A stretch of 64,000 nucleotides of DNA from the NCBI RefSeq assembly GCF_019444005.1, contig NZ_CP049304.1:1550001-1614000 (forward strand). Direction: 5' to 3'. The translations under genes and the position numbers were made by a program. The notes below the pieces were generated by a model. That model made no database searches and was not told the DNA's origin. It saw only the letters and a program-made list of their open reading frames with translations. This stretch comes from Liquorilactobacillus nagelii DSM 13675. GTDB taxonomy: Bacteria > Bacillota > Bacilli > Lactobacillales > Lactobacillaceae. This document shows, piece by piece, positions 1-64,000 of the stretch (its first letter is position 1; the number at the start of each line of letters is the position of its first letter).

Positions 1-101
1 GATACACCGAATTCATCTTCGATAGCTTTTACTAAGTCGTTTAATTCAAGAATGCTGGCTTCTTTTAAATCAGCAATGATTTGATCTTTATCTAATGCCA
101 T
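1..101 (-). CDS. rplL: 50S ribosomal protein L7/L12, N-terminal part (cut by window edge)
   Basis: Only the first 33 residues are present, beginning [16 protein letters not shown] and continuing off the left end of the window. This matches the N-terminal dimerisation domain of L7/L12, the stalk protein that recruits translation factors to the ribosome and binds L10. The ATG at 101 is preceded by a GGAGG ribosome binding site around 110-116. It follows rplJ by about 44 bases in the same direction, as in the usual rplJL operon, so it should share control through the L10 leader. Identification is firm from sequence and context; the C-terminal factor-binding domain cannot be seen. Confidence 0.93.
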
Positions 102-145
102 TTTTGTTTCCTCCATTTTGGTTTTATCTTTATTATAATATTTAA

Positions 146-652
146 CTAAGCAGCGTCTTCGCCGTCTTTACTTTCAGCGACAGCTTTAACTGCATAAGCA
201 AAGTTGCGAACTGGTGCTTGCAATACTGAAAGCAACATTGATAACATACCTTCGCGGTTTGGCAACTTGGAAATTGCTTCGACTTGTTCCAAAGAAGCAA
301 CCTTGCCTTCGATAATCCCACCCTTAATCTCAAGAGCATCGATATCTTTAGCAAATTTCGCCAAAATTCTAGCAGGTGCAACAACATCATCCTTTGAAAA
401 TGCAACTGCAGTTGGACCTGAAAATGTATCATCAAGACCTTCATAACCTGCCTTATCAGCAGCCCGCTTTAAATAAGTGTTTTTAATAACGCGGAATTCA
501 ACACCTGCTTCACGTAACTCTTTACGTAATTCAGTTACTTCTTCCACGGTAACACCACGGTAATTAACGACTACGCAAGAAACAGCACTATTAAACTTTT
601 CAGTAACTTCGTCAACAACTGCTGCTTTCTTAGCAATAATTTCTTTACTCAT
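146..652 (-). CDS. rplJ: 50S ribosomal protein L10
   Basis: 168 residues, normal for L10. The start [16 protein letters not shown] and the motif [20 protein letters not shown] are typical of the family, which forms the base of the ribosomal stalk and carries L12 dimers on its C-terminal helix. The ATG at 652 has an AGGAGG-type site a few bases upstream. It is followed by rplL and preceded by an L10 leader (about 675-805), the mRNA site at which the L10-L12 complex represses its own operon. The terminator at 818-864 separates it from rplKA, so rplJL is probably transcribed separately. Confidence 0.97.
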
Positions 653-674
653 TAGTCTTCACCTCCTATATATG

Positions 675-805
675 AATGTTCGGTCTGACTTTCCTATATA
701 AAAATCCCTATGTCCACCTAGACACAGAGACTATTTTTCCAAGTAAATAATTAATCATTACTCCTCGGCAGGCAATAACATTAAGGCATACGCCACCTGA
801 GTCTT
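675..805 (-). promoter_or_regulatory. Ribosomal protein L10 leader (autoregulatory mRNA element)
   Basis: The stretch upstream of rplJ, read on the minus strand, contains the elements of Gram-positive L10 leaders: CCTAAGACTCAGGTGGC near 795-810, TGCCTGCCGAGGAGTAATGA near 760-775, and TCTGTGTCTAGGTGGACA near 710-730. This is the known family in which L10(L12)4 binds the rplJL transcript. The boundaries are approximate, because no covariance model could be run. The 3' hairpin with AGGTGGACATAGGG lies close upstream of the rplJ ribosome binding site. Confidence 0.8.
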
Positions 806-817
806 AGGTAGAGTCAT

Positions 818-864
818 AAAAAATTGACCTCAATTAGAATACCATAGATCCTAATTGAAGTCAA
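818..864 (-). terminator. Rho-independent terminator after rplA
   Basis: On the minus strand TTGACTTCAATTAG pairs with CTAATTGAGGTCAA (one mismatch) around a 13-base loop and is followed by TTTTTT. It ends the rplKA transcript just before the L10 leader. Confidence 0.85.
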
Positions 865-885
865 CTATCATTTTAAATTAGCATT

Positions 886-1575
886 TTAAAGAGCGTTGCT
901 ATCAAGGGTAACACTTGGTCCGAAAGTCGAAGCAAGTGAAACATGCTTAATATATTGTCCCTTAACTGAAGCCGGACGAGCTTTAGCAATAATACTTTGG
1001 ATAGCATTAAAGTTAGCAGTCAAATCCTCAACACTAAATGAAACCTTGCCTAATGGAACATGCACATTACCAGCTTTGTCTGTCCGGTAAGTAACCTTAC
1101 CAGCTTTAGATTCACTAACTGCTTTAGCAACATCCATTGTAACTGTTCCAGTCTTAGGGTTTGGCATTAAGCCTTTAGGTCCTAAAACACGTCCTAAACG
1201 ACCTACCTTAGCCATCATATCAGGTGTTGCAATTGCAACATCAAAATCAAGCCAGCCATCTTGGATACGTTGTACTAAATCATCATCGCCCACCACATCA
1301 GCACCTGCTTCCGTAGCTTCTTTAGCTTTAGCACCTTTAGCAAATACAACAACTTTCTGTTCTTTACCAGTACCACTTGGCATTACAACTGCGCCACGTA
1401 GCTGCTGATCTGCTTGTTTGGTATCCAAATTCAGATTGTATGCAACTTCGACGGTTGCATCAAAATTTGCAAAGTCAATTTTCTTTACTAATTCAAGTGC
1501 ATCTGTAACATTATATGATTTATCTTCCTCGACTTGCTTAGCAGCTTCGAGATATTTTTTACCTTTTTTAGCCAT
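886..1575 (-). CDS. rplA: 50S ribosomal protein L1
   Basis: 229 residues from [17 protein letters not shown], the usual L1 length. The ATG at 1575 was chosen over an in-frame start 48 bases upstream because it has a GGAGG site directly before it and matches family N-termini. The signature region [15 protein letters not shown] is present near residues 124-138. L1 binds the mobile L1 stalk of 23S rRNA and in many bacteria represses translation of rplKA by binding the mRNA. It lies downstream of rplK with about 100 bases between them, which include a small hairpin (GCTGTGAAAACAGC, near 1631-1644) that could be part of a leader. A terminator follows at 818-864. Confidence 0.97.
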
Positions 1576-1676
1576 TGGTTTATTTCCTCCTTGCAATTGT
1601 GGTGTAACGGATATACCTCCCACTTGACGCAGCTGTTTTCACAGCGCATCCGACTGAGAAGCAGGACCGTAGAAAA

Positions 1677-2102
1677 CTAATCTTCTACAACAAAGCCCAT
1701 GCTTCGTGCAGTACCTTCAACCATGCGCATTGCAGCTTCAACATCTGCAGCGTTTAGATCTTGCATTTTTGTTTCTGCGATTTCCTTAACCTGATCTTTG
1801 GTTACTGTTGCAACCTTCTTGGTATTCGGTTCGCCAGAACCATGTTCAACGCCAGCAGCTTTTTTCAATAAAACAGCAGCTGGGGGAGTTTTGGTTACAA
1901 AATCAAATGACCGATCTTCATAAACACTAATCACAACAGGAATAATCATGCCAGCCTGATCAGCAGTCCGAGCATTAAATTCCTTAGTGAATCCCATAAT
2001 ATTGATTCCAGCTTGTCCTAAAGCTGGTCCAACTGGGGGAGCTGGTGTTGCTTTACCAGCAGGAATCTGTAACTTAACAACGTTAACAACTTTTTTAGCC
2101 AC
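1677..2102 (-). CDS. rplK: 50S ribosomal protein L11
   Basis: 141 residues, the standard length. L11 forms part of the GTPase-associated centre with 23S rRNA. The N-terminal [20 protein letters not shown] and the C-terminal rRNA-binding domain ending in [10 protein letters not shown] are typical. The start codon is GTG at 2102, preceded by AAGGAGG; there is no in-frame ATG nearby. Promoter elements lie at 2187-2215. The leader contains two short inverted repeats (GGCTA...TAGCC and CCGT...ACGG) before the ribosome binding site. Confidence 0.97.
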
Positions 2103-2186
2103 GGTACATACCTCCTTAAAGTCCGTGCGTGGTACGGATGGCTAGCTTTATTTAGCCTCCCACATGCATGCAAAACATACTTTTAC

Positions 2187-2215
2187 AGTATATCATTGAT
2201 TCAAAATTAATACAA
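2187..2215 (-). promoter_or_regulatory. Promoter of rplK-rplA
   Basis: A -35 TTGTAT (2210-2215) and -10 TATACT (2187-2192) are separated by 17 bases on the minus strand, in the gap between nusG and rplK. Read directly; not tested. Confidence 0.7.
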
Positions 2216-2219
2216 TAGC

Positions 2220-2771
2220 TTAAACTAATTTATCAACTTGATCATAATTTAATTCAGTTGCTGTTTCGCGACCAAACATGTCAATATTAACACGTAATTT
2301 CATTTTCTCACGATCAATTTCAATCACTTTGCCAACAAGTCCAGCAAAAGCGCCTTCGATAATTGTAACCGATTCGCCAACCTCTACCTCAAAATCAACA
2401 TGTCGTGAACTCATTCCCAAACGACGTAAAATCAGCTCAACCTCTTCATCTAGCAATGGTGCCGGCTTACTACCAGCCCCATGTGAACCAACAAATCCGG
2501 TTACGCCGGGAGTGTTTCGTGCAACATACCATGATTGATCACTCATAACCATTTCAACTAAAACATATCCTGGAAAAGTTTTTTTACTTTCAACCTTATC
2601 TTTACCAGTCTTAGTAGTTTCATGTTCTTCTTCTTCAGGAACAACTACCCGAAAAATATAGTCTTTCATTCCCATTGATTGTGCTCGGGACTCTAAGTTT
2701 GTCTTAACTTTATTTTCATATCCAGAATAGGTATGTAAAACATACCATCTTTTTTCTAACGTCTCCGCCAT
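2220..2771 (-). CDS. nusG: Transcription termination/antitermination factor NusG
   Basis: 183 residues with an N-terminal NGN domain (about 1-115, KRWYVLHTYSGYENKVKTNL) and a C-terminal KOW domain (about 130-183, GESVTIIEGAFAGLVGKV). NusG binds RNA polymerase, modulates pausing and links it to Rho or to ribosomal protein S10. A hairpin with a T-run lies between secE and this gene (2791-2824), so nusG expression may depend on read-through or on an internal promoter. rplK has its own promoter downstream. Confidence 0.97.
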   Translation of the reverse strand: MAETLEKRWYVLHTYSGYENKVKTNLESRAQSMGMKDYIFRVVVPEEEEHETTKTGKDKVESKKTFPGYVLVEMVMSDQSWYVARNTPGVTGFVGSHGAGSKPAPLLDEEVELILRRLGMSSRHVDFEVEVGESVTIIEGAFAGLVGKVIEIDREKMKLRVNIDMFGRETATELNYDQVDKLV

Positions 2772-2790
2772 CTTCTGTCCTCCTTAAGGG

Positions 2791-2824
2791 TAAAATAAAA
2801 AAACTTCGTATAGACCGAAGTTTT
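2791..2824 (-). terminator. Terminator or attenuator between secE and nusG
   Basis: On the minus strand AACTTCG and CGAAGTT form a 7-bp stem (extended by A-T pairs) around a 7-base loop, followed by TTTTTTTATTTT. It lies directly before the nusG ribosome binding site, inside what is usually a secE-nusG operon. Confidence 0.75.
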
Positions 2825-2877
2825 CTCGTTGAAAACATTATACCATAAAATGAAACTGATTTTTAATTTTAAATTTG

Positions 2878-3045
2878 CTAAACCAAAAATTTAAGTGCCC
2901 ATTGAACTGCAAAATCAACAATTGCAAAAAAGATTGCAAATAAAACTGACGTTAAAATAACAGTCGAAGTATCATTAAACGCTTCTTTTCTAGTTGGCCA
3001 AGTTGTTTCTTTCATGGCTTTAATTACGCTTCTGTAAAATTTCAC
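2878..3045 (-). CDS. secE: Preprotein translocase subunit SecE
   Basis: 55 residues: MKFYRSVIKAMKETTWPTRK followed by a hydrophobic segment (about residues 29-50). The ETTWPTRKE motif before a single transmembrane helix is diagnostic of short Gram-positive SecE, which stabilises SecY in the membrane. The start is GTG at 3045 with an AGGAGG site at about 3052-3057. That site overlaps the stop codon of rpmG, so the two are probably translationally coupled. Order rpmG-secE-nusG is standard in Firmicutes. Confidence 0.93.
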   Translation of the reverse strand: MKFYRSVIKAMKETTWPTRKEAFNDTSTVILTSVLFAIFFAIVDFAVQWALKFLV

Positions 3046-3056
3046 TTCTGTTCCTC

Positions 3057-3206
3057 CTAACGTGTCTCTTGATGGAGTGTATGCCGATTGCAGTGTTTAC
3101 AGAATTTTTTTACCTGCAGTCGTTCAACACGATTCGGGTTAGCAGTAATTGTATAATTACGTGAACCACATTCCGAACATGCTAATGCCATTTTCTTTTG
3201 TGCCAT
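3057..3206 (-). CDS. rpmG: 50S ribosomal protein L33, zinc-binding form
   Basis: 49 residues. Two CxxC pairs (C10-C13 and C36-C39, in ACSECG and FCKHCN) mark the zinc-binding form of L33. The ATG at 3206 has a GAGGAG site upstream. Promoter elements lie at 3236-3265. The stop codon lies within the ribosome binding site of secE. Identification is secure from the [11 protein letters not shown] core and from position. Confidence 0.94.
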
Positions 3207-3235
3207 AATAGTTCTCCTCACATTTAATCAGTGTA

Positions 3236-3265
3236 ACTTTAGCATGACAATAAAGTAATTGTCAA
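3236..3265 (-). promoter_or_regulatory. Promoter of rpmG-secE
   Basis: Minus strand -35 TTGACA (3260-3265) and -10 TAAAGT (3236-3241) with an 18-base spacer and a TG one base upstream of the -10. The -35 overlaps the end of yacP. The spacer is part of an inverted repeat TGACAAT/ATTGTCA. Confidence 0.65.
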
Positions 3266-3801
3266 TTCTTAGAATCTTTTTTCTCTTCTAATTTTTTTCG
3301 CAAAGTATTCAATTTTTGTAATTGCTGTTTATCCCATGGAACCCGTCTGACACTAGCTTCATCCTGATATTTTTGTGATTGATTCTTTATCTCTTGATCA
3401 GCTCGTTTAATATCACGTTCCAACTCCCAAGCTGGGATTCGCATTGCACCTTGGGAAAAAATCGTCCATTGTTCGGCCTGATCACTCGTCGCAACTGTAA
3501 CTAAAGTTAGCGGGGACTGTAATTGCTTAGTCAAAGCTTCAATATAAGAATCAGCGGTTTGCTCCTCAGCTGTCCAAACAACTTCCAGACCAGTCTGCTG
3601 ATAATTTTGAGCCAGTCCGGGAACATACATAGCATCAAATACCACAATAATTTGATAATTTCGCTGTCGCCTGAAATTAGCTAAGATATGCAACAATGAA
3701 TCACGGGCATCTTCCAAGCGACCAGCTTGTTTTAATTTATTCAATTTTGGCCAATTACCAATCATATTATAAGCATCAACAATCAAAATGTTACGTTTCA
3801 T
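3262..3801 (-). CDS. yacP: NYN-domain ribonuclease-like protein YacP
   Basis: 179 residues. The N-terminus NILIVDAYNMIGNWP is the NYN (PIN-like) motif with the first catalytic Asp. VVFDAMYVPG and VTVATSDQAEQ carry further acidic residues of the active site. In Bacillus the homologue (Rae1) cleaves ribosome-associated mRNA. The C-terminus is rich in Lys and Glu and probably helical. It lies one base after the rlmB stop codon, in the conserved cysS-mrnC-rlmB-yacP order, so it is almost certainly cotranscribed. Nuclease activity here is inferred from family. Confidence 0.88.
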   Translation of the reverse strand: MKRNILIVDAYNMIGNWPKLNKLKQAGRLEDARDSLLHILANFRRQRNYQIIVVFDAMYVPGLAQNYQQTGLEVVWTAEEQTADSYIEALTKQLQSPLTLVTVATSDQAEQWTIFSQGAMRIPAWELERDIKRADQEIKNQSQKYQDEASVRRVPWDKQQLQKLNTLRKKLEEKKDSKN

Positions 3802-3802
3802 A

Positions 3803-4567
3803 CTAATTACCTCTTGAAGTAAATCCTTGATAAATCAATAATCCAGCCGCAACACTAGCATTAAGGCTTTGCACATGTCCAATCATCGGTATTGTTAACA
3901 ATTGATCACATTGTGCTTTTAATAACGGTGAGATCCCTTTACCTTCGTTACCAATAATCAAAGCCACTGGCCCTTGAGCATTCCATTGTCGATAATCCTG
4001 TCCCGCCATATCTGTACCAAAAATCCAAAAGTTTTCCTTTTTTAATTGTTTGACAGTCTGAACCAAATTGCTAACTCGGGCAACTGGCACATGCTCAATT
4101 GCGCCAGTTGAAGTTTTAGCAACGGTTGCAGTCAGTTGGACTGCTCGCCGTTGCGGAATAATGATTCCGGTAACCCCAGCTGCATCGGCAGTTCGCATGA
4201 TTGATCCCAAGTTATGGGGATCTTCGATATTATCTAGAATCAATAAAAAAGGATCCTGATGGTGTTGGGTTGTTTGTTGTAAGATTTCATTTAAATCAGC
4301 ATACTGATAAGCTGCTAGAGTTAGCAAAACACCTTGATGATTTTGCTGTTTAGTTAACTCATCCAACTTCGTTTTAGGAACACGTGAAATAATTATCTTT
4401 CTTTGTTTGGCTAGTTTTTCAATTTTTGCAGCAAAACTCGGTTGAATTCCTTTCTGTAAAAAAATTTTATTAACTGGCCTTTCACTTTCAAGTGCTGCTA
4501 AAACAGGATGACGCCCACTAATAAATTCTGTTTGCTTGTCTTGCTCATCATTTGGTTTTTGTTTCAT
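3803..4567 (-). CDS. rlmB: 23S rRNA (guanosine-2'-O-)-methyltransferase, TrmH family
   Basis: About 254 residues. An N-terminal L30e-like substrate-binding domain ([14 protein letters not shown]) is followed by a SpoU/TrmH knot domain with the three motifs [29 protein letters not shown] and [14 protein letters not shown]. These form the trefoil knot that binds S-adenosylmethionine. The ATG at 4567 is preferred over a TTG 15 bases upstream because AAAGGAAG precedes it at normal spacing. It overlaps the end of mrnC by 20 bases. The expected role is 2'-O methylation of 23S rRNA (G2251 in E. coli), inferred from family. Confidence 0.92.
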
Positions 4568-4961
4568 TTTGCTTCCTTTCAACTTGTTCGATACACCACT
4601 CAGCTAATTCTTGTAATCGTTGAGTTTGACCGCTTAAATACAAATAGCCAAAAACAGCCTCAAAACCAGTTGAAATTCGGTAAGTCATTACGTCAGTATT
4701 TTTAGCTGTTGTATGGCTTTTGGCATTTCTCCCTCTTTTAAAAAACTCTAATTCTTCAGTCGTTAACTGCTTAGTTTCTTGCATTTGTTCAATTAGCCAT
4801 GCCTGAGCTTTAGCTGATACAAAGTGTGTCGCTCGATGATGTAATTTATTTGGTTTAGTTAATCCATTACGCAACAAATGAGCTCGGACAAAAACCTCAT
4901 AGGCAGCATCCCCCATATAGGCTAGTGCAATGCCATTTAAATCAGCTACATTTTCATTCAT
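4548..4961 (-). CDS. mrnC: Mini-ribonuclease 3
   Basis: 137 residues comprising an RNase III catalytic domain without a double-stranded-RNA-binding domain. [19 protein letters not shown] is the signature helix with the catalytic Asp. MrnC matures 23S rRNA in Firmicutes. An ATG at 4961 or a TTG at 4967 could start it; an AAGGTGG site precedes both. It overlaps the 3' end of cysS (stop at 4954), as in other Firmicutes, indicating translational coupling. Confidence 0.93.
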
Positions 4962-6378
4962 TTGCAAATTTCCACCTTGTTCCCTGTGGGGTATCTTCTA
5001 GCAAAATACCCTTGGCTTTTAACTGATCACGAATTGCATCACTTTGAGCAAAGTCTTGCTGCTGTCGAGCTTGATTTCGCTGTGCAATTAATTTTTCGAC
5101 TTGTTCAGTCAAATCATGATCTTTAGTCTGGTCTGATAGTTTAATTCCTAAAACTGCAGTTAATTTGACTAAGGTCTGCTGGAGGCTAAGCAAGTCTTGG
5201 TGGCTAACTTTAGGTAACGTAACATAAATATTCAACTGCTTGGCCAATTCATAAATCGCCATCACAGCATTTTGAACATTAAAATCATCGTCCATTGCAG
5301 CTGTAAATTTCTGTTGTTGCTGAGTTATTAGTTCTTGACAAGCTGTTGATTGTGGTTCATCAATCGCCGTTTTTAATCGATAAGTTGCATTATGATAAGC
5401 TGTTTTTAGCTTCAATAAGTTAGCCGCAGCTTCTCTTAAATTAGTTTGACTATACCGAATCGGTCGTCGATATTGAGTTGTTGCCATAAAGAAACGTAAA
5501 ACTTGGGGATCAATTTTCTTTAATAAATCATGAACCGTCACAAAGTTCCCCAGTGATTTGCTCATTTTGGCATCATCTTCACCAATCGTTACAAAGCCAT
5601 TGTGTAACCAGTAATTAGCAAATTTTTTGCCAGTTTCCGCTTCACTTTGGGCAATCTCATTTTCATGATGTGGAAACTCCAAGTCTTGACCACCAGCATG
5701 AATATCAATTGTCTCACCTAAATATTTAGTTGCCATGACGGAACACTCAATATGCCACCCAGGACGTCCTTTACCCCAAGGTGACTGCCAGAAAATTTCA
5801 TCCGGCTTAGCAGCTTTCCATAAAGCAAAGTCCAATGGATCTTCTTTTTTTTCTTCATCAATTGCGTTCAGTCGTTCGCTCGCGCCAAGTTCCAACTCAT
5901 CAACTGATTGACCTGAAAGCTGGCCATAGTTTTTAAAATGCCGTGCTCGATAATAAACATCTCCAGCTGATTGATAAGCGTAGCCCTTATCGATCAACAC
6001 TTGAATAAATTCGATGATTTCTGGCATTGTTTTTGTTACCCGTGGGTTTAAAGTAGCTCGCTTAATATTCAAAGCAGCGGTATCTTCATAAAAAGCTGCG
6101 ATATATTTATCGGCTAATTGTTGTGGTGTAATCTGTTGCTCATGACTAGCCCGAATAATTTTATCATCAACATCCGTAAAATTAGAAACATATTCAACTT
6201 GGAAACCGCGAAATTCTAAATAACGCCGAATCGTATCAAAAGCAACCGCACTACGCGCATTACCAATATGAATATAATTATATACTGTCGGACCACAAAC
6301 ATACATTTTAATAGTCCCGGGAACTAATGGCTTAAATTTTTCTTTTTGTTTAGTTAATGTATTATACATTTGAAGCAA
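4954..6378 (-). CDS. cysS: Cysteinyl-tRNA synthetase
   Basis: 474 residues, class I synthetase. The HIGH-like motif is [16 protein letters not shown] (near residues 33-48) and the KMSKS motif is [11 protein letters not shown] (near 270). Zinc ligands include Cys in YVCGPTVY, Cys in WHIECSVMA, and His/Glu in [10 protein letters not shown]. It charges tRNA-Cys. The gene starts the cysS-mrnC-rlmB-yacP group with overlapping or abutting genes. A hairpin at 6417-6450 separates it from gltX. No T-box leader was found in the short upstream gap. Confidence 0.97.
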
Positions 6379-6416
6379 TCAAATCGCCTCCTCATTTGAA
6401 TTTTACCATATAATTA

Positions 6417-6450
6417 AAGGGCCGGGACAAGTTACTTGCTCCGAACCCTT
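6417..6450 (-). terminator. Probable terminator after gltX
   Basis: On the minus strand AAGGGTTCGGAGCAAGT pairs imperfectly with ACTTGTCCCGGCCCTT; the T-run after it is short (TTTAATT). It sits 26 bases past the gltX stop. Confidence 0.55.
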
Positions 6451-6475
6451 CTGCTATCTTCCAAAATAATTTTTA

Positions 6476-7972
6476 TTATTTGAGATTTTTCATTTCAGTT
6501 AAGGTTTGCTCTAAATGAGCTAACGCCTTTTTGCGCCCTAATAATTCAACCGAAGCTGCCAACTCTGGGCCGTGAGATTTACGAGTTGTCCCAATTCTAA
6601 TTGGCATATATAATTTCCGACCACGAACTCCGGTTTCTGCTTGAATATCAAAAATTGCATTTTGAATTTCACCTGCATCAAATAACGGCATGCTTTTAAC
6701 TTTTTCAATGAATTTTTCTAAGACTAAAACAGCATTTTCATCCCGTAATTCCGTCTTAGCTGCCTCATCTAAAACTGGTGGATCAAGGAAGAAAATTCCT
6801 GATAAATCAATAATTTCTCCCATATATGACATTTGCTGTTTAAACAAATCAGTTAAAGAACGCGCCCAAGCAACTGTTTTTGCATCGGGGTTTTCGGGTA
6901 ATCGTTTTGCTCTAATCAATTGTTTGATTGATTCGTTAGCAATCCGATCCATCCGGGCATTCTTAACATATTGATTATTAACCCATTCCAATTTTTTGCC
7001 GTCAAATGAAGCCGGGGATCGGCTCAGACGCTTGGGATCAAACATTTTAATTAACTGCTTGCGAGTAAAAATTTCTTTTTCCCCAACCGGTGACCACCCC
7101 AGTAAAGTAATGAAATTAAACATTGCATCTGGCAAATACCCAAGTTCACGATACTGTTCAATAAACTGCAAGACACTTTCATCACGTTTAGATAGCTTTT
7201 TACCTGTTTCTGTATTAATAATCAAAGTCATATGTCCAAAGACTGGTGGTTCCCAACCAAATGCTTCGTAAACAACTAATTGTTTAGGAGTATTAGCAAT
7301 ATGATCATCGCCACGCAATACATGAGTAATCTGCATCATATGATCGTCAACTACTACTGCGAAATTATAAGTTGGCATACCATCACGTTTTTGAATAACA
7401 AAGTCACCACCAATTGTATCCGAATCAAAGCTGATTGGTCCTTTAACGATGTCATCAAACTCATAAGTTTTATTCTCAGGAACTCGAATTCGAACAACTG
7501 GCTTCAGACCAGCAGCTCTATCTGCCGCCTGTTTTTCTTTAATTTCTTCCGCAGTCATTCCCTGATATTCATAAACATAATGAGGGGCAACTCCTTGTGC
7601 ACGCTGTTCTTCACGTTGCTTAGTTAGCTCCTCTTCAGTCACGAATGATTCATAAGCTTGTCCATTATCTAATAACTTTTGGATTAAAGGCTTATAAATT
7701 GAAAGCCTTTCAGATTGACGATAAGGCCCAAAATCACCTGGCTTGTCTGGACCTTCATCCCAATCCATTCCTAACCACTTTAGGTTATCTAACTGACTTC
7801 TTTCACCGTCCGCGATGTTTCTTTTTAAGTCAGTATCCTCAATCCTGATTACAAATGTGCCGCCATTGTGACGAGCAAATAAATAATTAAACAATGCAGT
7901 CCGGGCATTGCCGATATGCAAATGACCGGTCGGACTCGGAGCATAACGTACACGAATCTTTTTATCTGCCAA
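6476..7972 (-). CDS. gltX: Glutamyl-tRNA synthetase
   Basis: 498 residues, class Ib synthetase. The HIGH motif is [20 protein letters not shown] (residues about 14-33) and the KMSKS equivalent is [11 protein letters not shown]. It charges tRNA-Glu and, in organisms lacking glutaminyl-tRNA synthetase, also tRNA-Gln. The start is TTG at 7972 (TTG GCA GAT AAA AAG), with AGAGGCG about ten bases upstream; no ATG fits the conserved N-terminus. It lies downstream of yacL, as is common in Firmicutes. Confidence 0.97.
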
Positions 7973-8081
7973 TGTTAGCGCCTCTTCCTATTTTGATTTT
8001 AACTATTCAATAAAAATAGTCGATACAACCGATATTTTACACTGAAAAATTGAAAAAATAAACCTACTATCGCCGCACAAA

Positions 8082-9206
8082 CTAATTTTTTTCTTTGATT
8101 CCACGAGTTGAGTGGGATGGTTTGGCGAAAATCATGCGACCAGCATCTGTTTGCAAAGCGCTAGTAACCTCAACTTCAACTTGCTTGTTCAAATAATATC
8201 GTCCATCTTCAACAACAATCATTGTTCCGTCATCAAGATACGCAACCCCTTGCTGCCGTTCGGTTCCATTTTTAATAACCGTAACTGTCATTTTTTCACC
8301 AGGAACCACCCGTGGCCGTAACGCCTTAGCTAAGGCATTAACATTTAAAACTTCAACATTTTGAAATTCACTAACTTTATTCAAATTATAGTCATTGGTA
8401 ATGATGACTGCATCGATCATTTTAGCTAACTTAATTAATTTGCTATCGACTTCAGCAATATCTTCAAAGTCGCCTTCATACATTTCAACCGGTGTTTTCT
8501 TTTCTTTGCGTAATTTGTTCAAAATATCTAATCCACGACGGCCACGTACTCTTTTCACACTATCAGCCGAATCAGCAATATATTGCAATTCATACAAAAC
8601 AAAATTTGGAACTACTAGTTTTCCTTCAATAAATCCGGTTTGAACTAAATCATAAATCCGACCATCAATCAAAATGTTGGTATCTAATAACTTCAACCGA
8701 TGAAAATTATCATCGACTTTTCGTTCTAAAACTGGTGACTGTTCATCCTTTCTTATTTTCTGTTCATTCTTTTTTCTAATTACCAATAATTTCTTCAAAT
8801 CATCTAGATGGTTCTTGCCGACAATAAAACCTAAGTATCCTAAAATCAACATTAAAATTATTGGCAAAATCGTATTTAAGAAAAATAATTGCGAATGCGA
8901 AAACAAGGTTGAAATCAAAACTGCAATCAATAAGCCAATTACAGTTGACACACTTGTTGAGATAATGATTAAGGGACTTTGCCGAGCTAAACTAGCCTCA
9001 ATTTTTTTTATAGCATTTTCCAATGGTGTGGTTGCAAAAACTGAAACCACAAGCATTACTAGCAAACCAACCACCATATTAACAAAAGCATTGTTTAAAT
9101 AAAAATTAGTGCGCATCCCGGCAATCAGCCATAAATATGGCATAAATGAATAACCTGCGCCAATTCCCAGTGCGATAAAGATAATTTTAATGATTTTTCT
9201 ACGCAT
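8082..9206 (-). CDS. yacL: PIN/TRAM-domain membrane protein (YacL family)
   Basis: 374 residues. Four hydrophobic segments at about 5-28, 38-60, 78-102 and 108-130 anchor it in the membrane. They are followed by a PIN nuclease-like domain (LLDTNILIDGRIYDL, Asp175 and Asp181) and a C-terminal TRAM domain (about 305-360, PGEKMTVTVIKNGTERQQGV). The architecture is that of YacL, conserved next to radA in Firmicutes. PIN domains are usually RNases; the substrate of this family is not established. It starts 18 bases after radA and is probably cotranscribed with it. Confidence 0.88.
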   Translation of the reverse strand: MRRKIIKIIFIALGIGAGYSFMPYLWLIAGMRTNFYLNNAFVNMVVGLLVMLVVSVFATTPLENAIKKIEASLARQSPLIIISTSVSTVIGLLIAVLISTLFSHSQLFFLNTILPIILMLILGYLGFIVGKNHLDDLKKLLVIRKKNEQKIRKDEQSPVLERKVDDNFHRLKLLDTNILIDGRIYDLVQTGFIEGKLVVPNFVLYELQYIADSADSVKRVRGRRGLDILNKLRKEKKTPVEMYEGDFEDIAEVDSKLIKLAKMIDAVIITNDYNLNKVSEFQNVEVLNVNALAKALRPRVVPGEKMTVTVIKNGTERQQGVAYLDDGTMIVVEDGRYYLNKQVEVEVTSALQTDAGRMIFAKPSHSTRGIKEKN

Positions 9207-9224
9207 TCTATTACTCCTTTCAAC

Positions 9225-10601
9225 TTATTTTGCAAAAACTACTTTTAAGGCTTGAGCTAAAGTCGTTACCGGCAAAACTTCAATTGCCGCTGGCACCTGC
9301 CAGCCCGTCAAATTATTTTTCGGAATGATTGCTCGTTTAAAGCCTAATTTTGCAGCTTCAACGACCCGTGTCTCAATTCGATTAACTCGGCGAACCTCAC
9401 CAGTCAAGCCCAATTCACCGATAAAACAATCCGTTGGACGCGTGCCAAGGTCGCGATAACTTGAAGCAATGCTAATTGCTAAAGCCAAATCAATTGCTGG
9501 CTCATCCAGTTTAACACCACCTGCCGCCTTTAGATAAGCATCTTGATTTTGTAATAACAAACCAGCCCTTTTTTCTAAAACTGCCATAATTAAAGATACC
9601 CGATTGTGATCCAATCCAGTAGTTGTGCGTTTAGCATTGCCGAAAGCAGTTGGCGTTACTAGTGCTTGAACCTCTGCCAGAATTGGCCGAGTTCCTTCAA
9701 GAGACGCTACCACAGCCGATCCAGTTGCCCCTTGCAGTCGTTCTTCTAAAAAAATTTCCGATGGATTGGCCACTTCTGCCAAACCACTTTCTCGCATTTC
9801 AAAAATTCCAATTTCATTAGTTGAACCAAAGCGATTTTTTACAGCTCTTAAAATTCGATAGGCGTGATGTAAGTCACCTTCAAAATATAAAACTGTATCT
9901 ACCATATGTTCCAAAATTTTGGGGCCAGCAATTGCTCCCCCCTTAGTTACATGTCCCACAATAAAAATTGTAATATCATTTGTCTTAGCAATTTTCAATA
10001 ATTCCGCAGTAACTTCTCGAATTTGAGCAACACTGCCAATTGCCGAAGTCAGCTCTGGCTCTTGCATCGTCTGAACCGAATCAATTACCATAAAATCTGG
10101 TTTTAATTGACTAGCTGCTTGCCGAATTACTTGCATATCTGTTTCTGGATAAAGATAGAAACAGTCTCCACTAACCCCCAAACGTTGCGAACGCAGTTTA
10201 ATCTGCAAGGCACTCTCTTCTCCTGAAACATATAAAACTTTCTTTTTAGCCGCTGCTAATTGACCTGAAACTTGCATTAATAATGTTGATTTACCAATTC
10301 CGGGATCTCCACCAATTAAAACTAACGATCCTGGAACAATTCCGCCACCCAAGACTCGATTAAGTTCAGCCATTTTGGTTACATAACGTGGACTCTCATG
10401 AACATCAACTTGACTTAGTAACTGTGGTTTGCTTGATCGATGGTCGCCAACTGTAGCCCAATTATTGTTTTTTTTGTTAGAAGACTCTTCAATTTCTTCA
10501 ACTAAACTATTCCAGTTGCCACAATTGGGGCAACGACCTAGGTAACGCGGTGAACTATATCCGCAATTCTGACATACATACTGTGTCTTAACTTTAGCCA
10601 T
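9225..10601 (-). CDS. radA: DNA repair protein RadA
   Basis: 458 residues. An N-terminal C4 zinc finger (C10, C13, C24, C27) is followed by a RecA-like ATPase with Walker [11 protein letters not shown] (98-107), the RadA-specific KNRFGS motif near 256, and a C-terminal Lon-like domain. RadA is a branch-migration helicase that helps RecA-dependent recombination. ATG at 10601 with a GGAGGGT site. It is followed directly by yacL. Confidence 0.96.
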
Positions 10602-10677
10602 ATACCCTCCTTATTTCACATATCCTACCATAACCGATTTAAATCAACCTAAATATTTGATAGTTCTTTAAAGATTC

Positions 10678-11220
10678 TTATTTTCCGGATGAACCAAACC
10701 CACCTTGACGCTTTTGCTGTGGTTTAACTTCAGCATCAACTGCCAAAAACGGCAGAAAAATTCCTTGACCTATCCGCTCGCCTTTTTTGATTAGTCGATC
10801 TTTCAATCCAAAATTTAACAATTGAAAAAAAATTTCCCCTTCATTTGTTTGATTATTATAGTAATCTGCATCAACAATCCCAACTCCATTAGGTAAAATT
10901 AAGCGTCGCTTCAACGGATTACTGGAACGGTTCGCTAAAAGTAAAAATTCATCTGGCTGCATGTAAGCTTTAATTCCAGTCGGCACCAATAATGGTTGCA
11001 AACTCTTTTCAGCTACCTGGGTTTCAGTCTCTGAAATCTCTGTCGCCGATTTAATAATCAGTTGCCATAAAACTTTAATAAATTTAGGCTGCCAAATACT
11101 TGGTAAAATAAAATCTTTAGCAGCAAAAAAATCATAACCAGCTGCTTGTTGAGTTGCTCTAACTGGCAACTTAATCTTTTTATCAGCATAACTGCTAACA
11201 ATTTTAAAACCACGCTTCAT
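10678..11220 (-). CDS. dut: dUTP diphosphatase (dUTPase), trimeric family
   Basis: About 180 residues. dUTPase motifs are visible: motif 1 RATQQAAGYDFFAA, motif 2 ANRSSNPLKR, motif 3 NGVGIVDADYYN, motif 4 KKGERIGQGIFLPF and motif 5 RQGGFGSSGK. The enzyme hydrolyses dUTP to dUMP and keeps uracil out of DNA. It is longer than the 145-150 residue norm because of an insertion at about residues 40-80 (PSIWQPKFIKVLWQ onward) and a short insertion after motif 3. The ATG at 11220 is preferred over a TTG at 11229. The inserted segment is of unknown function. Confidence 0.88.
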   Translation of the reverse strand: MKRGFKIVSSYADKKIKLPVRATQQAAGYDFFAAKDFILPSIWQPKFIKVLWQLIIKSATEISETETQVAEKSLQPLLVPTGIKAYMQPDEFLLLANRSSNPLKRRLILPNGVGIVDADYYNNQTNEGEIFFQLLNFGLKDRLIKKGERIGQGIFLPFLAVDAEVKPQQKRQGGFGSSGK

Positions 11221-11335
11221 ATGTATCAACTCTCTTTTTCATTTTGTTTGTATTATTCATTCTACCATAAAATACCTAGATAACAGCCGCAGTAATTCAG
11301 AACTTCATATGCTATAATTCAATCGAGGTGATTTT

Positions 11336-11623
11336 ATGGAACAGATCTTGTCGAATAGTTCTTTCGACCTTTTTACTGAAACAAATACATTTAAACCAGT
11401 TGCTCATTTAGGAATTTGCAAACTTTCAGAACAAAAAATAATTTTACTTGAACATACTTGGGTCGATCCGCAAAAACGTCATCAAGGCTGGGCTGAAAAA
11501 TTGCTAACTGCTTTTATGCAAGTAAACGAGTTTCAGGAATTCAAGATCTTGCCACTTTGTCCTTATGCTAAATTCTTTTTTTCACAGCATCCTGAATTTA
11601 AACATCATTTAATCAATCAATAA
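11336..11623 (+). CDS. Small GNAT-family N-acetyltransferase (YjdJ-like)
   Basis: 95 residues. The motif LLEHTWVDPQKRHQGWAEKL and the C-terminal PLCPYAKFFFSQHPEF match the short COG2388-type acetyltransferases, in which the acetyl-CoA-binding loop is reduced to (R/K)(H)xG(W/I)A. The substrate is unknown. ATG at 11336 has a GAGGTG site. It is the first gene of a plus-strand group with rpiA 25 bases downstream and is divergent from dut. Confidence 0.8.
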   Translation: MEQILSNSSFDLFTETNTFKPVAHLGICKLSEQKIILLEHTWVDPQKRHQGWAEKLLTAFMQVNEFQEFKILPLCPYAKFFFSQHPEFKHHLINQ

Positions 11624-11648
11624 ATATTTTCAAGGGAGTTAAAAATTT

Positions 11649-12332
11649 ATGAATCAGAATCAATTAAAACAACAAGTTGGTCAAAAAGCTGCCGAATTAG
11701 TTGAAGATCAGACAATCGTCGGTTTAGGAACCGGAAGTACTGTTCGTTATTTAGTTGAAGCCTTAGGCAAAAGAGTTGCCGAAGAAAAACTAAACATTAC
11801 TGGTGTCGTTACTTCAAACGCAACTGCTGATTTAGCCCAAAAATGTGGAATTAAATTGAAATCAGTTGATGAAGTTGAACAAATTGATATGACAATTGAT
11901 GGTGCCGATGAAATCAGTGCTGATTTTCAAGGAATCAAAGGCGGTGGTGCAGCTTTACTTTTCGAAAAGATTGTCGCTACTAACTCAAAGAAAAACGTTT
12001 GGATTGTTGATCAAAGCAAGCTAAAAAAGCAGTTAGGTGCTTTTCCTCTTCCCGTTGAAGTTATTCCTTACGGTAGCCAAAAAATTTTTGAACGTTTCCA
12101 GCAAGCTGGTTATCAGCCCACTTTTCGTTTAACCGCCGATCAACAAAAGAAAAAAACTGATTCAGGTAACTTTATAATTGATTTACATCTACAGCAAATT
12201 GAAAATCCTCAAGCTTTAGCAACTAAACTCATTCAACAAGTTGGGGTAGTTGAACATGGACTATTTTTAAATCTCGTTAATACCGTGATCGTCGGTACAC
12301 CTACTGGGCCGCAAGTAATTACTGCTCGCTAA
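11649..12332 (+). CDS. rpiA: Ribose-5-phosphate isomerase A
   Basis: 227 residues. [15 protein letters not shown] (25-39), DGADEIS (about 83-89) and [15 protein letters not shown] (about 95-109, with the catalytic Lys/Glu region) are typical of RpiA. It interconverts ribulose-5-phosphate and ribose-5-phosphate in the pentose phosphate pathway. ATG at 11649 follows an AAGGGAG site. It lies between a small GNAT gene and pepC on the plus strand. Confidence 0.95.
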
Positions 12333-12409
12333 GTTTAAAGAGCTAATATTTACCTGCCTACTAATTTAGCATATAATAAACTTATTCTTAATAAGGGAGT
12401 TGACTTACT

Positions 12410-13744
12410 TTGACGAAAGCAATTAATGCAACCACATTAGCCGATTTCCAAAAAAATCTAGCTAATCGTCCTGAGCACACAATATTAGAAAGAGCCGTCA
12501 CTAAAAATGGAATTTTGGCAACTGCTGCTGATTACCACTCTGCCGTTGCAATGAATCCAGTCTTTTCAATTGATCTTGATACCGGTGACGTGGCTAACCA
12601 AAAGCAATCTGGCCGCTGCTGGATGTTTGCCGCCCTAAATACCATGCGCCATGATATTAAAAATAAATTTGGTGTCCCTAAAGACTTTGAGCTTTCACAA
12701 AACTATACATTTTTCTGGGATAAGCTAGAAAAAGCAAATTACTTTTATGAAAATGTTCTAAAAACCGCTCAATTGCCAACATCTGATCGCAAAGTTGCTT
12801 GGTTAATGACCACACCGCAACAGGATGGTGGCCAATGGGATATGATTGTTGCCATTATTGAAAAATATGGTATTGTTCCCCAATCAGTGATGCCTGAGAC
12901 TTACAACTCCTCTAAATCGGTTGAAGTTAATAGCTCACTTAATTTAAAATTACGTAAAGATGCTGTTAAACTTAGAAAATTAGTTGCAGATCAAGCAACC
13001 GATAACGAAATTGCTACTGCAAAAAAAGCAATGTTAACTGAAGTTTATCGCTTATTGGCTTATAGTTTTGGCGAACCACCAATTAAATTTGATTTTGAAT
13101 ATCGTGATGCTGATAAAAAATACCATATTGATCGTGACTTGACACCGCAAAGCTTCTTTAAAAAATATGTTGGTTGGGATCTTGATCAGTACGTTTCAGT
13201 AATCAATGGACCAACTGCCGATAAACCTTATAACAAGATGTATACTGTAGAAATGTTGGGAAATGTCGTCGATGGCCGACCAGTTCGTCATTTAAACGTC
13301 ACTATGGATACTTTCCGCACCATCGCTCTAAAACAGCTCGAAGCTGGTGAAAGCGTTTGGTTTGGCTGTGACGTTGGCAAATCATCGGATCGTCAAAAAG
13401 GTATCATGGACACTGATTTGTATAAGCAGGATGAATTATTCGATATTGATTTTAATATGACTAAAGCTGAACGCTTAGATTACGGTCAAAGTTTAATGAC
13501 CCATGCGATGGTATTAACAGGGGTTGATGTAGTTGATGGTCAACCAACCAAGTGGAAAGTCGAAAACTCTTGGGGTAAAAAAGTCGGAACTGATGGATTC
13601 TTTGTTATGAGTAATGACTGGATGAATGAATATTGTTATCAAGTCGTCGTCAATAAAAAATTCTTACCAGAAAAATTGCAAGAAGTTCTAAAAAAAGAAG
13701 CAAAAGTTTTAGCTCCTTGGGATCCAATGGGATCTTTGGCTTAG
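12410..13744 (+). CDS. pepC: Aminopeptidase C (bleomycin hydrolase family, C1B)
   Basis: 444 residues, the usual length for lactobacillar PepC. The catalytic Cys is in QKQSGRCWMFAALN (Cys70), the His in LMTHAMVLTG and the Asn in KVENSWGKK. It is a cytoplasmic cysteine aminopeptidase that completes the breakdown of imported peptides, which fits the nearby peptide transporter. No signal peptide. The start is TTG at 12410, with AAGGGAG 10 bases upstream; no ATG is available before the conserved N-terminus. A strong bidirectional terminator follows at 13778-13810. Confidence 0.95.
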   Translation: MTKAINATTLADFQKNLANRPEHTILERAVTKNGILATAADYHSAVAMNPVFSIDLDTGDVANQKQSGRCWMFAALNTMRHDIKNKFGVPKDFELSQNYTFFWDKLEKANYFYENVLKTAQLPTSDRKVAWLMTTPQQDGGQWDMIVAIIEKYGIVPQSVMPETYNSSKSVEVNSSLNLKLRKDAVKLRKLVADQATDNEIATAKKAMLTEVYRLLAYSFGEPPIKFDFEYRDADKKYHIDRDLTPQSFFKKYVGWDLDQYVSVINGPTADKPYNKMYTVEMLGNVVDGRPVRHLNVTMDTFRTIALKQLEAGESVWFGCDVGKSSDRQKGIMDTDLYKQDELFDIDFNMTKAERLDYGQSLMTHAMVLTGVDVVDGQPTKWKVENSWGKKVGTDGFFVMSNDWMNEYCYQVVVNKKFLPEKLQEVLKKEAKVLAPWDPMGSLA

Positions 13745-13777
13745 TTTCAAAATTTTTAAAATTTCTATTAACTAATG

Positions 13778-13810
13778 AAAAAGGCAGGCCAACTTTGACC
13801 TGCCTTTTTC
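13778..13810. terminator. Bidirectional terminator between pepC and gpmA
   Basis: AAAAAGGCAGG and CCTGCCTTTTT form a stem around CCAACTTTGA with A/T runs on both sides, between two convergent genes. Confidence 0.9.
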
Positions 13811-13878
13811 ATATTGGAACAAATGAACACAAATTTTTTACATGTGTAGCAACTTCAAATGACCAAAATTTCAATTTT

Positions 13879-14553
13879 TTATTTTAATTCTCTTTTTTGC
13901 ATGATCTTCAATTTATCGTCTAGCGTATAAAGAATTGGCACAGCATTAGCAACTTCTACTCCATCAATTGAACGGTCGTCAATCTCTTCCAAATATTTGA
14001 TAAGCGCTCTAAGGGTACTACCATGTGCTACAATTAATTGATTTTTGCCATGTAACAAGGCAGGGGCAATTTGGTCAAGCCAATATGGAATAATTCGATT
14101 AGAGGCCATCTCTAAACTTTCTGCTCGTGGTAAAATTGATTCTGGCCAAACCTGATAACGTCGCTCATGATCAGTTTGAGATAATAAAGGTGGTACGGTA
14201 GCAAAGCTCCGGCGCCATAATGCAACCTGTTTTTTTCCATAAATTTCACGTGTTTTATCTTTATTTAACCCTCTTAAAGCCCCATAATGTCTTTCATTTA
14301 AACGCCAAGTTTTTTTGATTGGAACCCAGTTTTCATGAATTTGATCAAGGACAATGTTTGAAGTTTCAATTGCTCGTGAAAGCAGTGAAGTATGTAATGT
14401 ACTAAATTGAATTTCCACTCTAGCTAATAATTTACCAGCATCCAGTGCTTCATATCTACCCTGCTCAGTCAATGGAGAATCTGTCCAACCAGTATACTCA
14501 TTTTCTTGATTTGCTAAACTTTGTCCATGACGTAATAGCACTAATTTAACCAT
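13879..14553 (-). CDS. gpmA: 2,3-bisphosphoglycerate-dependent phosphoglycerate mutase, divergent copy
   Basis: 224 residues from ATG 14553, which has AAGGGAG before it; in-frame starts further upstream lack homology. Catalytic residues are kept: His9 in LLRHGQS, Glu87 in [11 protein letters not shown], His177 in [10 protein letters not shown] and the phosphate contacts WRRSF. Several strongly conserved positions differ: RHGQSLAN replaces RHGESxWN, AHGST replaces AHGNS, and the usual PRY...DLP segment is replaced by [14 protein letters not shown]. It is therefore probably a paralogue rather than the main glycolytic enzyme. Activity as a mutase is likely but not certain; a phosphatase role is possible. 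Confidence 0.8.
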
Positions 14554-14699
14554 CTCATAAATCTCCCTTACACCGAATAACTTCTTCTTTATCATAGCAA
14601 ATATATTTATTAATGAGAAGAATTCATTCGAAATAAAAAGTCTTTGATAAGAATTTATCAAAGACTTTACTAAATAGTCGTGGTTTCGAAAAAAGGCAA

Positions 14700-15845
14700 T
14701 TATTTAATTCGACCAGCAAAACTCGGTGGGAAGCCTGAGATGCTGCTAATCTTAACGTTTTCTCCTTCTGTTGGTGCATGAACAAATTGACCCCCGCCAA
14801 TATAAATTGCAACATGGTATGAGGCACCTTTAGAACCCCAGAATAACAAATCTCCTGGTTGGGCTTGCGAAACTGATTCATAATTCACATAGCCTTCTTG
14901 TGCTACAGTGTTATGTGGCAAACTAACACCAAACATACTGTAAACATACATTGTTAAGCCTGAACAATCCATACCAGATAATGATGAGCCACCATATACA
15001 TATGGAATATTCATCTTTGTCAAAGAAATTGCTGCTGCCACAACTGAACTCGTATTAACACTACTAGAACTAGTAGTGTTAGTGTTATCACTACTACTAT
15101 CATCATTACTGCTATTGCTTGTTTTATATGCAGTTTGAACGGTAGTCTTGTTTGAATTATTATCGGTAACACTTGCAGCTGCCTTGCTAGCTGTCGCAAC
15201 CGCTTGAACTGCTGTTACCTGATTTTTAGTTGTCTTAACAGTTTGTGCAGCCTTTTTCGCTGCTGCTAAAGCATCTTCAGCTTTTTTACGATCTGCATCT
15301 TCTTTTGACTTCTGTACTTTCAATTCAACTTTTTGAACCGCTAAATCTGCCAGTTGTTGATTTAAGCTGTTAGTTAATGATTTTTCTTTTGCTGCTGCCG
15401 CATCAACACTAGCCTTATCAGCAACTACTTTTTGCTTATCACTTTTTTGTTCACTCAATGTCTGGTTATTAGCATTAACCATTGTAGCAACAGTTGCTAC
15501 TCGATCAATTGCATCACTCAAACTTTTAGCATCTGTCAAAAAAGCAATTAAAGAGCCAGTATCATTTGTTTGAGCTGAACGTGCTTGTTGAGCTAAATGA
15601 CTCTTTCGAGCATTAATATTCTTACTCAAAGAATGAATTTCAGCTTGATCCTTAGTTTGTTGTGACTGTAATTTAGAAATTGTCTTCTGTGCTTGGTCTA
15701 CTGATGCTTGAGTTTGTTCAATTTTAGAATTAACTGTCGAAATTTGTTCATCGGTCTTCGAAGCTGAAACATTATACGTTAAACCAATACTTGTTAAAAA
15801 AACTACTGCTGCCAACAGCAATTGTGGTCTTCTTTTCTTCACCAC
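14700..15845 (-). CDS. Secreted NlpC/P60 peptidoglycan endopeptidase with coiled-coil N-domain
   Basis: About 381 residues. A signal peptide (KKRRPQ, then a hydrophobic stretch, cleavage after NVSAS) is followed by a long Gln/Lys/Ala-rich coiled coil (about 35-215), a Ser/Thr/Asn-rich linker (about 215-260) and a C-terminal NlpC/P60 domain (about 270-384). The catalytic Cys is in [12 protein letters not shown] and the His in [10 protein letters not shown]. The layout resembles CwlO- and p40/p75-like hydrolases, which cleave the D-Glu to diamino acid bond in cell-wall stem peptides. Starts are GTG codons; GTG 15845 is preferred because GGGGTG lies at normal spacing. It is monocistronic. Confidence 0.88.
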
Positions 15846-16050
15846 ATTACACACCCCACGTCTATTTAGTTGCTATGTATTTTAAGTATTAATAACTTAC
15901 CTTATCTATCTTAGCATTCAAATTAAAAAAAAATGGTTACATTCTATTTACAAAAGCTGCCATTGTTGCCGATAGTATGCGTTTTCATTACAATTAGATT
16001 TCAATTATTACATTTGTCAGTTTTCAGAATCTGTTTACGCTTAATTTATA

Positions 16051-16076
16051 ATAAAAAAAGGAGCAATTTATGCCCC
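16051..16076 (-). terminator. Terminator after the auxin-efflux-type carrier gene
   Basis: On the minus strand GGGGCA-TAAAT-TGCTCC forms a hairpin with one G-U pair, followed by TTTTTTTATT, about 45 bases past the stop at 16119. Confidence 0.7.
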
Positions 16077-16118
16077 CGTCTTTAAATAATACTTTGATTA
16101 CTCACTAAAATTTTTTTA

Positions 16119-17066
16119 TTAACCAATGCTTTGCGTTATAACCATCAATACTGGTACAATGACTAATGATAATAACGTTGTTTCCGTTACCATAACCGCT
16201 GCATAATCGGCATCTGCATCGTATAAACTTGCAACAACCGGGGCATTCGTCATAACTGGCATAGCTGATTGTAAAATGAAAACCTGTTTCATCAACATTG
16301 GCATCTGCGATGGAGTAACTAATAATGTCATTAATACTGGAGCCAGCAAGAATCGTCCTAATAAAATTAAAATATTATCCTTGCCAAATGACAGTTTTCC
16401 TAAACCAGCATGAGAAATTGAAAATCCAATAAAAATCATCGATAAAGGTATTGTTAATCCACCAATATAGTCCAAATCATTGTCTACAAATTCTGGTAAA
16501 TGCACTCGCAATAGTACTAAAATAACTCCAATAATAAATCCCAGTAAAGGTGGTGAAAAAATTTTTCCCAAGGTCTTTTTTAAATCAAAGTGGATAGCTT
16601 TGGTGCCATCACGTTGAATTAAATAAGTCCCAATAGTCCAAAAAATTGTTGTGTTAGCCATGTAATAAATCAATACATATGGGATACTAGCTTTGCCAAA
16701 CAAAGCTTCATTGATTGGTAAACCAACAAAAACTGTATTTGAGTTAAAAAACATCGAAGAAAATAAACCCGCATGGCTGTCGCGGATGTGTAATAATTGA
16801 ACAATAGCAAAAGCAATCATCATCAAAATCATCATCGACATGACCGGATAACGCAAATCCGGAATCATTACTGCTAGTTCACGAGCTGTAAACCGATGCG
16901 TAATTGTAGTAACCATGTAGCACGGCAAAGCTATTTGAGTAACAAGCTTGGCAATTAAACGACCAGAGTGTTCATCAAACCAGTTGCGTTCTGTCAAGAT
17001 ATATCCCAGCACAATCATTACTAGGATTACTAAGACCCCACCTATACTGTGTTCAAAAACTTGCAT
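16119..17066 (-). CDS. Auxin efflux carrier (AEC) family transporter
   Basis: 315 residues with about ten hydrophobic segments arranged as two halves. The start GGVLVILVMIVLGYILTERNWF and the later FNSNTVFVGLPINEALFG and MTNAPVVASLYDAD segments are typical of the AEC/malate permease family. Such proteins export or exchange organic acids; the substrate here cannot be told from sequence. It is monocistronic with its own terminator and is divergent from the LCP gene upstream. Confidence 0.85.
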   Translation of the reverse strand: MQVFEHSIGGVLVILVMIVLGYILTERNWFDEHSGRLIAKLVTQIALPCYMVTTITHRFTARELAVMIPDLRYPVMSMMILMMIAFAIVQLLHIRDSHAGLFSSMFFNSNTVFVGLPINEALFGKASIPYVLIYYMANTTIFWTIGTYLIQRDGTKAIHFDLKKTLGKIFSPPLLGFIIGVILVLLRVHLPEFVDNDLDYIGGLTIPLSMIFIGFSISHAGLGKLSFGKDNILILLGRFLLAPVLMTLLVTPSQMPMLMKQVFILQSAMPVMTNAPVVASLYDADADYAAVMVTETTLLSLVIVPVLMVITQSIG

Positions 17067-17145
17067 AACATTTTCCTACTTTCTAACCTGATTTTCATAA
17101 ACATTTTCAAGTATAGCACAATCAAACATAACGTTTTTGTTTACA

Positions 17146-17220
17146 AGTCTTTTGCAAAAAAATTAATTTAGTCTTAAAAGTTTTTTTGAACAAGTCTTAA
17201 GTAATATTAAGTAGTATAAT
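17146..17220 (+). promoter_or_regulatory. Promoter region of the LCP gene with three AGTCTT repeats
   Basis: A -10 TATAAT lies at 17215-17220 but the -35 position has no TTGACA-like hexamer. Instead AGTCTT occurs at 17146, 17170 and 17193, spaced 24 and 23 bases apart, the last at the -35 position. The arrangement suggests activator-dependent control; this is inference. Confidence 0.45.
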
Positions 17221-17251
17221 TTTTTCATAATATCTGTTTAAGGAGCTAACT

Positions 17252-18397
17252 ATGAATAAACGTGATCAACAAGACCAAGACTATTTAGAAACACCCTTAC
17301 GTCGAAATCCAAATCATAATTCTCATCAAAAAACGGCCAACCATGCTCGTCTTCGAAAAGCATGTGCCTTCTTGCTACTAATCTCCTTGGTTGCGTTTTA
17401 TGGTGTTGGATTATATGCATACCACATGCTTGGCGCTGCAAAAACAACTATTAATGAAACATATAAAAAAACCAATGTTAAAAAGCTAAGGAACGTCTCG
17501 GATGTTCTACAGAAAAAGAAACCGTTCTCGATTTTATTGCTCGGTACCGATACTGGAGCATTAGGACGTACTGACAAAGGGCGGACCGATACAATTATTA
17601 TTGCAACAGTCAATCCCCAAACCAAGCGAACAACTTTAACAAGTATTCCCCGTGATACTCAGGTAAAAGTTCCTGGCTCTGAAAACTCTTACGATAAAAT
17701 CAATTCTGCTTACACTATCGGTGGAGTTTCAACAGCGATCAAAACCGTTCAAAATAGCCTGCACATTCCAATCGATTTTTATTTACTGATCAATATGGGA
17801 GGATTACGTAAATTAGTTGATGCAGTTGGTGGTATTACCATTAAACCTTTGCTAACTTTTAACTATAGCTACGCTCATGTGACTAAGGGAAAAACTGTGA
17901 CCTTAAACGGGAAACAAGCACTTGCTTACTCCAGAATGCGTTATTCCGATCCAGAAGGCGATTATGGCCGGCAAAAGCGACAAAAACAGGTAATTAAAGC
18001 GATTGTCAGTAAAGCAATGTCTTCATCAACGATTAGTAATTACAAACAAATTTTAAATACGCTCCAAAATAATATGCAAACCGATCTAAGTTACAATGAT
18101 ATGTTAACAATCGAAACTAACTATAAATCGGCTGCTAGCTCAATCAAATCAGATGTACTTCAAGGCGAAGATGCGACCATTAATGGACTATCTTATCAAG
18201 TAGCAACTGCTAAAGAAAAGCAAAAGATTTCAGACAACATTCGCAGTGAATTAGGATTGGATCCTTCTACTGAAACATTTATTGGTCGTATTGATCAGAC
18301 TTTTTCTGATGATGATGATAGCTACAGTTCTAGTACAACAAACTATAATTCCTATTCTAATAACAATAACGGATATAATAATTATCGCGGTAATTAG
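17252..18397 (+). CDS. LytR-CpsA-Psr (LCP) family cell-wall polymer ligase
   Basis: 381 residues. A basic cytoplasmic N-terminus is followed by one membrane helix (about 33-55) and an extracellular LCP domain (about 85-235) with LLLGTDTG, TSIPRDTQV and the Arg-rich YSRMRYSDPEGDYGRQKRQ. LCP proteins transfer wall teichoic acids or other polymers from lipid carriers to peptidoglycan. The last 30 residues are an unusual Asp run followed by a Ser/Asn/Tyr-rich tail (NYNSYSNNNNGYNNYRGN). ATG at 17252 with an AAGGAG site. It is monocistronic with a terminator at 18421-18462. Confidence 0.92.
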   Translation: MNKRDQQDQDYLETPLRRNPNHNSHQKTANHARLRKACAFLLLISLVAFYGVGLYAYHMLGAAKTTINETYKKTNVKKLRNVSDVLQKKKPFSILLLGTDTGALGRTDKGRTDTIIIATVNPQTKRTTLTSIPRDTQVKVPGSENSYDKINSAYTIGGVSTAIKTVQNSLHIPIDFYLLINMGGLRKLVDAVGGITIKPLLTFNYSYAHVTKGKTVTLNGKQALAYSRMRYSDPEGDYGRQKRQKQVIKAIVSKAMSSSTISNYKQILNTLQNNMQTDLSYNDMLTIETNYKSAASSIKSDVLQGEDATINGLSYQVATAKEKQKISDNIRSELGLDPSTETFIGRIDQTFSDDDDSYSSSTTNYNSYSNNNNGYNNYRGN

Positions 18398-18420
18398 AAA
18401 TTAATTAATTAATTCATCCT

Positions 18421-18462
18421 AAAAAAACAGTGGAAGCTAAGTTTCAGCTTTCACCGTTTTTT
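18421..18462. terminator. Bidirectional terminator between the LCP gene and fabH
   Basis: GTGGAAGCT and AGCTTTCAC pair around AAGTTTC, flanked by A7 and T6, between convergent genes. Confidence 0.85.
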
Positions 18463-18482
18463 ATTTTATCTTAGAATTAAAA

Positions 18483-19472
18483 TCAATTATTTTCTCCAAA
18501 GAGATTTACCAAACATGCTCCAAATGCCAGCCCAGCTCCAAAGCCAGTTAACAATGCATACTTGGGCCGTTTACCTGCTTTCAATGCCTGATCAAGCCCA
18601 ATTGCCACTCCAGCAGAAGATGTATTACCAATTTTAGTCACATTAATTGCAAAACGTTCAAGCGGAATTTCCAACTGCTGCGATAATTGTTCAATTAATC
18701 TTAAATTAGCTTGGTGTGGCACCACTAAACCAATTTGCTTAGCTGTAACATGTTGCTCAGTTAAAAAATTCTTTAAATATCGCGGAACATTGTTAGTGAC
18801 AAAGTCATAGACCGCATGACCATCTTGATAAAAAGCATCTAGTTGTGGATACTGTCCCGCAGCAATTTGCTTAATAACTGGAATTCGTCCGCTATGAATC
18901 ACTTCCGGTGCTGGTTTTGTTAATAATTTTTCCCCATAAAATAATTCTGCATTTGAATCCGTCGTCGTTGAAAGTAGCACTCCTCCTGCCCCGTCACCAA
19001 AGAAAACTGCTGATTTTCGATCCTGAAAATCAAGCATCTTAGAATTAACTTCACTCGCAATGACCATTGCGTGTTGAAACTGACCGCTACGCAAAAATTT
19101 TTCAGCAGTACTAAGTGCAAAAATGAATCCCGCACAGGCTGCGCTAACATCAAAAGCTACTGCTTTGGTTGCCCCAATTTTTTGTTGCACCAAAACAGCC
19201 GTTGCCGGCGTCAAAGAATCAGGGGTAATTGTCGCGACAATAATCAGATCAATTTCAGCTGCTGCTAATCCACTCGTCTTTAATAATTGTTGAGCAACTT
19301 CTGATCCTAAATCTGAAGTGTTTTGTTTGGTTGCATAATAACGTGTCTGAATGCCTGTGTGCTGCTGAATCCAACGATCATTGGTATCCATGATTTGACT
19401 CAGTTCTTGATTTGTCACAAGTTTCTTTGGTATATAGTGTGCACTTGCTGTCAATTTTATTGTTTTATTCAC
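18483..19472 (-). CDS. fabH: Beta-ketoacyl-ACP synthase III (KAS III)
   Basis: 329 residues. The catalytic triad is visible: Cys113 in SAACAGFIFAL, His in VVPHQANLRLI and Asn in IGNTSSAG. KAS III condenses acetyl-CoA with malonyl-ACP to start fatty-acid synthesis. The start GTG at 19472 has AAGGATCG upstream; an open frame extends further but runs through the tRNA-Leu gene and is not coding. The gene is alone here rather than in a fab cluster, so it may be a second copy. It is downstream of the tRNA-Leu terminator. Confidence 0.9.
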   Translation of the reverse strand: MNKTIKLTASAHYIPKKLVTNQELSQIMDTNDRWIQQHTGIQTRYYATKQNTSDLGSEVAQQLLKTSGLAAAEIDLIIVATITPDSLTPATAVLVQQKIGATKAVAFDVSAACAGFIFALSTAEKFLRSGQFQHAMVIASEVNSKMLDFQDRKSAVFFGDGAGGVLLSTTTDSNAELFYGEKLLTKPAPEVIHSGRIPVIKQIAAGQYPQLDAFYQDGHAVYDFVTNNVPRYLKNFLTEQHVTAKQIGLVVPHQANLRLIEQLSQQLEIPLERFAINVTKIGNTSSAGVAIGLDQALKAGKRPKYALLTGFGAGLAFGACLVNLFGENN

Positions 19473-19514
19473 AAAAATTCGATCCTTCCATGTTAATGCA
19501 AAAAGGAGACTAGC

Positions 19515-19561
19515 TAAAAAAACTAAGGACCGACGCAAAACAAAATGTTTTACACCGGTCC
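19515..19561 (-). terminator. Terminator after tRNA-Leu
   Basis: On the minus strand GGACCGGTGTAAAACA pairs with TGTTTTGCGTCGGTCC (few mismatches), followed by TTAGTTTTTTT. It lies ten bases past the tRNA 3' end and just before the fabH ribosome binding site. Confidence 0.85.
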
Positions 19562-19570
19562 CTATTATTA

Positions 19571-19656
19571 TGCGGGTAAATGGATTCGAACCATCACGAG
19601 TTTTAACACTCACCAGATCCTTAGTCTGACGCGTCTGCCAATTCCGCCATACCCGC
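19571..19656 (-). tRNA. tRNA-Leu, anticodon AAG
   Basis: 86 bases with acceptor stem GCGGGTA/TACCCGC, a long variable arm (GTGAGTGTTAAAACTCGTGA) and T-loop GGTTCGAATCC. The anticodon loop CTAAGGA gives AAG, decoding CUU and, if A34 is edited to inosine, CUC. The 3' CCA is not encoded. It stands alone with its own terminator. Confidence 0.92.
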
Positions 19657-19700
19657 AACAACAGATGTAATTATACCAGAAACATCTGTCAAAAACAAGC

Positions 19701-20189
19701 TCAACTTGCAAAATGCGATCCTAATTTCAACTTTCCATGGCATCGTCCACAAACAAATTTTTGAAGGTTAATTTTCCGTTGACGATAATAACGTTGGCCA
19801 CAATCACTGCAAACATATAAATAACGAAGTTTAAGCGGTTGTAATTGAGGAACATAACGAATACCTTGAGTAGACATTAATAAATTCTTAAATTCGCCTG
19901 CTTGGTGTGTATGTGGTTTTCCCATCAAATGCAGGTGATAATGACACAGTTCGTGTTTAATTACTCCAATCAGTAATTCCGTTTTGCCATGAATAACGAC
20001 TAATGGATTAATTTCAATATTGTGTGTTACTAACAAATATCGGCCACCCGTAGTTCGTAACCTTGAATTGAAACTAGCCTGATGTTTAAATGGTCGCTGA
20101 AAAAACTGTCGCGAAATTTTTTCTGTTAAACGTTGTAGTTTTTGATCATTCCATTCAGACAATTTATTTCCAGAACTCATCATAAACAT
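19701..20189 (-). CDS. SprT-like zinc metalloprotease-fold protein
   Basis: 162 residues. A HExxH motif ([11 protein letters not shown], His79, Glu80, His83) and a C-terminal four-Cys zinc ribbon ([11 protein letters not shown] and [10 protein letters not shown]) match the bacterial SprT-like family. Eukaryotic relatives (SPRTN) degrade DNA-protein crosslinks; the role of the bacterial proteins is not settled. The gene overlaps the 3' end of nadE by 26 bases in another frame, suggesting coupled translation. The exact start is uncertain, since ATGs at 20189 and 20180 and a TTG further in all lack a strong ribosome binding site. Confidence 0.85.
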
Positions 20190-20991
20190 TAATCGGCAAA
20201 TGACGCTTATGTTGAGTCTTCAAATACCAGTTTTCAATTTTTTTAGCTGCCGCTTCAGGAATCTCTTTGCCCTCTAAATAATCATCAATGTTCTGATAGG
20301 TTACTCCAAGCGCCACCTCATCAGCCAAAGCAGGACGATCCTCTTCTAGATCAGCAGTTGGTGTTTTCAAATACAAATGTTCTGGAGCTTGTAAAACTTT
20401 CAATAGTTGTTTCCCTTGACGTTTATCTAACCGCCAAATTGGAGTGATATCAGCACCACCATCCCCATACTTAGTATAAAAACCCGTAATAGCTTCTGCG
20501 GCATGATCAGTTCCTACAACTGCACCGTGAAGCGCGCCAGCGACACCATACTGAGCAATCATCCGCTGACGGGCTTTGATGTTTCCCTTATTGAAATCAC
20601 TAACCTCTAACTTGTTCTCCAATAAGCTTGCAACCATCTGATCAGTAGCCGGTTTAATATTAACCCGAACCGTTTTGTCAGCTTGCATATATTCAATCGC
20701 ATCCAATGCATCTTGCTCATCAGCTTGATTGCCATAAGGTAATCGAACAGCTATAAATTGATAAGTATCATCCTTTGTTTCCTGTCGCATTTCCGTAATT
20801 GCCAGCTGAGATAATTTACCCGTCAAAGTAGAATCTTGTCCCCCAGAAATTCCGAGAACCAAGGTTTTTAGAAAAGGATGCTTCTTCAAATATGCTTTCA
20901 TGAAATCAATACTCCGTCGAATTTCGGCTTGCGGATCAATTTGTGGTTTAACCCGTAACTCTTTAATAATCTGTTGTTGTAATTTTTTCAT
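20164..20991 (-). CDS. nadE: NH3-dependent NAD synthetase
   Basis: 275 residues from ATG 20991, which has GGAGG before it. The PP-loop [15 protein letters not shown], the [11 protein letters not shown] helix and [20 protein letters not shown] (deamido-NAD and ATP binding) are all present, ending in NVYDEFWK. The enzyme amidates nicotinate adenine dinucleotide to NAD using ammonia; there is no glutaminase domain. It is followed by an overlapping SprT-like gene. Confidence 0.95.
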
Positions 20992-21164
20992 TGAATTTCC
21001 TCCAGTGGTTAACAATATGTTATATCTTCTATCATCATTTTACGCTTTTTGATTTTCAAATTCATTATTTATTTTGAGCAATCCCAATCATAATTTAGTT
21101 TTTATCATTAGCTCCGTTTCTGTTATACTATAAACCAGTTCAGGAAGAAAGTAGGCTATCTATT

Positions 21165-21899
21165 TTGAAGCAATACGAAAAAATTAATATTTTAGGAATT
21201 AAATTTTCTAAATTAACTAATCAGCAACTCTTGCAGCAATTAACACTTGATCTACAACAAAAACAACGCCGCTTTATTGTAACAGCTAATCCAGAAATCG
21301 TTTTGTACGCCCGCAAGCATCCTGAATATGCGTCTGTCCTTAGAAAAGCTGACTTAATAACCGCCGATGGCATTGGGATTGTTATTGGATCAAATTTGCT
21401 AAAAAAACCATTGCCAGAACGAGTTACCGGTTTTGATACATTAAAAAAATTATTAAAAATTGCCGAAAATCAGCAGAAATCAGTTTATTTTCTAGGTGCC
21501 AAAACAGACGTTTTAAAAGCCGCTTTAAAAAATATCCAACAAGAATATCCTAATTTGCCAATCGCTGGTTACCATGACGGCTACTTTAAATCAGCTGATT
21601 CCATTGCTCAAACTATCCAGCAGCAAAAACCAGACATTGTTTTAGTAGCCCTCGGGTTTCCAAAACAAGAAAACTTTATTGACCAATATTCAATCGGTTC
21701 ACATGGCATTTGGATGGGAGTTGGTGGCAGTTTTGATGTAATTGCTGGAAAAGTTAAGCGCGCTCCAGTTTTTTGGCAGCAGCATCATTTAGAATGGTGC
21801 TATCGCCTAATTCAAGAACCAAGCCGCTTACCCCGAATGCTGGCTCTGCCAAAATATCTTTTATTGATCCTCGGTCAAAAGTTTAAGCTACTTAAATAA
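21165..21899 (+). CDS. tagA: WecG/TagA/CpsF-family glycosyltransferase
   Basis: 244 residues, the usual length. Family motifs include FIVTANPEIVLYARKHPEY, ADLITADGIGIVIGS, RVTGFDTL, VYFLGAK and VALGFPKQE, with a C-terminal GVGGSFDVIAGKVKRAP. TagA adds N-acetylmannosamine to the lipid-linked GlcNAc in wall teichoic acid linkage-unit synthesis; CpsF and WecG relatives act in other polymers. The start is TTG at 21165. It is monocistronic with a terminator at 21957-22003, and no other tag genes are adjacent. Confidence 0.88.
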   Translation: MKQYEKINILGIKFSKLTNQQLLQQLTLDLQQKQRRFIVTANPEIVLYARKHPEYASVLRKADLITADGIGIVIGSNLLKKPLPERVTGFDTLKKLLKIAENQQKSVYFLGAKTDVLKAALKNIQQEYPNLPIAGYHDGYFKSADSIAQTIQQQKPDIVLVALGFPKQENFIDQYSIGSHGIWMGVGGSFDVIAGKVKRAPVFWQQHHLEWCYRLIQEPSRLPRMLALPKYLLLILGQKFKLLK

Positions 21900-21956
21900 A
21901 TAATTTAAAATCACAGTACGTAAGTCAGAGATTTCAAAACAACTCCACGAAATTAT

Positions 21957-22003
21957 CAAAAAAGGGATGGGTTAATTTAAATTAGCCCACCCTTTCTTTA
22001 TAC
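21957..22003. terminator. Terminator between tagA and nagR
   Basis: AAAGGGATGGGTTAATTT pairs with AAATTAGCCCACCCTTT (minor mismatches), with A and T runs on either side, between convergent genes. Confidence 0.85.
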
Positions 22004-22067
22004 ATCGGCAAAATTTTTTATTTTCAAACAATATAACGCACGTTCAATTATCAAACATATTATTATT

Positions 22068-22769
22068 TTATTTTTCTAAATAAAACTCAAACCGATTGCC
22101 AACATATTGCGTACGTACATATTCAAACGGCTGTCCATTAGTCAATTGGGTTACTTGATGCAACCGTAAAATTGCAGCTCCCCGTTTAATTTGTAAATAC
22201 TCAGCAATTCTTTCTGATGCCAGCATCGCTGAAACCTTCTGCTGCGCATGACCAATCGCCAAGCCGTTTTTTTCTAAGACTCGATATAGGGAACTGGTTA
22301 CATCTTCTTTGCTGAATTCTTTTACTAATTCATATGGGACCGTAGCAACATCAAAACAAATTGGGGTTTGATCAGCAAATCGAATTCGTTCCATACGCAA
22401 AACTAATTGGTTTTCGGTTAAATGGAGCTTCTCCATTTCACTCAAAGAAGGCGCTGCAACATGATAAGAAACAGTTTGACTAGAGGGAACCTTCCCTTGA
22501 GCTTTAGTCAGTTCAGAAAAACTAGTGATTCCGGACATCTTTTCTTGAACTTTTTGACTAGCTACAAAAGTTCCTGAACCAACACGTCGTTCCAAAATTC
22601 CTTCGTCAACCAACGTTTGTACCGCTTGTCGTAAGGTCATTCGGCTAACACCATAATCAGTAGCCAACTTTCTTTCCGCTGGTATTCGCTGACCAATTTT
22701 CCACTTTCCAGATTCAATTTTGCGTTTTATATCATTATGAATTTGGATATAAATTGGTGATGATGTCAT
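22068..22769 (-). CDS. nagR: GntR-family transcriptional regulator of N-acetylglucosamine genes
   Basis: 233 residues. An N-terminal winged helix (about 5-70, QRIPAERKLATDYGVSRMTL) precedes a UTRA effector domain (about 90-230). The HutC-type layout and the position 17 bases after nagA identify it as NagR (YvoA), which senses glucosamine-6-phosphate or GlcNAc-6-phosphate. The likely operator TTGATATATACCAA is at 24757-24770, upstream of proC, so the regulator would control its own operon. ATG at 22769 with AGGGGG. Confidence 0.88.
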   Translation of the reverse strand: MTSSPIYIQIHNDIKRKIESGKWKIGQRIPAERKLATDYGVSRMTLRQAVQTLVDEGILERRVGSGTFVASQKVQEKMSGITSFSELTKAQGKVPSSQTVSYHVAAPSLSEMEKLHLTENQLVLRMERIRFADQTPICFDVATVPYELVKEFSKEDVTSSLYRVLEKNGLAIGHAQQKVSAMLASERIAEYLQIKRGAAILRLHQVTQLTNGQPFEYVRTQYVGNRFEFYLEK

Positions 22770-22786
22770 GTTGTCAGCCCCCTAAA

Positions 22787-23923
22787 TTAGTCAAGATAAC
22801 GTCGTCCTAAACTATAAGTCTCTTTTAAGTTTAAACCTTGGTCAAAAATATTCAAGTCCGCATCTTTACCAACTTCTAATATTCCTTTATTACTCAATCC
22901 AAATTCTTTAGCTTGATTAACAGCTGCCATTTGAACTGCATCTTGTAATGAGCAGCCGGTAAAACGCATAATATTGCGAAAAGCATCTTGAAACTGCAAA
23001 ACTGATCCTGCCAAATTGCCAGTTTCTAAGCGGGCTTGCTTGTCTTTAACAATAACTTTTTGTCCGCCTAACTCTGAAACTCCTTCCGGCATTCCCTTAG
23101 CCCGCATTGAATCTGTAACCAATTCCATCTTGTGCGGCCCTTTCAATTTATAAGCTAAACGAATCATATCCGGACAAACATGGAAACCATCAGCAATCAT
23201 TTCACAGTAAATATTATCCTCTAAAAGTGCATGACCAGTAACTCCTGGTTGACGGTGTTTAAACTCACGCTGAGCATTGTAAAGATGAGTTACATGAGTA
23301 GCCTTAGAACGCAACAAATCTTCACGTTTGGCATTACTGTGACCAACAGAGGGAATAATTCCATGAGTTAAACAATAGTCTTCAAATTCCGCTGTATGCT
23401 CACTTTCGGGTGCAAAGGTTACTAATTTGACTAAATGACCTGATAATTCGTTCCAGTGATTAAAAAGCTCAATATCCGGAGCTTGAATATATTTTTCTGG
23501 TTGTGCTCCCTTAAAAACAGTAGAAATAAACGGTCCCTCAAGATGAATTCCCTGAATAACAGGATTCTTAGCCGCTGCTGCTTTAATTCCAAGCATCGCT
23601 TTAGCAATATTTTCATGAGATTGAGTCATTGTGGTTGCAAAATAGCTAGTAATTCCCTCATGAATCATCTGCTCAACCATTTGATCAATTTGATCTGGAT
23701 CTCCATCCATTGCATCAAAACCATATCCACCATGGCTATGAACATCAATAAAGCCAGGAACAACAGTTGCTCCTGCTAAATCAAAAAACTGCTGATCTGT
23801 CTGTTTTGGATAGTACTCTGACATTGGACCAACTGCCAAGATTTTATCTGTGAAACGCAGATAGCCATCTTTTATTTCTTCATTTCCAGTAAAAATATCA
23901 GCATGTTTTAAAACAGTTTGCAT
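22787..23923 (-). CDS. nagA: N-acetylglucosamine-6-phosphate deacetylase
   Basis: About 378 residues. Metal-binding and catalytic motifs: FIDVHSHGGYGFDAMDG, GIHLEGPFIS, SVGHSNA, THLYNAQ and the catalytic Asp in LVTDSMRAKG. It deacetylates GlcNAc-6-P to glucosamine-6-P, used in amino-sugar breakdown and wall recycling. ATG at 23923 (AGGTG before it) or GTG at 23932 could start it. It follows proC with at most ten bases between them and precedes nagR. Confidence 0.94.
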   Translation of the reverse strand: MQTVLKHADIFTGNEEIKDGYLRFTDKILAVGPMSEYYPKQTDQQFFDLAGATVVPGFIDVHSHGGYGFDAMDGDPDQIDQMVEQMIHEGITSYFATTMTQSHENIAKAMLGIKAAAAKNPVIQGIHLEGPFISTVFKGAQPEKYIQAPDIELFNHWNELSGHLVKLVTFAPESEHTAEFEDYCLTHGIIPSVGHSNAKREDLLRSKATHVTHLYNAQREFKHRQPGVTGHALLEDNIYCEMIADGFHVCPDMIRLAYKLKGPHKMELVTDSMRAKGMPEGVSELGGQKVIVKDKQARLETGNLAGSVLQFQDAFRNIMRFTGCSLQDAVQMAAVNQAKEFGLSNKGILEVGKDADLNIFDQGLNLKETYSLGRRYLD

Positions 23924-23932
23924 TAAAATCAC

Positions 23933-24736
23933 CTAATTCCTTCCTTGATCCTTAGCAATCGTTGCATCAATTCCCTTAATAACTGAAGTCATAAAACCAG
24001 CTTCCTCCATTGCCAATAATCCAGCAACCGTTGTTCCGCCTGGAGAGGAAACATCATCGACTAAGTCCCAAGGGCTTTTCGAACTAGCTAAGACTTTTTG
24101 CGCACTCCCTAAAACTGCTTGAGCAGCTATTTCAGTTGCTTGACTTTTTGAAAAACCATACTTTACTCCTGCACGCGACATGGCATCGATGAAGAAATAG
24201 ACAAAAGCCGGTGAACTACCTGCTAAAGCCACAAATACACTAAAATCATTCTCAGGTATTTCAAGCGTTTTTCCCAATGAGTTTAATAAGTCTTTACATA
24301 TTTTTAAATGCTCCATAGCCAATTGCTTGTTAGGAGCCAGCGCTGTCATTCCAGCTGCTATTTCAACATTAACGTTTGGCATGATTCGCAGAATTTCTAA
24401 ATCGGCTATATTTAATGAACTTTGAATTTGTTTAATTGAAAAACCTGTAACCATTGAAACAATTATTGGCTTTACTCGCTGAAAAGTTTCTCTAAGTTCT
24501 GCTAAAACACTCTCAACTACTTGTGGCTTTACAGCTAAAAAAACGATATCTGTCTGTTCAACAACAGCTTGATTACTCTCAACTGCTTGCAAATGATTTT
24601 CTACAGCATATTTCTGATAGTTAGCAGGATGCTTGCTATGAATGATAATTTCTTCCGGATTAACAGCTTTTGTCTTCAACCATCCTTGAATGATTGCCTT
24701 AGCCATATTACCGACACCAATAAACCCAACTTTCAT
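23933..24736 (-). CDS. proC: Pyrroline-5-carboxylate reductase
   Basis: 267 residues from ATG 24736, which has GAGGTGG at good spacing. It has the Rossmann start VGFIGVGNMAKAIIQGW, the VKPQVVESVL segment and the C-terminal signature GSSPAFVYFFIDAM...DDVSSPGGTT. It reduces pyrroline-5-carboxylate to proline. The oddity is its place as the first gene of a transcription unit with nagA and nagR behind a NagR-like site. No other proline gene is nearby. Confidence 0.94.
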   Translation of the reverse strand: MKVGFIGVGNMAKAIIQGWLKTKAVNPEEIIIHSKHPANYQKYAVENHLQAVESNQAVVEQTDIVFLAVKPQVVESVLAELRETFQRVKPIIVSMVTGFSIKQIQSSLNIADLEILRIMPNVNVEIAAGMTALAPNKQLAMEHLKICKDLLNSLGKTLEIPENDFSVFVALAGSSPAFVYFFIDAMSRAGVKYGFSKSQATEIAAQAVLGSAQKVLASSKSPWDLVDDVSSPGGTTVAGLLAMEEAGFMTSVIKGIDATIAKDQGRN

Positions 24737-24756
24737 GTTTGCCACCTCTGTTTAAA

Positions 24757-24770
24757 TTGATATATACCAA
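24757..24770 (-). promoter_or_regulatory. Candidate NagR operator
   Basis: TTGATATATACCAA (plus strand) is an inverted repeat with one mismatch and resembles the TGGTATA-type sites bound by NagR/YvoA. It lies just downstream of the -10 of the proC-nagA-nagR promoter, where a repressor would block transcription. The assignment is inference from similarity and position. Confidence 0.6.
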
Positions 24771-24777
24771 TAAACTG

Positions 24778-24807
24778 AATTTACTCCCTTTTTAGGTTAC
24801 ATGTCAA
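24778..24807 (-). promoter_or_regulatory. Promoter of proC-nagA-nagR
   Basis: Minus-strand -35 TTGACA (24802-24807) and -10 TAAATT (24778-24783) with an 18-base spacer, directly after the tRNA-Tyr terminator. Confidence 0.65.
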
Positions 24808-24839
24808 TAAAAAAAACCGTCCAAAGATGAACGGTTTTC
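24807..24839 (-). terminator. Terminator after tRNA-Tyr
   Basis: On the minus strand AAAACCGTTCATC pairs with the ACGGTTTT side of a hairpin with loop TTTGG, followed by T8. Confidence 0.85.
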
Positions 24840-24847
24840 CTACTTTA

Positions 24848-24930
24848 TGGAAGGGAGTGGATTCGAACCACCGAACCCGAAGGAGCGGATTTACAGTCCG
24901 CCGCGTTTAGCCAGACTTCGCTACCCTTCC
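24848..24930 (-). tRNA. tRNA-Tyr, anticodon GTA
   Basis: 83 bases. Acceptor stem GGAAGGG/CCCTTCC, anticodon loop CTGTAAA, a variable arm of class II type and T-loop GGTTCGAATCC. CCA is not encoded. It has its own terminator and lies between proC and dtpT. Confidence 0.94.
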
Positions 24931-24997
24931 GCTAAGGTACTTTAAAAATACCTGACTCAATTATGATACTCTCTGTCACTTTAAATTGCAAGAAAAA

Positions 24998-26473
24998 TTA
25001 ATTAACTCCCAGCATTAATTTTTCAATTTTGGGAGAAATTATTAATAAAATTACCCCAAAAACAATTGTAATCAAACCAATGATCCCATAATAATAAACT
25101 TCCGTTGCTTTGGTGTAAAATCTAACTAACTGTGAATTGAAGGCCTGAGCTGCAGCATCACTCAAAAACCACATGCTCATCATTTGCGACTGGAAAGCTT
25201 TTGGAGCGAGTTTAGTAGTAGCTGACAAGCCAATCGGAGAGATTAACATTTCACCAATAATTACTAATGCCCAACTCATAATTAACCAGAAAGGTGATAC
25301 AGCTGCATTAGTTCCCATTAATATTCCTGGCAACATCATCCACAAAAAAGATATCCCAGCAAAAAATAAACCATAAGAAAATTTCTTTGAAGATGATGGC
25401 TGTTTTGAACCTAATTTTGTCCATAAACGGGCAAAAATCGGTACATAAATCATAATAAACATCGGATTCATGCTCTGAAAAACACTGGCTGGAAAATGAA
25501 TTGCCCCGCCAAACAGCGATAACCTTGTTTGATCATTAGCAAAAAGAGCTAAAACAACAGATCCCTGTTCTTCAATTGACCAAAACAAAATACTAGCAAT
25601 AAATAATGGAATGTAAGCAAAAACGCGTGAACGCTCAACTTTCGTAATTTTTGAGCTAGTTAACATCATAATGAAATAGAAGACTGGAATCACAACTGCC
25701 ACAATTGTAATCAACAAAATTAAATTAGTTAGATTTAGCAAATTAAACAACTGCATGATTGTTAAAACCAATACTAATGCAATTACTCCTAAAACGGATT
25801 GACGGATAACCCGTTTCAGATCTGAAGGTTCCAACGGATCAGTTGGGTAAAGACTTTCTTTTGAAAGATACTTTTTACCACCAAAATAGTATTGTAATAA
25901 GCCAAAAAACATTCCAATTGCAGCTAAAGAAAAACCTAAGTGAAAGTTAACATATTGGCCTAAATATCCAACTGCATAAGGTGCTATAAACGCGCCCATA
26001 TTAATTCCAAAAACAAAAATTGTAAAACCCGAGTCTCGTCGAGGATCATCATCAGTATATAAAGAACCAACCATTTCTGAAACATTAGGTTTTAATAGAC
26101 CAGTTCCAATAACAATTAATGCGATTGAAATAAAAAGTGCTTTTTCACCGAAAGGGGTTGAAAGAGCAATGTGCCCAAACATAATTAAAACCCCACCGAT
26201 AAACACAGTTTTGCGACTGCCTAAAATTCGATCACTGATAAAGCCCCCGATAACACTGGAAAGATACACTAAGGCTCCATAAATCGACATAATTGACGCC
26301 GCTAAGGGTTTATCTAGACCTAGACCTCCTTGAGACACGGCATAATACATATAATAGAGTAGAATAGCACGCATTCCATAATAACTAAAGCGCTCCCACA
26401 TTTCAGTAAAGAACAGCGTTGAAAGTCCCCGCGGATGACCTAGAAATGCACGATCATTATCTTGATTATTCAC
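24998..26473 (-). CDS. dtpT: Di/tripeptide:proton symporter (POT family)
   Basis: 491 residues with about 14 membrane segments. The POT signature is seen in GHPRGLSTLFFTEMWERFSYYGMRAIL (ExxER motif near residue 30) and FTIFVFGINMGAFIAPYAVGYLG. It imports di- and tripeptides with protons, supplying peptidases such as PepC. ATG at 26473 with GGAGG. The upstream region has an extended -10 promoter (26644-26652) about 170 bases before the start. No close terminator was seen before tRNA-Tyr. Confidence 0.93.
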   Translation of the reverse strand: MNNQDNDRAFLGHPRGLSTLFFTEMWERFSYYGMRAILLYYMYYAVSQGGLGLDKPLAASIMSIYGALVYLSSVIGGFISDRILGSRKTVFIGGVLIMFGHIALSTPFGEKALFISIALIVIGTGLLKPNVSEMVGSLYTDDDPRRDSGFTIFVFGINMGAFIAPYAVGYLGQYVNFHLGFSLAAIGMFFGLLQYYFGGKKYLSKESLYPTDPLEPSDLKRVIRQSVLGVIALVLVLTIMQLFNLLNLTNLILLITIVAVVIPVFYFIMMLTSSKITKVERSRVFAYIPLFIASILFWSIEEQGSVVLALFANDQTRLSLFGGAIHFPASVFQSMNPMFIMIYVPIFARLWTKLGSKQPSSSKKFSYGLFFAGISFLWMMLPGILMGTNAAVSPFWLIMSWALVIIGEMLISPIGLSATTKLAPKAFQSQMMSMWFLSDAAAQAFNSQLVRFYTKATEVYYYGIIGLITIVFGVILLIISPKIEKLMLGVN

Positions 26474-26964
26474 TTAAAATCCTCCAAACATATTAAAATC
26501 ATCAATCTAAAAATCGAAAAAATAAGAACTGTAAATTCAATCAACAAAAATAAACTTCACCGACTAATCAACATATGAACTATTAATTATTTTTTAAAAA
26601 TATTGTTAATTGAAATTCGTTCAATTCAAAGTGCAACTATTAAATTATAGCATAGTTGAGAAAAATTTGTATAACCTTTCTTAAAATGAATATTACTTCA
26701 TCTTAAACAATATCAACTATTCCCAACAAATGACAGAATTTTTTGAAAACCGCACCTCACCACAATTTGTTTATAGATATAATGCTTGTCTACAAACAAA
26801 TTCTATTTGCTAATCACTAACAGCAACCATCACCGAGAAATATTTCAATTACTACTCCGAATAAAAATTTGCCCATAGACTAATCGTAAAAATCAAATTC
26901 CTTAAATATATCCGTTAAAGCTACAAAAACAAAGATCATTTTTATACTAGAAACACTTTAATTG
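26474..26964 (-). promoter_or_regulatory. dtpT upstream region, otherwise empty
   Basis: About 490 bases without a credible gene. On the minus strand TGCTATAAT (26644-26652) is an extended -10 promoter without a clear -35, giving dtpT a leader of about 170 bases. The leader contains an AT-rich inverted stretch near 26588-26630. Nothing recognisable was seen in the remainder up to the rRNA operon terminator. Confidence 0.45.
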
Positions 26965-26994
26965 TAAAATAAAAAGCCCTCTATTCAAAGGACT
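26965..26994 (-). terminator. Terminator of the rRNA-tRNA operon
   Basis: On the minus strand AGTCCTTT-GAAT-AGAGGGCT forms an 8-bp stem (two G-U pairs) followed by TTTTTATTTT. It lies about 130 bases past tRNA-Thr and is the first terminator after 5S. Confidence 0.8.
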
Positions 26995-27124
26995 TCATGG
27001 TTCCACCAATACAGTTTTAAATTACAAATTAAAAATTTTATTTACCAGTACTACTTGAAAAGAACCCAAAAGTTAAACTTCAAAATCTAATATTGCACAA
27101 TTAACTCACAAATCTGTAGAAAAA

Positions 27125-27197
27125 TGCCAGCTGCAGGATTCGAACCTGTGACCCTCGGTTTACGATACCGATGCTCTACCAACTGAGCTAAGCTGGC
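27125..27197 (-). tRNA. tRNA-Thr, anticodon CGT
   Basis: 73 bases. Acceptor stem GCCAGCT/AGCTGGC, D-arm AGCTCAGTTGGTAGAGC, anticodon loop ATCGTAA (anticodon CGT, decoding ACG), T-loop GGTTCGAATCC. CCA is not encoded. It is the last gene of the rRNA operon. Confidence 0.93.
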
Positions 27198-27203
27198 TTA
27201 GAA

Positions 27204-27275
27204 TGACCCGTACGGGATTTGAACCCATGTTACCGCCGTGAAAGGGCGGTGTCTTAACCACTTGACCAACGGGTC
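27204..27275 (-). tRNA. tRNA-Glu, anticodon TTC
   Basis: 72 bases. Acceptor stem GACCCGT/ACGGGTC, anticodon loop CTTTCAC (anticodon TTC), T-loop GGTTCAAATCC. CCA is not encoded. It is six bases from tRNA-Thr. A 10-bp hairpin abuts its 5' end. Confidence 0.94.
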
Positions 27276-27302
27276 AAAATACAAAATAATCCTTGTATTT
27301 TG
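27275..27302 (-). repeat. Perfect 10-bp inverted repeat at the 5' side of tRNA-Glu
   Basis: CAAAATACAA (27275-27284) and TTGTATTTTG (27293-27302) pair around an 8-base loop. On the minus strand no T-run follows, so it is a likely processing stem rather than a terminator. Confidence 0.6.
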
Positions 27303-27329
27303 AAAAAACTACTCTATCCTAACAAAAAA

Positions 27330-27386
27330 CTCGGAGGGTTAGCGACAATAATCAGTATTTAACTAGTTATTCTCTTTGTCTCCGAG
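27330..27386 (-). repeat. Inverted repeat between 5S rRNA and tRNA-Glu
   Basis: CTCGGA plus GACAA pairs with TTGTC plus TCCGAG, with the bulge GGGTTAGC on one side. It lies just past the 3' end of 5S and may be an rRNA processing stem. Confidence 0.5.
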
Positions 27387-27397
27387 CAATTCTATGG

Positions 27398-27514
27398 GCA
27401 CGGCAACTTCCTACCCTCACAGGGGGCGATCCCCCAACTACTATCGGCGTTAAGAAGCTTAACTTCTGTGTTCGGCATGGGAACAGGTGTATCCTTCTTG
27501 CTATCGCCACCGCA
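27398..27514 (-). rRNA. rrf: 5S ribosomal RNA
   Basis: About 117 bases beginning TGCGGTGGCGATAGC on the minus strand and containing CCCATGCCGAACACAGAAG and GGGGGATCGCCCCCTGTGAG, typical of Firmicutes 5S. The ends are set from the helix I pairing and are accurate to a few bases. Confidence 0.95.
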
Positions 27515-27593
27515 CTCTTCTTTTGAGAAAATCTTGTTCTCTCAAAACCAGCTAATATCTTTCTCTTTTTCCCTCGAACTCCGTTCTTCTTCT

Positions 27594-30510
<2,917 letters not shown>

Positions 30511-30689
30511 TTGTTTTACCTGCGGTAAAACGGTTATGAGTTTGCGTCAAGAACTTCTTGTTCAAAACTCTTTTAATACGCGGTGTTCTCGGTTTAATAA
30601 AAAAGATATTATCTGGTTTTCAAAGAACAAGTTTGAGAGTAAACCTCTCAAAACTAAACAAAGTTTCGTGCTTGTGCAGGTTCCGTTTC

Positions 30690-32258
<1,569 letters not shown>

Positions 32259-32419
32259 AAGTTTGTGACTCATTTTTATTACTAGCGAATTGACTTCGCA
32301 AATTTTGTCCTTGCTTTCACAAGACCCTGCACATTTGCTTTATCGAAACTTTGTTCAGTTTTCAAAGGTCTACTGTTTTCAACGGCTATTGTGTTGCATC
32401 AACAACAGTCAACTTTTAT

Positions 32420-32447
32420 ATTGTACCATGTGCTCCAAAAATAGCAA
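32420..32447 (-). promoter_or_regulatory. rRNA operon promoter
   Basis: Minus-strand -35 TTGCTA (32442-32447) and -10 TACAAT (32420-32425) with a 16-base spacer, about 160 bases before the 16S 5' end and downstream of the lysS terminator. Confidence 0.7.
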
Positions 32448-32463
32448 GTGTTTTTATAAAATT

Positions 32464-32498
32464 TCGAAAAAAAAGACCGCAAAGTTTTTGCAGTCTCT
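32464..32498 (-). terminator. Terminator after lysS
   Basis: On the minus strand AGACTGCAAAAAC pairs with the TTTGCGGTCT arm, followed by T8. It separates lysS from the rRNA promoter. Confidence 0.85.
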
Positions 32499-32524
32499 TC
32501 AAATTCCTCTTAATTATAACTAAT

Positions 32525-35076
<2,552 letters not shown>

Positions 35077-35153
35077 TTAGCTACACCTCTCCTTTGATCT
35101 TTAATTACACTGTTGCATCATATCATATAACTTTCTTCTCAACAAAGCTATTT

Positions 35154-36035
35154 CTATGAATTTTTTGCCTGCAATTTTTGCAGTTCTGTTTTGTTAAAAT
35201 GATATTTTTTTCCACAAAATTGACAAACCGCTTCTGCCTGGCGATCATCTTCAATTAATTTTTGCAGATCAGCTGATGCAATGCTGGCAAGTGCTTTTGC
35301 AAATCTTTCTTTTGAACAATCACAAAAATATTTTAATTGAACTTTTTCAAGTTCTTTAACTTTAGTTTCAGCGCTTAAATATTTAATCAAAGTTTCTGGA
35401 TGCTGATCTCGAGCCATAATTTCAGAAATGCTGGGCATTTTTTTTAATGTATTTTCTATTTCTACTAAATTTTTCTCTGTTGCTCCTGGTAAAACTTGGA
35501 CTAAAAAGCCACCGGCAGTTATTACCGATTGGTCAGGCTCAACAAAAACAGAGACTCCAACTGCTGAAGGAATTTGCTCAGACTTAGCAAGATAATAGGT
35601 GAAGTCTTCACCCAGTTCTCCGGAAACTAATGGTACTTGTCCAGTAAAAGGGGTCTTGAGTCCTAAATCTTTAGTAATTGTCAAAAAGCCTTTTTTCCCA
35701 ACAGCTCCTTTAACATCAATTTTATGTTGAGAATTCAATGCTAATTCTACATGTGGGTGATGCAAATAGCCTTTAACTTGCCCATTTGCATCACCATCAG
35801 CAATAATTGCACCTACTGGTCCATCGCCCTGCACTCTAACCGTCAATTTACCACTACCTTTTAATAAAGCAGCGCTTAACAAAGCCGTTCCAGTCAATGT
35901 TCTACCAAATGCCGCTGTTGCTGTGCTCCAAGTATCATGTAATCTTTGAGCTTCTTGAACCAAATTAGTTGTTTTAACAGCATAAATTCTTAATTGACCA
36001 TCATAGGCTAATGTTTTTAATAAATAGTCTTCCAT
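35154..36035 (-). CDS. hslO: Redox-regulated chaperone Hsp33
   Basis: 293 residues. The N-terminal folding domain includes TATAAFGRTLTG and VQGDGPVGAI. The C-terminal zinc switch has CDC (FCDCSKERF) and CxxC (CQFCGKKYHF). Oxidation releases zinc and activates holdase function. It follows ftsH after a terminator, in the conserved ftsH-hslO-dusB-lysS order. Confidence 0.96.
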   Translation of the reverse strand: MEDYLLKTLAYDGQLRIYAVKTTNLVQEAQRLHDTWSTATAAFGRTLTGTALLSAALLKGSGKLTVRVQGDGPVGAIIADGDANGQVKGYLHHPHVELALNSQHKIDVKGAVGKKGFLTITKDLGLKTPFTGQVPLVSGELGEDFTYYLAKSEQIPSAVGVSVFVEPDQSVITAGGFLVQVLPGATEKNLVEIENTLKKMPSISEIMARDQHPETLIKYLSAETKVKELEKVQLKYFCDCSKERFAKALASIASADLQKLIEDDRQAEAVCQFCGKKYHFNKTELQKLQAKNS

Positions 36036-36061
36036 AACTTTACCTCAATATTTTTGTCATT

Positions 36062-36107
36062 AAAAATAAAGAGCCGCAAACAAAACTGCTGTCTTGTTGC
36101 AAGCCCT
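36062..36107 (-). terminator. Terminator after ftsH
   Basis: On the minus strand GGGCTTGCAACAA pairs with TTGTTTGCGGCTC with two bulges, followed by TTTATTTTTA. It lies between ftsH and hslO. Confidence 0.65.
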
Positions 36108-36125
36108 TAAATATACCTTTATTTG

Positions 36126-38180
36126 TTAATCTTTTGGATAGTAAGTCGTTGTTTGATTATTATCGTCACTTGAATCAGTATCCGACTCATCCGCTTTTTG
36201 TTTAGCCTCTTCTTTGCGTTTCAAAGCTTCTTTTGATTCTTCAAAAGTAGCTGCTTTTTCACTCGGAAACTCCTCTTCTTTAACAGGCATCTTCCCGGTC
36301 TTGAATAAACTCAAAATCTGTTTTTCATCCAAAGTCTCATATTCCAACAAAGCTTTAGCAATTGTCTGATGCTGTTCGCGGTGATCTTCAATAATCTTCT
36401 TAGCTGAGGTCATACCTTCATTCAGCAAATCTTTAACTTCCTCATCGATTAAGTTTGCCGTTTGAGCTGAATAGTTAGGTTGTCCTGGATAGCCATCTCC
36501 AGCAAACATACTGCTTTGACCTTCATACTGAACCGGTCCGAGTTTACTACTCATTCCATATTCAGTAACCATCGCCCGTGCTAATTGTGTTGCTTGCTGG
36601 AAGTCATTTGATGCCCCAGATGATTGTTGATGGAAAATAATTTCTTCAGCAGCACGGCCACCCATTAATCCTGCAATTTGTTCCTTTAAGTCCTTTTTAC
36701 TTAGTAACATTTGATCTTCTTTAGGCAACATAATAGCATAGCCACCAGCACGCCCACGTGGAACAATCGTTACTTTATGAACAACCCGAGCATCATTTAA
36801 AACTAACCCGACAAGTGTATGACCAGCTTCATGATAAGCAACTGTTTCACGTTCTTTTTTATTGATGACCCGATCACGTTTAGCTGGGCCAGCAATGACA
36901 CGATCTTCAGCCTCATCTAAATCAGAAGCATCAATTTGTTTTTTATCGCGACGCGCGGCCAACAATGCAGCTTCATTCAATAAGTTTTCTAAGTCCGCAC
37001 CTACAAACCCCGGTGTTTGTTTAGCAATCATCTTTAAATCAACATCTTTGGAAAGCGGCTTATTATGAGCATGCACTTTCAGAATCGCTTCCCGTCCCTT
37101 AACATCAGGACGACCTACCAAAATCTTTCGATCAAAACGACCTGGACGAAGCAATGCGGGATCTAGCACATCTGAACGGTTAGTAGCAGCCATAACAATG
37201 ACGCCTTCATCACCTTCAAAACCATCCATTTCAACTAATAACTGGTTTAAGGTCTGTTCACGTTCATCATGTCCGCCGCCCATTCCGGCTCCACGACGAC
37301 GACCCACAGCATCAATTTCGTCAATAAAAATGATTGAAGGTGCATTTTTCTTAGCAGTCTCAAATAAATCACGAACTCGACTGGCACCTACACCAACAAA
37401 CATTTCAACAAAGTCAGAACCAGAAATGGAGAAAAATGGAACTCCTGCTTCTCCAGCAACCGCTTTTGCCAATAATGTTTTACCAGTTCCAGGAGGTCCT
37501 TCCAATAAAACACCAGATGGAATTCGAGCTCCTAAAGCTAAGAACTTGTGAGGATCACGTAGAAATTCAACGACTTCAACCAACTCTTGTTTTTCTTCCT
37601 CAGCCCCAGCTACGTCAGAAAAGCGAACTTTATTCGACTTTTTATCTACTGGCTTGGCCTTAGACTTGCCAAAGTTCATTACTCGGCCGTTGCCACCACC
37701 CTGACCGGCTTGGCCCATCATCATGTAGAAGAAGAAAATAAAGAAAATGACTGGTAATAAATATATCAGCAGTTGAATCCATAAACTGCTTGATTCTTCT
37801 TCCTTAGTATTATTTTTGACATTATTCTTATTAGCATATTGTTGAATCTGCTTAATTGCAACGTCATTAGTCAGAACATTCGTTGAGAAAGATTTAGTCT
37901 CACTGCTGCTAGCCCCTAAACCACCAAAACCTGAAGAACTCGATGTCTTCTTAGCATGACGATATGTACCTGTCACTTTATAGGTACTTCCGGCTGGCTG
38001 CAAAGTGTAACTTTTAACATTATCTTTTTTTAGTTCTGTAATGAATTGACTTGATTGGATTTGTTGAGATTGTGAATTTGTTTTGCCACCAAAAAAGTAG
38101 TACAACATTCCCATAACCCCAAGGAAAACCACAATATAAAACAGACTATTCTTAAAAAGTCCATTCTTTTTATTGTTCAT
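36126..38180 (-). CDS. ftsH: ATP-dependent zinc metalloprotease FtsH
   Basis: 684 residues. Two membrane segments (about 11-30 and 131-151) flank a short extracellular domain. They are followed by an AAA domain with Walker [15 protein letters not shown] and Walker [12 protein letters not shown], and the M41 protease motif [11 protein letters not shown]. It degrades membrane and short-lived cytoplasmic proteins. The C-terminus is a charged Lys/Glu/Asp tail. ATG at 38180 with AGGAGG. It lies downstream of hpt. Confidence 0.97.
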
Positions 38181-38267
38181 TTGCTTCCTCCTTGAACTAA
38201 CGACTAATTGCCGTTACATAAAGACGGCTATCAAATAGATAATAGCACAATTGACCTTTATTGACTA

Positions 38268-38810
38268 TTAATTTTTCTCATAAACAGCTGGTTTTAAAAT
38301 TCCGACATATGGTAAATTTCGATAAAAGCCCTGATAATCCAAACCATAGCCAACAACAAATTCGTTTGGAACTTGAAAACCGACATAGTCCGGTGAAATT
38401 GTCTTTTCACGTCGGTCCGGTTTATCTAACAACGTGCAAATCTTAACAGATTTTGCTTGTCGATGCTTTAATAAACTAGCTAAGCAAGCTAAAGTTCGAC
38501 CCGTATCAATAATATCTTCAACAATTAAAACATCACGCCCCTTAACTGAAACATCAAGGTCCTTAATAATTTTAACTGAACCAGATGACTCCATCTCATT
38601 GCCATAGCTAGAAACGTCCATAAAATCCAATTCAATATACGTATCGATTTTCCGAACAATGTCAGCCATAAACATGACGGCACCCTTAAGTACACAAATA
38701 ACCAAAGGCTTTTTATCTTGATAATCATTGGTTAATTTTGCGCCTAATTCCTGGCAAACTCTTTGAATCTGTTCTTGACTATATAAAATTTCTTTGATAT
38801 CGCTATTCAT
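38268..38810 (-). CDS. hpt: Hypoxanthine-guanine phosphoribosyltransferase
   Basis: 180 residues. The PRPP-binding motif is [17 protein letters not shown]; other family parts are [13 protein letters not shown] and [19 protein letters not shown]. It salvages hypoxanthine and guanine. The start overlaps the tilS stop by four bases (38807-38810), so translation is coupled; the tilS-hpt-ftsH order is conserved in Firmicutes. Confidence 0.96.
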
Positions 38811-40177
38811 AAAGCAACCTCGTTCCTAAAAATTATCATGTATTGAATTCTACCATTTACAGCTGCTTCTGACAAATGTCCGTGTTTTACGCCAATTAAC
38901 CAAATCGGTTGATCTTGATTATTTGTTAGCAACCATAAGTTATTACGCTGCGATTGTGCTATCTTATGGTCAATTAATATTTTTTTTACTTTCTGGCTTC
39001 CATTAGTCATTAATAGACGATCACCTTTTTTTCGATGTCTAACTGATAATGGAAAAAATAGATTTGTTGTTAATTTAAAAACTTGATCATGAGGCTGTAG
39101 TAATTGAGGGTTCCATTTAAATAAACCAATTTGATTACCGTCATCTAAACGATGCCATTTTCCAAATTCTAAAGAACAATGAAAATTGGTTGGCTGGGTA
39201 GTTGAATTAGCTTGTCGATAGATGATTCCAAAGCGATTATATTCTTTGAAGAAAAAATAATTTTTTCCTAAACTAATTCTTCCTTGTGGCTTATTTGGAT
39301 TACTTAAAAGTTGGAGAGCCTCTGCTTGCTGTTGCTGGACTACTTTTGCTCTAGGAATACTTAAAATTTTCTTCAGTAGCAACTGTTGCCATGGCTTTGC
39401 CTGTCGCTGCCAACTTGCTAAAGAATAAACTTTTTGATCAATTGTAATTAACTGCAATTTTTGTTGTAACAACGGTTGGATGGCCGCTTGCAGACATCCA
39501 AGTTGTTGCTGATAATCAATAATATGCTCTTTAAACTGAGGATTTTCAGTTACTAATTCAGGAATCAGCCGATTGCGCAGTCGATTGCGCTGAACTGTCA
39601 ATTCAGCATTGGTTTCGTCTTCAAAATACTCAATTTTTTCCTGTCTAGCGAAAGTTCGTAACTGATCTTTAGTAAAAGGCAATAGCGGCCGCAAAATCCA
39701 GCTGTTAGGTAATAAAGAAAAGTTTCTCTTTGCAGCAATACCCTTCAATTGCTGCAACTGACCTCCACGAATTAGTTTCAACAAAAAAGTTTCAACCTGA
39801 TCATCACGATGGTGGGCTGTTAATAATTGATTAATCTGTTGTTTGCGCATTACTTCTGCAAAAAAGTGATAACGAAAATCTCTTGCAGCAGCCTCAATAC
39901 CATGTTTAGGATGCTGCGACCGTGGCCAAGAAGTCATAAAGAGTGGTAAATGATGCTGCTGGCAAAAACTTTTAATAAAATCTGTTTCTTGTTCACTGGC
40001 AGCTCGTAATTGATGGTTCACATAAGCAACTGAAATCTGTGGTCTATCTTGAAAAGGCAGTGATAAAAGTAATTGAAGCATTACCATTGAATCTACGCCT
40101 GTTGAAACTGCAGCCAACACGCGATCAGATTGGTTTAATTCACTAAGACTTAATTGAAACTCTCTTATCATTTTCAT
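38807..40177 (-). CDS. tilS: tRNA(Ile)-lysidine synthase
   Basis: 456 residues from ATG 40177 (another ATG is at 40171). The PP-loop reads [18 protein letters not shown]; the consensus SGGxDS appears here as [27 protein letters not shown], with the ATP-binding His/Asp, and a C-terminal domain are present. The enzyme converts C34 of tRNA-Ile (CAU) to lysidine and is essential. It overlaps hpt by four bases. A terminator at 40193-40225 separates it from the S1 gene. Confidence 0.93.
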
Positions 40178-40192
40178 GTAATTAACCCCGTC

Positions 40193-40225
40193 AAAAAAAA
40201 ATTGTCCTCCAGAGGACAATTTTTC
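40193..40225 (-). terminator. Terminator between the S1-domain gene and tilS
   Basis: A perfect hairpin, ATTGTCCTC and GAGGACAAT, followed on the minus strand by T8. It lies within what would otherwise be a continuous operon, so it may be an attenuator for tilS-hpt-ftsH. Confidence 0.85.
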
Positions 40226-40228
40226 GTT

Positions 40229-40738
40229 TTAACTCCGCCGGCCGCCTCGGCCTCCACGTTTTCCCTCAGTATTTCTCTTTAATGAAGTCAAACGTGCCTC
40301 GCTGTCTTTTAAAAATCCAGCCAATAATGAGTCGAAATCTTGCGACTTATTTTCGTTTTTACGATAATTTTGATTTCTTGAGTTGCCAGTATAGTTATGA
40401 GAATGAGTCTTAACACCTACTCCACCATGATTGGCTGAGCTGTGGTGATTTTCAGAATGATTATTGTGTTTTACATAATTGCTATGTGTTTCTTCGTTAT
40501 GTTTTTCATTGGCTTTGCGAATTGACAAACCAATTTTACCATCCGGAGCAATTGAAAGGACCTTAACAGTTACCTCGTCACCAACACTCAAAACATCATG
40601 AATATCTTTAACGTACTTATCAGAGATTTCACTAATATGAACCAAACCGTTCTTTTTCTCACCTAATTCAACAAAAGCACCAAAATTAGTAATTCCTGAA
40701 ACTTTGCCAGTGACTTTCGCCCCTACTTCAATTGACAT
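40229..40738 (-). CDS. yabR: S1 RNA-binding domain protein (YabR/GSP13-like)
   Basis: 169 residues. One S1 domain occupies about 1-75 (VGAKVTGKVSGITNFGAFVE, then GLVHISEISDKYV). It is followed by a low-complexity Asn/His/Ser region (about 80-130) and a basic end RGGRGGRRS. Bacillus relatives associate with ribosomes. The His/Asn-rich segment makes it longer than the 130-residue norm. ATG at 40738 with AAGGAGG. It is downstream of divIC. Confidence 0.88.
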   Translation of the reverse strand: MSIEVGAKVTGKVSGITNFGAFVELGEKKNGLVHISEISDKYVKDIHDVLSVGDEVTVKVLSIAPDGKIGLSIRKANEKHNEETHSNYVKHNNHSENHHSSANHGGVGVKTHSHNYTGNSRNQNYRKNENKSQDFDSLLAGFLKDSEARLTSLKRNTEGKRGGRGGRRS

Positions 40739-40838
40739 AAAAAAGCTGTTCCTCCTTAAGTTGTATACACTTCAGTATAACACGGCTGAAGCGGTATGCA
40801 ACAAATTTAACAACTATTGATTCATTTTTATAGCTTAC

Positions 40839-41240
40839 TTATTTTTGGCCAGCAGTTTTACTATTATTCGGTAAATTATAAATAGTTTCACCATTTTTAC
40901 TATAGTAATATTTTTCGCGAATTAATTTTTGTAAATAGTCATCATCTTTTAATTGTCGTGTTTGCTGCTTTAATTCACGATGTTGCTGCAAAACTTGGTC
41001 TAATTTACTAGTAGCTACTTTTTTCTGTTGAACTAGGTTACTTGTCAAATGTTGCGTTCGAAATACTTGGCTACCTAGAAGTAAAAAACTAATTGCGAAA
41101 AACGCAATAATAACTATCATGCGACGGCGGTGAACTCGTTTGTTATGCAGTTTTTGCGTCTGCAGCTGCGCTTGGTAACTTTTTTTTTCAAAATAAGAAT
41201 TATTTAGAATTTCAACTTTATTAACACGTTGCCTACTCAA
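40839..41240 (-). CDS. divIC: Septum formation initiator, DivIC
   Basis: 133 residues. A basic cytoplasmic N-terminus with Lys/Arg/His runs is followed by one membrane helix (about 41-60, MIVIIAFFAISFLLLGSQVF) and an extracellular coiled coil (about 65-115) with LKDDDYLQKLIREKYYYSKNGE, the FtsB/DivIC signature. It forms a divisome complex with FtsL and DivIB. It is between the S4-domain gene and the S1 gene, the standard yabO-divIC-yabR order. Confidence 0.92.
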   Translation of the reverse strand: MSRQRVNKVEILNNSYFEKKSYQAQLQTQKLHNKRVHRRRMIVIIAFFAISFLLLGSQVFRTQHLTSNLVQQKKVATSKLDQVLQQHRELKQQTRQLKDDDYLQKLIREKYYYSKNGETIYNLPNNSKTAGQK

Positions 41241-41314
41241 ACAAGCCCACCTCCATTTATTTTCAATTTGATTATAACAAAACCTAGTTTAGTTCGTCTA
41301 ATTAAGTGACCAAC

Positions 41315-41572
41315 TTAATTTTTGGCATTTTCGCTGATAATCTGATACAACCCTTCAGCATCTGCCTTTTTGGCATTTGGTACTAACGCTGTTACCTCAA
41401 TAACTAAAGTCTTATTTCCAAAATTAATTGTTAGTTGATCTCCAATTGCAACATTGGTCGCTGATTTAGCTGGTCTTTGATTTATTAAAATTCTTCCTTG
41501 ATCAGCAATCTGCTTGGCAACAGTTCGCCGTTTAATAATTCGTGATATCTTTAAGAACTTATCTACTCGCAT
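41315..41572 (-). CDS. rqcP: S4-domain RNA-binding protein (RqcP/YabO)
   Basis: 85 residues, almost entirely an S4 domain: MRVDKFLKISRIIKRRTVAK and GRILINQRPAKSATNVAIGD. In Bacillus RqcP works with RqcH in ribosome-associated quality control by adding alanine tails to stalled chains. ATG at 41572. It sits between the MOP-type flippase gene and divIC. Confidence 0.9.
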   Translation of the reverse strand: MRVDKFLKISRIIKRRTVAKQIADQGRILINQRPAKSATNVAIGDQLTINFGNKTLVIEVTALVPNAKKADAEGLYQIISENAKN

Positions 41573-41608
41573 TAAAATTCCCCCTTAACTTCGGTAACAA
41601 TCCTATTT

Positions 41609-43138
41609 TCAATTTAAAAATTTCTGGTCTAAAAGCTGAAATCTGAGTGTACAAGCAAAAAAAGCTATTATTCCAATTGGAATGGCTGCTAATAATACCC
41701 AGAAACTTCCTAATCTGGAAAAACTAACTTGATTTTGAATTAGTAGCGCTGTTATTTTTACGCTGATTCCCATTACAGACAACGTAATCAATAATTTTCT
41801 AAGCCAACCAGCTGTTCGTAAATAAGAAAAACCAACATTTTTTTCAAGTCTTCCTGCGACTATCATTCCAGCCAAAAGACTGAGAACTGAACCCCACGCA
41901 GCACCATTAATTCCATACGGTGTAATCAATAGCCAATTGAAAAACATTTTGCCAATTGTTATTAGTAAGATAACTTTAAAAGCTGCCACTTGCTGCTCCT
42001 CAATTTGCAGTAAGACATTATCTAAAATGATGATCGTCGCTAGAGGAATTGTCAAACTATTAACTGCCAGGGCGAAGGACCCTTGAGCGCTTCCGAATAA
42101 AACCCAATTAATCTGCGGCATCAAGACAGTCAAACCAATTGCAGCAGCGAATGCAAATAACAGCGCTAGTTGAAAAAGCTGCTGAACTTTCAATCTAACA
42201 ATTTGGTTACTTTGTTTTTTTTGTTGGTTAATCAGTGCTGGTAGTGAACTAACCGCAATTGCATTAGTAATTACCAATCCTAATTGTAATAAGGGCTGGC
42301 CTCGATCAAAAACTCCTTTCAAAGCCGCTGCAGTTGTTGGCAGCAAACCACTTGCTTGGAGATATTTTTTCAATGTAAATGAATCAATTAATTGTAGTAA
42401 TATTAATAAAGCTGCATTTAAACAAAAAATTAGTCCTTCAGTAAATAAGGGGCGTGCTAATTTTTTTAATTCTGCCACCGTAACTGCTACTTTTGTAAAA
42501 CGTAATTCGTGAAAAAATACTGGCCAGAAAAAAAGCATCGCCGCGGCTGCTCCAAAAGTCCCACCTAGAATTGCCCAGCTCCCAATTGTGTACAGCGATA
42601 AATGTTGACGAATGCCGATTGCAGCTGCCGCTAAAATAATTCCTACTCGAAGTACCTGTTCAACTAATTGTGAATGAGCGGTTGTCGTCATATCTAAATT
42701 TCCTTGACAGTATCCACGACCAACCGCTAAAAAAGGCATCAACAAATACATCCAACTAACATTTTGAATAACAATTGCTAAATGTGAGTCATCCATTGCA
42801 ACTGCTATTTTAGTTGAAAATAATTGCAAAAGGATAAATAGGCTACCTCCAAAAAGTAGTAATAAATACCAATAATTTCTAGCGATTACCTTTTTTTGCA
42901 ATTGATTGTTTTCTTGAGCTACTTTTTTGGAAATAAAAGCTGGAAAGCCAGTTAAAGCAAAGGTCATTCCAATTCCGTAAAACGGATAAACTTGTTGGTA
43001 AATATAAAAGCCAATATTACCAACCATATTTTGAAAGGGTATTCGATAAACAGCACTTAGTATTTTAACAATCAATGAAGTAATCGCTAACCAAACTGTT
43101 CCATGAAGGAGCAGGCTATTGCTTCGTTTTTGTTTCAT
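41609..43138 (-). CDS. yabM: MOP-superfamily flippase-like protein (YabM/SpoVB type)
   Basis: 509 residues with about 14 membrane segments and the start LLHGTVWLAITSLIVKILSAVYRIPF typical of polysaccharide/lipid II flippase relatives (SpoVB, YtgP, MurJ). The position between mfd and the S4 gene is that of yabM in Bacillus. The substrate is probably a lipid-linked wall precursor, which is inference. It overlaps the mfd stop by 23 bases. Confidence 0.85.
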   Translation of the reverse strand: MKQKRSNSLLLHGTVWLAITSLIVKILSAVYRIPFQNMVGNIGFYIYQQVYPFYGIGMTFALTGFPAFISKKVAQENNQLQKKVIARNYWYLLLLFGGSLFILLQLFSTKIAVAMDDSHLAIVIQNVSWMYLLMPFLAVGRGYCQGNLDMTTTAHSQLVEQVLRVGIILAAAAIGIRQHLSLYTIGSWAILGGTFGAAAAMLFFWPVFFHELRFTKVAVTVAELKKLARPLFTEGLIFCLNAALLILLQLIDSFTLKKYLQASGLLPTTAAALKGVFDRGQPLLQLGLVITNAIAVSSLPALINQQKKQSNQIVRLKVQQLFQLALLFAFAAAIGLTVLMPQINWVLFGSAQGSFALAVNSLTIPLATIIILDNVLLQIEEQQVAAFKVILLITIGKMFFNWLLITPYGINGAAWGSVLSLLAGMIVAGRLEKNVGFSYLRTAGWLRKLLITLSVMGISVKITALLIQNQVSFSRLGSFWVLLAAIPIGIIAFFACTLRFQLLDQKFLN

Positions 43139-46100
43139 TTTTCTTCCCTTTCAGCCTTTGATTCTCACTGTCTGCTAAAAAAGCAAACAACTTTTCAAAT
43201 TGTGTAATAACCTCAAGCAACTCTGATTTTGGCTGTTGATTCAATATCAAATTAAAGCATCCACTCTCATTTTTGATTGTTGCTTTCAGGTTTGTTTGTG
43301 CTAAAGCTGCTAGGAGATCACGAGCTGTCAAATAATCAGCAAATTGCTTGGCAAAAATTATTATAAATTTACGATCCACTTGCTGAATTGATTTAACCTG
43401 AATTTGATCGGCCAACATTTTTAGCCGACCAATTTCCAACAAATTGGCAACGGGACTGGGATAGTCGCCAAAACGATCTAGTAAATCAGCTTGAATTTCA
43501 TCAAACTGCGCTTGATTTTGCAATTGGCGTATTCGTTTATAGATTTCAATTTTCTGACGTGGATCAGCAATATATTCACTTGGTAAATATGCTTCTAAAT
43601 CCAAATCAATTTCTGCATCACTGACTAAACGAACCTGTTTTCCTTGCTTCTTAGCAACTGCATCTTTTAACATTTGCACATATAAATCATAACCGACAGA
43701 ATCGATAAAGCCATGTTGTTGTCTTCCCAATAAATTACCGGCACCGCGAATTGCCAAATCACGCATCGCAATTTTAAACCCAGAACCCAGTTCGGTAAAG
43801 TCTTTAATTGCCTCTAGTCGTTTTTCACTGATCTCAGTTAAAACCTTATCTGGACGATACATAAAGTAGGCATATGCCATCCGATTACTCCGACCTACTC
43901 GACCACGCAGCTGATATAATTGCGCTAACCCCATTTTATCAGCATCCTCCACAATCAAGGTATTAACATTGGGAATATCGATTCCAGTTTCAATAATTGT
44001 TGTAGTAACCAAGACATCGAATTCTCCATTAATGAAATCCAATAGAATTCGTTCAAGTTGCGCTTCTGACATTTGACCATGAATATACCCAATTCGCGCT
44101 TCAGGTATCATTGCTTTCAATTCCGTAACTGTTCGTTCAATATCGGCCACGCGATTGTGCAAATAAAAAGTCTGACCACCACGATTGATTTCTCGGTGAA
44201 CCGCATCAGCTATTAAACTATAATCTTGTTCAATTACATAAGTTTGGATTGGAAATCGATTTAATGGTGCAGTTTCAATTACCGATAAATCCCTAACTCC
44301 CAACATTGACATATTCAATGTTCTTGGAATTGGAGTAGCCGTCAAAGTTAATACGTCAATCGAAGAACGCAACTCTTTAATTTTTTCCTTATGTTTAACT
44401 CCGAAGCGCTGTTCTTCATCAACAATTAACAAACCTAAATCTTTAAATTTAACATCTTTTGATAATAGTCGATGAGTTCCAACCACGATATCCAGCTGAC
44501 CAGCTGCTAATTTTTTTAAAGTCTGTTTAACTTGCTGTTGCGTTCTAAAACGTGACAAAATTCCAATTTCTACTGGAAATCCCTCAAAACGACTAAGCAT
44601 TGTTTCATAATGCTGCTGTGCCAAAACCGTCGTTGGTACTAAAAAAGCTACTTGTTTTCCATCTTGAATCGCCTTAAAAGCTGCGCGTAATGCAACCTCA
44701 GTCTTGCCGTAGCCCACATCACCAATTAGCAACCGGTCCATCGGCTTACTCTGCTGCATATCATGCTTGATTTCACGTGTACTACGCAACTGGTCAGGAG
44801 TCTCCGTATATGCAAATGCCGCTTCAAACTCATGTTGAAATTCATCATCTAGTGAGTAGGCAAAGCCCTTTTCAGTTTCACGTTTAGCATACAGTTCAAC
44901 TAACTCATCTGCAATATCCTCAACTTTAGCTGCTACCCGACGTTTGGTTTTCTCCCAATCACTACCACCCAGTTTATTTAAATGTGGGGATTTTCCTTCA
45001 GCTGAAACATATTTTTGAATCCGATCAATTTGTTTAACCGGTACAAATAACTTACCAGCATCTTGATATTCAATCGTCAGATAATCTTGATGTTTTCCAC
45101 GATCACTAATAGTCTTAATACCCAAAAAGCGTCCGATTCCGTGATTAACATGGACAACGTAATCGCCCTTTTTTAAGTCAGTATAGCTTTTTAGACGCTC
45201 AGTATTTTCCATTGTCAACCGGCGTGGCTGCTTAGCTTTAACTTTCTGAAAAAGTTCACTTTCAGTTACTATTACTAGTTTAAGCTGGGGCAATTCAAAA
45301 CCGTGATTAAAACCAATTTGGACTAATTGAGGTTGACCTAAATTTAATTCTTTCGTCGTATTAATTTCAACTGGCATTGCAAAATCAATCAGTGTTTGTT
45401 GAATTTTTCTAATTCTAGCTGGATTATTAATTGCAAAAATTACTGTTTGCTGTTGCTTTTTCCAACGCTGCATTTCTGTCTTCAAGAGCGGCATTTGTCC
45501 AAAAAATTGTTGAATCATTCGAACCTGAATATCAGCAATTGAACTAAATGTCAGCTTTCCCATTCCTTTACGGAAAAGAGCCAAAAAAATTGAGTTATGC
45601 TGATCTTTTTTTTGCCATTCCTTAATTGTAGTTGTTGGTTGACTAGCTTCGAATAACTTTCCACTAGCCAATTGATTTGTCTCCCAAGCCATTTGTTCTT
45701 GTTGCTGCAAGCGCTGGCTTTCAACTATTCGTGGCAAATCATCCCAAAAAACAACTCCCTTATCCAGCAAATAATCAAGTAAAGAATTCTTTTCAGCTAG
45801 CAGCCCGCGTTTAAAAGCGGCTGCCCAAGCTGGAAATTGTCTCGCCGTCAAGGCCGCTGTCAACTTATAGTTAATATTATTTAAATTTTCTCGAAACTCT
45901 TTTTGAACAGCTGATGTGCTAACTTTTTGATACTGTTTTTTTAACACCGCTAAAGCATGGGCTTGCTGAGCAGCATCAAGCGGATATTCACTGGCTGGTA
46001 AAACTGTAATACAATCCAAGTTTTGCAAGCTACGTTGGTTGCTCGCTGAAAATTCACGAATTGAATCAATCTCTGTATCGAATAAATCAATTCTGATCGG

Positions 46101-46664
46101 ATTCAATTGATCAAAAGGATAGATATCCACGATAGAACCACGAACAGCAAACTCGCCTTTTTTAGCCACTAATTGCTGCCGCTGATAGCCAACGCTATTC
46201 AAAAAAGTTATGAATTTATTTAAATCAAGATTCATTCCTGGTTTTAGTTGCCTGATTTGTTCTCGCCACTGAACAGGAGGCAACAATGGATACCCAATTC
46301 CGCTAGCAGCCGTAACTGTTATTTTAGGAACTTGCATTCCAGCCAAAGTCTGGATTCGTGCTGCTCGAAACTCCGGTGAAGCAATAGCAGTTTCTGCAGC
46401 CATGGTCTCTTCAACTGGAAAAAAATTAACTTGATTGGGACCTAATAACGCAATCAATTCATCAACTAATCCTTGGGCGTGATTTAGAGTATCTTCAACT
46501 ATCAGTATTGGCTTTTTTAATTGCTGCAAATAAGTCTGCAGCAATAACGGCTTTATTGCTGGTTGAACTCCCGTTAATAAAAAATTTTCTCCAGTACTCT
46601 GCTTTACTCTTTTAATTAAATCATTAACTTCAGGTAATTTTAAAAAAATATCTTCAATTTTCAT
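43116..46664 (-). CDS. mfd: Transcription-repair coupling factor
   Basis: 1,182 residues. UvrB-like N-terminal domains (about 1-350), an RNA-polymerase-interacting domain at about 500-560 (GDYVVHVNHGIGRFLGI), a RecG-like translocase with Walker A LLIGDVGYGKTEVALRAA and DEEQ box LLIVDEEQRFGVKHKEK, and a C-terminal TRCF domain (DLEAYLPSEYI). Mfd removes stalled RNA polymerase and recruits UvrA. It is between pth and yabM, the conserved order. Confidence 0.97.
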   Translation of the reverse strand: MKIEDIFLKLPEVNDLIKRVKQSTGENFLLTGVQPAIKPLLLQTYLQQLKKPILIVEDTLNHAQGLVDELIALLGPNQVNFFPVEETMAAETAIASPEFRAARIQTLAGMQVPKITVTAASGIGYPLLPPVQWREQIRQLKPGMNLDLNKFITFLNSVGYQRQQLVAKKGEFAVRGSIVDIYPFDQLNPIRIDLFDTEIDSIREFSASNQRSLQNLDCITVLPASEYPLDAAQQAHALAVLKKQYQKVSTSAVQKEFRENLNNINYKLTAALTARQFPAWAAAFKRGLLAEKNSLLDYLLDKGVVFWDDLPRIVESQRLQQQEQMAWETNQLASGKLFEASQPTTTIKEWQKKDQHNSIFLALFRKGMGKLTFSSIADIQVRMIQQFFGQMPLLKTEMQRWKKQQQTVIFAINNPARIRKIQQTLIDFAMPVEINTTKELNLGQPQLVQIGFNHGFELPQLKLVIVTESELFQKVKAKQPRRLTMENTERLKSYTDLKKGDYVVHVNHGIGRFLGIKTISDRGKHQDYLTIEYQDAGKLFVPVKQIDRIQKYVSAEGKSPHLNKLGGSDWEKTKRRVAAKVEDIADELVELYAKRETEKGFAYSLDDEFQHEFEAAFAYTETPDQLRSTREIKHDMQQSKPMDRLLIGDVGYGKTEVALRAAFKAIQDGKQVAFLVPTTVLAQQHYETMLSRFEGFPVEIGILSRFRTQQQVKQTLKKLAAGQLDIVVGTHRLLSKDVKFKDLGLLIVDEEQRFGVKHKEKIKELRSSIDVLTLTATPIPRTLNMSMLGVRDLSVIETAPLNRFPIQTYVIEQDYSLIADAVHREINRGGQTFYLHNRVADIERTVTELKAMIPEARIGYIHGQMSEAQLERILLDFINGEFDVLVTTTIIETGIDIPNVNTLIVEDADKMGLAQLYQLRGRVGRSNRMAYAYFMYRPDKVLTEISEKRLEAIKDFTELGSGFKIAMRDLAIRGAGNLLGRQQHGFIDSVGYDLYVQMLKDAVAKKQGKQVRLVSDAEIDLDLEAYLPSEYIADPRQKIEIYKRIRQLQNQAQFDEIQADLLDRFGDYPSPVANLLEIGRLKMLADQIQVKSIQQVDRKFIIIFAKQFADYLTARDLLAALAQTNLKATIKNESGCFNLILNQQPKSELLEVITQFEKLFAFLADSENQRLKGKKNETKTKQ

Positions 46665-46676
46665 TATTGAAAAGTA

Positions 46677-47246
46677 CTATTTCTCCTTATGATTAAACTC
46701 ATTCATCGCTTTAGCAAAATCGTCTGTCTGTAACCAAAACTTGACAGCTGCAATTGCTTGGTCAAGTCCAACAGCAATTTCCGGCTGTTGTTTCTTAGAG
46801 AAACTTGACAATACCCAGTCTACCACTGTTTGATGTTCCGGGTGATCAATTCCGATTCTCAAACGTTTAAACTTTTGACCACCGACAGCAGCAATAATAC
46901 TTTTAATGCCATTGTGGCCTCCAGCTGAGCCCTTTTGCCGTAATCGCAACTGGCCGGTGGGTAAGTCCATATCATCATGGATAATCAACAAATCTGCTGG
47001 TTCTAATTTATAGTAATTCAGCAAAGCTGCCACACTGCGACCAGACTCATTCATATAAGTTGTCGGTTTGGCTAAAATAATTTTTTCTTGTCGATAAAAC
47101 CATTTAGTTAGCATTGCTTCTTGCCGTGGACCAGAGAAATTTAAGCCTTCTTGTTGGGCTATATGATCTAAAACCATAAATCCAGTGTTATGTCGCGTAT
47201 TTTCATATTCTTTTCCGATATTTCCAAGTCCAACTACAAGTTTCAT
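46677..47246 (-). CDS. pth: Peptidyl-tRNA hydrolase
   Basis: 189 residues. VGLGNIGKEYENTRHNTGFM includes the catalytic His20; AKPTTYMNESGRSV and IHDDMDLPTGQLRLRQKGSAGGHNGIKS complete the signature. It recycles peptidyl-tRNA from abortive translation. ATG at 47246. It is the first gene of the pth-mfd unit, divergent from ldh. Confidence 0.97.
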   Translation of the reverse strand: MKLVVGLGNIGKEYENTRHNTGFMVLDHIAQQEGLNFSGPRQEAMLTKWFYRQEKIILAKPTTYMNESGRSVAALLNYYKLEPADLLIIHDDMDLPTGQLRLRQKGSAGGHNGIKSIIAAVGGQKFKRLRIGIDHPEHQTVVDWVLSSFSKKQQPEIAVGLDQAIAAVKFWLQTDDFAKAMNEFNHKEK

Positions 47247-47433
47247 TATTTATTACTCCATTTCTTCACTATTTCCAAAATCATTTGTAAAAGTTTTCGC
47301 TATACATTGCAAATATTATTTTTCTCAAGCAAATACTAACTGTACAACTTTGCACATAAAAGAATTATCAGCATACATTATCAGCGAATAGTATACCACA
47401 GCCGGGTTTTTATCTGAAAAAAATGTTTGAAAA

Positions 47434-47465
47434 CCACTTCACATTTTTCAGAAAAAAGTGGTATA
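47434..47465 (+). promoter_or_regulatory. ldh promoter with overlapping inverted repeat
   Basis: A -10 TATACT lies at 47462-47467 with a -35-like TTCACA 18 bases upstream. An inverted repeat (CCACT at 47434, TTTTTC/GAAAAA, AGTGG ending 47461) covers the spacer, so a regulator or hairpin could act here. Confidence 0.55.
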
Positions 47466-47503
47466 CTAACGATGTGTTACTAAGTTCACTTATGAAAGGA
47501 TGA

Positions 47504-48472
<969 letters not shown>

Positions 48473-48493
48473 TTAATTTTTAATTGTTTTTCT

Positions 48494-48531
48494 GAAGAAC
48501 CAAACAATTATTTTGTTTGGTTCTTTTTGTT
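48494..48531 (+). terminator. Terminator after ldh
   Basis: AAGAACCAAACAA and TTGTTTGGTTCTT form a 12-13 bp stem followed by T5. Confidence 0.9.
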
Positions 48532-48682
48532 GTGGTAAAAAATTGTTTTAATCAAAAACTCAATCAGTTTTATTTGTTTTCAATAATTTTCTTGAGATAA
48601 TTTTATTAAATCCTCTCTCCTTTTTAAAGCCAAAATATGCTAAGATTAATTAGAATGTTTTAATCATGGAGGAGATAAACAA

Positions 48683-49318
48683 ATGCTATTTAAGTCATTA
48701 ATCAAACCTAAAGACGAACTAACAACTGTTCGAGAAGATATTACTCTCGAAAAAGCATTAGAAACCCTGGAAAAATCTGGCTTTCGCTGTGTGCCGATTC
48801 TTGATAAAACTGGTCAGATTTTCCGCGGTAACATTTACAAAATGCATATTTACCGACATAAGTCACGTGGTGGAGATATGCAACTGCCAGTAACTTATTT
48901 ATTAAAGAATGCTACCAAGTTTGTTTCTTTAGACTCAGCCTTTTTTAAAGTTTTTTTCACAATTAAGGATCTACCTTATATTACTGTCCTAGATGAACAT
49001 AACTTTTTTTACGGCATTTTGACTCATTCGAGCCTGTTAAACATGTTATCACAATCTTGGAATGTCAATGTAGGTAGTTATGTTTTAACTGTTCTATCAT
49101 TGGGTGAACGTGGTGACTTAGTTGATATGGCTAAAATTATCACGAAGTACACTTCAATTGCTAGTTGTATCACCTTAGATGTCCAAGCACAAAGTTTAGT
49201 CCATCGAGTATTATTTACTTTGCCATCAGGTGTCGACCCAGAACGATTAAAGCGAATTGTAGCGAGTCTTGAACGCAAAAGTTTTAAAGTTGTTGAAATT
49301 GAAGATCTTAATTCTTAA
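48683..49318 (+). CDS. cbpA: CBS-domain protein with C-terminal ACT-like domain (CbpA-like)
   Basis: 211 residues. Two CBS motifs cover about 1-130 (RCVPILDKTGQIFRGNIY and YITVLDEHNFFYGILTHSSL), followed by an ACT-like region (about 131-205). This architecture is that of the CbpA family, of which some members bind cyclic di-AMP. Ligand binding here is inferred. ATG at 48683 with GGAGGAG. It is monocistronic with a terminator. Confidence 0.75.
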   Translation: MLFKSLIKPKDELTTVREDITLEKALETLEKSGFRCVPILDKTGQIFRGNIYKMHIYRHKSRGGDMQLPVTYLLKNATKFVSLDSAFFKVFFTIKDLPYITVLDEHNFFYGILTHSSLLNMLSQSWNVNVGSYVLTVLSLGERGDLVDMAKIITKYTSIASCITLDVQAQSLVHRVLFTLPSGVDPERLKRIVASLERKSFKVVEIEDLNS

Positions 49319-49339
49319 AGTTTTTGTTTTTTATACAAA

Positions 49340-49388
49340 TATCCCACTGCTTTTTGAGATTTATTTCTCAAAACAGTGGGATATTTAT
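49340..49388. terminator. Bidirectional terminator between cbpA and mazF
   Basis: AAATATCCCACTG and CAGTGGGATATTT pair, with TTTTGAGA/TCTCAAAA inside, making a long stem between convergent genes. Confidence 0.88.
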
Positions 49389-49408
49389 TTTTATGTGGCA
49401 TTGTGCAA

Positions 49409-49777
49409 CTAATTTTTATGTATATCAGTCAGCCCTAAGCTGACACATACAGCTTGATCAATCTGCTGCATTTTTTGATTGGTAATATGAGTTATTTTGT
49501 CTTGGAGACGTTGTTTATCAATCGTGCGAATTTGCTCCAAAAGTACAACTGAATCTCGTTCAATACCAACTTTTTCTGCCTTTAAACCAACGTGTGTTGG
49601 CATCTTTGGCTTTTGAATCTGAGCAGTTATTGCTGCGATAACAACTGTCGGACTATAACGATTACCGATATTATTCTGAATAATCAAAACCGGACGTTTT
49701 CCACCCTGTTCAGATCCAACCACCGGGGATAAATCAGCAAAGAAAATATCCCCGCGTTTGACTTCTTTAACTGTCAT
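49409..49777 (-). CDS. mazF: MazF/PemK-family mRNA interferase toxin
   Basis: 122 residues. VKRGDIFFADLSPVVGSEQGGKRPVLIIQN and VIAAITAQIQKPKMPTHV are the MazF fold core, with the conserved Arg (GGKRPV) and Thr (AAIT). MazF cleaves RNA at short motifs (UACAU in Bacillus; the specificity here is unknown). It is preceded by a nine-base gap and an 85-residue gene that could be its partner. ATG at 49777. Confidence 0.93.
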   Translation of the reverse strand: MTVKEVKRGDIFFADLSPVVGSEQGGKRPVLIIQNNIGNRYSPTVVIAAITAQIQKPKMPTHVGLKAEKVGIERDSVVLLEQIRTIDKQRLQDKITHITNQKMQQIDQAVCVSLGLTDIHKN

Positions 49778-49786
49778 ATGTTCCTC

Positions 49787-50044
49787 CTAACTTTTTTGAT
49801 TTTCATCATCGCATTCACAACCAACAAATTCATCACAAATTTGTTGATTAATCGGTCCCATCTCTGTATACCCTGAAATCAGCTCATCAAGTATTTGCTG
49901 GTGGCTAACAACATAATTTAATAATGTCGGATTGTGTTGTATTTCAGCCTGATCAATCGCATAATAATCACAATAAATTGCTAACCGATCCTGTTTATTT
50001 AAAAATTTTCTATCAAATTGGTCTGCCTGATTCTGACTAGCCAT
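49787..50044 (-). CDS. Small acidic protein upstream of mazF, possible antitoxin
   Basis: 85 residues, not recognised. Predicted to be mostly helical, rich in Gln/Asp/Glu, with a C-terminus FVGCECDDENQKS. It occupies the slot of mazE in the alr-mazE-mazF order but lacks the ribbon-helix-helix start (SKRILISLP type) of Firmicutes MazE. It may be a different antitoxin, a highly diverged one, or an unrelated protein. ATG at 50044; nine bases precede mazF. Confidence 0.75.
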   Translation of the reverse strand: MASQNQADQFDRKFLNKQDRLAIYCDYYAIDQAEIQHNPTLLNYVVSHQQILDELISGYTEMGPINQQICDEFVGCECDDENQKS

Positions 50045-50085
50045 CAGCTATCCCCACTTTCACTAATTTCTTTTACTCAGCTGAA

Positions 50086-51204
50086 TTAATCAATATATTC
50101 ACGTGGCACTCTTGCAGAAATTCCACAAAGAACTTCATAATGGATGGTCTGGGCATAATTAGCAACTTCTTGTGCCGTGATTTGCAAACTGCCCTCACTG
50201 CCAATCAACGTAACTTTAGTTCCAACAGGTACCTGTTCAGGCAGCCTGACCATAATTTGATCCATGCAGACTCGACCAACTATTTCACATTTTTTTCCAT
50301 TTACCAAAACTTTCGAACCTTGCATTCGTCGCAACCAACCATCTGCATAACCTAACGGAACTGTTCCAATCCATTCCTTCTTTTGTGCTGTATAAGTTTT
50401 ACCATAACCCACTGATTCTCCAGCATTTACAACTCTGACAGCTGCTAATTGACTAATCAAACTTAAAGCTGGTTTAAAAGGTGCTGGCATAGCTAATACA
50501 TTGCCAGATGGATTTAACCCATACATTGAGATTCCAAAACGGATCATATTACCACCGCAAGCTTGATGCCATAACGATGCGGCCGAATTAGCTACATGTA
50601 CGTAAGGCGGTAAAGGGTTGACAACCGCTAACAATTGCTGAAATTTTTTTAGTTGCTGTTGGTAATAGCCATCAGTTGCGGCATCTGCAGTCGCAAAATG
50701 TGTGAAGATCCCTTGGAATTCAAATTCTGCTGGATGGGTTCGTAAAAAGTTAACTGCGTTTTGCAAATCTACGGTCGTCTTAAAACCAATTCGGCTCATT
50801 CCCGTATCAAGTGCCAAATGAACAGCTAGTTTCAAATGCTCTGAATGCAATAGCCGTTCGGATTGTTTTAAAAATTCCAAACTATCTACCGCGACAGACA
50901 AATGATTAGCCGCCATTAATGGAGCTAGCTCTGCTGGATTAACACCTAAAATCAAAATTGGCTTTGTTAAGCCCGCTCGTCGCAAAGCCAATCCTTCGTC
51001 AATTACTGCGACACAAAAGCCCTCAACTCCCGCTGTTTGGGCTGCCATTGCCACAGGTATTAAGCCATGCCCATACGCATTTGCCTTGACCACAGCAAAT
51101 AATTGTTGTCCTTTTTTTAGCAATTTTTTCTCTAATTTAATGTTTTCCTTAATTGCATTCAAATCAATGATTGCTTTAGTCGGTCGATGCCATGCTTCAA
51201 CCAT
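50086..51204 (-). CDS. alr: Alanine racemase
   Basis: 372 residues. PLP Lys is in FAVVKANAYGHG; the catalytic Tyr is in VPLGYADGWLRR, and RFGISMYGLNPSG is also present. It makes D-alanine for peptidoglycan and teichoic acid. It overlaps the acpS stop by eight bases (51197-51204), the standard acpS-alr arrangement. ATG at 51204. Confidence 0.96.
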   Translation of the reverse strand: MVEAWHRPTKAIIDLNAIKENIKLEKKLLKKGQQLFAVVKANAYGHGLIPVAMAAQTAGVEGFCVAVIDEGLALRRAGLTKPILILGVNPAELAPLMAANHLSVAVDSLEFLKQSERLLHSEHLKLAVHLALDTGMSRIGFKTTVDLQNAVNFLRTHPAEFEFQGIFTHFATADAATDGYYQQQLKKFQQLLAVVNPLPPYVHVANSAASLWHQACGGNMIRFGISMYGLNPSGNVLAMPAPFKPALSLISQLAAVRVVNAGESVGYGKTYTAQKKEWIGTVPLGYADGWLRRMQGSKVLVNGKKCEIVGRVCMDQIMVRLPEQVPVGTKVTLIGSEGSLQITAQEVANYAQTIHYEVLCGISARVPREYID

Positions 51205-51580
51205 TAGCTATCTTCTCCCTTTTTTCGAGAATTACTTCTGTCATCACTAATGTTGCTGTATGTGAAATCGAAATTTGTGCTTCTAACCTTTCAGCTTGTG
51301 GATAAAGCGTGAAAATCGGTTTACCAGTAACTGTGTCAGGAATTATTTCCAAGTCTTGAAAAGTAACTGCTGAACCGATTCCAGTTCCAAAAGCCTTAGA
51401 AAAAGATTCCTTAGCCGAAAAGCGACCAGCGATAAATTCTGCTTTACGCTGTCCTTTATAATTTTCAAAAACTTTTAATTCTGCTGGAGTCAAAACTCGC
51501 TTAACAAAATTGTAATTTTTTTTCCAAGCTTGTTCAACTCGTTGAATTTCAGTTAAATCAATTCCAATTCCATAAATCAT
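51197..51580 (-). CDS. acpS: Holo-[acyl-carrier-protein] synthase
   Basis: 127 residues. The metal-binding Asp and Glu are in GIGIDLTEIQRV and GRFSAKESFSKAFGTGIG. It transfers 4'-phosphopantetheine from CoA to ACP. ATG at 51580. It follows cshA and a terminator, and overlaps alr. Confidence 0.96.
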   Translation of the reverse strand: MIYGIGIDLTEIQRVEQAWKKNYNFVKRVLTPAELKVFENYKGQRKAEFIAGRFSAKESFSKAFGTGIGSAVTFQDLEIIPDTVTGKPIFTLYPQAERLEAQISISHTATLVMTEVILEKREKIANG

Positions 51581-51670
51581 TCTACTTTTTCACCATCCAC
51601 TAGCCACTAGATCCATTCTCATACTCATCTGCAATCTTACCACAAGTTGGCCGAGCAAAAAACTCTAAAA

Positions 51671-51710
51671 TAAAAAGAGCAGCTCTCAAGTTCACCACCA
51701 GCTGCCCTTC
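51671..51710 (-). terminator. Terminator after cshA
   Basis: On the minus strand AGGGCAGCT pairs with AGCTGCTCT, followed by TTTTATTTTA. Confidence 0.8.
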
Positions 51711-51728
51711 AATTGGTTATTATTAAGT

Positions 51729-53225
51729 TTAGTCAGCCCGTTTGATGGTAAACTGGCGTTTTTTCGAATGTTGCCGATTAAATTTTTCACGGCTCTTATC
51801 TTTTTTCGAATGATACTGGCGATGGTTATCTTTTTGATAGCGACTACGACCACCACGTGATTTATTATATCCACCTTTGAAATTCTTATTATTATGTTTA
51901 CGACGTGGTAAAGGACGTTCCGGAGTAATTTTTACCGGAACTTCAGCAGCTGAATCATGAGTCAACTCGTTTAGCAACAAAGCAACTAAATCAGTTGCTG
52001 AATGTTCTTCAAGTAATTTTTCCGCTTGAACATTGAATTTAGCAGTATCAGTGTTTTTTAACAATTCTTCAACTTGTTCAACCGCCGAAGAAATTTGTCC
52101 AATGAATGCTTCCTGTTCTGTCGGTGGTTTCAGAGGATCCATTCTCTTTTTTGTTAAATGTTCAATAACTCTTAAATAATCCATTTCATTTGGGGTCACA
52201 AAAGTAACTGAAACACCATGATGTCCGGCACGACCTGTCCGACCAATACGATGAACATAACTTTCTGGGTCTTGCGGAATATCATAATTGTAGACGTGAG
52301 TAACTCCTGAAATATCCAACCCACGAGCTGCGACATCAGTTGCAACCAAAATATCAAGTTTGCCAGCTTTAAATTGTTTTAGAATGCTCATTCGGCGTTG
52401 TTGTGATAGATCACCATGAATTCCCTTAGCATTATATCCTCGAGCTTCAAGCCCCTTAGAAAGCTCGTCAACACGTCGTTTTGTCCGACCAAAAATAATT
52501 GTCAGTTCAGGTGATTGAACGTCAAAGATGCGCGTCATAACATCAAATTTTTCAAAGTCACGTGCTCGTACATAAAACTGATCAACCAAATCCGTTGTTA
52601 GTTCTTTGGCTTTAATTTTGACAATTTTCGGTTCTTGCATAAACTTTTCACCGATTTTCAAAATTGCTGGCGGCATTGTAGCAGAAAATAATAAGGTTTG
52701 CCGTTTTGCCGGAACTTCCTTAATGATACTTTCGATATCCTCAACAAAACCCATATCCAACATCTCATCAGCTTCATCTAAAACAACTGTTTTGACTTGT
52801 GACAAATCAACTGTATGGCGACGAATATGATCAAGTAAACGTCCTGGAGTTCCTACTAAAATTTGTGGTGCTCGTTTCAGCGAATGAATTTGTCGACGAA
52901 TGTCAGCTCCACCATAAACAACTTGAACTTTAGCTTTTTCATCCTTACCCAAACGAAAAAGTTCTTCTTGTGTTTGAATCGCTAATTCACGTGTCGGTGA
53001 AACGATTAAAGCTTGGGCTTGGTTAAGCTTGGTATCCACATGTTCCAAAATCGGTAGTCCAAAAGCAGCTGTTTTACCAGTTCCTGTCTGAGCTTGTCCG
53101 ATTACATCATCGCCTTTCAGTACCAGTGGAATTGTTTGCTCCTGAATTGGGGTAGCTTCCTCAAATCCACTGCGTTTAATTGCTTTTAACAAGTAATCTG
53201 AAAGACCAAGTTCTGTAAATTTCAA
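51729..53225 (-). CDS. cshA: DEAD-box ATP-dependent RNA helicase CshA
   Basis: 498 residues. Motifs: Q-motif ATPIQEQTIP, I AQTGTGKTAAFG, II VLDEADEMLDMGF, III LFSATMPP, and VI HRIGRTGRAG. The C-terminal tail (about 430-498) is basic and rich in Arg, Lys, Gly and Asn. CshA unwinds RNA in mRNA turnover and cold adaptation. The start is TTG at 53225 (GGAGG upstream). It lies downstream of murF. Confidence 0.95.
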   Translation of the reverse strand: MKFTELGLSDYLLKAIKRSGFEEATPIQEQTIPLVLKGDDVIGQAQTGTGKTAAFGLPILEHVDTKLNQAQALIVSPTRELAIQTQEELFRLGKDEKAKVQVVYGGADIRRQIHSLKRAPQILVGTPGRLLDHIRRHTVDLSQVKTVVLDEADEMLDMGFVEDIESIIKEVPAKRQTLLFSATMPPAILKIGEKFMQEPKIVKIKAKELTTDLVDQFYVRARDFEKFDVMTRIFDVQSPELTIIFGRTKRRVDELSKGLEARGYNAKGIHGDLSQQRRMSILKQFKAGKLDILVATDVAARGLDISGVTHVYNYDIPQDPESYVHRIGRTGRAGHHGVSVTFVTPNEMDYLRVIEHLTKKRMDPLKPPTEQEAFIGQISSAVEQVEELLKNTDTAKFNVQAEKLLEEHSATDLVALLLNELTHDSAAEVPVKITPERPLPRRKHNNKNFKGGYNKSRGGRSRYQKDNHRQYHSKKDKSREKFNRQHSKKRQFTIKRAD

Positions 53226-53264
53226 AAAATATTTCCTCCTAAAATTATTAAAAATTAAACATAA

Positions 53265-54632
53265 TTAACACAAAGCAGTCAAAACTTCTTCTAAATGTAT
53301 ACCATGACTGCCCTTTAATAAAACTAAATCTGTTGGTTCGATTAGATCATTTAAATCAGCCAGCAATTGTGTCTTTTGATTGCTGGCATATAAATGAAGA
53401 CGTTCTGGAGTAAACTTAGCTGCCAACGCCTGTTGTAAAGCAGCCATATGACTGCCGCACAAAAAAACTTCTGCAATCTGCTTAGGATCAATATCAGCGG
53501 CTAACCCAGCATGTAATTTAGCCGCTGCTGTTCCTAATTCAAGCATGTCTCCCAAAACAATGAAACGTTGCCCCCTGGTTGGAACTTGTGAAAAGGCTCT
53601 GAGAACTAGATGAGCGGCTGTCGGATTGGAATTGTATACATCACTCAAAATCCGTTCTTGCTTTTTCCCAATCAGCCATTCAGTTCGGTTAGCGGTAGCC
53701 TGAAAAGTCGTCAAAGCTGAAATCATCTTTTTAATCGGTAAATGAAAATAATCGCCAACGGCCAAAGCAGCTAAAGCATTGTTAACATTATAACTGCCAA
53801 TCATCGGCACTGTAACATTGTCCTCTGGCCAGCATGCTACCCGGAAACTTGTCCGTTTTTCATCGCTAACAATATTCAAAGCTTGGAAATCATTATTGCC
53901 TGATTCTCCAAATGTTCTAGTGTCTTGCAGCAATTTTTTGGTCCGTTCACGTAAGAGTGGCTCATCTCCGTTATAAACTAAAACACCATCTTCTTTTAAA
54001 CCATGTACAATTTCCATTTTAGCATCAGCAATCTTGTCACGGCTGCCGAAGAATTCGATATGCGCTTCACCAATCATCGTAATGACAGCAACATCTGGTT
54101 CAACTAAACGGCTCAGATGATCTAATTCACCAAAATGATCCATTCCCATTTCAACAACCAATATTTCAGTATTAGGTTCCATTTCCAAAATAGTCATGGG
54201 AACCCCAATTTGATTATTAAAGTTCGCATGAGTTTTTTGAACATTGAAACTTGTTTCTAAAATTGCTGCAACCATATCTTTGGTTGTTGTCTTTCCATTG
54301 CTGCCTGTTACAGCGACTACTTGCGGGTTAATTTTTGCTAGGTAATATTTAGCCAATTGCTGAAAAGCAGCCAAAGTATCGGTTACAGATAAGATTGGAA
54401 AATTATTTTCCGGAGCTTGATGATCACTTTGCCACAAAGTTGCTGCAGCCTTTCCTTCGATTGCTCGATTAAGATAATCATGACCATCATGAATTCCAAC
54501 TAATGGGATAAACAGAGCACCCGGTTGCAAACTGCGAGTATCAAAAGAAACACTTGTAATTATAATATCTTCCCAATTCTCCCCAGGTGTTATTTTCAGT
54601 GCTTTCGCAATTTCTGCTAATCGCATCTTCAT
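53265..54632 (-). CDS. murF: UDP-N-acetylmuramoyl-tripeptide--D-alanyl-D-alanine ligase
   Basis: 455 residues. ATP site VVAVTGSNGKTTTKDMVAAIL, then ANFNNQIGVPMTILEME, VVEMGMDHFGELDHLS and the C-terminal VYNSNPTAAHLVLRAF. It adds D-Ala-D-Ala to the muramoyl peptide. ATG at 54632 with AAAGGAAG. cshA follows after 39 bases, the usual murF-cshA order. Confidence 0.96.
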   Translation of the reverse strand: MKMRLAEIAKALKITPGENWEDIIITSVSFDTRSLQPGALFIPLVGIHDGHDYLNRAIEGKAAATLWQSDHQAPENNFPILSVTDTLAAFQQLAKYYLAKINPQVVAVTGSNGKTTTKDMVAAILETSFNVQKTHANFNNQIGVPMTILEMEPNTEILVVEMGMDHFGELDHLSRLVEPDVAVITMIGEAHIEFFGSRDKIADAKMEIVHGLKEDGVLVYNGDEPLLRERTKKLLQDTRTFGESGNNDFQALNIVSDEKRTSFRVACWPEDNVTVPMIGSYNVNNALAALAVGDYFHLPIKKMISALTTFQATANRTEWLIGKKQERILSDVYNSNPTAAHLVLRAFSQVPTRGQRFIVLGDMLELGTAAAKLHAGLAADIDPKQIAEVFLCGSHMAALQQALAAKFTPERLHLYASNQKTQLLADLNDLIEPTDLVLLKGSHGIHLEEVLTALC

Positions 54633-54762
54633 TGATAAAACTTCCTTTCACTGCAAGCAGTCTTCAACCATTTAGTTTAATCTCTTACTTAGACTTTGCT
54701 TGCAGAAATAACGATCGACCAGTTAAATGACCCTTGTTATTGTATCATAAATCACCTAGCCA

Positions 54763-54807
54763 TAAAAAAGAACAAAACCCTCCAGTTGGTAAGAACTGCT
54801 GAAGGGT
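54763..54807 (-). terminator. Terminator of the htpX unit
   Basis: On the minus strand CCCTTCAGCAGTT pairs with AACTGGAGGG around TCTTACC, followed by TTTTGTTCTTTTTT. It follows the unknown gene at 54850. Confidence 0.8.
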
Positions 54808-54849
54808 AAATTATAAGTAATTTAGATTCAAGTAATTGTATTTACCATC

Positions 54850-55632
54850 CTAAAAATTTAAATTATCCTCAAACGCTTCTGGTGTTAACACAAGCAAGTC
54901 CCACTTACCAGTATTCAACTGATATTTGAGTCGACCAACTAGATTTGATTTTTCAATCATCATTGTCGGTTCATGCCATTTTAATTGATAAACCGAATCT
55001 GGTGCAGCTAAAATTGGTATCGTAATTTCAGGGCCACGAAGTTTTAACCCCCCAAAATCAAAAACTGCCCCGCTAATCATTAGTGGCAGTAACTGTTTGG
55101 CAACAGCTACCGGGAAAGCCTGAATTCGATATCTCAAGCGCAGAAAAGCTCTTTTTTCACGATAAGCTTTTGCCAAATGATTTGTCACAGCTTGAACCAT
55201 TACGCGATAAAAATTCGGCAAAAAGCGATAATAAACCTTATTTGCACCATTTGGTAACGTTAAATAAACAAAATTATTTTGTAGTTTATAATAAAATGGT
55301 GACTTTAAGTGTGTAAAAGCATGACCTAAGTATAACATCTCTGAAACTTCTTGGGGAGTCAACGATTCCAAATCAAATGAATTATCAAAATCAATCCAAC
55401 ACAGATTTTCATTAGATCGATCATGTAGAAATGATTTAACATTTTCTATCCCGATATACATATTGAAACCCGAGTAAATATCAATTTCTTGGTTAGGATC
55501 AACCGGAGCCAGCGAAAGAACATTTTCCGGTAGATGTGAGCAACCATCGATAAAATCCTTAACTCCAATACCATAAGTCAACGTCAGATGCGATACTTTA
55601 TCAAGATGCACATATACAATGTCATTGCGCAT
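54850..55632 (-). CDS. Protein of unknown function downstream of htpX
   Basis: 260 residues, soluble, with mixed alpha/beta character. No motif or domain was recognised. The N-terminal half has LTYGIGVKDFIDG and FNMYIGIENVKSF; the C-terminal half has RAFLRLRYRIQAFPVAV and FDFGGLKLRGPEITIP. It begins 30 bases after htpX, and the terminator at 54763-54807 ends both. It is a candidate accessory protein of the LemA/HtpX unit, on context only. Confidence 0.8.
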   Translation of the reverse strand: MRNDIVYVHLDKVSHLTLTYGIGVKDFIDGCSHLPENVLSLAPVDPNQEIDIYSGFNMYIGIENVKSFLHDRSNENLCWIDFDNSFDLESLTPQEVSEMLYLGHAFTHLKSPFYYKLQNNFVYLTLPNGANKVYYRFLPNFYRVMVQAVTNHLAKAYREKRAFLRLRYRIQAFPVAVAKQLLPLMISGAVFDFGGLKLRGPEITIPILAAPDSVYQLKWHEPTMMIEKSNLVGRLKYQLNTGKWDLLVLTPEAFEDNLNF

Positions 55633-55662
55633 TTCTTTTCCCCTGTTTCATTTCTCTGTTGA

Positions 55663-56553
55663 TTACATTCTTTCCAAACGAGCAATCCGCTCTTCAGTGG
55701 GCGGATGAGTATCAAACAAATGAGTCCAAGACTTATCCTTGAACGGGTTGGAAATATAGAGCGAGGAACTACTTGGATCAGCGTTTTTCATGGGCTCACT
55801 ATTAGAAATTTTCTGCAGTGCACTTATTAAGCCTTGTGGGTTACGAGTCAATTCCACTCCGGAAGCATCTGCCAAAAATTCGCGATTACGTGACAAAGCC
55901 ATTTGTGCCAGTGAAGCTGCCAATGGCCCTAAAATCAATACGAAAATTGATAACACTAACACTAAAACATTTGCTCCATTGTTGTCGTCATCACGCCGGC
56001 GACTACCACCACCCCACCAAAAGAAGTTACCGCCTAGATTGACTAAGGCTGAAATAACTGCAACAAGTGCCAAAGCGGTTGTTTGCAATCGGATATCATA
56101 ATTTCTGATATGGGAGATTTCATGAGCAATTACTCCCTCCAGCTCTTCACGATTCAAGCGATTTAACAACCCACGAGTAACAGCAACAGCCGAATGTTCA
56201 GGATCTCTTCCTGTAGCAAAAGCATTCGGACTGGGATCTTCAATAATAAAAACTCGTGGCATTGGTACTTTTCCAACTAGGGACATATCTTCAATAATAT
56301 GCCATAATTCTGGGAACTCTGATTCATGCTTAATTTCAACTGCTTGATTCATATTCATCACAATTTCGGTTGAACGGGATAACATTGAAAGCATGTAAAA
56401 AGTTCCTAAAACAACCGCTAACAAAACCCCTGCCGTCGCACTATTCCAAAAGACATACCCTAATGAGGCACCAATCAAAGCAACCAATAATAAAAACCCA
56501 AACATTACATAAAATGTTCGACGCTTGTTTTGAGCAATTTGGTTAAATAACAT
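55663..56553 (-). CDS. htpX: Membrane zinc metalloprotease HtpX
   Basis: 296 residues. Two N-terminal and two central membrane helices, [15 protein letters not shown] with the zinc HExxH, the downstream Glu in [13 protein letters not shown], and a C-terminal [11 protein letters not shown]. It degrades misfolded membrane proteins. It follows lemA by 24 bases, the conserved lemA-htpX pair. Confidence 0.96.
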
Positions 56554-56577
56554 TTTTATTTGCTCCTTTAATTAAAG

Positions 56578-57129
56578 CTAAAAAGAAACCTTAGGCGCAT
56601 TTTTTTCTTCAGTCGGTACTTCTAAATAAGCAACTTTAGTCATTCCATGGATTTTAGCAATCATATTCGACGGGAAAGTTAACAATTTCTGATTGTAGGC
56701 TGCCGCACTTGAATTAAATAACTGGCGTGAATAAGCAATTTTATTTTCTGTATTTGCTAATTCTTCCATTAACTTGGTGAACTCTTGATTAGCCTTAAGA
56801 TCAGGGTAACTTTCAGCCAAAGCAAAAATTGATTTTAGCGATTCACTCAATTGATTGGACAGTTCCATTTTCTTTTGTTGCTGATCAGTTGGAACACTAA
56901 TTAACTGGTTACGTAATTCAACAACTTGAGCAAAAGTTTCACGTTCATGCTTAGCATAGCCTTTAGTTGTTTCAACCAAATTTGGAATCAGATCATTCCG
57001 TCGTTTCAATTGAACATCGATTTGGCTCCAAGATTCATCTGTGTAAACTTTAGCTTTTTGCAGACCATTGTAAATAGCAATGTAAGCAACAACTATAACA
57101 GCTATTATTAAAATTATAATCCAGATCAT
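56578..57129 (-). CDS. lemA: LemA family protein
   Basis: 183 residues. One N-terminal membrane helix (about 2-22) is followed by a helical domain with SWSQIDVQLKRRNDLIPNLV and the ENKIAYSRQLFNSSAAAYN signature, ending with the usual FPSNMIAK segment. Function of the family is unknown; it commonly accompanies htpX. ATG at 57129 with GGAGG. It is downstream of the candidate small RNA. Confidence 0.93.
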   Translation of the reverse strand: MIWIIILIIAVIVVAYIAIYNGLQKAKVYTDESWSQIDVQLKRRNDLIPNLVETTKGYAKHERETFAQVVELRNQLISVPTDQQQKKMELSNQLSESLKSIFALAESYPDLKANQEFTKLMEELANTENKIAYSRQLFNSSAAAYNQKLLTFPSNMIAKIHGMTKVAYLEVPTEEKNAPKVSF

Positions 57130-57257
57130 TTTTTCCCTCCAATTAATTACCGTACAACGAAAAACACTATCATTTTAAATAATCATAACAGACCAGCTAA
57201 CTAGAATAAAGTAATTTAATAGTTTGCTACGCAAATTCAAGTTCTATAAACTACCAA

Positions 57258-57296
57258 ACTAAAAGCCGGGTGCAAAACAAGCGTTTTGCCCCGGCT
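57258..57296 (-). terminator. Terminator of the candidate small RNA
   Basis: On the minus strand AGCCGGGGCAAAAC pairs with GTTTTGCACCCGGCT (one mismatch) around GCTT, followed by TTTAGTTT. It is the strongest hairpin in this intergenic region. Confidence 0.85.
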
Positions 57297-57458
57297 AAAT
57301 AACGGTACCAATTATGGTAAGCTACATTCACTCCACAATGTCTGCAGCAGGCACACCAGAAAATCCGCTGGTATCTGTGTCCCGTTTCGATTTGAACCAT
57401 CAATTGCCGCAGCAAAATAATGAAAATCATTACCTGGTTCTTCTCGACTCATCGCATA
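57258..57458 (-). ncRNA. Candidate structured small RNA (about 200 nt)
   Basis: Read on the minus strand, a promoter at 57465-57492 is followed by about 200 bases able to fold into a branched structure and then by a strong terminator (57258-57296). Stems include GAACCA/TGGTTC (57435-57440 with 57394-57399, extended by TCGA/TCGA) enclosing two hairpins: TTGC-TGCG-GCAA (57404-57415) and AATGA/TCATT (57418-57432). A further stem is ACCAG/CTGGT (57355-57372). No protein of credible length or ribosome binding site was seen; a 54-codon reading frame (57312-57476) starts without one. The identity is unknown; it does not look like the rod shape of 6S RNA. Confidence 0.55.
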
Positions 57459-57464
57459 ACTCAA

Positions 57465-57492
57465 ATCATAACACATTTTTTTTTTTTAACAA
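57465..57492 (-). promoter_or_regulatory. Promoter of the candidate small RNA
   Basis: Minus-strand -35 TTGTTA (57487-57492), a 16-base spacer that begins with an A-run, and -10 TATGAT (57465-57470). It starts past the stop of the GNAT gene at 57518. Confidence 0.65.
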
Positions 57493-57517
57493 GTCCAAAA
57501 TTAATATTTTCAATTAA

Positions 57518-57952
57518 TTAAATTGCCTTTTGCATTTGATGATGCGGAATTCCCGCATCAAAAAAGCCCGCACCCACAACATGAAATCCCAATTTTTGAT
57601 AAAAAGATTGTGCTTGGTCTTGAGCACCTAAAGTCAGATAAGGTATTTGCTGATTGCGCGCGTCTTGTTCAATCTTTTGTAATAGTTTGCTAGCTAATCC
57701 CTGACTTCGATAGGCCTTACGAGTAGCTACTCTTTGAATATGCCAAGCTCCATCTCTTTCAACAATTACCCGAGCTGTCGCCCCTGCCACATCAGCAACA
57801 TATGCAACATAGTATACTGCTTGATCTTCATGATCCAATTCCAATTCTGGTGCTACGCCTTGTTCAAGAATAAAAACTTCTTTCCGAATTTCTACTGCTG
57901 CTTGATAGATTTCTCCATAATTTCCCTTGACAATTTTAATAATTGGTTGCAT
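57518..57952 (-). CDS. GNAT-family N-acetyltransferase
   Basis: 144 residues. A start VKGNYGEIYQAAVEIRKEVF is followed by the acetyl-CoA-binding region QRVATRKAYRSQGLASKLL and a C-terminal FYQKLGFHVVGAGFFDAGIPHHQM. The overall pattern resembles the ElaA/YjcF type. The substrate is unknown. ATG at 57952 with AGGAGG. It is upstream of the small RNA candidate. Confidence 0.88.
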   Translation of the reverse strand: MQPIIKIVKGNYGEIYQAAVEIRKEVFILEQGVAPELELDHEDQAVYYVAYVADVAGATARVIVERDGAWHIQRVATRKAYRSQGLASKLLQKIEQDARNQQIPYLTLGAQDQAQSFYQKLGFHVVGAGFFDAGIPHHQMQKAI

Positions 57953-58136
57953 TCAATTTTCCTCCTTAGAGCTCAAAAAACTAGCATTAAGAATTTTTAA
58001 GTTAGCCTTGCTCCAAATTTTTGTTAAAAAAATACCCAATGATTGTAGTCGCTTGAAATTTCAAACTATAAGACTAAAATAGAACTGTAGGATAATTTCT
58101 GCACAGTGTGGATTTCAAAGGAAAGAGGCGATTGCA

Positions 58137-58274
58137 ATGTCGAACAAATTAAGTAAGGAAGAACGCAAAGCATTAGCTCGAAAAGCCTTAGAAGACCGCG
58201 CAAAACATCCTCAAAAAAAGAGTGGTTCTGGTTTTGCACATCTTGATGCCGACGCCAAAAAATTAACCAAATAG
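58137..58274 (+). CDS. Small basic hypothetical protein (45 residues)
   Basis: 45 residues: a Lys/Glu/Arg-rich helical N-terminus (MSNKLSKEERKALARKALED) and a tail with SGSGFAHLDADAKKL. AAAGAGGCG precedes the ATG, and promoter elements (TTGAAA, 16 bases, TAAAAT) lie upstream near 58049-58077. A terminator follows at 58308-58340. The codon pattern and flanking signals support a real gene; no function is known. Confidence 0.72.
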   Translation: MSNKLSKEERKALARKALEDRAKHPQKKSGSGFAHLDADAKKLTK

Positions 58275-58307
58275 CTTTTAAGTTTGGTTATCATTTAAGC
58301 AACTAGA

Positions 58308-58340
58308 GGACTGTGACAATATTTTGCCCAGCCCTTTTTT
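58308..58340 (+). terminator. Terminator after the 45-residue gene
   Basis: GGACTGTGACAA pairs imperfectly with TTGCCCAGCCC, followed by T6. Confidence 0.65.
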
Positions 58341-58370
58341 GTACCCCTTCAAAACTTTTGGCCAGATATA

Positions 58371-59177
58371 TTACCCTTGCTTTACAAGTGGATGTGACTG
58401 ATCTGCTAAAGCTGTAGCAAAAACCTCAGTTTGCTTCAAATCAGTAATTGAAAAATAAATATTTTTAAAAGCTGTAGCAAATTCAGTTGATTGTAAAACA
58501 TCTTTGAACACCCCAGCAACTAATTGTGGATCGTTTTGAAAACTGCCACAGCCGAATGCCCCTAAAATCAAATCATTATCTCCCAAAATTGAAAATTGAC
58601 GCAGAAATTGCGTAATTCTCAATTTAAACTCGGATTGGATCTGCTCAGTAGTTGGCTGATATTTTTCTCTCCTCATTAAAGAAATATCTGGGGCTGCCAT
58701 GCTAATTACATCTACCGACCTAGCTGGCTTTAAATACTGTTTCTCAGTCTCATCTCTTAAAAATTTAACTTGGTATGAAACAATCATTCGTCGCGTATAA
58801 AAACCATGGTTCTCATGTTGTTGATTATAATAATAATACTCTCGTCGAAAAGTGCGCAGCTCCGGATATAGATATGAATTACGGCAAATTGTTTGTTCTT
58901 GAGCATTGATTCCTTGTTTAAAATTACCCCCAATGTCAATTGGACTTGCAAAATTTAATATACCAACAGTCTTTGCAACCGAAATTTTTTTTAATCGTTG
59001 TAAGAGATTTTCATTTTCCACAAAAATCCGTGTTTTCTGCTGAAAACGGGGTTTTATTGGCGCTAGCAGATTACTAACTAATTTAGAATGTTGTGGCAAA
59101 TCATTCATCTCAATTTGATACAAATTCATCGTATGATGTGCAATATTACGGTAATCTTCTGAAGTTAAATTTGTCAC
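58371..59177 (-). CDS. PARG-like macrodomain protein (TIGR02452 family)
   Basis: 268 residues. VGILNFASPIDIGGNFKQG and INAQEQTICRNSYLYPEL align with the family signature (NFA...GGG...QEE...R.S.LY) of bacterial poly(ADP-ribose) glycohydrolases. ILGAFGCGSFQNDPQLVAGVF matches the C-terminal macrodomain motif. Two key positions differ: the third Gly of GGG is Asn, and the second Glu of QEE, the catalytic residue in characterised PARGs, is Gln. The protein may bind ADP-ribose without hydrolysing it. The start is GTG at 59177. Confidence 0.82.
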   Translation of the reverse strand: MTNLTSEDYRNIAHHTMNLYQIEMNDLPQHSKLVSNLLAPIKPRFQQKTRIFVENENLLQRLKKISVAKTVGILNFASPIDIGGNFKQGINAQEQTICRNSYLYPELRTFRREYYYYNQQHENHGFYTRRMIVSYQVKFLRDETEKQYLKPARSVDVISMAAPDISLMRREKYQPTTEQIQSEFKLRITQFLRQFSILGDNDLILGAFGCGSFQNDPQLVAGVFKDVLQSTEFATAFKNIYFSITDLKQTEVFATALADQSHPLVKQG

Positions 59178-59272
59178 TTATCTTGCCTACCTTAAATTTT
59201 CTTTCTTTTATTATCATAACACATCGTTCTCTTCTAATCTATTTTTAATTTAAGTCTTCGCTTATTTTTAAC

Positions 59273-59308
59273 AAAAAAAATAAGCTAAACAATTTTGTTC
59301 AGCTTATT
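59273..59308 (-). terminator. Terminator after the purine permease gene
   Basis: On the minus strand AATAAGCTGAACAA pairs with TTGTTTAGCTTATT, followed by TTTTTTGTT. Confidence 0.85.
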
Positions 59309-59330
59309 CCAAGCTACTTTTTCATTTTAT

Positions 59331-60638
59331 TTAATGACTAAGAATCCAGAAGAACAAGATAAAGACAAAGAATAAAATATACATAATCGGATGAACTTCT
59401 TTACCTCTTTTTGCAGCAATCATTGTAATTGGATAAGCGATAAACCCTAAAGCTAATCCATCAGAAATACTATAAGTTAGAGGCATTCCTAATAAAATTA
59501 AAAATGAAGGGATTGCAATTTCTAATTTTTCCCACTTAACATTCTTCATGCTTTGGGCCATCAAAACGCCAACAATAATCAAAGCTGGAGCTGTTACTTG
59601 ACTTGTAACTACCGATAACAGTGGTGAAAAGAACAGTCCAAAAATAAATAAAACACCAGTTGTAACAGCCGTTAACCCTGAGCGACCGCCAACCGCGATT
59701 CCAGCAGAGGATTCAATATAAGCACTCACTGGTGAGGTTCCTAACAATGAGCCAGCTAACATAGCGGTTGAATCCGACATTAAAGCTTCACCGATTCGTG
59801 GCATCTTATTATCTTTCATAAAACCAGCTTGTTGAGCCAATCCCACCAAAGTACCAGCCGTATCAAAGAATGTTACTAACAAGAAAGTTAAAACGACAAC
59901 TACTAATTGTAAAGAATTAATGTCACCAATATGTTTAACTGCAACTAAAAAAGTTGGTTTCAAACTTGGTGCCATTGAGAAAACTTCAGTTGGGAGTTTA
60001 ATCATTCCTAAAACAATTCCTAAGATTGATGTTGCCACCATTCCAATAAAGATTCCACCAGGTACTCTTTTAACCATTAAAATGGCAGTTAAAATCAGTC
60101 CAAAGATTGTCAACCAAGTTGTGCCTGAAAATCCGCCTAAACTAACAATTGTTGACTTATCAGCTACAATTAATCCCCCATCGGCTAAACCAATAAAGGC
60201 AATAAACAAGCCTATTCCACCTGAAATTGCATATTTTAGATCTGCTGGAATAGCATTAATGATTAATTCTCGCAGTTTGAATACTGTAATTATCAAGAAA
60301 ATAATTGAAGCTATAAAAACACCAGCTAAGGCTGTTTGCCAAGGAATCTTCATCCCAATACATACCGAATATGCAAAAAAGGCATTGACTCCTAATCCAG
60401 GAGCTGTCGCGATCGGATATTTTGACAGAATTCCCATCATCAAACACCCAAGCGCACTCGCCAAGGCGGTCGCCGTAAAGACAGCTCCTTTATTCATCCC
60501 TGAAGCACCTAAAACACTTGGATTTACAAAAAGAATGTACGCCATCGAAATAAAGGTCGTAAAGCCTGCTAACAATTCTCTTTTAAAAGTTGTTCCTAAT
60601 TCGGCCAAACCAAAATAATTATCAATCTTTTCTTTCAC
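59331..60638 (-). CDS. pbuG: NCS2-family purine permease (AzgA/PbuG type)
   Basis: 435 residues from GTG 60638 (AAGGGG upstream); a longer reading frame starts at 60662. About 12-14 membrane segments. ELLAGFTTFISMAYILFVNPSVLG, FFDTAGTLVGLAQQAG and GTSPVSAYIESSAGIAVGGRSGLTAV match AzgA-type hypoxanthine/guanine/adenine transporters. A promoter is at 60697-60725. No purine riboswitch was seen; a PurBox-like site (CCGAACATT) lies at 60655-60663. Confidence 0.88.
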   Translation of the reverse strand: MKEKIDNYFGLAELGTTFKRELLAGFTTFISMAYILFVNPSVLGASGMNKGAVFTATALASALGCLMMGILSKYPIATAPGLGVNAFFAYSVCIGMKIPWQTALAGVFIASIIFLIITVFKLRELIINAIPADLKYAISGGIGLFIAFIGLADGGLIVADKSTIVSLGGFSGTTWLTIFGLILTAILMVKRVPGGIFIGMVATSILGIVLGMIKLPTEVFSMAPSLKPTFLVAVKHIGDINSLQLVVVVLTFLLVTFFDTAGTLVGLAQQAGFMKDNKMPRIGEALMSDSTAMLAGSLLGTSPVSAYIESSAGIAVGGRSGLTAVTTGVLFIFGLFFSPLLSVVTSQVTAPALIIVGVLMAQSMKNVKWEKLEIAIPSFLILLGMPLTYSISDGLALGFIAYPITMIAAKRGKEVHPIMYILFFVFILFFWILSH

Positions 60639-60696
60639 AAATTTTACCCCTTTTCCGAACATTGTCGGTGTATAAATGCAATAAAGAACGTTATTT

Positions 60697-60725
60697 ACTA
60701 TACTATAACTTTAATTAAATGTAAA
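60697..60725 (-). promoter_or_regulatory. Promoter of the purine permease gene
   Basis: Minus-strand -35 TTTACA (60720-60725) and -10 TATAGT (60697-60702) with a 17-base spacer. Confidence 0.7.
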
Positions 60726-60851
60726 CCAACATTCATCATAAGCTAAAAAATATTGTGAGAAGAAAGTCTCCGGAAATTGATTGTATGTAAAACATACTAA
60801 ATTGATTTTAATCAGGCTTAACTAAGAGATACTTTTTCCAAGTTTTTGGAC

Positions 60852-60877
60852 AAAAAAAAATCCCTAAACTGGGATTT
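60852..60877 (-). terminator. Terminator after rpmE2
   Basis: On the minus strand AATCCCAGTTTAGGGATT forms a short stem (AATCCC/GGGATT) followed by T7 or more. Confidence 0.8.
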
Positions 60878-60882
60878 TTTAT

Positions 60883-61134
60883 TTATTTGCTGGTTAAACC
60901 ATATTTCTTGTTGAAACGATCAACACGGCCATCAGCCTGTGTGAATTTCTGACGTCCAGTGTAGAATGGATGTGAATCGCAAGAAATTTCAACACGAATC
61001 AACGGGTAAGTTTTACCATCTTCCCATTCAACTGTTTCTTTTGAATTCTTAGTTGAACCAGACAAAAATTTATAGCCAGTAGCTGAATCTTGAAAAACTA
61101 CTGCATGATAATCTGGATGAATACCTTTTTTCAT
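60883..61134 (-). CDS. rpmE2: 50S ribosomal protein L31, type B
   Basis: 83 residues. [20 protein letters not shown] and [21 protein letters not shown] are typical of L31 type B. The zinc Cys pairs of type A are absent. It is the usual form made under zinc limitation or as sole copy in lactobacilli. ATG at 61134 with GGAGAG. It follows rho by about 105 bases. Confidence 0.95.
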
Positions 61135-61239
61135 TTGAGACTCTCCTTTGCCCTAATTCATTTGCTGAACTAGAGTTGATCTTAATATAAAATACAACAA
61201 ACCAAATAGTATCATAAAACCGTCAACCATGCAACTTTG

Positions 61240-62529
61240 TTAATGATTTTTTTTAATTGGCCGCTTTTTTGACCAAACATTTGTCAGTTTTTCAATCAGT
61301 TCTTGATTAGATGCTGTTTCTTTCATCATCCTAATCATTTGTTCACTATCGCGGAGCCAGTCATTCGAACCATTTCGACGTAAGTTTATCAAAAACTTCA
61401 ACGTCGTTTCATCTAATAAAAGTTCCTCTTTGCGCGTCCCTGACTTTTTCAAATCAACCGCTGGAAAAATTCTCCGTTCTGCCATTTCACGAGCCAACTG
61501 CAATTCTTGATTACCAGTTCCCTTAAACTCCTCGTAAATAACATCATCCATCCGACTACCAGTATCAACTAAGGCTGTCGCTAATATTGTTAGGCTACCG
61601 CCTTCTTCAATATTACGAGCAGCACCAAAAAATTTTTTCGGTTTAAACAAAGCTGCCGGATCAATCCCGCCAGATAGCGTCCTGCCACTTGGGGGAACGA
61701 CTAAATTATAGGCTCGCGCTAATCGAGTTAATGAATCAAGTAAAATAATAACATCTTGTTTATCCTCAGCTAGTCGCATCGCCCGCTCTAAAACCAACTC
61801 TGCCACTCGAATATGATTTTCCGGTCGTTGATCAAAGGTTGAGTAAATAACTTCTCCGTTGACGGTCCGTTCTAAATCAGTTACTTCTTCTGGCCGCTCA
61901 TCAATTAACAAAACCATCAATTTAGCATTAGGATAGTTTTGAGCTACACCATTAGCCATCGCTTTGAGTAGACTCGTTTTTCCAGCCTTGGGCGGAGCTA
62001 CAATGAGCCCACGTTGTCCGAAACCAATTGGTGCAAATAAGTCAATCATTCTCGTTGATAACTGCTGTCTATCAGTTGCTAGACAAATCTGTTGCTGGGG
62101 ATATACTGCCGTCAAAGCCGGAAAGTGTGATCGTTCTTTAGCCTCTTCAGGATGCTTACCATTAACACTATCAACATGCATTAACCCATAATAACGTTCT
62201 TTTGGCTTTGGAGGGCGTACCTTACCAGCAACCAAATCCCCGTTACGCAATCCAAAACGGCGAATCTGAGAAGCAGAAATATAAATGTCCTCTTGCGAAG
62301 GACCATAGTTAATTGGCCGTAAAAATCCGTAACCATCATCCACTTTAGCCAGTTCTAAAACACCTGACATGTAATAATAACCCTGCTTTTCCGCCTGTGC
62401 TCGAATTACTGCTAAAGTTAATTCCTTTTTATTCATTTGACTATAGTACGGAATTTTATACTCTTTAGCATAGCGATAAATCTCTTTTAAATTTTTTTCT
62501 CGTAAATCAATTAATGTTAGATTATCCGT
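61240..62529 (-). CDS. rho: Transcription termination factor Rho, non-canonical start
   Basis: About 429 residues if started at 62529. The ATP-binding site is [17 protein letters not shown]; the Rho RNA-binding fold includes [20 protein letters not shown]. The first in-frame ATG is at 62436, without a ribosome binding site. Homology, however, extends upstream in frame through [19 protein letters not shown] and YKIPYYSQ, the conserved Rho N-terminal helical domain. Between the in-frame TAG upstream and this segment there is no ATG, GTG or TTG. An AGGAG site (62539-62543) sits nine bases before ACG at 62529; ATT at 62511 is the other option. It lies 18 bases after murA. Confidence 0.9.
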
Positions 62530-62546
62530 AAATTTTCGCTCCTAAA

Positions 62547-63824
62547 TTATTCCTGAACAGCTGTTTCATCAACAATCTTAATTTTGATTGAAAGACCAGC
62601 CATTTTCTCAACAATTCTTTCATACCCACGTAAAATATTATCAGCTTTATTAATAACTGTTGTTCCTTTAGCCATCAATGCCAAACCGACCAGTGCCACT
62701 CCTGCACGAATTTCACTAGCTTCAACAGTTGTTCCAATAAGTTCAGATGAATGTTTAATCGAAATAATTCCATCTTTACTAACAATTTTTCCACCCATTC
62801 GTTGCATCTCCGGGATGTGCTTAACTCTTTCAGGGTATAAAGTATCAATTATTTTACTGCAACCTTTAGCCTGCATCAGCAAAGGAGTAATCGGCTGCTG
62901 TAAATCTGTTGCAAACCCCGGGAAAGGGGCAGTCTTAATCGTAACCGGTGCCAGATTCCTACCACCCTCTACATAAATGCTATCTTCATTGACCTCAAGA
63001 TAAACACCCATTTCAACCAATTTAGCAATAAAAGGTTCCAAATGTTCTGTAATCACATTTTTCACCAAGACACCCTGACCAGCTGCAGCTGCAAAAGCCA
63101 AATACGTTCCAGCCTCAATTCGATCTGGAATGATAGTATGGGTATTGGTTGCCTTTAAACTTGGAACTCCTTTAATTCGAATTACATCTGTTCCAGCACC
63201 TCGAATTTGTGCTCCCATGTTATTCAAAAAAGTTGCCAAATCAACAATTTCTGGTTCTTTAGCAGCATTTTCAATGATCGTTGTTCCTTTAGCTCTGACA
63301 GCTGCTAATAAAACATTAATAGTTGCTCCGACTGAAACAATATCAAAAAAAATTCGTGCTCCATGTAATCCTTCTGGAGTTGTTTTAATACAAACTGCAT
63401 CATTACGTTCTTCTACAATTGCACCTAAAGCACGAAATCCCTTAATATGTTGATCGATTGGTCGAGGTCCAATATTGTCCCCACCAGGAAAACCAACTAA
63501 AGCCTTACCAAACTTACCTAATAAGGCTCCCATGAAATAATAAGACGCTCGCAAACTACGAATCGCACCACCAGGAAGTGGTACATTTTTAATTTGGGTT
63601 GGATCAATTTCTAATTCCCCATGGGAAAAATTTGATGGAACATTCATTTTGCTTAAAATCAACATTAAATTGTGTACATCTAAAATATCTGGAACTGAAT
63701 CAAATTTCACCGGGGTATCTGCTAAAATAGCGGCCGGAATCAAAGCAACTGTACTATTCTTGGCTCCGCCAATCGTTACTTCCCCTGACAATTTCTGACC
63801 ACCGTTAATTATCATTTTTTTCAT
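62547..63824 (-). CDS. murA: UDP-N-acetylglucosamine 1-carboxyvinyltransferase with Asp at the catalytic Cys position
   Basis: 425 residues from ATG 63824 (GGAG upstream). The family Lys is in GGAKNST (Lys22), the Arg in GPRPIDQH, the Asp in FATDLQQPI and the late Arg in EIRAGVALV. The loop that carries the catalytic Cys in most MurA (PGGCxxGxRP) reads PGGDNIGPRP, with Asp116 (codon GAC at 63477-63479). Such Cys-to-Asp enzymes are active and insensitive to fosfomycin in other bacteria. It makes the first committed peptidoglycan precursor. Placement before rho suggests the second lactobacillar copy (murA2/murZ). Confidence 0.94.
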   Translation of the reverse strand: MKKMIINGGQKLSGEVTIGGAKNSTVALIPAAILADTPVKFDSVPDILDVHNLMLILSKMNVPSNFSHGELEIDPTQIKNVPLPGGAIRSLRASYYFMGALLGKFGKALVGFPGGDNIGPRPIDQHIKGFRALGAIVEERNDAVCIKTTPEGLHGARIFFDIVSVGATINVLLAAVRAKGTTIIENAAKEPEIVDLATFLNNMGAQIRGAGTDVIRIKGVPSLKATNTHTIIPDRIEAGTYLAFAAAAGQGVLVKNVITEHLEPFIAKLVEMGVYLEVNEDSIYVEGGRNLAPVTIKTAPFPGFATDLQQPITPLLMQAKGCSKIIDTLYPERVKHIPEMQRMGGKIVSKDGIISIKHSSELIGTTVEASEIRAGVALVGLALMAKGTTVINKADNILRGYERIVEKMAGLSIKIKIVDETAVQE

Positions 63825-64000
63825 TTTTAAAAATTCTCCACTCACATTCAAATCACAATCAGTGTAGCAGCATTCAGTAAAGTCGAATATAATAATCGCT
63901 TCGACTACCAAGAGGCCTTAATTCATCATACAAGATTGCTTGCCAGGTTTCAATTATTAGAGGCAAAACATTTGAAATACTCATTAAAAATTAAAAAAGT

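Follow-up and report, generated by a model that had tools for sequence, protein, structure and literature searches.

A Ref68/Lacto-3 RNA of Liquorilactobacillus nagelii, its kinship with streptococcal MarS, and the complementarity of its 5' end to 23S rRNA

Rfam family RF02840, entitled 'Enterococcus sRNA 68 (Lacto-3 RNA)', and the streptococcal RNA MarS (asd, RF01732) are the closest described systems for the RNA considered here; Rfam assigns neither Ref68 nor asd to a clan. MarS is reported to be transcribed independently, and in Streptococcus pyogenes an mga leader probe was no longer shifted after a two-base exchange at CC88-89 (PMC5613026). The target, mga, is a streptococcal gene. In Streptococcus pneumoniae D39, the 'asd RNA motif' was entered as the 140-nt srf-17 (PMC6212727), and the wide distribution of MarS is already in print. 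The Enterococcus faecalis sRNA pair sRNA_112/sRNA_005 is described as having a highly conserved first 50 nt in which predicted target sites lie (PMC7724050).

We analyzed a window of 64,000 nucleotides from L. nagelii DSM 13675 (contig NZ_CP049304.1, positions 1,550,001 to 1,614,000). The RNA gene and all of its features are on the minus strand, in a gap between a GNAT ORF (57518-57952) and a lemA ORF (56578-57129), both likewise on the minus strand and both named from Pfam matches; the ORF coordinates give the same 388 bases as a preliminary description of the locus. That description proposed a structured small RNA between lemA and the GNAT gene. Such an RNA is supported by an RF02840 match, by the predicted fold, and by covariation, but the family, for which the description offered no name, is a catalogued one. 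The features are these:

57465..57492, minus strand: promoter-like TTGTTA-16-TATGAT, TG-extended (pattern scan; the −10 position recurs in relatives)
57444..57457, minus strand: near-invariant 5' end AUGCGAUGAGUCGA, antisense to 23S rRNA (sequence comparison; start from −10 spacing)
57328..57456, minus strand: body of the Ref68/Lacto-3 RNA (Rfam RF02840 model, matched over its whole length; 83.8 bits, cut-off 44)
57394..57440, minus strand: P1 three-way junction, with closing helix 57435-57440/57394-57399, P1a 57417-57433, and P1b 57404-57415 (RF02840, fold, covariation)
57350..57383, minus strand: P2, with inner hairpin ACCAG/CUGGU at 57355-57372 (Rfam and R2 models; family helices 4-6)
57321..57348, minus strand: P3 (57343-57348/57321-57326) around the P4 hairpin (57329-57340), loop GUGG (fold, covariation, R2)
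57306..57320, minus strand: P5 hairpin, beyond the Rfam model (R2; 97.5% paired)
57259..57296, minus strand: terminator-like bulged stem and short U tract (predicted fold; sequence)
27974..27987, minus strand: 23S rRNA stretch UCGGCUCAUCGCAU, proposed partner of the RNA 5' end, outside the gene (complementarity)

The RF02840 match has an E value of 2.9e-16 and spans model positions 1-124 of 124, which makes this RNA a member of the family. Its 5' block, UGCGAUGAGUCGAgaa, equals the RF02840 consensus over the first 16 positions, and the three-way junction, the P2 hairpin, and the GUGG-loop hairpin align to the model with few non-standard pairs. One difference lies at the 3' side: the Rfam model ends before P5 and the terminator, both of which are in the conserved unit. 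The L. nagelii genome has a single copy. Two further Rfam matches in the window, at 690-826 and 61143-61175 (minus strand), are an L10 ribosomal protein leader (RF00557, 79.2 bits) and an L31-Firmicutes leader (RF03156, 35.8 bits, slightly above its cut-off of 33.3).

Among 295 sampled genomes of the order, RF02840 matched 147 at E ≤0.001, once in each, and 75 passed the cut-off. With 30 further genomes of f4 (streptococci, inferred as such from asd/MarS matches) that were found by the asd model, the superfamily RNA is present in at least 177 of the 295. In genus g2 of f1, the window's own family, all 13 sampled genomes were without a Ref68 match at E ≤0.001; 12 of the 13 have the G form of the 23S stretch listed above, and none has the A form of other f1 genera.

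Nine sequences, drawn from families f2 and f3 and not including the window, were used to build model R1, which matched the window at 49.6 bits (E = 8e-13). It found the RNA in 56 of 65 sources, missing L032-L037, L042, L072, and L077; three of the 60 rows of this search fell elsewhere and were taken as chance. Over 60 genomes of the order it yielded 18 matches, fewer than the Rfam model because it was built from two families. One source, L057, gave two R1 rows: in this genome (G001) the RNA at 1833-2167 on the minus strand looks split or duplicated, with the 5' block, three-way junction, and a terminator-like end of its own at 2004-2167, and P2 to P5 without a 5' block at 1833-1989. Outside the order, model R2 (described below), run with strict filters on 398 genomes of the class, gave seven matches, all within the order; this is a lower bound, since streptococci were missed as well. 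The 5' motif behind a −10-like box occurred in nine of the 398, three of them outside the order (L220, L227, and L228); Rfam gave nothing for these three up to E = 0.5, and their R2 matches were short and weak (best, 14.8 bits).

The segment 57255-57456 has a predicted folding energy of −71 kcal/mol (z = −4.44), and none of 200 shuffles was equally stable. Because MAFFT alone misaligns the Ref68 family, we used a model-based alignment, A4, with 50 matches from 49 sources and 48 pairs; one row, the second L057 match, is without the 5' block. In A4, 92.9% of the cells in the 48 pairs are standard and all 48 pairs change on both sides, figures that lean toward the structure to which the alignment was fitted. 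Covariation, proposed earlier as a check on relatives, was 0.595 in this fitted alignment, compared with 0.185 for shuffled alignments and at most 0.102 for slid partners, and all nine helices covary. P5, which is outside the Rfam model, is on its own 97.5% paired. Between congeners, P3 is recoded on both sides, from GCUGCA/UGUAGC to UAUGUC/GGCAUA in Liquorilactobacillus sicerae. The conserved fold is thus a 5' single strand, the P1 three-way junction, P2, P3/P4, P5, and the terminator stem.

Most stems proposed in the preliminary description hold within this fold. GAACCA/UGGUUC, AAUGA/UCAUU, and UUGC-UGCG-GCAA are covarying family helices in A4, and ACCAG/CUGGU, gapped in the window's A4 row, was aligned to the inner P2 helix by both the Rfam and R2 models. 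UCGA/UCGA is a candidate helix, predicted for the window RNA and its Liquorilactobacillus ghanensis counterpart and, in longer form, for L. sicerae; the outer P2 helix, P3, P4, and P5 had been overlooked.

At the upstream end, the promoter that had been claimed, TTGTTA-16-TATGAT, is found at 57492-57465 with TG preceding its second hexamer; as a pattern, however, it is weak, with two sites in 461 bases against 1.8 expected in shuffles. Its −10 recurs in relatives: 142 of 146 have a −10-like box ahead of the RNA (≥4 of 6 matches, the best of 11 positions, counted without a shuffle control), and in 110 of 146 it ends 7 to 8 bases before UGCG. From the −10 spacing, the RNA likely starts at 57457 or 57456. 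At the other end, the predicted terminator stem is long and GC-rich with one bulge, but the terminator had been called strong, and this is only half right because the U tract that follows is poor (CUUUUAG) and a terminator pattern scan of the locus found none. We infer that the RNA is transcribed from its own promoter; its separate transcription has only the indirect support of relatives, MarS being reported as an independent transcript and the asd motif of S. pneumoniae being listed as srf-17.

That Ref68/Lacto-3 and MarS behave as one superfamily is well supported, because model R2 recovers the MarS loci and the two Rfam models fall on shared places. The training set of R2 was the 50 RNAs in A4, which include no f4 sequence; the model finds six of six f4 (MarS) loci at 30 to 35 bits (E = 9e-6 to 9e-5). 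Of the 60 genomes chosen for the asd model, 20 were matched by both Rfam models (15 of f4 and five others), and in all 20 the matches lie at the same place, with 5' ends one base apart when the tables were compared by eye. Sequences matched by both models at one place, in L039, L041, L042, L043, and L046, bridge the two entries, and the Lactococcus lactis genome, included among the controls, is likewise matched by both. Across the 60 chosen genomes, the asd model matched 45 of 45 in f4, four of five in f5/f7, one of six Ref68 carriers in f1-f3, and none of four without a Ref68 match. The common descent so indicated is that of a superfamily, not a family: on the window, the asd model scores 17.7 bits (E = 0.34; cut-off 84), which places this RNA outside RF01732, and the window's genome (G000) has no asd match at E ≤0.001. 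The weak asd alignment on the window starts at the same 5' block and extends to the terminator.

The RNAs of the two entries share the 5' block, and their elements follow one another in the same order as far as the terminator. They differ in P1, which is a single hairpin in the streptococcal loci, where in some sequences the predicted fold also takes in UGCG from the 5' end. The window RNA does not lie next to asd; it is flanked by GNAT and lemA. At one f4 locus (L260, genome G180), a MarS match of 79.5 bits, below the cut-off of 84, has unrelated sequence in place of the promoter side and 5' block, which may reflect a true loss, an inserted segment, or a join made in assembly. A third Rfam family, COG3610-DE (RF03066), may also belong to the superfamily: it matched the RNA of a relative, at L038:4004-4124 on the plus strand, below threshold (36.3 bits; cut-off 73.5; E = 0.0075), but did not match the window at any E value up to 1.

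We favor, at a probability of about 0.65, the reading that this locus encodes a trans-acting, base-pairing RNA of Ref68/Lacto-3 of about 200 nt. Such an RNA would be transcribed from its own promoter, starting at (A)UGCGAUGAG, and would work in trans by base pairing through two surfaces. One would be the P4 loop (UGUGRA), which corresponds to the MarS loop reported to bind the mga leader: CC88-89 falls in loop UGUGUGAACCU of the Rfam asd consensus, equivalent to the P4 loop UGUGGA of the window, but the CC itself sits just past the loop segment conserved across the Ref68 family. Because of this correspondence, we regard the P4 loop as one likely contact. The other surface would be the near-invariant 5' end; within the genome, 23S rRNA is its best complement.

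The neighborhood fits a trans-acting RNA, since neighboring genes are common only within clades and differ from clade to clade. An exact 23-mer of the RNA led to two named records, L. ghanensis and L. sicerae (records of very near relatives were possibly omitted), and in both the order is again GNAT, RNA, lemA, and an htpX-like peptidase, as assigned by eye. A cis-acting leader or riboswitch for lemA would account for this constant position upstream of lemA on the same strand, but it is improbable: a terminator-like stem intervenes, and in other clades the downstream genes are different. The earlier judgment that this is no riboswitch agrees with ours. More improbable still is a gene for a small protein in the 54-codon frame at 57312-57476 on the minus strand. 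The frame is open, and its later part is mostly retained in L. ghanensis, but it begins ahead of 57457, the likely first base of the RNA, it is frameshifted by an insertion in L. sicerae while the stems are retained, and the base-paired changes run across the order. We dropped this reading; the preliminary description had also noted that the frame lacks a ribosome binding site.

The 5' end has the consensus (A)UGCGAYGAGNYGA, the reverse complement of which occurs in 23S rRNA, at about positions 2506-2519 in E. coli numbering. In the window, the 5' end forms 14 of 14 pairs with 27974-27987, one of them G-U. Genome-wide, when fewer than three G-U pairs are allowed, the 5' end matches only its own gene and the six 23S copies; a 22-mer also finds six copies, of which the window copy alone was placed inside an annotated 23S gene. 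A match equal to this one arose by chance in one of 5,000 shuffled 13-mers, three of 4,605 random 13-mers from the window, and none of 400 shuffled 14-mers. The P2 loop, the P4 loop, and the tail gave short or poor matches to rRNA.

We collected 176 5' ends, from 146 of the 147 Ref68 genomes and the 30 further f4 genomes, and left out two (G180, described above, whose 5' end is replaced, and G280, which has a one-base insertion in the motif). The remaining 174 depart from the consensus as follows: U1 to C once (G273), C3 to U once, A8 to G six times, and A13 to G and to U once each; the N at position 10 is U in 140, C in 22, and G in 12. Pairing with the 23S stretch is kept at 13 of 13 positions in 160 of the 174 ends and at 12 of 13 in 14, with 62 ends whose facing base at position 6 was unseen counted as paired there. 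The breaks are U1 to C, A13 to U, and G10 in 12 genomes of f5, which faces a G in an rRNA that is unchanged where seen (G060). In 50 of these 62 genomes, all those searched for the 23S stretch with up to three mismatches, no match was found, and we therefore take it to be missing from those assemblies. Where the facing rRNA base is known, the combinations at position 6 (rRNA base/RNA base) are A/U in 59, A/C in none, G/U in 35, and G/C in 18; because every C6 comes from family f3, the table is no independent test. Among substitution types, six of nine keep the pair (hypergeometric p = 1.7e-4 with all changes equally likely); for transitions only, six of seven do (p = 0.025). Pairing of the 5' end with the 3' tail of the RNA itself, which we termed P0, was rejected as a source of this constancy: 67.9% of cells were paired, against 67.6% in shuffles.

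The 5' end may be a guide that pairs with the 23S strand of helix 90, next to the peptidyl transferase center, in which case the RNA might act in ribosome assembly, affect rRNA turnover, or sense free rRNA. This would be compatible with a trans-acting RNA and would differ in the partner. The length of the match and its rarity by chance, its restriction to the 23S copies and the gene itself, the pairing kept in most ends, the pair-keeping substitutions, the empty A/C class, and the failure of own-tail pairing to explain the constancy all point this way. Weighing against it are the smaller excess among transitions, the G10 that faces G in f5 and the two single breaks, the confinement of C6 to one family together with the 62 unseen alleles, and the one f4 RNA without a 5' block. 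The first 14 bases are predicted to be moderately open (mean, 0.38 to 0.50 by family), with bases 10-13 pairing with a downstream UCGA in the window's predicted fold, and the target strand is buried in the mature ribosome. We accordingly hold the guide to be a doubtful proposal, and equally doubtful its order-wide form, in which Ref68/Lacto-3 and MarS are one RNA of the order whose 5'-terminal 13 bases are antisense to this strand.

The 5' end may instead be an mRNA seed, a protein-binding site, or a promoter-proximal DNA site, the 23S match being due to chance; we put this somewhat short of even odds. sRNA seeds of 6 to 8 bases suffice, and seeds this short would escape our scans with 9 or 13 bases; the motif lies at a promoter, where a DNA site is possible. 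The 9-mer CTCATCGCA has seven non-rRNA sites, of which one (L096) is 43 bases upstream of a mechanically called ORF of 222 bases, two are inside ORFs, and four are neither. Against this explanation, wobble sites for the 5' end show no excess in the genome (30, versus 26 for a reversed control), and an rRNA match of this length is rare by chance.

What is new here is the link between Ref68 and MarS in one superfamily and the complementarity of the 5' end to 23S rRNA; the family itself, RF02840, was already known. We found no statement of the identity of Ref68/Lacto-3 with MarS in the open-licence literature, judged mostly from listings, and no report, by title or start of abstract, of an sRNA complementary to 23S rRNA. 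The window copy is an ordinary match to a catalogued family. Its interest is that two entries catalogued separately, one of which has been studied functionally, seem to describe a single RNA, whose most constant part points to one partner; the complementarity makes that ribosomal partner a specific, testable lead. If the guide proposal were true, the RNA known for regulating streptococcal virulence genes would serve an older, core function at the ribosome, for example in the folding or quality control of the 23S precursor or in the sensing of free rRNA.
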